A stretch of DNA of 40,698 nucleotides from Nitrospiria bacterium (lineage in GTDB: Bacteria > Nitrospirota > Nitrospiria > JACQBZ01), in NCBI GenBank assembly GCA_035498035.1, contig DATKAN010000045.1, positions 1 through 40,698 on the forward strand, in the 5' to 3' direction. This document shows positions 1-40,698 of the stretch, piece after piece (within the stretch, counting starts at the first letter, position 1; each line of letters begins with the position of its first letter). Below the pieces are notes generated by a model. It saw nothing but the letters and a program-made list of their open reading frames with translations. It searched no databases and was not told where the DNA came from. A program made the position numbers and the translations under genes.

Positions 1-57
1 GGCAACGAAGCCACCTGGGACGTAAAAGATCCAAAAACAGTTCGATTTGCTTTTTAA
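1..57 (+). CDS. C-terminal end of an outer-membrane porin-like protein (partial)
   Basis: Frame 1 is open from the window edge to a TAA at 55-57 and encodes the last 18 residues of a protein, ending in V-R-F-A-F. A terminal phenylalanine preceded by alternating hydrophobic residues is the usual beta-signal recognised by the outer-membrane assembly machinery. The porin at 15585-16745 ends in a very similar way (W-A-F-A-F). The next gene begins 19 bases later, so the two may share a transcript. The family cannot be named from so short a piece; outer-membrane beta-barrel is an inference from the terminus only. Confidence 0.5.
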   Translation, partial: GNEATWDVKDPKTVRFAF

Positions 58-76
58 TCCGCAAAGGAGGAATGAA

Positions 77-904
77 ATGAAAAAATTTATCAGTTTAATC
101 GTAATCGGCTTCAGCTTGTTGATGATTGAAACAGGGATTGCCCTAGCAACGCCCTCGACAGAATACTGGACGCCGGACGTCATGGACGTTCAGCCCTACG
201 GGGTTCTGCATCTCGGGGTTGACAATTACTTTACCGTGTTAAGGAATGCGAATAACAGCAAACCTGGTGACTTCAGTGCACAACCCGGGGCTTTCGGCAC
301 AGACGTGGGACTTACGATAGGAGTGTTGCCGTATGAGAAGATTCAACTCGAGGTGGGCGTGGATTTGATCGAACCAAGTCCGTTTGGTGTCATCAATGAT
401 AATAGTTCCACTGTCGAGTACGGAAAAGATGTTCCCTTGTCGTTCAATTTTAAATTCGGAACCCCGGAGGATTCCCTTTTTAAAGGATCTCCAGGAATTG
501 CGGTGGGCATGTTTAATATTGGAACTGCCCATGACTCCACCACCTGCGGATTGGGCTGTGCAACAAACTATAACATCGCCGACTTGATTGTTGGAAAGAC
601 GCTTGGGCCCATTGGTAGAGTGCATATCGGTGGGTATTACGGCAATGAAAATCTGTTGATCGACAACAATGGAGCCAAGAATAACAAAGGGATGATGTTT
701 GCCTGGGACCGTTACATCGTGAAGGATAAAGTTCAATTGGCCGCCGATTGGGCAACGGGGCAAAATGCATTCGGCGGGGGAGGGGTTGGGGTCTATTATT
801 ATTTTGCCCCCAATGCCAGCATCTTAGTCGGCCCGGTTTGGTATAATCAACCCGCCTTTAACGGTCCGATGAAATGGACGACACAACTCGACGTTAACTT
901 CTAA
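77..904 (+). CDS. Exported outer-membrane beta-barrel-like protein upstream of amtB
   Basis: The protein is 275 aa. I chose the ATG at 77 because an AAAGGAGG ribosome site lies at 63-70 and the product then starts with a classic signal peptide: MKKF, a hydrophobic stretch to about residue 20, then A-L-A followed by T-P-S. An in-frame ATG at 47 would put ten polar residues before it. The mature part is rich in Gly, Asn and aromatic residues in alternating strands and ends in D-V-N-F, the C-terminal Phe typical of outer-membrane barrels. One Cys pair (C-G-L-G-C, mid-protein) could form a periplasmic disulfide. It sits 27 bp ahead of amtB with no terminator between, so it probably belongs to the ammonium operon and may let small solutes cross the outer membrane. 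I do not recognise a named family. Confidence 0.75.
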   Translation: MKKFISLIVIGFSLLMIETGIALATPSTEYWTPDVMDVQPYGVLHLGVDNYFTVLRNANNSKPGDFSAQPGAFGTDVGLTIGVLPYEKIQLEVGVDLIEPSPFGVINDNSSTVEYGKDVPLSFNFKFGTPEDSLFKGSPGIAVGMFNIGTAHDSTTCGLGCATNYNIADLIVGKTLGPIGRVHIGGYYGNENLLIDNNGAKNNKGMMFAWDRYIVKDKVQLAADWATGQNAFGGGGVGVYYYFAPNASILVGPVWYNQPAFNGPMKWTTQLDVNF

Positions 905-931
905 TGAATTACCGTAAAGGAGAAACCTATC

Positions 932-2338
932 ATGCGAAATCACAGAATGTTGTTCGGACTGTCTGGTGTCCTGCTGCTCCTGGCTGTTCTTGCACTCATC
1001 CCCGGGCTCGGCTCAGCCCAGGAAACGGTGCCTCCCTCAACACCGGGAGCAGCAGGCGCCCCCTCTGAAGCGCCGGCCGCCGCGCCGGCGGCCGCACCGG
1101 CGCCGCTCAAAATCGACACGGGCGATACCGCGTGGGTCCTGACCTCCTCGGCCTTGGTCCTGGCCATGACCGCTCCCGGTCTGGTCCTGTTCTATGGCGG
1201 CATGGTGCGTCGGAAAAATGCGCTCGGAACCATGATGCACAGTTTTATCATCCTCTGTTTGATCAGCGTTCAATGGGTCCTGTACGGGTATTCCTTGGCC
1301 TTCGGGCCGGACAAGGGACACATCATCGGGAGTCTCGCATGGGCGGGGCTGAACGGCGTGGGACTGGACCCGAACGGGGATTACGCAGGGACCATTCCGC
1401 ATCAGGCCTTCATGGTCTTTCAGTTGATGTTTGCCGTGATTACACCGGCGCTGATCGTCGGGGCCTTTGCCGAGCGAATAAAATTCAGCGCTTTTCTGGT
1501 CTTCACATTGTTGTGGGCCACCTTTGTCTATGACCCGTTGGCACACTGGGTTTGGGGCGTCGGAGGCTTCCTGCGTAACCTCGGCGCCCTGGACTTTGCG
1601 GGCGGGACCGTGGTGCATATCAGCTCCGGGGTTTCCGGTCTGGCCTGCGCCCTGTACCTCGGCAAGCGCTTGGGGTATGGAAAAGAGGTAATGGCTCCCC
1701 ATAATATTCCTTTAACCTTGACCGGGGCCTCCTTATTGTGGTTCGGCTGGTTCGGTTTCAATGCCGGTAGCGCCGTCGCCTCCGGTGCACTCTCGACAAG
1801 TGCGTTCGTGGTTACGAATACCGCCACGGCCGCGGCCGCGTTAGCCTGGATGTTTGCGGAATGGGCTCATCGGGGCAAGCCCACTGTCTTGGGCGCGGCC
1901 AGCGGAGCGGTGGCCGGTCTGGTGGCCATTACGCCGGCTTCGGGTTTCGTGGGGCCCATCCCATCGATCATCATTGGAATCGGGGCCGGCGTCTTCTGTT
2001 ACTTTGCGGCCGTCGTCCTGAAGGGGAAACTGGGCTATGACGACTCGCTCGACGCCTTCGGAGTCCACGGCATCGGTGGGACTTGGGGCGCGCTCGCCAC
2101 GGGACTCTTTGCCTCCAAGGCCGTCAACTCGGCCGGGGCCGATGGTCTGTTCTACGGAAACGCCCACCAGATGATTCCGCAGATTATGGCCGTCGGGGCG
2201 ACCTGGATCCTGGCCCTCGTCGGCACCTTTATTATTCTAAAGGTAGTTGATATAATCATGGGTCTGCGGGTTTCGGAAGATGAAGAGCGGATGGGGCTGG
2301 ATTTAAGCCAGCACAACGAAAATGGGTATGTCCTTTAA
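932..2338 (+). CDS. amtB: Ammonium transporter AmtB
   Basis: The 468-aa protein is an Amt/Rh-family ammonium channel of the inner membrane. It has a cleavable signal peptide (to about residue 30, G-S-A-Q), then an unusual Ala/Pro-rich spacer to about residue 58, and then the eleven-helix Amt core starting at D-T-A-W-V-L. Family hallmarks visible are Y-G-G-M-V-R at the end of the first helix, A-E-R in the middle, V-H-I-S-S-G with the first pore histidine, and F-G-V-H-G-I-G-G-T-W-G with the second pore histidine. The C-terminal tail is G-L-R-V-S-E-D-E-E-R-M-G-L-D, the conserved cytoplasmic region needed for coupling and GlnK control. The ATG at 932 follows an AAAGGAGA site at 915-922. The PII gene directly downstream fits the near-universal amtB-glnK pairing. 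I could see no sigma-54 promoter in the 27-bp gap upstream. Confidence 0.97.
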   Translation: MRNHRMLFGLSGVLLLLAVLALIPGLGSAQETVPPSTPGAAGAPSEAPAAAPAAAPAPLKIDTGDTAWVLTSSALVLAMTAPGLVLFYGGMVRRKNALGTMMHSFIILCLISVQWVLYGYSLAFGPDKGHIIGSLAWAGLNGVGLDPNGDYAGTIPHQAFMVFQLMFAVITPALIVGAFAERIKFSAFLVFTLLWATFVYDPLAHWVWGVGGFLRNLGALDFAGGTVVHISSGVSGLACALYLGKRLGYGKEVMAPHNIPLTLTGASLLWFGWFGFNAGSAVASGALSTSAFVVTNTATAAAALAWMFAEWAHRGKPTVLGAASGAVAGLVAITPASGFVGPIPSIIIGIGAGVFCYFAAVVLKGKLGYDDSLDAFGVHGIGGTWGALATGLFASKAVNSAGADGLFYGNAHQMIPQIMAVGATWILALVGTFIILKVVDIIMGLRVSEDEERMGLDLSQHNENGYVL

Positions 2339-2380
2339 TATCGTAAAATCGACACCCATCCCCCTTGCCCGGTGCGAGCG

Positions 2381-2424
2381 CGGGAGGTTGGGGCATCGGG
2401 AGTCCAAGGACTGCTTCCCTCCCG
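2381..2424. repeat. Imperfect hairpin in the amtB-glnK gap, related to a dispersed GC-rich repeat
   Basis: CGGGAGG at 2381-2387 can pair with CCTCCCG at 2418-2424 across a 30-nt loop. The left arm region (GAGCGCGGGAGGTTGGGGCA from about 2376) resembles the run beginning GAGCGCGGGGTGTGGGAGCA at about 30962, near the purQ start. No T-run follows, so a rho-independent stop is unlikely. It may tune the amount of glnK mRNA relative to amtB, or may simply be repeat DNA. Confidence 0.35.
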
Positions 2425-2440
2425 GGCCGCCACTAACTAA

Positions 2441-2791
<351 letters not shown>

Positions 2792-2825
2792 TCCGTTCGT
2801 GATATGATAGCTCCGGAGGTTTAAA

Positions 2826-2891
2826 ATGAATCCGTACAGCGAGCGAACCCCCTCCTCTGTGAGGGCAGGATTAGCGAGCGAATCAAAATAG
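2826..2891 (+). CDS. Candidate 21-aa leader ORF ahead of glnD
   Basis: An ATG at 2826 lies five bases after a strong GGAGGT site (2815-2820) and opens a frame of 21 codons ending in TAG at 2889-2891. The peptide begins M-N-P-Y-S-E-R-T-P-S. It is in a different frame from glnD. The glnD start, by contrast, has no free ribosome site and lies right behind a stable hairpin, so the ORF could be a leader that controls glnD expression. Against this, the ORF contains two copies of AGCGAGCGAA that belong to an intergenic repeat theme, so the stretch could be repeat DNA with a chance ORF. Confidence 0.3.
   Translation: MNPYSERTPSSVRAGLASESK
2838..2882 (+). repeat. Direct repeat AGCGAGCGAA x2
   Basis: AGCGAGCGAA occurs at 2838-2847 and again at 2873-2882, 35 bp apart. 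Related GCGAGCG cores occur in other gaps of this window: about 9047-9055, 24440-24450 and 30896-30905. They lie in gaps between operons or genes rather than inside genes, which suggests a dispersed intergenic element. Confidence 0.45.
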
Positions 2892-2910
2892 GACCTTTTC
2901 CATCCGGATC

Positions 2911-2944
2911 GAACAATCCCCGGCTGAAAGGCCGGGGATTGTTC
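2911..2944 (+). promoter_or_regulatory. Perfect 14-bp hairpin immediately upstream of glnD
   Basis: GAACAATCCCCGGC (2911-2924) is the exact reverse complement of 2931-2944, with a six-base loop TGAAAG. The hairpin ends eight bases before the glnD ATG. No T-run follows, so it does not look like a terminator. The only purine-rich stretch near the start codon (GGGG, 2934-2937) is inside the 3' arm, so folding would hide any ribosome site. Confidence 0.6.
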
Positions 2945-2952
2945 AAATAAAC

Positions 2953-5577
2953 ATGCTCAAGGCTTACCTTAAAGAACGCCTGGTCGAAATCCAACGGCAT
3001 CATGCCCAGGGCGCGACGGGCGAGCAGGTGATCGCCGCGCTGACCGATCTGACGGACGAGGTGATCGAACGGATTTATCGCGATGGTTTACAAACTGTGC
3101 CCCCGCAGGAGCGCTGGAAATTCGATGACGGGCTGGCGATCGCGGCGCTGGGAGGGTACGGGCGGGGAGAGCGTTCACCTTATTCCGATATCGATATCAT
3201 GTTTCTCCACCGTCCCTCCCTCCGGGGAGAAATTCAGAAAATGGCCGGCACACTCCTTCAAAATCTGTGGGATGTCGGGTTTCAAGTGGGGCACAGCGCG
3301 CGGACCGTCGATGATTGCGTGGCCATCGGAAAAGCCGATTTGACGGTTCGCACGGCTTTAATGGAGGCCCGTTTTTTAACGGGGGGTCGGGCGCTGTTCG
3401 ACCAGTTCCGATCGCGATATCAACGGAAGGTTGCTTCCAATCGTCCGGGCCTTTTTATCAAGGCCAAAATCCGCAGCCGGGATGCGGAATGTGAACAGTA
3501 CGGAACGACGATCCATCTTCTCGAGCCCCACATCAAGAAAAGTCGCGGAGGGTTAAGGGACCTGCATTTGTTGCGATGGGCCGCGCAGGCTCGTTACGGG
3601 ACTTCCTCACTTGAACAGTTGAAAGAACACGGCGTCCTGTCCAAGCAGGATTTTCGCGCCCTCTCGGAGGCTCAGGATTTTTTGTGGCGCATCCGCAACG
3701 AAATGCACTTCTTTTCCGGCCGCTGCCAGGATACGCTCACGTTCGAGGAGCAGGTTCGGCTGGCGGCGAGTTGGGGGTACCGCGACAATCCCCATCTTTT
3801 GGGCGTCGAACAGTTCATGCAAAGATATTATGATCAGACGACGGCCATCGCCGAGATCACCGGCCGATACCTTGATGGAATGACGTCCAGAACCGTATGG
3901 CGTCGGCTTCGTGACCGTTGGTCTCATCGGAAAATCGGCCGCTATTTTGTCTTGTCCGGTCAAGAGCTCTCGATCCTTTCCGAGTTTCGGTCGGAGGTGT
4001 TAAGCCGCGGCGATCGGGTCCTGACCCTGTTCCGCCTGGCCCAGGAGAATGACGCCCGCTTATCCGCTGAAACGCAACGCCAACTCACGGACATGATGGG
4101 TCAGTGGGATCCGAATCATTTCTCGAATTCGGAAGCGTATGCGGTATTCCTGTCCATCTTGTCGGCGAACGCCAAGATCTCCGAAACCCTCCGCGGCCTT
4201 CACCGGTTCCGCATTCTCGAACAAATCCTGCCGGCGTTCAGAAGGGTAAGAGGGTTGATGCAATTCAACCTTTATCATAAGTACACGGTCGACGAACATT
4301 GTCTCCGCGCGGTGGAAGAGGCGGAAAAACTTCTCGTACAGGAGGGCGGACCGGCTCGCGCTTTCCGAGAAACCCGCTCCCGCGAAGTCCTGTTTCTGGG
4401 CCTGTTGCTCCATGATCTTGGAAAAGGTCTGGGCGGCGACCATTCGCAAATCGGGGCGTCGCTCGCCTTGGAGACCGGGCAGCGGCTGGGATTCGATTCC
4501 GCCACAACCGAGCAACTCGTTTTTCTGGTGGGTCAGCATCTGATCATGACGCACGTGGCCTTCCGCCGGGATTTAGCCGACGACAATGTGCTTCTGCAGT
4601 TTGCAAAATCCGTGGGCACTCCGGAGACCCTTCGGATGCTTTATATTCTCACCATGGCGGACGTCACGGCGGTCGGGCCCGGTACGCTGAACGCATGGAA
4701 AAAGGATCTGCTCACCGAACTTTTTACGAAAACCCGGGAGATTTTAACCGGAGAGACGACGCTGGTCGCCGAAGAAGAAAAGATCAAACAGATCCGGCAG
4801 ACCCTTCATTCCCGGCTCCGGATTCATTACGATTCGGAATGGTTGGACAACCAGCTCGCCGCGATGACGCCGCGGTATCTAATTGCCACGCCTCCCGAGC
4901 GCATCGCATTGGACCTCGAAAGGATTCATGAACTTCAACCCAAAACCGTCGCCGTTTACGCCGAAGACGATCCCGAACGAAATCTGACCGATTACAGCGT
5001 CTACACGTTCGACGACATCACCCCGGGAATCTTCTACAAGATCACGTCCGTGCTGGCGGCCAAGGGTCTTCAAATTCTTGGCGCAACTATTACTACGTGG
5101 TCGAACAATGTCGTGGTGGACAGGTTTCAGGTTCAGGATCCCGATTTTTCGGGCCCGTCCGGTCCCGATCGTCTTCGGGACCTTCGGAATGCGATCACCG
5201 TCGTTCTCCTGGGTGAAAAAGAGCCGGAGCACCCGGCTGAAATCGTGACCAGAATCCGATCGTATTCCCAGGCCTTTCCAAAGATCGCCCCCGTTCAGAT
5301 CGCGGTGGACAGCAGCACTTCTGATAAATATACGATCATCGAGGTGTTCGCCCCGGACCGGACCGGACTACTGTCCGTCATCGCTCAATCCCTGTTTGCT
5401 CTCGGGTTGTCGATTCAAACGGCCAAGGTGGCCACCCATCTGGACCAGATCGTGGATGTCTTTCATGTGGTTGACCGGACTGGACAAAAGATAGCGGATC
5501 CTGATAGAATCCGGCATCTTAAAGAAACACTGTCACAAGGCATTGAACAATTTTTGGAAACGGCTCGGGTTCAATGA
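2953..5577 (+). CDS. glnD: Bifunctional PII uridylyltransferase / uridylyl-removing enzyme GlnD
   Basis: The 874-aa length matches the family (about 850-930). Four parts are visible in order. A nucleotidyltransferase domain has G-G-Y-G-R-G-E at residues 67-73 and catalytic aspartates D79 and D81 in S-D-I-D-I. A GlnD-type helical domain follows, then an HD domain with H487-D488 in H-D-L-G-K-G, which removes UMP. Two C-terminal ACT domains (about 680-770 and 790-870) sense glutamine. The enzyme uridylylates PII Tyr51 when glutamine is low and reverses this when it is high. The ATG at 2953 gives the normal N-terminus but lacks a free Shine-Dalgarno site. Placement between glnK and glnA makes this a compact nitrogen-sensing block. 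Confidence 0.97.
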   Translation: MLKAYLKERLVEIQRHHAQGATGEQVIAALTDLTDEVIERIYRDGLQTVPPQERWKFDDGLAIAALGGYGRGERSPYSDIDIMFLHRPSLRGEIQKMAGTLLQNLWDVGFQVGHSARTVDDCVAIGKADLTVRTALMEARFLTGGRALFDQFRSRYQRKVASNRPGLFIKAKIRSRDAECEQYGTTIHLLEPHIKKSRGGLRDLHLLRWAAQARYGTSSLEQLKEHGVLSKQDFRALSEAQDFLWRIRNEMHFFSGRCQDTLTFEEQVRLAASWGYRDNPHLLGVEQFMQRYYDQTTAIAEITGRYLDGMTSRTVWRRLRDRWSHRKIGRYFVLSGQELSILSEFRSEVLSRGDRVLTLFRLAQENDARLSAETQRQLTDMMGQWDPNHFSNSEAYAVFLSILSANAKISETLRGLHRFRILEQILPAFRRVRGLMQFNLYHKYTVDEHCLRAVEEAEKLLVQEGGPARAFRETRSREVLFLGLLLHDLGKGLGGDHSQIGASLALETGQRLGFDSATTEQLVFLVGQHLIMTHVAFRRDLADDNVLLQFAKSVGTPETLRMLYILTMADVTAVGPGTLNAWKKDLLTELFTKTREILTGETTLVAEEEKIKQIRQTLHSRLRIHYDSEWLDNQLAAMTPRYLIATPPERIALDLERIHELQPKTVAVYAEDDPERNLTDYSVYTFDDITPGIFYKITSVLAAKGLQILGATITTWSNNVVVDRFQVQDPDFSGPSGPDRLRDLRNAITVVLLGEKEPEHPAEIVTRIRSYSQAFPKIAPVQIAVDSSTSDKYTIIEVFAPDRTGLLSVIAQSLFALGLSIQTAKVATHLDQIVDVFHVVDRTGQKIADPDRIRHLKETLSQGIEQFLETARVQ

Positions 5578-5605
5578 CGATCCCGAGAAAAGGGTGTTAG
5601 GAAAG

Positions 5606-5642
5606 AACGGTCCCTTAGGGTTGATGATGACCCTGAACCGTT
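5606..5642 (+). other. Hairpin in the glnD-glnA gap
   Basis: AACGGT (5606-5611) pairs with ACCGTT (5637-5642), and inside it AGGGT (5617-5621) pairs with ACCCT (5630-5634), giving a two-tier stem with an eight-base loop. There is no T-run. It lies 30 bp upstream of the glnA ribosome site, so it could be an mRNA processing or stability element, or a weak attenuator that separates glnA levels from glnD. I saw no convincing sigma-54 or NtrC site in this gap. Confidence 0.4.
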
Positions 5643-5682
5643 TGGATGAGGAACCAGGATTATTTAATCGAAGGAGGTTTTC

Positions 5683-7092
5683 ATGAACGTCAAAGAAGTT
5701 TTGGAGTATGCAAAAAAGAATCGAGTCGAAGCGGTGGATTTGAAGTTCGTGGATTTCCCCGGGACGTGGCAACATTTCACCATCTCGGTGGATGAACTGA
5801 CCGAGGCTCTTTTCAAAGAGGGGTCCGGTTTTGACGGTTCTTCCATTCGTGGCTGGCAGGCGATCAACAACAGCGACATGCTGGTTATTCCCGATCCGAA
5901 CACGGCCATGATCGATCCATTTTGTCAAGCGCCGACCCTGAGTTTGGTTTGCGATATCTTGGATCCGATTACTCAAGAGTCTTACAGCCGCGATCCCCGT
6001 TACATCGCCAAAAAAGCCGAGTCCTACCTTTTGAAAAGTAAGCTCGGCGATGTGGCCTATTTCGGACCGGAAGCGGAATTTTTCATCTTTGACGGGGCCC
6101 GTTTTGATCAAAACACTCACAGCGGTTACTACTTTATCGAATCGGAAGAGGGGGTGTGGAACGCCGGAAAAGACGGGGGAAACCTGGGATATAAGCCCCG
6201 TCATAAAGAAGGGTATTTCCCGGTTCCTCCCATGGATAGTCAGCAAGACATCCGTACGGAGATGATCGTTGAGATGAGAAAGGCGGGTATTCAGGTCGAG
6301 AAGCAGCACCACGAGGTCGCCACCGCCGGTCAGGCCGAGATCGACATCCGTTTTGATTCCCTGGTCCGCATGGCCGACAAGATGATGCTCTACAAATACA
6401 TTGTGAAGAATGTCGCCAAGCGGCACGGAAAGACGGTGACCTTCATGCCCAAACCGCTCTTCGGCGACAACGGTACGGGAATGCATACGCACCAATCCAT
6501 TTGGAAGGATGGAAAACCTCTCTTCGCCGGAAAGGAGTATGCCGGGCTCAGCAAAACCTGCCTGCATTACATCGGCGGTATTCTAAAACATGCCCCGGCG
6601 ATCGCGGCCTTTACCAATCCGACGACGAACTCCTACAAGCGGCTCACGCCGGGATTCGAGGCCCCGGTATTTCTGGCGTATTCCAGTCGGAACCGATCGG
6701 CTTCCGTCCGGATACCGATGTATTCCGCGAATCCGAAGGCCAAACGGATCGAGGTCCGCTTCCCGGATCCGGCCTGCAACCCCTACCTGAGCTTTGCCGT
6801 CATGTTGATGGCCGGCATCGACGGTATCGAAAATAAGATCGATCCGGGCCTCCCGATGGATAAAGACCTCTATGACTTGGAGCCCGATGAAGCGGCGAAA
6901 ATCCCGACCATGCCGGGCAGCCTGGATGATGCCCTGGACAATCTCGAAAAGGATCATGCCTTCCTCTTGAAGGGCGGCGTTTTTTCAAACGACGTTGTTG
7001 AAACCTGGATTCAATACAAGCGGGAAAAGGAAGTCGATCCGATGAGATTAAGACCCCATCCGTACGAGTTCTTTCTCTACTACGACGTTTAA
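5683..7092 (+). CDS. glnA: Type I glutamine synthetase GlnA
   Basis: The 469-aa protein is a GSI-beta class glutamine synthetase, which makes glutamine from glutamate, ammonia and ATP as a cytoplasmic dodecamer. Visible marks are F-D-G-S-S-I-R-G-W near residue 50, [10 protein letters not shown] near 127, the [13 protein letters not shown]/metal segment near 265 and the N-R-S-A-S-V-R-I-P segment near 342. Tyr397 lies in D-L-Y-D-L-E-P, the same position as the adenylylated Tyr of the E. coli enzyme. The protein is therefore predicted to be switched off by GlnE adenylylation, although no glnE is in the window. The ATG at 5683 follows AAGGAGG. A strong terminator at 7146-7186 ends the nitrogen block. 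Confidence 0.98.
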
Positions 7093-7145
7093 CGCGGTCG
7101 GGACCGAAGAGGGCCGTTTCGACATTCCACCATCACCGGAAAACA

Positions 7146-7186
7146 AAAAAATCCCCTGGAAGGGAAACCTTTTCAGGGGATTTTTT
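7146..7186 (+). terminator. Strong rho-independent terminator after glnA
   Basis: AAAAAATCCCCTG (7146-7158) pairs with CAGGGGATTTTTT (7174-7186). An inner AAGG/CCTT stem closes a GAAA tetraloop (7164-7167). The 3' arm ends in six T's. The A-rich 5' arm makes it potentially bidirectional. It separates the nitrogen block from the riboflavin/purine transcription unit. Confidence 0.92.
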
Positions 7187-7188
7187 GT

Positions 7189-7217
7189 TTGACAAAACAC
7201 CTTTTATCTTATATAGT
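7189..7217 (+). promoter_or_regulatory. Sigma-70 promoter for ribBA
   Basis: A consensus -35 TTGACA (7189-7194) is followed after exactly 17 bp by TATAGT (7212-7217), with an expected start near 7224. The -35 box directly abuts the T-run of the glnA terminator. The resulting leader is only about 40 nt, too short to hold an FMN riboswitch. Confidence 0.8.
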
Positions 7218-7265
7218 TATAAACGATTAGAAAAAAAATTCCACAGCGGGAGTAAATCGTTTTCG

Positions 7266-8495
7266 ATGGCGGAACGAAAAATGGGTGCCGATTTCAAATT
7301 TCATTCCATTGACGAGGCTGTTCAGGACATAAAACAGGGTCGAATGGTGATCCTCGTGGACGACGAGGACCGTGAAAATGAAGGCGATCTTGTCATGGCC
7401 GCAGAAACGGTCAGCCCGGAATCGATCAATTTCATGGCCAAATACGGCCGCGGTTTAATCTGCCTAACCCTCACCCCGGAGCGGGCGGATGAGCTTCAAC
7501 TCCCCCCGATGGTCTCCGAGAACACCGCAACTTTCGGGACGGCCTTCACGGTATCGATCGACGCGAGGGAGGGGGTCACGACGGGAATCTCCGCGTCGGA
7601 CCGTTCGAAAACTATCCTGGCCGCGATCGCCCCCAAAACGAGGCCTTCAGACCTGGCCCGACCGGGCCATATCTTCCCGCTTAAAGCCCAAAAGGGGGGG
7701 GTCCTAAAACGCGCGGGACAGACGGAAGGCTCTGTCGACTTGGCACGATTGGCCGGTCTTTATCCCGCCGGGGTGCTTTGTGAGATTATGAACGAGGACG
7801 GTACCATGTCCCGCGTTCCGCAACTCATGGAGTTTGCCCAACAATACAAACTCAAGATTATCACGATCAAGGATCTTATCCAATACAGGATGCAACGGGA
7901 ATCCCTCGTACGCCGGGTGAGCGAGGCCAGGCTTCCATCCCAGTATGGCGAGTTCAAACTCATTGCTTACGAAAACGAAATCGACCAAGGCATCCATATT
8001 GCCCTGATCAAAGGGAAGATCGATGCGGAAGAGCCGGTGCTGGTTCGTGTTCACTCCGGCTGCCTGACCGGAGATGTCTTCGCTTCTAATCGCTGTGACT
8101 GCGGCGAGCAGCTCCATCGAGCGCTTGAAATGATTGAACAGGCCGGACGGGGGGTGCTTCTGTACCTCAATCAGGAAGGACGCGGGATCGGCCTCCTGAA
8201 CAAGATCAAGGCTTACGGTTTGCAGGATCAGGGGATGGACACGGTTCAGGCCAATCTGGAGCTCGGGTTTAAACCAGACCTTCGAGACTACGGAATCGGC
8301 GCACAAATCCTCGTGAACCTTGGACTGAGAAAAATACGTCTCATAACAAACAATCCCCGGAAAATTGTCGGGGTCGATGGATACGGCCTCAACGTCGTCG
8401 AACGGGTGCCCATCGAGATGGCGCCGCATGATCTCAACGTGCGATATCTGAGGACCAAGAAACAGAAACTGGGCCATCTTTTGGACAAGGTGTGA
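7266..8495 (+). CDS. ribBA: Bifunctional DHBP synthase / GTP cyclohydrolase II RibBA
   Basis: From the ATG at 7266 the protein is 409 aa, the normal RibBA size. The N-terminal half is the RibB domain (ribulose 5-phosphate to dihydroxybutanone phosphate), with [11 protein letters not shown] near residue 32. The C-terminal half is GTP cyclohydrolase II, with the zinc-binding Cys cluster G-C-L-T-G-D-V-F-x-S-x-R-C-D-C-G near 265 and [11 protein letters not shown]. The two supply both precursors for riboflavin. A longer frame opening with TTG at 7185 lies partly upstream of the predicted transcription start, so I rejected it; ATG 7281 is a possible alternative. ribH follows 30 bp later. Confidence 0.95.
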
Positions 8496-8525
8496 CACAC
8501 GCGATTTCGGCGATCGGGTCGGATC

Positions 8526-8993
8526 ATGGTCAAAGTTCATGGGGGTCGACTCAGGGGAGGCCGTCATCGTTTCGGAATCGTCATCAGCAAGTTTAACCAC
8601 GAGGTGACCTCAAAGCTTTTGGAAGGCGCTCTGACAAGTTTGCGCAAGCACGGCGTCAAGGAAGAGGACATCGAGATTGCCGAAGTCCCGGGCGCCTTTG
8701 AGATCCCGTTGACGGCGAAACGACTGGCCCAGTCGCATGCATTCCATGCCGTGATCTGTCTGGGTGCGGTTATCCGGGGAGAGACCGCCCATTTTGAATA
8801 TATCAGCCAGGCCGTGAGTCAGGGATTGCAGCGCGTCATGCTGGAAACGGGCATCCCGATCAGTTTCGGTGTATTGACAACAGAGACGGAAAAGCAGGCC
8901 CTGCAGCGGGCCGATCCAAAACGGTTCGACCGGGGCGGGGACGCGGCAAAAACGGCGCTTGAAATGGTTGAACTCCTGCAGGAACTGAAGTAG
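8526..8993 (+). CDS. ribH: 6,7-dimethyl-8-ribityllumazine synthase RibH
   Basis: The 155-aa protein condenses the RibA- and RibB-derived products into lumazine, the penultimate riboflavin step, and typically forms a 60-mer shell. Motifs are F-N-x-x-V-T near residue 25, V-P-G-A-F-E-I-P near 53 and G-A-V-I-R-G-E-T-A-H-F-E-Y near 82 with the catalytic His. It follows ribBA in the same direction with a short gap. ribD and ribE are absent here. Confidence 0.96.
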   Translation: MVKVHGGRLRGGRHRFGIVISKFNHEVTSKLLEGALTSLRKHGVKEEDIEIAEVPGAFEIPLTAKRLAQSHAFHAVICLGAVIRGETAHFEYISQAVSQGLQRVMLETGIPISFGVLTTETEKQALQRADPKRFDRGGDAAKTALEMVELLQELK

Positions 8994-9130
8994 ATAAATT
9001 CTGCCGGGACAAGCCTCCGCTTCCCCTGGGGGCTCCCAGCGAGCCACGCGAGCGAGACGGGGGAGGGTCCGGTGGCCCTGCCCATGGAGGGGGCGACGCG
9101 AGCTCCTTTGAATAGTTCTTTGAGAATCGT
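8994..9130. repeat. GC-rich intergenic stretch with GCGAGCG repeats
   Basis: The 137-bp gap between ribH and nusB is much richer in G than the flanking genes. It carries ACGCGAGC twice (9046-9053 and about 9094-9101) and a CGCGAGCGAGACGGGG run that resembles the CGCGAGCGAGAGGGG run at about 30895-30909. No ORF, promoter or terminator is convincing. I read it as a copy of a dispersed intergenic element. Confidence 0.4.
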
Positions 9131-9550
9131 ATGGGTCATCGAAGGAAATCAAGAGAGCTGGCGCTCCAGATGCTTTTTCTGCTGGATGTGAACAAAGACG
9201 GGCCGAATTGGCGAAATCAATTCTGGGAACTTCATCCGGCGCCGATGGAGATCCGAATCTTCGCGGACTCTCTGGTGGACGGCGTTCTCAAGCACCAGAC
9301 GGATATCGATCGATTAATACAAAAGCACGCTCAGCATTGGACCCTAAACCGAATGTCCATTATCGATCGGAATATTCTCCGATGCGCCATCTTTGAACTT
9401 TTAATGCTCTCGGATGTTCCGGCCAAGGTGACGATCAACGAAGCCATCGAGATAGCCAAACGATACTCGGACGAGGAATCGGGTGCTTTCGTGAATGGTA
9501 TATTGGATCACATCATCAAGGAGGAATCCCTCGCGAAAAAAGGGGCCTGA
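9131..9550 (+). CDS. nusB: Transcription antitermination factor NusB
   Basis: The 139-aa protein begins with the characteristic R-R-K-S-R-E-L-A-L-Q-M-L-F segment and ends with the family's Y-S-D-E-E-S-G-A-F-V-N-G-I-L-D motif. NusB with NusE (S10) binds boxA RNA and supports antitermination and rRNA synthesis. The ribH-nusB order is widely conserved. The start has only a weak ribosome site, but the N-terminus matches the family. Confidence 0.94.
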   Translation: MGHRRKSRELALQMLFLLDVNKDGPNWRNQFWELHPAPMEIRIFADSLVDGVLKHQTDIDRLIQKHAQHWTLNRMSIIDRNILRCAIFELLMLSDVPAKVTINEAIEIAKRYSDEESGAFVNGILDHIIKEESLAKKGA

Positions 9551-9571
9551 AGTCGCCCGCGAATAACAACC

Positions 9572-10081
9572 ATGTCGTCGATCAAGGTTCTTGCCCAGAA
9601 GGTTACGAAGATCCACGCCGAGGTGCTCGTAGCCGGGTTCTTCCGAGACGACCGTCCCTTAACCGGTCTGGCCGCCGAACTGGACTGGATTTATAATGGG
9701 ATCCTCTCCCGGCTGATTCTCCGCAATCGGATTTGCGGAGATTTAAAGGAAACGACATTATTGGCCACGCAACGAAAACTTCAAGCGCACAAGATCCTCA
9801 TCATCGGATTGGGAAAGAGAGAAGAATTGACGCCGATCATTCTTCAAGATATCTATTCCCATGTCGGGCGTACCCTCTCTCAACTTCATATAAAAGACTG
9901 CGCCGTCGAGCTGTTCGGCCAGACCGGCCGAGCCCCGGAAGACGCCAAGACCGTTGAGGTGATTCTCAATAGTTTACGCCCCGGTCCGGGGGGTCCCATG
10001 GATTTATCCCTCCTCGTTCCGGAGGAGGAGAAAGCTCAACGCATTCGTCAACGCGTGTTGGACCTGACGGGGAACGCATGA
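9572..10081 (+). CDS. Stand-alone M17 leucyl-aminopeptidase N-terminal domain protein
   Basis: The 169-aa protein resembles the non-catalytic N-terminal domain of M17 leucyl aminopeptidases: F-x-D-D-R-P-L-T-G-L-A-A-E-L-D near residue 25, then a Leu-rich strand, then K-I-L-I-I-G-L-G-K-R-E-E-L near 73. The macro-like fold ends at about residue 140, and the usual metal-binding peptidase domain is missing. The following sequence is purB, not a broken peptidase. Its TGA overlaps the purB ATG (ATGA at 10078-10081), so it is translationally coupled to purB. In full enzymes this domain mediates hexamer contacts or DNA binding; a role here is unknown. Confidence 0.75.
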   Translation: MSSIKVLAQKVTKIHAEVLVAGFFRDDRPLTGLAAELDWIYNGILSRLILRNRICGDLKETTLLATQRKLQAHKILIIGLGKREELTPIILQDIYSHVGRTLSQLHIKDCAVELFGQTGRAPEDAKTVEVILNSLRPGPGGPMDLSLLVPEEEKAQRIRQRVLDLTGNA

Positions 10082-11370
10082 TCGATCGATATACATTGCC
10101 CAAGATGAAAGCGATATGGGAACCCCGGCACAAGCTGGAAACGTGGCTCCGGATCGAACTGTTGGCCTGCGAGGGCTTGGCCCAGCGCGGGGATATTCCA
10201 AAGGAAATCGTCTCGGTCCTTCGCCAGAAGGCCCAAGTCGACCCGAAACGGATGGAGGAAATTGAGCGGGTTGTCAAACACGACGTGATCGCCTTTCTTA
10301 CCATGCTGGCCGAGCAAGTGGGTCCGGAAGCGCGCTATATTCATCTCGGTCTGACGTCATCGGATATCCTGGACACTTCACTGGCCATATTGATGCAGGA
10401 AGCCGCAGACCTGATTATTCAGGACCTGGAACATTTGCGGGATGTCCTCAGACGTCGGGCGATGGAATTTAAAGAGACCGTGATGGTGGGTCGGTCCCAT
10501 GGCGTGCACGGGGAACCGATCACTTTTGGGTTGAAACTCGCGCTATGGTATACCGAGGTCCTGCGGCACCTGGAACGCATGCGACAGGCAAAGGAAATGA
10601 CCCGATATGGAAAATTATCCGGCGCGATGGGGACCTACGCTCACCTGGACCCGTCGGTTGAAGAGTTTGTTTGCCGGCAATGCGGGTTAATACCGGCTCC
10701 CATATCTAATCAAATCATTCAACGGGATCGGCACGCCCATTATCTGACCACCCTGGCCCTCGTGGCCAGCAGTGTGGATAAATTTGCAACCGAGATTCGA
10801 CATCTCCAACGGACGGAGGTTTTGGAGGTTGAAGAATTTTTCGCGGAAGGGCAAAAGGGTTCTTCGGCCATGCCTCACAAACGAAACCCGATCGGGGCCG
10901 AAAATCTGTCCGGTTTGGCGCGGATCGTCCGGTCTAACGCCCAGGCCGCGATGGAAAATGTGGCGTTATGGCACGAACGGGATATCAGTCATTCTTCGGT
11001 CGAACGTGTCATTATTCCGGACAGCACCATCCTGGTCGATTATTTATTAACTCGTTTAACGGACCTTATTGATACACTGTTGGTGTATCCTGAAAATATG
11101 AAGGCCAACCTGGATCGCAGCGGTGGCCTGGTCTATTCTCAGCGAATTCTCTTGGAACTGGCGAAGCGCGGCGCTCAGCGGGAAGAGGCCTATGAAGCGG
11201 TCCAGCGGCTGGCCATGGCTGCCTGGAAAGGAAAAGGGCGCTTTATGGATATGATTAAGACGGACCCGTTTATCCGAAAGTATTTGAAAGCCCAGGAGAT
11301 CGATGATTGTTTTGAACCGGACTACTACCTGCGTCATATCGATCTCATCTATAAAAGGGTGTTTTCTTGA
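10078..11370 (+). CDS. purB: Adenylosuccinate lyase PurB
   Basis: The 430-aa protein belongs to the fumarase/aspartase superfamily. The signature loop G-S-S-A-M-P-H-K-R-N-P is at residues 261-271 and holds the catalytic Ser. T-S-S-D-I-L-D-T near residue 97 and G-R-S-H-G-V-H-G-E-P near 140 (catalytic His) are the other conserved regions. It cleaves SAICAR and adenylosuccinate, serving two steps of AMP synthesis. The start overlaps the stop of the preceding M17-N gene. purS follows 55 bp later. Confidence 0.97.
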   Translation: MIDRYTLPKMKAIWEPRHKLETWLRIELLACEGLAQRGDIPKEIVSVLRQKAQVDPKRMEEIERVVKHDVIAFLTMLAEQVGPEARYIHLGLTSSDILDTSLAILMQEAADLIIQDLEHLRDVLRRRAMEFKETVMVGRSHGVHGEPITFGLKLALWYTEVLRHLERMRQAKEMTRYGKLSGAMGTYAHLDPSVEEFVCRQCGLIPAPISNQIIQRDRHAHYLTTLALVASSVDKFATEIRHLQRTEVLEVEEFFAEGQKGSSAMPHKRNPIGAENLSGLARIVRSNAQAAMENVALWHERDISHSSVERVIIPDSTILVDYLLTRLTDLIDTLLVYPENMKANLDRSGGLVYSQRILLELAKRGAQREEAYEAVQRLAMAAWKGKGRFMDMIKTDPFIRKYLKAQEIDDCFEPDYYLRHIDLIYKRVFS

Positions 11371-11425
11371 AGGTGGGGAGAAAAGGGGGCAGAGGGAGCG
11401 GCGGGGAGATACGCCGCATTGTTTC

Positions 11426-11668
11426 ATGAAGGCCAGAGTTTACGTCACGCTCAAGAACGGCATCTTGGATCCTCAAGGCAAAGCGGTTCAACAGTCGCTT
11501 CATCACCTGGGATATACGGCGATTAAAGATGTCCGTCTGGGAAAGTATATTGAAATGGAGCTGTCGCCCATGCCCCTTGAGGACGCCAAACGGCAGGTGG
11601 CCGAAATGTGTCAGAAGTTGCTGACCAATACCGTCATCGAAGACTTCCGATTTGACATTGAGGAATAA
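11426..11668 (+). CDS. purS: Phosphoribosylformylglycinamidine synthase subunit PurS
   Basis: I start this at ATG 11426, giving 80 aa, the standard PurS length. An upstream in-frame ATG at 11303 lies inside purB. The N-terminus M-K-A-R-V-Y-V-T-L-K-N-G-I-L-D-P-Q-G-K-A-V and the C-terminal N-T-V-I-E-D-F-R-F-D-I-E match PurS. It bridges PurL and PurQ in the Bacillus-type FGAM synthase. Here purQ and purL do not follow; they resume 19.4 kb downstream at 31102, beyond the chemosensory locus. The stop is six bases before the next gene, so no terminator separates purS from that locus. Confidence 0.95.
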   Translation: MKARVYVTLKNGILDPQGKAVQQSLHHLGYTAIKDVRLGKYIEMELSPMPLEDAKRQVAEMCQKLLTNTVIEDFRFDIEE

Positions 11669-11674
11669 ATCGGC

Positions 11675-12928
11675 ATGAGCCTAGAAGGACGTTTAGAAGA
11701 TCTGGGATTGAGCGACATCTTTCAGATCATCAGCCTAAGTAAGCGATCCGGTGTGCTGACACTGATCCGCAAGGAGGGGACGGGAAGACTGGTTTTTAAT
11801 CAGGGCCAGGTCATCTACGCCACATCAGATACCCGAAGCCGTCTGGGTTACACGCTCGTAAAAAAGGGCATCGTCACAAACGACGACCTTGAATATGCGT
11901 TGCGGGTTCAGAAGGGTCGGGGGTCCATGAAACCCATCGGAACCCTTCTGGTGGAAATGGGGGCCCTCAATCAAGAGGCGCTTGAACGGGAAATCCGTGA
12001 GCACATCATTCTCATCGTGAAGGATCTGTTGGGGTGGAATACCGGATCATTCCATTTTGAGCTTGGACCCGCGACGGAGGAAGAGGTCATTCTCCGCCAG
12101 GGTTTAAACACCGAGTTTCTGCTTCTGGAAGGCGCCCGACTACAGGACGAGGAACAGAAAACAACCGCGGAACCCGTTCTCCCCAAACCGGTTCCGGCCG
12201 CTCCCTCACCAAAGGTGCCCGAGGAACTCGAAATGACCCAGGCGGCTCCGCCGTTTCGATCTTCCGAGACGGTCCCGTCCCGCCATCCGGTCGATTCGAC
12301 GCCCCCCGCAAAGGCCCCTGCCTCGACCTCTCCCAAAGGAGGTCCTTCGGCCGGACCCGTTTCCCCGCCATCGGGCCTTTCGGGGGGGACAGCAGTACAC
12401 CGGAAAGATCTCACGCTTTTAACCTCGATGATTGCCGAACTTTCCGGCCCGTCCACCAGCAGCGAAATCACGCTCCTCGTGTTACGATTTGCGAGCGAGA
12501 TTATGAACCGGGCTGTCATTCTTCTGGTCCGGAAGGATGACATCGTAGGACTCGGGCAATTTGGACTCGTTCTTCCGGAAGGCTCGCCGCAAGAGCGGGT
12601 CCGCTCGATTTCCATCCCGCTATCGGATTCCTCCGTATTCAGGGAGGTGGTCGAGAAAAAGGCCATCTATAAAAGCCAGCTGCCGCAGTCCAAATGGCAT
12701 CAGTATTTTGTGGACCAGCTCGGAAAAGAATGGCCGGCGGAAATCTTCGTGGCCCCATTGATTTGCGAGGGGCGTGTCATCGCGCTCCTCTACGGGGATA
12801 ATATTCCCACCAAGGAAAAGATCGGGGATACCGAGGGTTTGGAAGCATTTATCAAGGTAACCGGTTTTGCGTTTGGCAAGGCCTTGCTCGAGAGGAAGCT
12901 GCATGACACACAATCGTCAAGGCCGTAA
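11675..12928 (+). CDS. PATAN (DUF4388) and GAF-like domain protein
   Basis: The 417-aa protein has three parts. Residues 1-130 look like a DUF4388/PATAN domain: L-E-D-L-G-L-S-D-I-F-Q-I-I at the start, then L-V-F-N-Q-G-Q-V-I-Y-A and G-x-L-L-V-E-M-G-A-L. Residues about 145-245 are a Pro/Ala/Ser-rich linker. Residues about 250-410 look like a GAF-type domain ending in A-L-L-Y-G-D-N and an F-G-K-A-L-L-E-R helix. PATAN proteins often partner receiver proteins in type IV pilus and phototaxis systems. It is directly followed by a stand-alone cheY, so it is a plausible CheY-binding output or input partner. Domain naming is by eye. Confidence 0.7.
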   Translation: MSLEGRLEDLGLSDIFQIISLSKRSGVLTLIRKEGTGRLVFNQGQVIYATSDTRSRLGYTLVKKGIVTNDDLEYALRVQKGRGSMKPIGTLLVEMGALNQEALEREIREHIILIVKDLLGWNTGSFHFELGPATEEEVILRQGLNTEFLLLEGARLQDEEQKTTAEPVLPKPVPAAPSPKVPEELEMTQAAPPFRSSETVPSRHPVDSTPPAKAPASTSPKGGPSAGPVSPPSGLSGGTAVHRKDLTLLTSMIAELSGPSTSSEITLLVLRFASEIMNRAVILLVRKDDIVGLGQFGLVLPEGSPQERVRSISIPLSDSSVFREVVEKKAIYKSQLPQSKWHQYFVDQLGKEWPAEIFVAPLICEGRVIALLYGDNIPTKEKIGDTEGLEAFIKVTGFAFGKALLERKLHDTQSSRP

Positions 12929-12968
12929 ATAAGAGACGGGGATTCCGTAACGGAAAGAGGGTTGCCCG

Positions 12969-13340
12969 ATGCCTAAAAAAGTCCTTGTGGTCGAAGACTC
13001 TGCGGCCATGCGGTCGTTGATCTCCTCCACCGTTGAAGAGTTGTCGGGATATGAAACCGTAGAGGCCGGCAACGGATTTGAAGCACTCAAAGCGCTTCCC
13101 GCCCACCAATTTGACCTGATCATCACGGATATTAATATGCCGGATATAAACGGACTTGAAATCATCAATTTTGTTAAGAATAATTCGGCCTATAAAGATA
13201 TCCCGATGATTATTGTCACGACGGAACAGGGGGATGAAGACCGGAAAAAAGGGATAGCCCTTGGTGCGGCGGAGTACATCACCAAGCCCTTTGATCCGGA
13301 AAAACTTAAGACGATCGTCAAGAAAGTTACCCACGGATAA
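12969..13340 (+). CDS. cheY: Stand-alone response regulator CheY (first copy)
   Basis: The 123-aa single receiver domain has the acidic pair E9-D10, phospho-acceptor D54 in I-I-T-D-I-N-M-P, switch Thr in I-I-V-T-T near 84-85, and K106 in Y-I-T-K-P-F. It has no output domain, so it must act by binding a partner. It lies 21 bp ahead of cheA and is the likely main phosphorylation target. Confidence 0.93.
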   Translation: MPKKVLVVEDSAAMRSLISSTVEELSGYETVEAGNGFEALKALPAHQFDLIITDINMPDINGLEIINFVKNNSAYKDIPMIIVTTEQGDEDRKKGIALGAAEYITKPFDPEKLKTIVKKVTHG

Positions 13341-13361
13341 CGCCTTCAAAGGAAGGGACAT

Positions 13362-15416
13362 ATGGCTAAGCCGGAAAACCCATTGAAAGAATTCGTCGCG
13401 GAGGCCGAAGAAATCATCGAGGGACTCAACCAGAATCTCCTCGCGATGGAAAACACCGAAGATAAGACAGCCGTGAGGCCGGATATCTTAAATGCGATAT
13501 TTCGGGCGGCTCACACCTTGAAGGGCATGTCCGGCATGGTTGGATTGAAAAAGGTCTCTGAAATCAGCCATCATCTGGAGGACATGCTGGACAGCCTACG
13601 AATGGGAAAACTCCTCTTGACCCCGGCGGTCATGGATACCCTTTTTAAAGGGATGGAGCTGCTCCGGGGATTAATCGAATCCGCAAACGCAGGAAAAGGC
13701 GAGGAAGCGGATATAATGCCCATGCTTCAACAAATTCGGCAAGTCGTGTCGGGAGGGCCGATATCTCCATCTCCGGCGGGAACGGTGGGGATCGACTCGA
13801 CCCTGCTGAAAGTGCTTACGGAATATGAAACCCATCGTCTGAACGAAAACATCCGCCTGAAACTAAACCTCTTTGAGTTCACCGTGCGGTTTCCGTTGGA
13901 AACCTTCGACAAAGACCTGGCCAAATTAAATACGAAAGTGCAATCCTTCGGCGAAATCATCACCACATTACCCAGCCCCGGCATGTCTCCTGAAGCGGGC
14001 ATCGTCTTTAAACTGATCATCGGCACGAAGATGGATCTAAATACTCTTCAATCTCAATGCTCTCAGGAACAACTTGAGATCCGCCAGGTCAATTTAAAGT
14101 CGGAAAGGGAACGCTCCAATGAAACCCTGGCACCCACGGTCCCGGAAGAGGATAAGGAGTCGATTCGGAGCATCACGCCCACCGTTCGTGTCGACATCGC
14201 CAAACTGGATACCTTGTTGAATGTCGTGGGTGAATTGGTTCTCAACAAAGCGGTGATCGGACAGATCAGCAAAGAGATGCTTCAGAACCACGGCTTTACC
14301 ACAACAGGGGTCGAACTCCAAAAAGCGTATCAGGCCCTGGATCGTCGTGTCGGAGACCTGCAAGAGGGTTTGGTCGAAATCCGGATGATCCCGATCGGCC
14401 AGGTATTTGACCGCTTGGTTCGGGTCGTCCGGAAACTCTCGCGCGAGCTGGGAAAGGAGATCGATCTCCAGATTACTGGAGAAGAAACGAAGCTGGATAA
14501 ATCCATGATCGAGGAAATTGCGGACCCCTTGATGCATCTGATTCGAAATTCCCTGGATCATGGGATCGAATTGAAGGAAGATCGCGTGAAGGCGGGAAAA
14601 CCCGAAATCGGGATAATCAATCTGAGGGCGATTCAAAAAGGAAATAACGTGGTCATTGAAGTTGAAGACGACGGGGTGGGAGTTGATCTCGCCAAGGTCT
14701 ATAAAAAAGGGCTTGAACGCGGCCTCCTGGATAAAAACAAGGAATATGACCAGCGTGAACTGATCAATGTCTTGTTCGCCCCCGGTTTCAGCACGGCGGA
14801 GGAGGTCACGGAGGTCTCCGGACGCGGGGTGGGACTGGATGTGGTGGCCAAAAATATCAGCAAGCTAAGCGGACTGGTGGATGTCGAAACCGAAATGGGG
14901 AAAGGAACCAAATTTTCAATCACTCTCCCGATCACGCTGGTGATTATCAAGGCCCTCGTCGTCCGGGTCGGGACCGAGATTTACGCCATTCCGCTCAATT
15001 CGGTGTCCGAGAGCCTGATGATTCAATCCGCCGACATCCGAACCGTCGAAAAACGCGAGGTCACCCAACTCCGTGATCAAACCCTGGCTCTCCTCAGAAT
15101 TCGGGATGCCTTTCATCTCCCTGCAACGGAATTCGGAGAAGATCGTCTCTACGTCATTGTGGTCGGACTGGCCGAAAAACGCATCGGCCTCGTTGTGGAC
15201 GCCATCGAGGGTCAACAGGAAATCGTCATTAAATCCCTGGGTGAATTTCTCCGCGAAACACCGGGAATCGCCGGGGCGACCGAACTGGGAAACCGGAAGA
15301 CGATCTTAGTCCTCGATGTCGCCGCCTTGATAGAAGAGGCCACAAAAACCCAATTCGGTGAAAAGAAGAACACCCCTGAAGCCAAGGAAAAGACTGGACA
15401 ACCCGCCGTAATTTAA
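13362..15416 (+). CDS. cheA: Chemotaxis histidine kinase CheA
   Basis: The 684-aa protein has the CheA layout. The P1 Hpt domain carries phospho-His H51 in A-A-H-T-L-K-G-M-S. A globular segment at about 150-240 takes the P2 position. P3 dimerisation helices lie near 275-345. The P4 ATPase has an N-box H-L-I-R-N-S-L-D-H-G starting at H392, D-D-G-V-G at 436-440 and G-R-G-V-G at 487-491. A P5 CheW-like domain runs from about 525 to 660. It autophosphorylates under receptor and CheW control and passes phosphate to CheY and CheB. The residue 150-240 segment does not look like an E. coli-type P2. The start codon at 13362 follows AAAGGAAGG. Confidence 0.96.
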   Translation: MAKPENPLKEFVAEAEEIIEGLNQNLLAMENTEDKTAVRPDILNAIFRAAHTLKGMSGMVGLKKVSEISHHLEDMLDSLRMGKLLLTPAVMDTLFKGMELLRGLIESANAGKGEEADIMPMLQQIRQVVSGGPISPSPAGTVGIDSTLLKVLTEYETHRLNENIRLKLNLFEFTVRFPLETFDKDLAKLNTKVQSFGEIITTLPSPGMSPEAGIVFKLIIGTKMDLNTLQSQCSQEQLEIRQVNLKSERERSNETLAPTVPEEDKESIRSITPTVRVDIAKLDTLLNVVGELVLNKAVIGQISKEMLQNHGFTTTGVELQKAYQALDRRVGDLQEGLVEIRMIPIGQVFDRLVRVVRKLSRELGKEIDLQITGEETKLDKSMIEEIADPLMHLIRNSLDHGIELKEDRVKAGKPEIGIINLRAIQKGNNVVIEVEDDGVGVDLAKVYKKGLERGLLDKNKEYDQRELINVLFAPGFSTAEEVTEVSGRGVGLDVVAKNISKLSGLVDVETEMGKGTKFSITLPITLVIIKALVVRVGTEIYAIPLNSVSESLMIQSADIRTVEKREVTQLRDQTLALLRIRDAFHLPATEFGEDRLYVIVVGLAEKRIGLVVDAIEGQQEIVIKSLGEFLRETPGIAGATELGNRKTILVLDVAALIEEATKTQFGEKKNTPEAKEKTGQPAVI

Positions 15417-15482
15417 CCCCACATCCTTGATCGCCAATCATTAACAGTCTGCCCAGCCGATTGAATTAATTCCTCCCGTTTC

Positions 15483-15510
15483 TTGACAAAATAAAAAAGA
15501 CTGCTAAATT
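15483..15510 (+). promoter_or_regulatory. Promoter upstream of the porin gene inside the chemosensory locus
   Basis: TTGACA (15483-15488), a 16-bp spacer and TAAATT (15505-15510) with an extended -10 TG (15502-15503) lie in a markedly AT-rich gap. The next ribosome site is GAAGGAG at 15571-15577. This gives the porin/PstS-like pair its own transcription start within the cluster. Confidence 0.65.
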
Positions 15511-15584
15511 GAAAAATAGTTGCCAATGATCATTTAAAATATTAATCACAAAAAATTAACAAAATTAAAAGAAGGAGTATCGAA

Positions 15585-16745
15585 TTGGGAAAAGAACAGG
15601 GTCGTCTCGGGATATTCCGAAAAAAAATTCTCATCTTCACCCTGCTTATCACCAATTCTCTTACGCTTCCCTCCATCGTCTTTGGACTCGAACTTCAAGG
15701 CTTCTCGGACGTCACCTATACATACGATTGGCACAAACAGCCTGCAAACGCCGCGGATCCCAACACCAACGGCACGGTTGCGTTGGGCGAGCTGGATCTT
15801 TTTATGCGGGCCAACCTCTCGGATCGCGTGGACTTCTTGACCGAGTTTAATTTTGATTCCGACCCGAACACGAATGAAGGCAGCGTGGATGTGGAGCGAC
15901 TCCAGATCGGCTATCTTTTTAACGATGCCTTTAAAGTTCAGGCCGGACGTTTTCATAACGTTCTCAGTTATTGGAACATGACATACCATCATGGGAAACA
16001 GCTTTACACGACCGTTGACAGGCCCGACTTTGTTAAATTTGAGGATGACGGCGGCATTGTTCCGACGCATATTGTCGGGTTGGCGGTGGGAGGTCACCTC
16101 GTTACCCGTATTGGGGAAATTGAATACGACCTCATGGGGGGCAACGGTCCCCGTGTACAAAATGTTGATCCCTTGACCACATCCGGCGGCTCCCTGTCCC
16201 CCAACAGCACGGGCGACGACAGCAAAAACAAGGCGGGGTCCTTTATGTTCCGGTATATGCCGGGAGGGATTCGTGGCCTCGGGGTAGGGGTCTCCGGAAA
16301 TATTCAGCAGCTTCGATTTTATCAAGCGGACGGGCTCACGCCGGTGACGATCGTTTCGCCCGATGGAACGACGACCGATGTTGTCTTCCAGCAAATTTAC
16401 GGCGCAAACCTTACCTATCTTGCGCATAACATCGAATTCCTGTCAGAGGGATATCAGTTCCGTGACTCCAATTACCATGGTAAAAGCTATTTGGACTATG
16501 TTTGGTATGCCCAGCTTGGGTTAAGGATAAACCGATTTATTCCGTATAGCCGGTTTGAGCGTACAACGGTTCTCGCCAATGATCCGTATTTTGTTGCCCT
16601 GGGCACCCAGAACATTAGCAAAACTATTGCCGGCATTCGTTTTAATCTGATTCCCAGCAGTTCGATCAAGGCCGAAATTCAATTTATCAACACACCCACA
16701 AACAACTATAATGAGGCCGCAGTCCAATGGGCCTTCGCATTTTAA
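15585..16745 (+). CDS. Porin-like outer-membrane beta-barrel protein (TTG start)
   Basis: The 386-aa protein starts at a TTG placed seven bases after GAAGGAG. No ATG nearby keeps the signal peptide intact. Residues 1-34 form a signal peptide (R-K-K, a hydrophobic core, then I-V-F-G before L-E-L-Q-G-F). The mature protein has many short amphipathic strands, G-R-F-H-N near residue 125 and the terminal A-F-A-F beta-signal. This looks like the small porins described as phosphate-selective or short-chain porins, but no specific pore residue can be assigned. The next gene codes for a PstS-like periplasmic protein and uses a TTG start as well, so the pair probably acts together in anion uptake or sensing. 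Confidence 0.75.
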   Translation: MGKEQGRLGIFRKKILIFTLLITNSLTLPSIVFGLELQGFSDVTYTYDWHKQPANAADPNTNGTVALGELDLFMRANLSDRVDFLTEFNFDSDPNTNEGSVDVERLQIGYLFNDAFKVQAGRFHNVLSYWNMTYHHGKQLYTTVDRPDFVKFEDDGGIVPTHIVGLAVGGHLVTRIGEIEYDLMGGNGPRVQNVDPLTTSGGSLSPNSTGDDSKNKAGSFMFRYMPGGIRGLGVGVSGNIQQLRFYQADGLTPVTIVSPDGTTTDVVFQQIYGANLTYLAHNIEFLSEGYQFRDSNYHGKSYLDYVWYAQLGLRINRFIPYSRFERTTVLANDPYFVALGTQNISKTIAGIRFNLIPSSSIKAEIQFINTPTNNYNEAAVQWAFAF

Positions 16746-16768
16746 ATTTAAACGAAGGGACTACCAAA

Positions 16769-17281
16769 TTGGATAACGGAACGATAAACAACCGGGTAAA
16801 TGTTAGAAAATCTGGTTCCAGCCTTATGGCCAAATGGGGGGGGGTGGCCCTACTGCTCGCCCTTTATGTCCTCGGCATGGTCGGGTCCGGTGCGGCGGCG
16901 GATCTCAAAGAGATCGCCGTGATTTCGGGCAAATCATTCCCTTCGGACGCCCTGACTCTCGAGGAGGTCAAGGAAATCTATCGGGGCGAAAGACAACTCA
17001 TTCGAGGCGTCCGAATCAAGCCCATTGATCAGCGTGATACCCAACCCATCCGGGGTAATTTTTTAAACAAGGTCATGAATTTCTCGGGAGATGAGTACGT
17101 GACGTACTGGAATAATCGATTATTCCGGGAAGGCGGCATTCCGCCCATGCCAAAAAATAATTCCGCCGACGTGATCTCGGCCGTCCAAGACACGGACGGT
17201 GCGATTGGTTACGTCTGGTTGGATGAAACCACGGCCGCAAAAGCCGATCTTAAAATCCTTATCACCATTCCTGTTCGTTAG
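16769..17281 (+). CDS. Small PstS-like periplasmic substrate-binding protein (TTG start)
   Basis: I prefer the TTG at 16769, eight bases after GAAGGGA (16754-16760), giving 170 aa. The ATG at 16727 overlaps the porin and lacks a ribosome site, and ATG 16826 also lacks one. A signal peptide ends around G-S-G-A-A-A. The mature part (about 130 aa) matches the truncated phosphate-binding-protein type: L-T-L-E-E-V-K-E-I-Y-R-G near the N-terminus, then I-x-P-I-D-Q-R-D, and D-G-A-I-G-Y-V near the C-terminus. It is about half the length of full PstS, and no permease or ATPase genes are nearby. It may bind an oxyanion and signal, or deliver it to a distant transporter. Confidence 0.7.
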   Translation: MDNGTINNRVNVRKSGSSLMAKWGGVALLLALYVLGMVGSGAAADLKEIAVISGKSFPSDALTLEEVKEIYRGERQLIRGVRIKPIDQRDTQPIRGNFLNKVMNFSGDEYVTYWNNRLFREGGIPPMPKNNSADVISAVQDTDGAIGYVWLDETTAAKADLKILITIPVR

Positions 17282-17394
17282 TCGTAGACCCCCATCGCAT
17301 ATCTTCTATCAGCATTACAATGTGTTAGGTGTTAATCGGCTCCAATCCCACAATTCTGTATGATGTGCTAAACTTTACAAGTGTGTGAGGAATT

Positions 17395-17667
17395 ATGACG
17401 ATGTCCAGACTTAATGCGGATGCCTTTGGTACCACCGATGTCTGCCGCCAGGTCGGTATATCCTCCAGACAGTTGGAATATTGGATCTTGATCGGCATCG
17501 TGGCTCCACGGTTGGAACAACACGGTTTAAAGTTTTTTAAACGATTCAATGCGCAGGACATCGAGATCCTGAAACAGGTCAAGCTGTTAACGGATGAAGG
17601 TTTCCTGGTCAGCCGCGCTTTGGAAAAAGTCAGGAAAGAATATCCGCATCTCTTTCAGGAAAGTTAG
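17395..17667 (+). CDS. MerR-like DNA-binding protein
   Basis: The 90-aa protein is a single winged-helix domain of the MerR type: T-T-D-V-C-R-Q-V-G-I-S-S-R-Q-L-E-Y-W as the helix-turn-helix, then a wing with F-K-R-F-N-A-Q-D-I-E-I-L and a third helix. It lacks the long dimerisation coil and any effector domain of classical MerR. Such solo domains act as local regulators and need not bind metal; the two visible features of metal sensors (C-terminal Cys residues) are absent. The ATG at 17395 follows TGAGGA; ATG 17401 is also possible. Its target is unknown, but the diguanylate cyclase is only 69 bp downstream. Confidence 0.75.
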   Translation: MTMSRLNADAFGTTDVCRQVGISSRQLEYWILIGIVAPRLEQHGLKFFKRFNAQDIEILKQVKLLTDEGFLVSRALEKVRKEYPHLFQES

Positions 17668-17736
17668 TGGGATCACATTTAGGGTCCAGTTTTCGTTGAC
17701 CCGATCATCTTTGTCCGGTTAAAGGATTTCATCCCG

Positions 17737-18672
17737 ATGGGAATGAATATTCTGATTGTGGACGATTCAAAGGAAACGCGTCGAGGGATCATCCGTACGC
17801 TCCTCAAGGACGAATCTTTCGAGACTTTTTTTGAGGCCGGAAACGGCCTGCAAGCCCTACGAGTCCTTTCGGATAAAAGGGTCGACCTCATTCTTACCGA
17901 TATCATCATGCCCGAAATGGATGGATTTAAATTGGTCGAAACGGTCCGCAAGGACGAACGCTTACACGACATCCCGATCATTTTGCTCACCGTGCGTTCC
18001 GAATTGGAAGACCGGGTGAAGGGATTGGAATCGGGGGCATGGGATTTTCTGGTGAAACCGGTTCATCCCGTCGAATTGAACGTGCGCGTAGCCACCATGC
18101 TCCGATTGAAGGGGCTTCAGGACAAGTTGAAGACCCGGATATTACAGCTCGAGCGCCTCTCGATCGTCGATGAACTCACCGGCTTATACAATAAAAAATA
18201 TATGATCGAGTTCTTGCGACGGGAAGAGAACCGGAGTAGACGATTCGGCTTCATGTTGTCCTGCATCATGATGGATGTGGATCACTTTAAGAAGATCAAT
18301 GATACGCACGGACATCTTGGGGGGGACCGGGTATTAAAAGAATTAGGAATGTTGCTTGGAGAAATGATACGCCGTTACGATTTCGCGGCCCGCTACGGAG
18401 GCGATGAATTCACTCTCGTGCTCCCCCAGCAAAAAGATCCGCAGGGCGCGCTGGAACTGGCTGGCCGGATCCGTCAGGCCATCGAATTTCATTCCTTTTG
18501 CCCGTCGGCCACCCACCGGCCGATTCGCGTTACCGTAAGCATGGGTTTGGCTACGGTCATGCCCGGCGATGACACCGAAACCGAAGGAATTTTGGAACAA
18601 GCCGATAAGGCTCTGTACAAGGCCAAGGCCGATGGGCGTAATCGAATCATTTCCCTGGGAATCAACGATTAA
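17737..18672 (+). CDS. Response regulator diguanylate cyclase (REC-GGDEF)
   Basis: The 311-aa protein has an N-terminal receiver domain with D55 in I-L-T-D-I-I-M-P and a V-K-P near residue 108. A short helix leads to a GGDEF domain from about 145. The catalytic loop G-G-D-E-F is at 221-225, fully canonical. The product-inhibition site R-x-x-D is present as R212-D215, five residues before G221. It should make cyclic di-GMP from GTP when phosphorylated, in the PleD/WspR manner. Placed between cheA and cheW, it is a likely CheA target and would turn receptor signals into c-di-GMP. It overlaps nothing and ends one base before the next ATG. Confidence 0.93.
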   Translation: MGMNILIVDDSKETRRGIIRTLLKDESFETFFEAGNGLQALRVLSDKRVDLILTDIIMPEMDGFKLVETVRKDERLHDIPIILLTVRSELEDRVKGLESGAWDFLVKPVHPVELNVRVATMLRLKGLQDKLKTRILQLERLSIVDELTGLYNKKYMIEFLRREENRSRRFGFMLSCIMMDVDHFKKINDTHGHLGGDRVLKELGMLLGEMIRRYDFAARYGGDEFTLVLPQQKDPQGALELAGRIRQAIEFHSFCPSATHRPIRVTVSMGLATVMPGDDTETEGILEQADKALYKAKADGRNRIISLGIND

Positions 18673-18673
18673 C

Positions 18674-19408
18674 ATGAGAAAATACGCCACCCGGTCAAAA
18701 GGAACCAAGCCGAGGCGGAAGGCCGATAAGCCCGGACGCCGCCCAGATCTTCCGCTCGCAACATTGGAGGGGGGTTCTCGAATTTCGGCCGATGAGGCGG
18801 ATCGCGCTTCTATGAACCCCGACCGGACGACGGTTTTGCCAAAGGAAGTACCCGTGGCTGGAACCTCACAAGAAACGGTCGCTGGGCCGTCGGAAACGAT
18901 TCCGTCAGAGCCCCCGGTCTCTCCCACGGGGGAGGAGAATGGCCGGGGGACTATGGAGGCGTCGGGGAACCCGACGGACAAAGGGGAAGGGGTCCTGGAA
19001 TTGTTGGCGTTCCAACTGGCCGATGAAGAGTATGCCATCGATATTCTCACGATAAAGGAGATCATCCGGTCGTTGGATATCACCCATGTTCCAAGGAGAC
19101 CGTCCTTTATCAAGGGGATCATTTCCCTCCGGGGAACCATTATACCGATTTACGATTTACGGACCCGTCTTGGATTGACGGAATCCCCACCGACTCGGAA
19201 TACACGTGTCCTTGTCGTAGAAATGAGAAAAGGCCTGATCGGCATCATCGCGGATCGGGTGACCGAAGTCGTGAAGGTAAAGGGGCAGAATATCGAACCG
19301 CCTCCGGCAACGGTCGACGGGACGACCGCCGGACACCTGAAGGGGGTGACCCTGGTCAACGGACGACTCATCATCCTGCTGGATCTGATCAAAGCGGTGA
19401 CGCTGTAA
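18674..19408 (+). CDS. cheW: CheW-type coupling protein with long disordered N-terminus
   Basis: From ATG 18674, one base after the stop of the cyclase gene, the protein is 244 aa. Residues 1-104 are charged, then Pro/Ser/Thr-rich and look disordered. Residues 105-244 are a CheW domain: L-A-F-Q-L-A-D-E-E-Y-A-I-D-I, then I-T-H-V-P-R-R-P and G-I-I-S-L-R-G-T-I-I-P-I-Y-D-L. CheW links receptors to CheA. The tail doubles the usual length and could tether another protein. An upstream in-frame ATG at 18569 lies within the cyclase gene and was not used. Confidence 0.9.
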   Translation: MRKYATRSKGTKPRRKADKPGRRPDLPLATLEGGSRISADEADRASMNPDRTTVLPKEVPVAGTSQETVAGPSETIPSEPPVSPTGEENGRGTMEASGNPTDKGEGVLELLAFQLADEEYAIDILTIKEIIRSLDITHVPRRPSFIKGIISLRGTIIPIYDLRTRLGLTESPPTRNTRVLVVEMRKGLIGIIADRVTEVVKVKGQNIEPPPATVDGTTAGHLKGVTLVNGRLIILLDLIKAVTL

Positions 19409-19506
19409 AACGGCTTGCGTATTTTCGAGAATGCAGTCTTTCAAGGAGAAACAGGAGGTCACGGCGGTGACGCGCGCTTCAATAAGCAGAACGGCTGGAG
19501 GGAACG

Positions 19507-21645
19507 ATGGGACAGATGTCGAAAATGAAGGCCGGGAAATACAGCCTGCGCTTTAAATTCATAGCGTTAATCAGTTTGCTCCTCATAGTATCCGGAGCCA
19601 GTCTTGGATTATTTTTCATCAATCGGACCAAGACTTCTCTCGAAGACGAACTGAAACGCCGCGGGATCGATCTGGCCAAAAATCTCGCTTACAACAGCAC
19701 ATACGGGGTTTCGATCGAGGATACCACCATTTTGGAAAGATTCGTGAAGGGAATCGAATCCGGATCCGATGTGAGCTATGTGATGATCCTTAATTCCAAA
19801 GGGAAAATTTTGGCTCACACCGTTTCCAGCCAAGTCGGCCAAGTGTTGACCGATGAAATTTCCAAAAAGGCCTTGGAGACGAGGGAACCCCTTGTTCAAG
19901 ATACCTACGCGGAAAACAAAGAGGAAACCTACGATGCCGCGGCTCCGATCGTCATCAATCAAGACCAAGGGGGAGAATCCGGAAAAAGCAGTACGGCTTC
20001 GGGGGAACTTATCGGGGTTGTGCGCGTAGGTCTCTCGGTCGGATGGTTGCATGAAAGAATCACATCCCTTTTAACGGTGGGTGTTCTCATAACGGTCCTG
20101 GTGGTCGCCCTGGGGATCACGGTATCGGCGTTCTTTATTCGATGGATCATCAAACCGATCGAGCAGATGGCCACGGCCGCCGTCAAGATCGCGGACGGCG
20201 ACTTCACGGAAACGATTCATGTCGACTCGCAGGACGAGGTGGGGGTTTTGGGAGAAACGTTCGACAGAATGTCCGGGAATCTCAGTCAGATGATCAAGCA
20301 AATCAAGGAAGTCGCGTACAATGTGGCCCAGATTTCCGGACAGATTAAGGGCAGCAGCAAACAGATGCATGAAGGGTCCCAAACACAGGCGAGTTCCTCC
20401 GAAAACGCGGCCGCCTCTATCGAGGAAATGAACGCTTCCATCAAGCAGATTGCCGAAAGTGTCGATATTCTGTCTTCCTCTGCCGAAGAGACGTCCTCCT
20501 CCATCCTGGAAATGAGTTCCTCGGTCGGCGAAGTGGCGAACAATGCCGGAGGACTGGCCGCCGCCGTCGATGACACGTCGTCGTCCATCATTGAAATGTC
20601 CGCGTCGCTCAAACAGGTGGCGGATAACGTGGCCATTCTTTCGTCCGCGGCGGAGGAAACGGCGTCCACCATTAATCAAATCAACGGTTCGCTGCGGGAG
20701 GTCGAAAACCACGCCAAGGAATCCGCCACCTTTTCGGAACAGGTTAGAAAGGACGCGCAGGAACTTGGAGTACGGTCCATTGAGAAAACCATCACCAGCA
20801 TGAACAAAATACAAGAGACGGTCGTTAAATCGGCCGATGTCATCAACCGTTTGGGTGAGCGTTCGGAACAAATCGGCCGCATCCTGACCGTGATCGACGA
20901 GGTCACAAAACAGACGAATCTATTGGCGCTCAACGCCGCGATCCTGGCGGCCCAGGCCGGCGAGCAGGGGAAAGGATTCGCCGTCGTAGCCGATGAGATT
21001 AAAAACCTGGCGGACCGGACCGGCACCTCCACCAAAGAAATCGCGCAATTGATCTCCAACGTTCAGGTTGAGGCCAAGGACGCCGTCGACTCCGTCCGGG
21101 AAGGCGCCAAGAACGTCGAGGAAGGGGTCAGCCTCTCCCTGGAAGCCGGCGAGGCCCTCAAGAAAATCCTCGAAATCGCCACCAAGTCGACCGGCATGGC
21201 CCGTGAGATCGAGCGCGCGACCATGGAACAGACACGAGGGGTTCGGCAGGTCACGGAATCCATTCAGCGGATCAACACCATGGTGCAACAGATTTCCAAA
21301 GCCACGCAAGAACAGAGTCGGGGCAGCCAGCAAATCATGCAGGCGTCTGAGAAAATGAGGGACATGACCCGTCAGGTGAAAATGTCCACGGAAGAACAGG
21401 CCAAGGGAAGCCGTCAGATCACGGAGGCCGTGGAAAACGTCACGGAACGCGTTCAACAGATCGCCCGGGCCATCAACGAGCAGAAGCGGGGCAGCGATGT
21501 GATCATGCGATCGGTCGAAGACGGCCGGAACCTATCGAGGCAGAGTCTCACCGTGGTCATGGAAATGAATAAACTCGTTGAGGAACTGGCCCTACAGGCG
21601 GAGCACCTTAACCAATCCATCGGACGATTTAAGGTTAAATCCTAA
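19507..21645 (+). CDS. Methyl-accepting chemotaxis protein with very long signalling hairpin
   Basis: The 712-aa receptor has TM1 at about 17-38, a periplasmic sensor of about 145 residues (39-184) with a single-PAS/CACHE-like look, TM2 at about 187-211, a HAMP domain to about 262 and a cytoplasmic coiled coil. The tip [18 protein letters not shown] lies at about 469-486. Both arms contain four tandem 28-residue (four-heptad) units, at about 299-413 and 571-682. That makes the hairpin much longer than the Tsr/Tar type. The C-terminus has no CheR-tethering pentapeptide. The ATG at 19507 follows GGAGGG. cheW begins at the very next base after the stop. The ligand is unknown. Confidence 0.95.
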
Positions 21646-22131
21646 ATGGCATCGATGCCGCAGGCGGACAGCAAGGACAAAACGATCGAACTTCGGGTCG
21701 TCACTTTTCAGATCGATGACCGAGAGTACGCCGTCGACATCTCAAAGATTATCGAAATTATTTATTATAGACCGGCCACGCCATTGCCCCAAACACCCGG
21801 ATTTATCGAAGGGGTGGTCGACCTGCGCGGAACGGTCATTCCGGTGCTGGACCTCAAAAAACGACTCCGTTTGCCGTCGAAAGACACCGTGCGGCGGAAT
21901 CATATCTTGATTGTCCGTTTCAAAAATAAAATGATCGGCATCGTGGTCGATGAGGTCAAACAGGTTGTAAAAATCGACGAGCGGCAGATTCAATCATCTC
22001 AAAATATCATGGACGGGGGCGGTTCAAAATACCTCCAGGGAGTCTGTAAAATTAACGACCGGCTGGTCTTCCTCTTATCCTTGGACTCCCTGATGACGGA
22101 TGATGAACACGCGCAACTCAATGAGATTTGA
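21646..22131 (+). CDS. cheW: CheW-type coupling protein (second copy)
   Basis: The 161-aa protein is a plain CheW domain: V-V-T-F-Q-I-D-D-R-E-Y-A-V-D-I near residue 20, G-V-V-D-L-R-G-T-V-I-P-V-L-D-L near 60 and a C-terminal I-N-D-R-L-V-F-L-L-S-L-D helix-strand. The ATG directly follows the TAA of the first receptor and the stop is four bases before the second receptor, so three proteins are probably made in step. It lacks the long tail of the first CheW, so the two may serve different receptors. Confidence 0.93.
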   Translation: MASMPQADSKDKTIELRVVTFQIDDREYAVDISKIIEIIYYRPATPLPQTPGFIEGVVDLRGTVIPVLDLKKRLRLPSKDTVRRNHILIVRFKNKMIGIVVDEVKQVVKIDERQIQSSQNIMDGGGSKYLQGVCKINDRLVFLLSLDSLMTDDEHAQLNEI

Positions 22132-22134
22132 CGG

Positions 22135-24417
22135 ATGAAATCCATATACCATTTTATCAACCGCCGACTCGAATTCAAAATCCTGGCCTTGATTCTTTTT
22201 ATCCTTGTGATCAGTTTTTCCGGGATTTTTTTCATCATCTCATCGAAGGAAAGACAGAGCTTTGTTGAAGATGAGCGGTTAAAGTCCAAACTGGTGGCCG
22301 ACACCATTCATGAAGCCCTGGACCGCGACATGATGGCCTTTCGGGCGGATATCGTCCGCTTTCTCATGGAGGACATGAAGAAACTTGAGGGAATAAAACG
22401 CATACAGATCGTACGCGGAGACGCCCCGTATGTCGGGGAAGGTCGCGGCCGGGATGAAGGCTTCATGGACTTCAAAACCTTGAATGACGTGAAACAACGA
22501 GTCACAACCCTTTATAGACCGGAATGGGAGCGGGATCACGCGGACCTTAAAAGCAACGTGGCCTCCGGAACCGATCGGAAAGCGTTCAAAGAGTACTTTA
22601 GTAAAATTGTACAATCTCTCAATAATACAAACCTAACAACGAAAGAGGAAGAGGCGCTTAAACGAGGGATGCTGGATACGACCTACTTTGAGGAGATCGA
22701 CGGGGTACCGGTCATGACCTATCTTAGGCCGCTTCCCAACTTCCCGAAATGCGCCTTGTGCCATGGAACCGGATACTCCATCCGCGGCATTTTGATGATT
22801 TCCACCTCGATGGAAGGGGTGAACGCGGCTTTAAAACAGAGTCAGCGTAATTTGTCCCTCGCATTCGTCGGAACCGTTCTCGTTCTGGTTTACCTGCTCC
22901 GTTCGATGATCAAACGAATCGTTTTGGCCCCCGTGAATACCGTGGGCGGACGGGTGAAGGAGATCGCCGAAGGCGGAGGGGATCTCACGGCGCGGATCGA
23001 AGTCAATTATCAGGATGAAATCGGAGGCATGGCCCGGTGGTTCAATCGATTTGTTGAAAAACTTCACCACATCATGGCACAGGTTTCCCGGATCGCCAAA
23101 CAGGTGAAGACCGTTTCCCAGCAGGTTTTCACCGGCACCCGTCAGATGACCGAGGGGGGGGAAGTCCAAATCCGCGCCATTGAAAGCACCGGTGTGGCCG
23201 TGGAAGCCGTGAACGTTTCCATCAATAAGGTCGCGACGAATGCCGCATCCCTGTCCGCCCTCGCGGAGGAGAGCGCCGTGGCCATCTTGCAAATGTCCTC
23301 CTCCATCGACGAAATCGCTCGGAGTGCGGCGGTATTATCCTCCACGGTTGAAGACACGACGGCCTCCATCCTGGAGATGTCCTCGTCTTCCAAACAGATT
23401 GACGAAAATGTATCCAGCCTGAACGCGGCGGCCGAGGAAACCGCCTCCTCCATGGTTCAGATGGACTCCTCGATTAAGCAGATCCGCTCGAACGTCATGG
23501 ACACGGTCCAGATATCCAAGGAAGTGACGGAGGACGCCGAACGGGGCCGCCGGGCGACGGAGTTGACGATCCAGGGGATCCATAAGATCCAGGTATCTTC
23601 TCAACAGGTCAACGACGTGATTGTGAACCTGAAGGCCCGGACCGAGAGCATTGGAAAAATCCTGAACGTCATCGGGGAAGTGGCCGAGCAGACGAACCTT
23701 TTGGCGCTCAATGCCGCGATCATCGCGGCCCAAGCGGGCGAGCACGGAAAAAGTTTTTCCGTCGTGGCTCAGGAAATCAAGGAGCTGGCGGATCGGACGG
23801 CCACTTCGACGAAAGAAATCCATGATATTATTCGCTCCCTTCAGGATGAAAGCAAGAACGCCGTGCTGGCGATCAATCACCGGACCAAGAGCGTCGAGGA
23901 AGGGGTGCACCTGGCCGGAGAGGCCGGAGAGGCGCTGAACAAAATTCTGTCCAGTTCTCAACAATCGACCCGGCGAATACAAGAAATCGCCAAGGCCACC
24001 GATGAACAAACCAACGGGGTCAAACGGGTTTGGGATTCCATGCATCACATTACCGAGATGGTCCAACAAATTGTCCATGCCACTCATGAACAATTCAAAG
24101 GGTCGGAGCTGATGATCGGCGCCATCGAAAAAATGAAGGATATCGCGGCGAAGGTGAAACACGCCACCCAAGAACAATCCATCGGCAACAGGCAAATCAA
24201 TGAATTAGTCGAGCGGGTGGCCAACCAGGTCAAGGAAATCGCGCAGGCCACCGGGCAACAAGTCAATGAGAGCGCCAAGATATTGAAAGCGTTGGGTGTG
24301 ATTAAACCGGTCGTCGAACAAAATATGGCGGCGATCGGCAATGTGGGAAAGGCGATTGAAGAGCTGTTGAAACAGAGCACGCAACTGTCCGGCGAGGTTG
24401 AAAAGTTTAAGCTGTGA
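22135..24417 (+). CDS. Methyl-accepting chemotaxis protein with heme c-binding periplasmic sensor
   Basis: The 760-aa receptor has TM1 at about 14-36, a periplasmic domain of about 200 residues, TM2 at about 241-258, HAMP to about 312 and the MA hairpin with tip [14 protein letters not shown] from 519. The sensor contains a C-A-L-C-H motif at residues 206-210, the covalent heme c attachment site. It is followed by [13 protein letters not shown], which fits the known heme-c PAS-like sensors of Geobacter-type receptors. A role in sensing redox state, oxygen or nitric oxide is inferred. Both arms of the hairpin carry four 28-residue units (about 356-467 and 621-732). The start ATG is four bases past cheW. 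Confidence 0.93.
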
Positions 24418-24488
24418 TATCCATTGTGCCAGACGTCCGTGAGCGAGCAACGCTGGCGGTGGCCGACGGGTCGTTGAGTTCCTTCTAA

Positions 24489-24513
24489 GACGGATCGAAT
24501 TACTAAATCCGTC
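24489..24513 (+). other. Small hairpin in the gap before the zinc-ribbon gene
   Basis: GACGGAT (24489-24495) pairs with ATCCGTC (24507-24513) around an 11-base loop, without a T-run. The same 120-bp gap holds GTGAGCGAGC at about 24439-24448, one of the GCGAGC-type intergenic motifs. A processing or stability role is possible; no promoter is evident. Confidence 0.3.
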
Positions 24514-24537
24514 CACGTCATTTTATGGAGATTTGAA

Positions 24538-25596
24538 ATGGCAGCCCTCTGTCCGAAATGTCATCATTCCATTCAGCTTGAACAGATCCCGTTGAAGAAA
24601 GACATCCAAATGATCTGCGACTCTTGTCAGGCCGTCCTGACGGTCTCTCTGGGGGTCACGCTCGTCTCCGATTCGGGTCGGATTTCGGACGGTCCGCATT
24701 CAACGCCGTCGACTTCGATTCACAAGGATAAGGTATTGGCGATCGTAGAAGGAGAGGCCAGCAACGAGATGATCGGCGAAGTATTGACGACGGCCGGGTT
24801 TCAATTGGTGATCGGCCATGGAGGTCAGGACATTATGGCCTTGTTGGAACGGGAGCGACCCGCCGTGGTCCTGGTGGATGTCGGACTCCCCAACATTCTC
24901 GGCTTCGAGATCGCCACCCTGATCAAAAAGAGGAACGACCTGAAAGATATCCGGGTCATCCTGCTGGCCGCGATACACGACAAAACCCGATATAGACGGG
25001 AGCCGGAATCGTTGTATGGCGCCGACGACTATATCGAGCGACACCATATTCAAGACGAGCTCCTGCCCAAGATTCAACGCCTCTTGGGCGTCAATGATAC
25101 AACGGGCCGGACCGGCGGACCCGGACCCGCGGCGATCGAGTCGCCGGTTCAATCTTCGCCTTCCGCTTCCGGGCGGTCCGCTCCAGGGAACCCTTCTCCA
25201 AAAATCGCCGCCGCGCAACGGCCCCCGTCCATTGAACAGGTTTTGGATGACATGTTGGAGGAAGGGCGCAAGGCCGTGCCCGGTCCATCGCCGGCGCCGG
25301 ATTTGAATAAAACTCAGGCGATGCCTCGGACGGTTGGAAATCAGGCCGCTCACGACGCCGCGAAGCGACTGGCGCGAATCATTATATCGGATATTGCGCT
25401 TTACAATCAGCGGGCGATCGAGGACGGCATCCGAAACGGCACGGTTTACGAACTGCTGCGGGATGAAATCGAAGAGGGGAAAAAACTCTATGAAAGCCGG
25501 GTCCCGGCCGAGATTTCCTCCTCGACGGATTATTATCGGGAGGCCATCGACGAATTCATCCGGAAAAGAAAAATCGACCTGCTAAAACGAACCTAA
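24538..25596 (+). CDS. Zinc-ribbon / receiver-domain protein with conserved C-terminal helical domain
   Basis: The 352-aa protein begins with a zinc ribbon (C5-x2-C8 and C27-x2-C30). A receiver-like domain follows at about 65-190, with phospho-acceptor candidate D114 in V-L-V-D-V-G-L-P and a G-A-D-D-Y-I segment where the family's Lys is normally near. After a Pro/Ser-rich linker (about 195-270) comes a helical domain (about 275-352) starting A-A-K-R-L-A-R-I-I-I-S-D-I. That helical domain also occurs in other zinc-ribbon regulators that I recall from deltaproteobacteria and Nitrospirota, but I cannot name it. The canonical K-P of receivers is not clear, so it may be a pseudo-receiver. It sits between a receptor and the HEAT-repeat gene. 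Confidence 0.75.
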   Translation: MAALCPKCHHSIQLEQIPLKKDIQMICDSCQAVLTVSLGVTLVSDSGRISDGPHSTPSTSIHKDKVLAIVEGEASNEMIGEVLTTAGFQLVIGHGGQDIMALLERERPAVVLVDVGLPNILGFEIATLIKKRNDLKDIRVILLAAIHDKTRYRREPESLYGADDYIERHHIQDELLPKIQRLLGVNDTTGRTGGPGPAAIESPVQSSPSASGRSAPGNPSPKIAAAQRPPSIEQVLDDMLEEGRKAVPGPSPAPDLNKTQAMPRTVGNQAAHDAAKRLARIIISDIALYNQRAIEDGIRNGTVYELLRDEIEEGKKLYESRVPAEISSSTDYYREAIDEFIRKRKIDLLKRT

Positions 25597-25610
25597 CCCC
25601 GAGGCACGTT

Positions 25611-27620
25611 GTGGAGAAAGAGATCCAGCAAAGTCTCAAAGAGCTGCAGGACAAAAATCCGGAAGTCCGTCTCCATGCGATTGAAAAACTAGCCCGGTCC
25701 AAGGATCCGAAGTATTCGACCTACCTGATCGACATGATGGGGGACCCGGAGTGGCGGGTTCGGAAAACGGCTGTCGTGGCGGTTTCCGGTTTGGAGCCGA
25801 ACGAGGCCTTGGTGGAGCAATTGATCCAGGTGCTCTACCAAGAGGGCAATGTCGGGAAACGGAACGCGGCCGAAGAAGCCTTGAATCACATCGGTCCGAT
25901 CACCCTTTCCCCGCTGTTGACGCATGTGCGAAAGGCCAATAAGGACGTGAAAAAGATGATCATCGAAATTCTGGGCGAGACCGCCAATGCCGGATCCGTT
26001 CCGGACCTGTTGAGGTTGTTGGAAGACCCCGATGAAAATGTGCGGCTGGCCGCCATCGAGTCGTTGGGCCGATTCAAGGAGACTCGTGCCGTGGAGGCCT
26101 TGATCCCCTTGTTACAGACCGAAAACACGCTGGTCTCCTTCACGACGGCGAAGGCGCTGGAGCGCCTGGGCGATGAACGGGCGGTAGATCCCTTGATCCG
26201 TATCTCCGGACGCAAAGGGGTGGAACGGGCCGCCCTGGAGGCGCTCGGGACGTTTGCGAACCCCGCCGTGCTGGACCCGATCGTGAACGGCCTGAGGGAG
26301 GGTGCCGCGCGGGTCAAAGAGTCCGCGCTCAAAGCGCTGGTGGATCACTTCGAGCGGGCGCCGGCCGAGCGACGGGCCGGGATCATCGAACGTCTGCGTC
26401 CGGACTACGACCCGAAAACGGCCTTATTCCTGTCCGGGACTTTAGACCATTCGGATGAAAAGACTCGGCGTGCGGCCGTGATCGTGTTGGGCTGGATGGA
26501 GGATTCAACGGCGGCGGCGCAGATCGTGAAAATGATCGACGGCCCTTTGCGTGCGGAAGCCCTGGAAGCCCTGGACCGGATGAAACAAAGCATAGGCGAT
26601 GTATTGCTTCAGGCCTTGGTCACGGCCAACGAGGTGACCCGCGAAGGGATCGCCCGATTGCTTGGAGACAGGGGCAACCGACGATCCGTGAATGCGCTGA
26701 TCCGACTGCTGAGCGATCCGAATGGACATGTTCGACAAACGGCGGCTCAAAGTCTGGGCCGGATTCAGGATGGGTCGGCGGCAAAAGCCCTCATGGATCT
26801 CCTGGAAGACGAATACGTGAGCGTTCAGGAATCCGCGATACAGGCCCTGAGTCTGTTCAAGGGCGGGGACATCCTCTCCCGGTTGATGGATTTGCTCAAC
26901 AGTAAAAAGGCGTCGCTTCGATGCAACGCGATCAAAGTGCTCGGCCGGATGAAAGCGGCGGAGGCCCTTCCCAAAATCTCCTTCTGTCTTAAAGATGAAG
27001 ACCCGGTCGTCCGCCGATTCGCCGTGGAGGCCTTGGACGAATTCCGGAGTTCGGCCGCGGTATCCCATCTCGTGCTCGCGCTGGCGGATGAGGATTCCAC
27101 GGTGCGGTTGGCCGCGTTGTCCGCCGTGGCCCACCACCGGGAAATCGACTTCCTAAGGCATATTGATCCCCTGCTGACCGATGAAAGCATTTGGGTGCGG
27201 GTGGCCCTGGCCAGGGCCTTGGGGGATAGGAAAGATGAAGCGGTCCGGACGCTGCTGCTCGGGATGTTGAAGGATCGGGTGGGGGCGGTCCAGATTGCCG
27301 CGATGGAAGCGATGGGCCGATTCCGGGATCGGCGGTTTAACGAGCCGATTTTTGAATTGACGACGAGCCCGGATCCGGATGTGGTGAAATCGGCCATTGC
27401 CGTCCTGGGAGAGATCGGGGATCCAACCATCGCACCGCGAATTCGGGTCTTTTTGAATCATGCCAACTGGGGAATCCGGGCGGCGGCCGCCCAATCGCTC
27501 GGTCGGCTCGGCGATTCAACGGCCCGAACGTTCCTTGAGAACCTGGCGACGCATGATCCGGATCCCTTGGTTCAACATACCGCACAATTGGCCTTGGCTC
27601 AATTTACGACAAAACCCTAA
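25611..27620 (+). CDS. HEAT-repeat scaffold protein
   Basis: The 669-aa protein is built almost wholly of helical pairs with a period of about 31 residues (roughly 20 repeats) of the PBS-lyase HEAT type, for example V-R-x-x-A-x-x-A-L-G and A-x-x-x-L-x-x-L-L-x-D. There is no signal peptide or enzyme motif. Such solenoids bind proteins. A HEAT-repeat protein working with the Che7 system of Myxococcus xanthus is a known precedent. The start is a GTG at 25611 behind GAGG; no ATG is better placed. It lies 14 bp after the zinc-ribbon gene and 20 bp before cheR. Confidence 0.9.
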   Translation: MEKEIQQSLKELQDKNPEVRLHAIEKLARSKDPKYSTYLIDMMGDPEWRVRKTAVVAVSGLEPNEALVEQLIQVLYQEGNVGKRNAAEEALNHIGPITLSPLLTHVRKANKDVKKMIIEILGETANAGSVPDLLRLLEDPDENVRLAAIESLGRFKETRAVEALIPLLQTENTLVSFTTAKALERLGDERAVDPLIRISGRKGVERAALEALGTFANPAVLDPIVNGLREGAARVKESALKALVDHFERAPAERRAGIIERLRPDYDPKTALFLSGTLDHSDEKTRRAAVIVLGWMEDSTAAAQIVKMIDGPLRAEALEALDRMKQSIGDVLLQALVTANEVTREGIARLLGDRGNRRSVNALIRLLSDPNGHVRQTAAQSLGRIQDGSAAKALMDLLEDEYVSVQESAIQALSLFKGGDILSRLMDLLNSKKASLRCNAIKVLGRMKAAEALPKISFCLKDEDPVVRRFAVEALDEFRSSAAVSHLVLALADEDSTVRLAALSAVAHHREIDFLRHIDPLLTDESIWVRVALARALGDRKDEAVRTLLLGMLKDRVGAVQIAAMEAMGRFRDRRFNEPIFELTTSPDPDVVKSAIAVLGEIGDPTIAPRIRVFLNHANWGIRAAAAQSLGRLGDSTARTFLENLATHDPDPLVQHTAQLALAQFTTKP

Positions 27621-27640
27621 CCCTTGATCCCGATGACGCG

Positions 27641-28507
27641 ATGATGCTTGAAAACAAAAGCTTAGAACTGCCGGACGATGTCTTTCACCTTTTTAGAGAC
27701 CTGATGTATGAACAAAGCGGGGTGGTGCTCGATGAGAGGGCGAAATACTTCGTGGAAAACCGTCTGATGCACAGCGTTCAACAACTGCATCTCGACAGCT
27801 TCCGGGATTATTATTTTTATCTCAAGTATGACCGCAAGAAGAACGAAGAGCTGGCCAATGTCATCGATCTGCTGACCATCCACGAGACCTACTTTTTCCG
27901 AGAGGATCAGCAGCTTAAATCCTTTTCGGAGGAAATCCTTCCGGAGTTGATCGCCAAAAAAGGAAAGTCCAGATCGCTCCGAATCTGGAGCGCCGGATGC
28001 TCCACCGGCGAAGAGCCCTACACTGTATCGATGTTGCTCCTGGAAAAAGAAGAGTTGAAGGATTGGACGATCGAGATCTTTGCCACGGATATCAGCCAGC
28101 GGGTGCTCCAATCGGCCCGGCGCGGCCTTTATCAACCCACCGCGTTCCGGTCGACGGATCCGAAGTATGTCTCGAAGTATTTCACAAAGGAAGAGAGCGC
28201 CTTTCGTATCACGGACGCCGTAAAGAGAAATGTGATTTTTCTGCATCTCAACCTGATGGATACGAACAAAATCGCGTTCATCAATCCCATGGATATTATC
28301 TTTTGCCGCAACGTGATCATTTATTTTGATCTGGTGTCCAAACGAAAGGTGATCAATCTGTTTCACGCGAAATTAAAGGACAACGGATATTTGCTCCTGG
28401 GCCATTCGGAATCGTTGATCAACATTTCCACGGCGTTTGCGCTTCGGCATTTAAAGCACGACATGGTCTATCAGAAACTCGAACGAACCTCGGGGACCTC
28501 CGGATAA
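27641..28507 (+). CDS. cheR: Chemotaxis protein methyltransferase CheR
   Basis: The 288-aa protein has the N-terminal CheR helical domain (1-80), then the SAM-dependent fold with R-I-W-S-A-G-C-S-T-G-E-E-P-Y-T near residue 112, D-I-S-Q-R-V-L near 152 and the D-I-I-F-C-R-N-V-I-I-Y-F signature near 216. It methylates receptor glutamates with S-adenosylmethionine for adaptation. Two Met codons start the frame (27641, 27644); neither has a good ribosome site, so coupling to the HEAT gene is likely. No TPR or pentapeptide-binding extension is obvious. Confidence 0.95.
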   Translation: MMLENKSLELPDDVFHLFRDLMYEQSGVVLDERAKYFVENRLMHSVQQLHLDSFRDYYFYLKYDRKKNEELANVIDLLTIHETYFFREDQQLKSFSEEILPELIAKKGKSRSLRIWSAGCSTGEEPYTVSMLLLEKEELKDWTIEIFATDISQRVLQSARRGLYQPTAFRSTDPKYVSKYFTKEESAFRITDAVKRNVIFLHLNLMDTNKIAFINPMDIIFCRNVIIYFDLVSKRKVINLFHAKLKDNGYLLLGHSESLINISTAFALRHLKHDMVYQKLERTSGTSG

Positions 28508-28520
28508 AAGGCGAAGACGA

Positions 28521-29573
28521 ATGAATCGAATAAAAGTGTTGATCGTCGATGACTCGGCGTTTTACCGGCAGACCCTGACGGGAATTTTGAAGAGTTCCCC
28601 TCGTTTGGACGTCATCGGCACGGTACCGAACGGAAGCGAGGCCATCCGGTTCGTCAGCCGGGTCAAGCCGGATGTCATCACGTTGGATCTGGAGATGCCG
28701 ACCATGGACGGCTTCACCTTTCTGCGTTGGCTCATGACCAATATGCCCATCCCGGTCGTGGTGATCAGCTCCCGCTCGGAAAGCAACAACGTATTCAAGG
28801 CGCTGGAATGGGGGGCCGTCGATTTTATCGGCAAACCGACCCAGCGCGCGTCTCTGGAGATCATGAACCTTCGGGGGGAACTTGTCTCAAAGGTCGAGAC
28901 GGCCGCGACCGTTTCATCCGACAAACTTGGACGGAAACACAAAAAGGCCGCGGTAGAGGCCGCCGTGCCTGCGATTCCGGCAGGCGGCCGGGACACGGGG
29001 AGGGTGCAGGTGGTGGCCATCGGAGCCTCCACCGGAGGTCCGCCGGCCATTCAATCCATCATCACAAAACTGCCGAAAAATTTTCCGGCCGCGGTGATCG
29101 TGGCCCAGCATATGCCTCCCGGGTTCACCCTCTACTTTGCTGAACGCTTGGCCAAGTTCGCCCTTCTTCCCGTCAAAGAAGCCGCGGTCTCGGACCGGCT
29201 GGAACCCGGAAGGGTATACATATCCCCGGGGGGCTCCCATATGGAACTTCATCCCACCCCGAACGGCGTGCAGATCGGCTTGAAATCCAGGTCCGATACC
29301 GATAAATATGCACCCTCGGTGGACCAGATGATGATCGCGGCCGCGGAGATCTACGGCGACAAGATTTTGGGTGTTCTTCTGACGGGTATGGGATCGGACG
29401 GCAAACTGGGGATGAAGCGGATCAAGGAAGCGGGCGGGGCGACGATCGCGGAGGCCGAGGAGACCTGCGTGGTTTTCGGAATGCCGAAGGAGGCCATCAG
29501 GCTGGGGGTGGTCGACAAGGTTCTTCCCTTGGACCAAATCCCAATTGAGATCGCGCGGCTCTGTCTGTCATGA
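28521..29573 (+). CDS. cheB: Protein-glutamate methylesterase CheB
   Basis: The 350-aa protein has a receiver domain with D56 in I-T-L-D-L-E-M-P, a linker to about residue 160 and a methylesterase domain. The catalytic triad residues are visible: S170 in G-A-S-T-G-G-P, H197 in Q-H-M-P-P-G-F and D293 in G-M-G-S-D-G. It removes receptor methyl groups and deamidates glutamines once CheA phosphorylates it. It is 13 bp after cheR, the usual partner. Confidence 0.96.
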   Translation: MNRIKVLIVDDSAFYRQTLTGILKSSPRLDVIGTVPNGSEAIRFVSRVKPDVITLDLEMPTMDGFTFLRWLMTNMPIPVVVISSRSESNNVFKALEWGAVDFIGKPTQRASLEIMNLRGELVSKVETAATVSSDKLGRKHKKAAVEAAVPAIPAGGRDTGRVQVVAIGASTGGPPAIQSIITKLPKNFPAAVIVAQHMPPGFTLYFAERLAKFALLPVKEAAVSDRLEPGRVYISPGGSHMELHPTPNGVQIGLKSRSDTDKYAPSVDQMMIAAAEIYGDKILGVLLTGMGSDGKLGMKRIKEAGGATIAEAEETCVVFGMPKEAIRLGVVDKVLPLDQIPIEIARLCLS

Positions 29574-29587
29574 AAAAATGCACCCTC

Positions 29588-29616
29588 TTGTTCCGGTATA
29601 AAAAACATGATAGTAT
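29588..29616 (+). promoter_or_regulatory. Possible promoter ahead of the coiled-coil/GAF gene
   Basis: TTGTTC (29588-29593), a 17-bp AT-rich spacer and TAGTAT (29611-29616) precede the next ATG by 24 bp. The spacing is ideal but both boxes are only four-of-six or so matches. It would let the last two genes of the locus be expressed separately. Confidence 0.4.
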
Positions 29617-29639
29617 TAAAAACCTAAAAAGAGGCACCC

Positions 29640-30482
29640 ATGGAAAAACCGGAGTCGGGACCGGAATTATTTAAGAAATCAAAGGAATTCCTGGAAATAT
29701 TCCGGAAAGGGGAAGAGTTCACCCAGGACCTTCTCAAGGAAAACGAACGCCTCCGGTACAAAATCGTTCAACTGGAGGAAGAGGCCAAAACACTCAAGAA
29801 GGGGATGGAGGGCGAGGGTCATCTCAACGAGCTTCAAGAGACCCTCAAACAACTCAAGGAAGAGAAACAGGCGCTTTTGGATCGTTTTAAGGAAGTGGAA
29901 GCCGAGAATAAGGATTTCGCGGAAAAATATGTCGAGGTCGAGGAAGAAAACAACAATCTGGCGAACCTCTATGTGGCCAGCTATCAGCTGCACTCCACGC
30001 TCGATTTCAATGAAGTGCTCCGGATCCTTCAGGAGATCGTAATCAACCTGGTCGGAGCCGACCGCTTCGCGATCTTGGTTCTCGATGAAGTGATGAACGA
30101 ACTGACTGCGGTCGTGGCCGAAAGCGTGGATGAAAAACGCTTTCGAAAAATCAAGGTTGGAGATGGGGTAATCGGCGACGTCGCAAAGACGGGGGAGAGT
30201 TATTTCCAGCCCGACGTAGAGGGATTCAAGCCCGCTCACGACCTGGATCCGATCGTCTGCATCCCGCTGAAGATCAAAGATCGGATTATCGGCATTCTGG
30301 CCATTTTTTCATTGCTCGAGCAGAAAAGTAAAAAACTTAACCGGGTCGACTACGAACTGTTTTCCATGCTCGCCGGACACGCGGCCACGGCGATCTTCAG
30401 TTCCAAGCTTTACTCGGTATCGGAACGGAAGCTCTCGACGATCCAGGGCTTCATCGACCTTCTAAGCGGCAAAGGCAAATAA
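29640..30482 (+). CDS. Coiled-coil and GAF domain protein
   Basis: The 280-aa protein has an N-terminal coiled coil to about residue 115, dense in Glu, Lys and Leu with heptad spacing. A GAF domain follows at about 120-270 (L-D-F-N-E-V-L-R-I-L-Q-E-I-V, D-R-F-A-I-L-V-L-D, G-D-G-V-I-G-D-V-A-K-T-G-E, V-C-I-P-L-K-I-K-D-R-I-I-G-I-L). No enzyme domain follows, so it would sense a small ligand or serve as an adaptor. It is 16 bp ahead of a stand-alone cheY. The same pairing (GAF protein then CheY) occurs at the left end of the locus. Confidence 0.8.
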   Translation: MEKPESGPELFKKSKEFLEIFRKGEEFTQDLLKENERLRYKIVQLEEEAKTLKKGMEGEGHLNELQETLKQLKEEKQALLDRFKEVEAENKDFAEKYVEVEEENNNLANLYVASYQLHSTLDFNEVLRILQEIVINLVGADRFAILVLDEVMNELTAVVAESVDEKRFRKIKVGDGVIGDVAKTGESYFQPDVEGFKPAHDLDPIVCIPLKIKDRIIGILAIFSLLEQKSKKLNRVDYELFSMLAGHAATAIFSSKLYSVSERKLSTIQGFIDLLSGKGK

Positions 30483-30498
30483 AGACGGAGAGCGCGGA

Positions 30499-30879
30499 AT
30501 GGCCGACTATAATTTCCTGGTGGTTGAAGATTCCCCCACGATGCGCCAGTTGATCTCGTTCAGCTTGAAGCGACTCCGCGGCGCCCGAATCGTGGAGGCC
30601 GGAAACGGCGTGGAAGCCCTCAAGAAGCTTTCGGAAAACAAATTCAGCCTGATCGTGGCCGATATCAACATGCCCCTCATGGACGGGCTAAAACTGCTCA
30701 GCATCGTGCGAAAAGACCCCAATCACCAACAGACCCCGGTGATCATCGTCAGCACGGAAGGCACCGAAGCGGATAAAGAAAAAGGAATGAACCTCGGCGC
30801 CAATGCGTATCTTCCAAAACCCATCCAGACTAATGAACTGCTCAAAACCGTAAAGGAATTGTTGAAAATCGGGGATTAA
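30499..30879 (+). CDS. cheY: Stand-alone response regulator CheY (second copy)
   Basis: The 126-aa single receiver domain has E10-D11, phospho-acceptor D55 in I-V-A-D-I-N-M-P, switch Ser/Thr in I-I-V-S-T near 85-86 and K107 in Y-L-P-K-P-I. It is similar to the first CheY but clearly diverged. It is the last gene of the chemosensory locus. Confidence 0.93.
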   Translation: MADYNFLVVEDSPTMRQLISFSLKRLRGARIVEAGNGVEALKKLSENKFSLIVADINMPLMDGLKLLSIVRKDPNHQQTPVIIVSTEGTEADKEKGMNLGANAYLPKPIQTNELLKTVKELLKIGD

Positions 30880-31101
30880 GCACCCCGCGCGCCGCGCGAG
30901 CGAGAGGGGAAGACTTGATCCGCCTTGGCCAATGAAAGCGAGGTTCGGGCTTGGCCCGTCCGAGCGCGGGGTGTGGGAGCATCGGGGGGTTCGGGGCGCG
31001 AGGAGTGAGGAGCGCCGAGGGACGGACGCCGCCGGGTGGGTGAGGCGTCCGGATTCCCCAGTTTCCGGCATGAGCCCCCATCAATAGGTTCTGGAGCGAT
31101 C
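30880..31101. repeat. GC-rich intergenic repeat region between cheY and purQ
   Basis: The 222 bp hold C/G-rich tandem motifs: CCGCGCGAGCGAGAGGGG near 30892-30909, AGCGAG near 30938, CGAGCGCGGGGTGTGGGAGC from 30961, then GCGCGAGGAGTGAGGAGCGC from about 30998. Parts resemble the amtB-glnK gap and the ribH-nusB gap. I see no convincing promoter or terminator, although purQ must be transcribed from here or from upstream. It marks the right boundary of the chemosensory locus. Confidence 0.5.
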
Positions 31102-31803
31102 ATGCGGTTTGGAATTTTGGTCTTTCCGGGTTCGAACTGCGACCATGACTGCTATCATGTCCTCAAGCACCTCCTCGGCCAAACGGCCGATTTCATCTGG
31201 CACAAAGAAACATCCCTCAATGCCTATGACGCCCTCGTGATCCCGGGGGGGTTTTCCTATGGCGACTATCTTCGTACGGGGGCGATCGCCCAATATTCCC
31301 CCGTGATGAAAAGCGTGCGGGATTTCGCCCGGGCCGGGAGTCCGGTCCTGGGAATCTGCAACGGGTTCCAGATCCTTTTGGAGGCCGGACTGCTGCCCGG
31401 GGCCATGCTTCGAAACCGTTCGCTGAAATTTATCTGCAAAGACGTCTTCGTTCGCCTCGAAAACGCCCAAACCCCGTTCACGGGATCAATCGCGCCCGGC
31501 CGGGTGCTCCGGCTCCCGATCGCTCATGCCGAGGGCAATTACTATGCCGACCCGGAAACCCACCGGGCCCTGGTCGAACATCGCCAGATTGTGTTTCGTT
31601 ACTGCTCGGCCGACGGACGGATCACCGATGAGGCCAATCCCAACGGTTCGCTGGACGGAATCGCCGGCATCTGCAACCGGGCCGGCAACGTCCTGGGGAT
31701 GATGCCGCATCCGGAGCGGTGCTCCGAGGGCCTCGACGGCAACACCGATGGAAAATCCATATTCCAATCCATTCTGGAATACCACACTGTGGGGCGCCCA
31801 TGA
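31102..31803 (+). CDS. purQ: Phosphoribosylformylglycinamidine synthase subunit PurQ
   Basis: I start at ATG 31102 (TGGAG at 31092-31096), giving 233 aa; the upstream ATG 31036 only adds repeat-derived sequence. It is a class I glutamine amidotransferase: [14 protein letters not shown] at the start, nucleophile C86 in G-I-C-N-G-F-Q-I-L, and M-M-P-H-P-E-R near the C-terminus with catalytic His and Glu. It supplies ammonia to PurL for FGAM synthesis, together with PurS. The stop overlaps the purL start (ATGA). Confidence 0.96.
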
Positions 31804-34070
31804 GCGGTCGGGTCATTCCTCCGGAGGGGGTGGAACAGCATGGTTTGACCCGGGAGGAGTATCAAAAAATCCTTTCTCTGTTGGGCCGGGAACCTAATCG
31901 GCTTGAGTTGGGTCTGTTCTCGGTCATGTGGAGCGAGCACTGCAGCTATAAGAGTTCGAAGGTCCATCTGAAAAAGCTTCCCACAACCGGGACGCGCGTC
32001 GTACAGGGTCCCGGTGAAAACGCGGGCGCCGTGGACATCGGCGACGGCCTCGTCGCCGTATTCAAGATCGAAAGTCACAACCATCCCTCGTACATCGAAC
32101 CCTACCAGGGCGCCGCGACCGGCGTCGGCGGGATACTGCGGGACATCTTCACCATGGGAGCGCGGCCGGTTGCGCTTTTAAATTCCCTTCGATTGGGGCC
32201 TCTGGAAAGCCCGAAAAACCGTTACCTTCTTGAGGGCGTGGTTTCCGGAATCGCCGGCTACGGAAACTGCATGGGAATTCCCACCGTCGGGGGCGAGATC
32301 TACTTCAATGAGATCTATAATCAGAATCCGCTCGTCAATGTTTTCTGCCTGGGCATCGCCCACAAGGATCGGATCTTCCGGGCGTCGGCCCGGGGCGTCG
32401 GAAACACGGTAATCTATATCGGCTCCAAAACCGGTCGCGACGGAATCCACGGGGCGACTATGGCCTCGGAAAGCTTCGATGAATCAATCGAAGACCGGCG
32501 CCCGACGGTCCAGGTCGGCGATCCGTTCACCGAGAAATTGTTGCTGGAAGCCTGTCTGGAGATCATGAAGGGGGAGCTGATCGTCGGGATCCAGGACATG
32601 GGCGCGGCCGGACTCACCAGTTCATCGGTCGAAATGGCCAGCAGAGGGGGAACGGGCATCGAGCTGGAACTGTCCCGCGTCCCGCGGCGCGAGGAGGGAA
32701 TGACTCCTTATGAGGTCATGCTTTCTGAATCCCAGGAACGGATGCTCCTGGTCGCCAAGCCCGGACTCGAAAAGGAAATCCTCAGCATCTGCGAGAGGTG
32801 GGACCTGGACGCGGCCGCCATCGGACGTGTGACGGACACACGGCGGCTGGTCATCAAGGAAGAAGGGCGAACCGTCGCCGATATCCCGATCCGCGCCCTT
32901 ACCGACGACGCTCCCGTCTATGAACGGCCGATGCAGATCCCGCCGTATCTCGACGCCCTCCAGGGCATCAACCTGGAGCTGCTTCCACAGCCCTCGGATT
33001 TCGGCGCCGTGCTTATGAAATTGCTGCAATCGCCGACGATCGCGAACAAACGGTGGGTCTACCGTCAGTACGACCACATGGTTCGCACCAACACGGTAAT
33101 TCGGCCGGGTTTTGAAGCGGCCGTCGTCCGGATCAAGGGAACCCGGAAGGCGCTGGCCTTGACCGTGGACGGCAACAGCCGCTACGGCGTCCTCAATCCA
33201 TATCGGGGAGGGGTTATCGCGGTCTGCGAGGCGGCCCGGAACATCGTCTGCGCTGGCGGCCGCCCGATCGGGCTGACCGATTGCCTAAATTTCGCGAACC
33301 CCGAACGGCCGGAGGTGATGTGGCAGTTCGCGTTGTCGGTGGAAGGCATCGCGGATGCCTGTCGGGAACTGGAAATTCCGGTGGTGAGCGGTAACGTGAG
33401 CTTCTACAACGAGACCAACGGCCTGGGAATCTATCCCACGCCGATTGTCGGCGTGGTGGGATTGATCGAAGAGGTCGAGCGGACGGTCCGGCCGGGATTC
33501 CGGGACGAAGGCGACCGGGTGGTCCTCCTGGGGCAGACCAAGGAAGAGCTCGGCGGCACGGAATACCTCAGCCGGATTCATTCCCGCGAGGGAGGTCTCC
33601 CGCCGTTGTTGGACCTGTCCGCCGAGAAGGCGGTACAAAAATGTTGTTTAGACGGGATCGAGGCTGGTATAATCAAATCAGCCCATGACTGCTCCGAAGG
33701 CGGGCTGGCAATTGCGCTGGCCGAGGCGGTCATGATGTCGGAAACGGCGTCTGAAAGGGCCTCCGGATCATCGTGGGGGGCGACGGTGGTTCTTCCGGAT
33801 CTTCCGATCCGCCGGGACGCCCATCTCTTCGGAGAATCCCAGTCCAGAATCATCGTCACCGTGGCCGAAGACCGCCTTCCGGAACTCGAGCAGCGCTGCG
33901 CGGAGCACGGGGTGTCCATGGCCGTGATCGGGCGGGTTGAGGGACAACGCCTGACAATCCGCGCGGAGGGAGACAGCCGCCCTTTGATCGACCTCCCGCT
34001 CGAAGAAATGCGAACGGCCTGGGAAGGGACAATCGAGTCGTATTTCCAGGAAGGGCAGACGGAACGCTGA
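31800..34070 (+). CDS. purL: Phosphoribosylformylglycinamidine synthase subunit PurL
   Basis: From ATG 31800, overlapping the purQ stop by four bases, the protein is 756 aa: the small PurL form that needs separate PurS and PurQ. Conserved parts are [11 protein letters not shown] near residue 44, [10 protein letters not shown] near 88 and G-A-A-T-G-V-G-G, and the second half repeats the fold with [12 protein letters not shown]. It converts FGAR, ATP and ammonia to FGAM. An in-frame ATG at 31719 lies inside purQ and was rejected. Confidence 0.97.
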
Positions 34071-34073
34071 TTT

Positions 34074-35480
34074 ATGTTCGATAAATTTCACGAAGAATGC
34101 GGAGTCTTCGGAATCGCCGGTTCGAAGGACGCGGCGAATATGACCTATCTCGGCCTGTATGCCCTGCAGCATCGCGGCCAGGAAGCGACCGGGATCGTAT
34201 CCTCCGACGGCAAGGCCTTCTACCAGGAAAAGGGAATCGGCCTGGTCTCGGATCTTTTCAACAAGGAACGGCTGGACCGCCTGAAGGGTTCCATGGCCAT
34301 CGGCCACAACCGGTACTCCACGGCGGGGGAAAACAGCCTGAAAAACGTCCAGCCGATCATGGTCAATTTCGCGCTCGGGACGCTGGCCCTCGCCCACAAC
34401 GGCAACCTGACGAACGCCGCCTTCCTGAGGGACGAGCTCGAGGCCTACGGCGCGATCTTTCAGTCCACCTCCGACAGCGAAGTGATCATCCATCTCATCG
34501 CACAGTCCAAGGAGAAGGACCTGATGGGCCGGCTGACCGAGGCGCTCCTCCGCGTGAAGGGAGCCTTCTCGCTGGTGATCCTAACGGACCACGGGCTGAT
34601 CGGGGCGCGGGATCCCTACGGTCTGCGTCCGCTTTCGCTCGGCCGGGTGAAGGACGCCTGGGTACTGGCCTCCGAGACCTGCGCGTTCGACCTGATCGAT
34701 GCCGAGTTTCTCCGCGACATCGAACCGGGCGAGCTGGTCCTGATCAATGAAAACGGGATCACCTCTTACAAACCCTTTCCGAAAACCGAGCCGGCCCACT
34801 GCGTGTTCGAATATGTTTATTTCTCGCGCCCGGACAGCCGGGTATTCGATCACCCTGTTTACGAGATACGGAAAAATTTGGGACGGCATCTGGCCCGGGA
34901 GACGGCGGTTCCGGCCGATATTGTAATCCCGGTCCCGGATTCGGGCGTCCCGGCCGCGCTGGGCTACGCCGAGGCCGGGAATCTCCGATACGAAAACGGA
35001 TTGATCCGAAACCACTACGTCGGCCGGACCTTCATCGAGCCGGAGCAGGCGATCCGTCACTTCGGTGTCAAAATCAAGCTGAACGCCGTTCAGGACGTCT
35101 TAAAGGGAAAGCGCGTCGTGGTCGTGGACGATTCGATCGTCCGGGGAACGACCAGCCGGAAGATCATCAAAATGATCCGTCAGGCGGGCGCGCGCGAGGT
35201 CCATCTGCGGATCAGCTCGCCGCCGATCATTTCGCCTTGCTACTACGGTATCGACACGCCGACCCGCTCGGAGCTGATCGCCTACAGCCATAGCATCGAG
35301 GAGATCCGGGCCTACATCACGGCCGACAGCCTGGCCTATCTCAGCCTGGAGGGGATGCTGGATGCCGTGCCGCACAAGACCAACCGCTACTGCACCGCCT
35401 GCTTCAGCGGAAAATATCCGATTCCCTTCACCCAGGAAGAAACGGTTCAGATCGGACTGTTCGATCCCAAGGCCCAATAA
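34074..35480 (+). CDS. purF: Amidophosphoribosyltransferase PurF
   Basis: The 468-aa enzyme makes phosphoribosylamine from PRPP and glutamine, the first committed purine step. The catalytic cysteine is C9 (H-E-E-C-G-V-F-G), so an eight-residue propeptide must be removed. The PRPP motif V-V-V-V-D-D-S-I-V-R-G-T-T-S is near residues 347-360. C243, C389, C440 and C443 (C-T-A-C) match the four Fe-S ligands of the Bacillus-type enzyme, so an oxygen-sensitive [4Fe-4S] cluster is expected. The start is three bases after purL. Confidence 0.97.
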   Translation: MFDKFHEECGVFGIAGSKDAANMTYLGLYALQHRGQEATGIVSSDGKAFYQEKGIGLVSDLFNKERLDRLKGSMAIGHNRYSTAGENSLKNVQPIMVNFALGTLALAHNGNLTNAAFLRDELEAYGAIFQSTSDSEVIIHLIAQSKEKDLMGRLTEALLRVKGAFSLVILTDHGLIGARDPYGLRPLSLGRVKDAWVLASETCAFDLIDAEFLRDIEPGELVLINENGITSYKPFPKTEPAHCVFEYVYFSRPDSRVFDHPVYEIRKNLGRHLARETAVPADIVIPVPDSGVPAALGYAEAGNLRYENGLIRNHYVGRTFIEPEQAIRHFGVKIKLNAVQDVLKGKRVVVVDDSIVRGTTSRKIIKMIRQAGAREVHLRISSPPIISPCYYGIDTPTRSELIAYSHSIEEIRAYITADSLAYLSLEGMLDAVPHKTNRYCTACFSGKYPIPFTQEETVQIGLFDPKAQ

Positions 35481-35536
35481 GTATTCCCGCGGTCTCCCCT
35501 CCGGTTCAAGGACCTCAAAACACCACTTTTGGGTAG

Positions 35537-35567
35537 TTGACATTAATCATCGGGATATGTTTATACT
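35537..35567 (+). promoter_or_regulatory. Candidate promoter of the first tandem unit
   Basis: TTGACA (35537-35542) is followed by TATACT (35562-35567) with a 19-bp spacer, or by TTATAC with 18 bp. The spacer is a little long, so an activator may be needed. The expected start is near 35574. The equivalent TTGACA of the second unit (35853-35858) has only a weak -10 candidate. Confidence 0.45.
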
Positions 35568-35573
35568 CCAGTC

Positions 35574-35786
35574 GATTTTCAAATATAGACACACTCGAAG
35601 AACACTTAAATAAGAAATCGATACCTTTATCACGGGAAATAGGGCCTCCCGTGATTGGCCGGGGTCGATATCGTCCCGGTTTCTTATTAGGATATTGTCC
35701 ATGCCCCCTACATGGCGGTTAAGTATAACGGGAAAACCTAGCGAGCCTTCTTCCGTGCCGAGCCCCGGAAGAAGGCTTTTGTGCTT
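35574..35786 (+). ncRNA. Candidate structured RNA, first tandem copy
   Basis: The predicted transcript of about 210 nt folds into several local hairpins: ATCACGGGA/TCCCGTGAT (35629-35655), the near-palindrome CCGGGGTCGATATCGTCCCGG region (about 35660-35680) and CCATG/CATGG (35699-35715). It then ends in the terminator at 35744-35786. It has no ribosome site plus ORF of any length. It could be a small RNA or an attenuating leader for the secreted-protein gene further down. No known riboswitch class is matched. Confidence 0.4.
35744..35786 (+). terminator. Intrinsic terminator of the first tandem unit
   Basis: AGCCTTCTTCCG (35744-35755) pairs perfectly with CGGAAGAAGGCT (35766-35777) around a ten-base loop, followed by TTTTGTGCTTT. 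The T-run is interrupted, but the 12-bp stem is strong. Confidence 0.8.
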
Positions 35787-35885
35787 TAAGTGATGCTTTC
35801 AAAAAGAGTATACAGATTGGCGATATACCCTAAAAAACCTACTTTTGTGTAGTTGACAAATGGTCAAAAAAAGCACATACAGATA

Positions 35886-36139
35886 GCCGTTGCCCGAATT
35901 TTGAGCTAAAATCTATACCGCTGAGGCAAGTTCTTATAATGTCAGGACGTTATTGAAAAGGAGGGTGGCCGGCGATTAAATAAAGGTTTTACTTGAATCG
36001 GATTCAATAGCCCAGCCGGGGGGCCGGGGCTCATGAATGGGCAAATCCCGTTCTGTTGTGACTGGCGATAAGATAACGGGCAAGCCTATCGGAAGCCTTC
36101 CTTCGTGCTGACGCGCGTGGGAAGGCTTGTGCATTTTTT
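35886..36139 (+). ncRNA. Candidate structured RNA, second tandem copy
   Basis: This unit aligns with the first mainly at its two ends: the TTGACA box upstream, and the segment TGGCGATAAGATAACGGGCA through the terminator (about 36063-36139), which matches TGGCGGTTAAGTATAACGGG onward in the first copy. The middle has diverged. The 5' end is uncertain because the -10 box is weak. It lies about 100 bp upstream of the secreted-protein gene, so it could be the leader of that gene with a conditional terminator. Confidence 0.35.
36093..36139 (+). terminator. Intrinsic terminator of the second tandem unit
   Basis: AAGCCTTCC (36093-36101) pairs with GGAAGGCTT (36120-36128), followed by GTGCATTTTTT. 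The stem sequence and the GTGC-plus-T tail mirror the terminator of the first unit. Confidence 0.75.
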
Positions 36140-36235
36140 GGACCTTAATTAATTATTGCTGAACTTAATTACGGAGCTACGATTTTTCATTACGAATCCA
36201 GAAGAATGCTTTTCAAACAACAGCGGGGGGGTGCC

Positions 36236-38929
36236 ATGTTCAGAAAATCACTAAAATTATGTAAGCCGTTCGGATTTCTGTTGATCTTGGCTGCCTATAT
36301 GCCAGCCGTCCCCGCTCTGGCTGCTTCCATCAATTTTACGGACCCGCTCTTCAGTGATTGCGACTCTCAAACTTCTTGCGAGAAAACGGTGGGCGACGTC
36401 AAGATTAGGATTGAAGGTTGGAAGGATGCCGACCCCAAAGATGGGATATTAAATCCGTTGGTCGATACTCCGGCGCCCCTGTATTGGAAATCGGTAGATG
36501 ATAATGGATATCACGATGGATTCGGTGTCAAAACCGGCGAAATCGATGAGATTGAAAGACCCGAGTTCCTGGTCGTGAGATTCCTGAACGCCGACGACCC
36601 GGGAGGACCTGGGAATTGGCATTATATAAAGCACATGCTTAGCGAGCTCAATATCACAAACCTCTTTAATGAAAATGGATATCTGGAAAGAGGCGCTTAC
36701 AAGTTTACCGTAAATGAGGTCGATGGGGACTGGGTCGCCTTCCTGGCCGATGCCGGTCAAGTTCCAGGCTCGACGAACGGCGTGCTTGCCCTTCCTGTCC
36801 CGACGCCGCCTCATAGTGACGAATATGCGGATTACATCACATTTACCGCACCGGAACCCGGATACACAATTCCCAACGGACAAAATTTTGAGTTCTCCTT
36901 GGCGGGCTTGAATGCCGAGGCCCTCTATACCTTGAGCGTCTCTAGGTTTGGCACAGGGAGCGGTACCGTCACAAGCAGTCCTCCGGGAATTAACTGTGGA
37001 TTAGTTTGCACCAAGACTTATGATAACGGGACGGTTGTTGCACTGACGGCGACACCTGACGCGGGGTCCACCTTTTCGGGCTGGACGGGAGACTGTGACG
37101 GATCAGGTCATGTGACCATCAATTCTGATAAGAGCTGCACGGCGACCTTTACCCTCAACACCTACACCCTGACGATCAATGCCGCGGGAACCGGATCGGG
37201 GACGACGACGGGCGCGGGGACCTATAACTCCGGCCAGACCGCGACGGTTTCAGCAACCGCCAACACCGGCTCTACGTTTACCGGATGGACCGGTCCGAAC
37301 GCTGCGGAATGCGGCAGCGGTTCCGTTTTGATGAACGCCGACAAGAGCTGCACCGCCAACTTCACCCTCAATACTTACACGCTCGCGCTGACCACGGCGG
37401 GCACCGGCTCCGGCACCGTCAACGGCGCGGGGACGTACAACTATAATCAAACCGCCACCGTCTCGGCTTCCGCCAACACCGGCTCCACGTTTACCGGATG
37501 GACCGGTCCGAACGCTGCGGAATGCGGCAGCGGCTCCGTTTTGATGAACGCCGACAAGAGCTGCACCGCAAATTTCACTATCGATACATTCACGTTGACC
37601 ATAACAACGACAGGATCCGGCTCCGGTACCGTGAATGGGACCGGCACCTACAATTACGGCCAGATCGCTACTGTCTCGGCCATCGCCGATATCGGCTCGT
37701 ACTTTATCGGTTGGACCGGTCCCGATGCGGTGGAATGCGGCACCGGCTCGGTTTTGATGAACGGGAACAAGAGCTGCACCGCCAAGTTTGACCTTCCGGG
37801 GCCGCCTTCCGATGCCATCGCGGACCTGGTTCTCTGCCAGACAAACTTTACGAGCAAAAATCCCGACGCCGGGCTTTCCTCCACCAACGCGGTCGGCTGC
37901 AATCTTCCCTTTGCCGTGGCGATCGATCGAAGCGTGTTTCCGAACCATGTCTATATCTCCGACTTCAGCAACAACCGGGTGCTGGGCTGGGCCAATGAGT
38001 CCGCCCTGACCAGCGGCGCCCCCGCCGAAATCGTGTTCGGACAGCCGGACTTCACCTCCAACTCCTGCAACCAGGCCGGTCCGCCCACCGCATCGACGCT
38101 GTGCGGTCCTAGGGGAATTGCGGTGGACAGCGCCGGGAACCTGTATGTCGTGGATCAGAGCAACGGACGGGTCGCAATCTACTTTACGCCGTTCACCACC
38201 GACACGGTCGCGGATCAAGTGATCGGGCAGCCCAATTTGACCTCCGGCGGCTGCAGCAATCCAAGCTCATCGGTCGCGAGCGCCACCAGCCTCTGCGTTC
38301 CCACCGGGATCGCGCTGGATGCGTCGGACAATGTGTTCGTGGCCGATTTTGGAAACAACCGGGTGGCGGAGTACAATACCCCATTGACCACGGATGCGGT
38401 GGCCGATCTGGTCATCGGGCAGGCGAATTTCACCACCCTGGCGGCCGGGACCGGCGCCGCCGGCCTGAAGCAGCCGTACGCCGTGACGTTGGATGCGAAC
38501 GGCAATCTTTACGTGGCCGATTTCGGAAACAATCGTGTCCTGGAATATAATGCGTCCCTGGGCACCGGGATGGCGGCCAACCGGGTCTTTGGCCAGGCCA
38601 ATTTCACCGCGACGGCCGGAAACCGGGGAAGCATCACGCCTTCGGCCATCACGCTTTATAATCCGATGGGCTTGGTGGTGGATGGCAACGGAAACTTGTA
38701 CGTCGTCGATCGCTCAAACAACCGGGTGCTCGAATACAACACCCCCCTGACGACCGACGCCACGGCGGATCGGGTCTTCGGCCAGACGGGATTCACCACG
38801 AGCCAATGCAACAAGGGGGGTCTCGGCGCCGGCACCTTCTGCCTCCCGAGCAGTGTGGCGATCGATACATTGGGTGACGTCTGGGTGGTCGATTACGGCA
38901 ACAACCGTGCATTTGAGTTTGCCCATTAA
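36236..38929 (+). CDS. Large secreted protein with four Gly/Thr-rich repeats and six-bladed NHL propeller
   Basis: I start at ATG 36236, six bases after a G-run ribosome site, because it gives a standard signal peptide (M-F-R-K-S, a hydrophobic core, then A-L-A-A). ATG 36206 adds ten residues. The 897-aa protein has an N-terminal domain of about 210 residues of unknown family. Four Gly/Thr-rich bacterial-repeat domains follow (about 235-520), each with G-W-T-G and ending in K-S-C-T-A. Then come six NHL units (about 525-897), each with A-D-x-V-x-G-Q-x-x-F and N-L-Y-V-V-D-x-x-N-N-R-V, enough for a full six-bladed beta-propeller. No PEP-CTERM or LPXTG anchor is seen. A role in surface adhesion or matrix is likely but not shown. 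Confidence 0.88.
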   Translation: MFRKSLKLCKPFGFLLILAAYMPAVPALAASINFTDPLFSDCDSQTSCEKTVGDVKIRIEGWKDADPKDGILNPLVDTPAPLYWKSVDDNGYHDGFGVKTGEIDEIERPEFLVVRFLNADDPGGPGNWHYIKHMLSELNITNLFNENGYLERGAYKFTVNEVDGDWVAFLADAGQVPGSTNGVLALPVPTPPHSDEYADYITFTAPEPGYTIPNGQNFEFSLAGLNAEALYTLSVSRFGTGSGTVTSSPPGINCGLVCTKTYDNGTVVALTATPDAGSTFSGWTGDCDGSGHVTINSDKSCTATFTLNTYTLTINAAGTGSGTTTGAGTYNSGQTATVSATANTGSTFTGWTGPNAAECGSGSVLMNADKSCTANFTLNTYTLALTTAGTGSGTVNGAGTYNYNQTATVSASANTGSTFTGWTGPNAAECGSGSVLMNADKSCTANFTIDTFTLTITTTGSGSGTVNGTGTYNYGQIATVSAIADIGSYFIGWTGPDAVECGTGSVLMNGNKSCTAKFDLPGPPSDAIADLVLCQTNFTSKNPDAGLSSTNAVGCNLPFAVAIDRSVFPNHVYISDFSNNRVLGWANESALTSGAPAEIVFGQPDFTSNSCNQAGPPTASTLCGPRGIAVDSAGNLYVVDQSNGRVAIYFTPFTTDTVADQVIGQPNLTSGGCSNPSSSVASATSLCVPTGIALDASDNVFVADFGNNRVAEYNTPLTTDAVADLVIGQANFTTLAAGTGAAGLKQPYAVTLDANGNLYVADFGNNRVLEYNASLGTGMAANRVFGQANFTATAGNRGSITPSAITLYNPMGLVVDGNGNLYVVDRSNNRVLEYNTPLTTDATADRVFGQTGFTTSQCNKGGLGAGTFCLPSSVAIDTLGDVWVVDYGNNRAFEFAH
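37160..37798 (+). repeat. Three in-frame 213-bp tandem repeats
   Basis: Units begin at 37160, 37373 and 37586, each exactly 213 bp (71 codons). Units one and two are nearly identical over their last 120 bp (about 37262-37365 against 37475-37578), while the third is more diverged. This points to a recent duplication or gene conversion inside the secreted-protein gene. Confidence 0.85.
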
Positions 38930-38955
38930 AATTGCAGCCATCGGGCTGCTCCTTC

Positions 38956-38985
38956 AAGCGGTTTCCCGGCCTTGAATAACCGCTT
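38956..38985 (+). other. Hairpin after the NHL-protein gene
   Basis: AAGCGGTT (38956-38963) pairs with AACCGCTT (38978-38985) around a 14-base loop. There is no T-run, so it is at best a weak terminator or mRNA 3'-end protector. Confidence 0.3.
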
Positions 38986-39046
38986 CGGATAGGGAAGTTT
39001 GTATTACGCCGTAGTCCGTTCGGATGACGGAAAGGAGAGAGATACA

Positions 39047-39400
39047 ATGGATAGGATCTTAAGATTACACTCGGCACCTTTGGCAATCGGTCTTTTTGTG
39101 CTTATGATCTGCAGCCTGGGACCCTCGACGGCGCGGGCCTACGCACCGATCGACGATCTCGTGGCCTCGGTCAATCAGCTTTTGCAATCTAATCAGATCT
39201 TCAATGAAGCGGTAGCAAGCGATCTGATTGATACGCTTCAAACTGCGGGAACGATGGCCGATCAAGGAAATAATGCCACCGCCCGCCAGCTTCTTACGGC
39301 TTTCGCCCAGGAGGTCAGCAGCCTGAGCGGGGATATGCTGGCTCCGGCGGCCGCCAGCCAGTTGACGAACCAAGCCGCGCAAGCGCAGTCAGGACTGTAG
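39047..39400 (+). CDS. Small secreted FIMAH-like helical protein
   Basis: ATG 39047 follows a strong AAAGGAGAG site (39031-39039), giving 117 aa. An upstream in-frame ATA/TTG-region start has no such site. Residues 1-32 form a signal peptide ending in A-R-A-Y. The rest is a Gln/Ala-rich helical domain: D-D-L-V-A-S-V-N-Q-L-L near the start and A-R-Q-L-L-T-A-F-A-Q-E-V in the middle, resembling the FIMAH domain found at the end of secreted and surface proteins. It follows the NHL-propeller gene and may be a partner or anchor. The family call is by eye. Confidence 0.7.
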   Translation: MDRILRLHSAPLAIGLFVLMICSLGPSTARAYAPIDDLVASVNQLLQSNQIFNEAVASDLIDTLQTAGTMADQGNNATARQLLTAFAQEVSSLSGDMLAPAAASQLTNQAAQAQSGL

Positions 39401-39429
39401 GGAGGAATAATTTTAGTCGAATGAAATAA

Positions 39430-39465
39430 ACAGGGGCGGATCCCCATCGTGGGATCCGCCCCTGT
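39430..39465. terminator. Bidirectional terminator between convergent genes
   Basis: ACAGGGGCGGATCCC (39430-39444) pairs exactly with GGGATCCGCCCCTGT (39451-39465) around CATCGT. On the + strand it is followed by ATTTC, and on the - strand by TTATTTCAT, so it can serve both the FIMAH-like gene and the yqhA-like gene that converge on it. Confidence 0.85.
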
Positions 39466-39475
39466 ATTTCGATCT

Positions 39476-40042
39476 CTATTTCTTCTCCGATTCCGCGTCA
39501 GATCGGTTGCTCAGATAGAGCGCCAGCGCCACCATGAGAATACCCCCTCCGAGAAAGAAGAAGCCCGTGGTGTCTTGGAGTGTCGCGTGCGTCGCGTGAT
39601 CGAGGAATAGGACGACCAGGATCAGCATAACCACCTTGACCATGCGGTCTTTCAGATCGTCCAAGGTCCGGATCACCAGGATGTTTGAGCTGCGGGGGGT
39701 TAATGCGTCCGAAGGACCCAGCTTGCTGATGAACAGCTCGTACAAGCCCCACGCGAGGATGAAGAGGAGCATGGACAGCAGGAAATCGGTGACGCCGCCG
39801 ATGGCTTGGGCCACCAGCGTGGCGTGGAAGTCGGTATCCGTCCCCAGAAAGGATCCTCCCGAAAACAACTGGTGCAGCCAGCCATAGGCCAGGTTGAAGA
39901 CATTCCCCGCAGCCATGAACGACGTGAGCATGGCGGTGACAAGGCTGGCGACGACAGCCAAAACGATGATTAGGCGGCTCTGCCAGACCACGCCCTCGAA
40001 AACGTGCTTCAGTCCCAGTGTACTCGATTTTCCGTTAGCCAT
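39476..40042 (-). CDS. YqhA/UPF0114-family inner-membrane protein
   Basis: This is the only minus-strand gene. The 188-aa protein has four predicted membrane helices: about 21-45, 80-107, 132-150 and 158-178. The UPF0114 features are F-E-x-V-V-W-x-S-R-L near residue 16 and W-G-L-Y-E-L-F-I-S-K-L near 100, then L-D-D-L-K-D-R near 128. The ATG lies seven bases after AAAGGAGG (40048-40055 on this strand). The function of the family is unknown. It is transcribed away from the exonuclease III gene and ends at the shared terminator. Confidence 0.92.
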   Translation of the reverse strand: MANGKSSTLGLKHVFEGVVWQSRLIIVLAVVASLVTAMLTSFMAAGNVFNLAYGWLHQLFSGGSFLGTDTDFHATLVAQAIGGVTDFLLSMLLFILAWGLYELFISKLGPSDALTPRSSNILVIRTLDDLKDRMVKVVMLILVVLFLDHATHATLQDTTGFFFLGGGILMVALALYLSNRSDAESEKK

Positions 40043-40544
40043 AACGACCTCCTTTCGCAGGTATTATCGCTTATTCCACCTCATAGTATACATCGGACGG
40101 GGGTCGTTTTTATTGGGTTAACATAATGAAAACCCAGCGGTTTTTTTGGCCATCTCCAGTGCGTCCTTTCGGCGATTGTAGCGTTCCTTTCATCACGCCG
40201 TCGATTACGACGGAAGACACATGCATCACACATTTTCGAACCTCGCTTGACGCACATTTTCAAACTCGTTATACTCGATCTCGGTTTCGTCGCCCGCGCC
40301 GGGGGCACAATGATTTTTGTGAACGAGGTCTACCGATTTTCCGTCGCACCGCTACCGGAGGGCCGCCCGCCGTGAAGTTGAGAACTCCATTTCAGAACCC
40401 GTCCCAGCCTTTATCCTGGAAGCCAAATTTTGGATTATATTCGATCTGTATCATTATATATAGATATATGGGTTTTAGGAGGAAATCCTGGCTAGGATCC
40501 GTCCGGAGCTTTATGAAACCAAAGAGGGAATGGGGGTCTGATCG
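40043..40544 (+). other. Non-coding gap between yqhA-like gene and exonuclease III
   Basis: No gene is convincing in these 502 bp. A strong promoter sits at 40247-40275, leaving a leader of about 260 nt before the next gene. Within the leader, an ATG at 40310 behind GGGGG opens a 21-codon frame to a TGA at 40373-40375. AGGAGG at about 40477-40482 has no start codon at the right distance. A 147-codon frame at 40126-40569 has no ribosome site, is rich in Arg, Phe and Pro and overlaps the real gene out of frame. Confidence 0.5.
40247..40275 (+). promoter_or_regulatory. Sigma-70 promoter upstream of exonuclease III
   Basis: TTGACG (40247-40252) and TATACT (40270-40275) are spaced by exactly 17 bp, each five of six to consensus. 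The expected start is near 40282. It is the only good promoter in the gap on this strand. Confidence 0.75.
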
Positions 40545-40698
40545 ATGCGTGTTGTTTCCTGGAATGTGAACGGCATTCGTGCAGCCATGAAAAAGGATTT
40601 TCCGGCTTCCATCGAGGCCATGAACGCGGACATGTTCTGCCTTCAGGAAACCAAAGCTCAGGACAAACAGGTCCTTGAGGCCTTATCGGGCATCGATG
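40545..40698 (+). CDS. xth: Exodeoxyribonuclease III (partial, N-terminus)
   Basis: The first 51 residues are present; the gene runs off the window. M-R-V-V-S-W-N-V-N-G-I-R-A-A holds the metal- and substrate-binding Asn residues, and F-C-L-Q-E-T-K-A-Q near residue 32 holds the catalytic Glu. Both are diagnostic of the ExoIII/AP-endonuclease family. The enzyme cuts DNA at abasic sites in base excision repair. A GGGGG stretch lies about 12 bases before the ATG. Confidence 0.93.
   Translation, partial: MRVVSWNVNGIRAAMKKDFPASIEAMNADMFCLQETKAQDKQVLEALSGID

Follow-up and report, generated by a model that had tools for sequence, protein, structure and literature searches.

Our results show that the two RNA-like units downstream of purF belong to a family of 11 homologous units, spread over three genomes from a single Nitrospirota genus. 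Seven of them lie in the host genome (G000; 2.67 Mb in 67 contigs) and two in each of two congeneric genomes (G001 and G002), all three from related groundwater bacteria. A unit is defined here as a promoter box, a homologous leader of ~180 nt and a terminator. We consider it likely, at a probability of roughly 60%, that these units make up a leader-RNA family that is new, restricted to the genus and equipped with its own promoter, and whose members would act in cis as conditional terminators before exported-protein genes. This assessment builds on the demonstrated homology of the units, their shared promoter, terminator and start codon, and their gene context; we infer that the termination is conditional. 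The leader thus probably decides whether genes for exported surface proteins are read. The parts of unit 1 (copy one) and unit 2 (copy two) are listed below, with positions in the window, i.e., the whole stretch of 40,698 nucleotides that was analysed.

34074–35480, + strand: ORF of purF (amidophosphoribosyltransferase), upstream neighbour and orthologous anchor for the comparison with G001
35524–35542, + strand: promoter box of unit 1 (CACTTTTGGGTAGTTGACA), upstream element plus −35
35562–35567, + strand: putative −10-like TATACT of unit 1, read from the sequence, 19 nt after TTGACA
35606–35788, + strand: leader RNA of unit 1, full match to covariance models R1 and R2
35609–35688, + strand: P1 stem of unit 1 (35609–35620 with 35677–35688), enclosing P2 (CGATA/TATCG) and P3
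35629–35655, + strand: P3 hairpin of unit 1 (ATCACGGG...CCCGTGAT) with AGGGCC loop
35689–35692, + strand: AGGA of unit 1, Shine-Dalgarno-like
35699–35715, + strand: P4 hairpin of unit 1 (CCATG...CATGG), from the sequence
35701–35793, + strand: short ORF of unit 1 (MPPTWRLSITGKPSEPSSVPSPGRRLLCFK), which crosses the terminator
35725–35732, + strand: ATAACGGG block of unit 1
35744–35788, + strand: intrinsic terminator of unit 1 (stem 35744–35777) with interrupted T tract
35840–35858, + strand: promoter box of unit 2 (TACTTTTGTGTAGTTGACA)
35976–36138, + strand: 3' part of the leader RNA of unit 2, a divergent member without the conserved start codon (R1, E=1.3e-8)
36047–36080, + strand: hairpin of unit 2 (CCCGTT...AACGGG), from the sequence; loop kept in the G001 ortholog
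36073–36080, + strand: ATAACGGG block of unit 2
36093–36138, + strand: intrinsic terminator of unit 2 (arms 36093–36108 and 36113–36128) with T tract
36236–38929, + strand: exported protein with signal peptide, InlB B-type repeats and NHL repeats, the presumed target gene

The earlier note on this DNA had described a shared TTGACA-containing start box, a similar GCCTTC terminator hairpin, local hairpins in copy one and a common segment ahead of the terminator, and all of these were found. The boxes, which begin at 35524 and 35840, lie in a 30-nt direct repeat whose copies are 83% identical and 316 nt apart, and the terminator stems span 35744–35777 and 36093–36128. Copy one has hairpins at 35629–35655, about 35657–35681 and 35699–35715, and the common segment is the ATAACGGG block. 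Compared with dinucleotide shuffles, both units have the more stable fold (z of −2.7 for unit 1 and −2.5 for unit 2).

The paralogy that the earlier note suggested was borne out by covariance models and their extension to related genomes. A search of G000 brought up more copies of the box and of the terminal region, and model R1 was built from the five leaders among them with clear homology (copy one, C49, C26a, C65a and C2). It recovered copy two, on which it had not been trained, at 43 bits (E=1.3e-8), a likeness between the two units beyond chance, as well as C65b and two units in each congeneric genome, and no other strong match. Model R2, built from eight sequences, gave the same 11 units in a search of seven genomes of the family. 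Among 396 genomes of the phylum, three outside the genus passed 0.001, at 31–34 bits only, and matches in other genera were weak (below about 35 bits), with no convincing copy in the about 400 phylum genomes. A scan for the terminator pattern across about 85,000 species, in which records near the host genome may be absent, hit only the G002 genome (Nitrospirae bacterium NC_groundwater_955).

The word tandem, which had been applied to the pair, is misleading. In the sister species G001, only one unit stands behind purF, the ortholog of copy two, and copy one is missing. R1 gives 142 bits for copy one, from which it was partly built, and 43 bits for copy two. The absence of copy one in G001 and these scores indicate that the pair did not arise by simple tandem duplication. 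Copy one resembles the dispersed copies more than it resembles copy two, and a local duplication is therefore disfavoured; a unit was gained or lost at the purF site. Copy two and its G001 ortholog are 69% identical over 35828–36138, and are best conserved in the box, the initial transcribed region and the last ~80 nt.

The leader RNA runs from the P1/P2/P3 arm through AGGA, the start codon and a small hairpin to the terminator. In an eight-sequence alignment, paired cells of the consensus structure amounted to 88.5%, compared to 40–56% when the structure was slid. Changes on both sides were counted for five pairs. Shuffles gave 2.6 such pairs and reached five in 20 of 500 cases, and one of the slid versions came to eight. 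By eye, P2 showed the best covariation (AAGCACC/GGTGTTT, GGGCGCT/AGCGCTT, AGGCAC/GTGCCT and CGATA/TATCG). Covariation gives modest backing to a conserved structure. The U tract of the terminator is interrupted in most copies (TTTTGTGTTTTT). Of the two terminator arms, the pyrimidine-rich 5' arm (GCCUUCUUCUGAGC) is the better conserved; it stands in different reading frames among the copies, which points to conservation as RNA. By eye, P1 looked suggestive of pairing with the terminator arm as an antiterminator. This pairing was set aside, as complementarity to the upstream leader did not exceed that of shuffles overall.

These patterns bear on the view that the units are dispersed copies of a promoter cassette. 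In this view, the terminator would serve only for insulation or reduced expression, the RNA would play no regulatory role, and the likeness of the units would be due to recent copying. Such a cassette would account for the unrelated flanks of the units, the presence or absence of copy one at the purF site and the narrow distribution. However, conservation is uneven, with the box, P1–P3, the start region and the terminator kept and the spacers diverging, and the helices persist although their sequences differ; we regard this explanation as very unlikely.

The presence of promoter boxes, as claimed previously, holds in that the promoter is conserved, while a simple sigma-70 scan makes no call, owing to a −10 spacing of 17–19 nt. 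The 16-nt box core (at most two mismatches) occurs at 12 sites in G000, in comparison with none for a reversed control. Over 23 promoters, the consensus is approximately AAAAACCCACTTTYGTGTAGTTGACA, followed after 17–19 nt by a TATAAT-like hexamer. The conserved element overlaps the −35 and resembles an activator site, by which we infer a possible activator. The box is present in nearly all of the 11 units, and also precedes other exported-protein genes where the leader RNA is lacking.

Most units lie directly upstream of genes for exported multi-domain proteins (signal peptides by inspection), a position that favours the earlier suggestion of leaders upstream of a secreted protein. The domains downstream differ: InlB-type repeats and NHL in the window, CARDB and PKD at C49, CARDB and FG-GAP at C65b, NHL at C2, Laminin-G and Big_2 at g2C10, HEAT at C26a and TPR at g2C37. 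In C65b, C2 and g2C37, the gene begins at or almost at the terminator, or inside the unit; the start codon of C65b lies at most about 40 nt from the T tract. So close to the gene there is hardly room for another promoter downstream, so that expression in these three cases would be by read-through. Leaders with a conditional terminator, acting in cis, are therefore the best reading of the units. Exceptions are copy one, which is followed by the promoter of copy two, C26a, whose gene begins only after ~420 nt, and g1C66, which has no exported gene behind it and probably rimP as the next gene. A gene for a PEP-CTERM-like protein adjoins unit C2 (L097:1441–2139, G000:C2), which makes an exosortase system probable in this organism.

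Alternatively, the units might be stand-alone small RNAs acting in trans, each with a promoter, an RNA of ~230 nt and a terminator, and with the GCCUUCUUCUGAGC arm or the short ORF acting elsewhere. Like the multi-copy sibling small RNAs of bacteria, they have their own promoter and terminator and several paralogs per genome. The three exceptions without a gene directly behind (copy one, C26a and g1C66) and the terminator 5' arm, conserved as RNA in varying frames, would fit this explanation. In contrast to the sibling small RNAs, however, the units stand directly upstream of one functional gene class, some without a separate promoter. Their usual position directly before exported-protein genes, the lack of room for another promoter in C65b, C2 and g2C37, and the box without the RNA driving the same kind of gene make a role in trans unlikely.

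In line with the earlier statement that no known riboswitch class could be matched, the G000 units had no match among the 4227 models of Rfam 15, at the gathering score or at E<=1 to 5. The search had internal positive controls, since c-di-GMP-I riboswitches were detected in the same genomes: five, four and two members of RF01051 passed the cut-off in G000, G001 and G002, respectively, all outside the units. The units gave no RF01051 match despite these controls, and a GEMM-I variant was rejected. Eight genuine c-di-GMP-I riboswitches (L121–L128) were read, at G000:C23 and C61, G001:C10, C27 and C29, and G002:C37 and C61. They have terminators and precede mostly exported proteins, and none carries the box. 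Within these genomes, the c-di-GMP-I riboswitches form a second regulon of surface proteins. By analogy, they show that terminator leaders ahead of exported proteins are an established arrangement in the genus.

RF01051 (c-di-GMP-I/cGAMP, GEMM-I) resembles the units in having several copies per genome, 5' leaders, intrinsic terminators and exported-protein genes. It differs in that the units match it in neither sequence nor structure, use another promoter, contain a start codon and are restricted to the genus. In the shared features, the units are comparable to the cGAMP regulon of Geobacter (PMC8835794, PMC6456294).

A small-molecule riboswitch of an undescribed class that controls the terminator, analogous to the c-di-GMP-I switches, would be consistent with those switches before exported proteins, with a P1–P3 arm whose loop AGGGCC(U/A)CC is kept in most copies, and with the PilZ-like gene that carries the box. 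This gene, PilZ-domain-like by inspection (L098:2224–2520, G000:C4, minus strand, box at 2591), hints at a c-di-GMP link of the regulon. Yet, unlike a ligand pocket, arm and loop vary: the G002 copies have different ones, and neither can be recognised in copy two or its ortholog. The Rfam search was negative even at its loosest threshold. A ligand as the trigger is in our view improbable.

Contrary to the earlier statement that no ORF fits, copy one has a 30-codon ORF (35701–35793) with AGGA 8 nt upstream; copy two and its G001 ortholog have none. A start codon (ATG, GTG or TTG) follows a purine-rich Shine-Dalgarno-like motif by 5–8 nt in 9 of the 11 units, eight of these nine having AGGA, and is absent in copy two and its G001 ortholog. 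The leader ORF stops just ahead of the terminator in C65a, C65b and g1C66, and inside it in g2C10. In C2 it shares the reading frame of the NHL protein, which has a signal peptide from no other visible start; in g2C37, too, the leader ORF and the exported protein share a frame, and the leader ORF offers an alternative start. A conserved leader peptide was rejected, as the differences between copies fell evenly on the three codon positions in the main group (53/55/53) and were only weakly biased in the smaller group (11/10/17). A conserved coding role of the ATAACGGG block (ITGKP, with synonymous differences between copies one and two) was also discarded, since in the G001 ortholog a start codon is lacking and TAG stands shortly before the block. 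Hence, it may be the start codon that matters, and not the peptide.

A start conserved without selection on the peptide would fit ribosome-coupled attenuation of the pyrBI type, i.e., a ribosome-coupled leader attenuator. The likeness lies in a short ORF between promoter and intrinsic terminator, with the ORF ending at or past the terminator in several copies, and such a terminator is indeed found between the start of the leader ORF and the gene. The units differ in lacking a biosynthetic gene, a run of regulatory codons and codon-level conservation of the peptide. The ilvB-II uORF motif was likewise a candidate structured RNA at first sight (PMC10272879).

Under the conditional-terminator reading, each unit would be a cis-acting module with the conserved promoter, a −10 after 17–19 nt, a structured 5' leader of ~180 nt and an intrinsic terminator. 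The promoter would fire within a regulon of exported proteins. The terminator would end transcription, and only a permissive state of the leader would allow read-through into the gene. The trigger would most plausibly be ribosome-coupled: translation from the short ORF would bring a ribosome to or through the terminator and block its formation, and the P1–P3 arm would set the accessibility of the ORF start. The ribosome is the trigger that we prefer, tentatively and at less than even odds.

A wider and rather doubtful scenario is that a genus-specific cassette of promoter, sensing leader and terminator was copied before unrelated exported-protein genes, building a second surface-protein regulon beside the c-di-GMP-I regulon, with ribosome entry on a non-conserved mini-ORF, not a ligand, as the antitermination trigger. 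For uncultured groundwater Nitrospirota, the family adds an undescribed group of leader RNAs whose promoter regulon is well defined. It also shows a possible shuffling of conditional-terminator modules ahead of large exported proteins. With 11 diverged copies, its parts are easy to compare and to test in reporters.

Several further boxes were observed. At G000:C4:13814 (L098:9315–9700), a leader of another kind stands behind the box. It has repeated hairpins (CATCTTCTGGGGGTAGAAGATG, CATCTTTTTACGGGGGTAAAAGATG) and no meaningful Rfam match, and lies several hundred bases upstream of an exported protein. At G000:C41 (L096:727–1043), a box leader upstream of an exported protein contains GGAGG and ACCTCC, whose pairing would sequester the Shine-Dalgarno sequence ahead of a short ORF. 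G002:C102 (L099:5553–6221) has three boxes within 600 nt upstream of genes for exported NHL-type proteins, and the C28 region of G000 (L095) has two boxes in a related arrangement. In another genus of the family, a box with one extra base occurs without the RNA (G003:C83:44744, L132:1500–1600).
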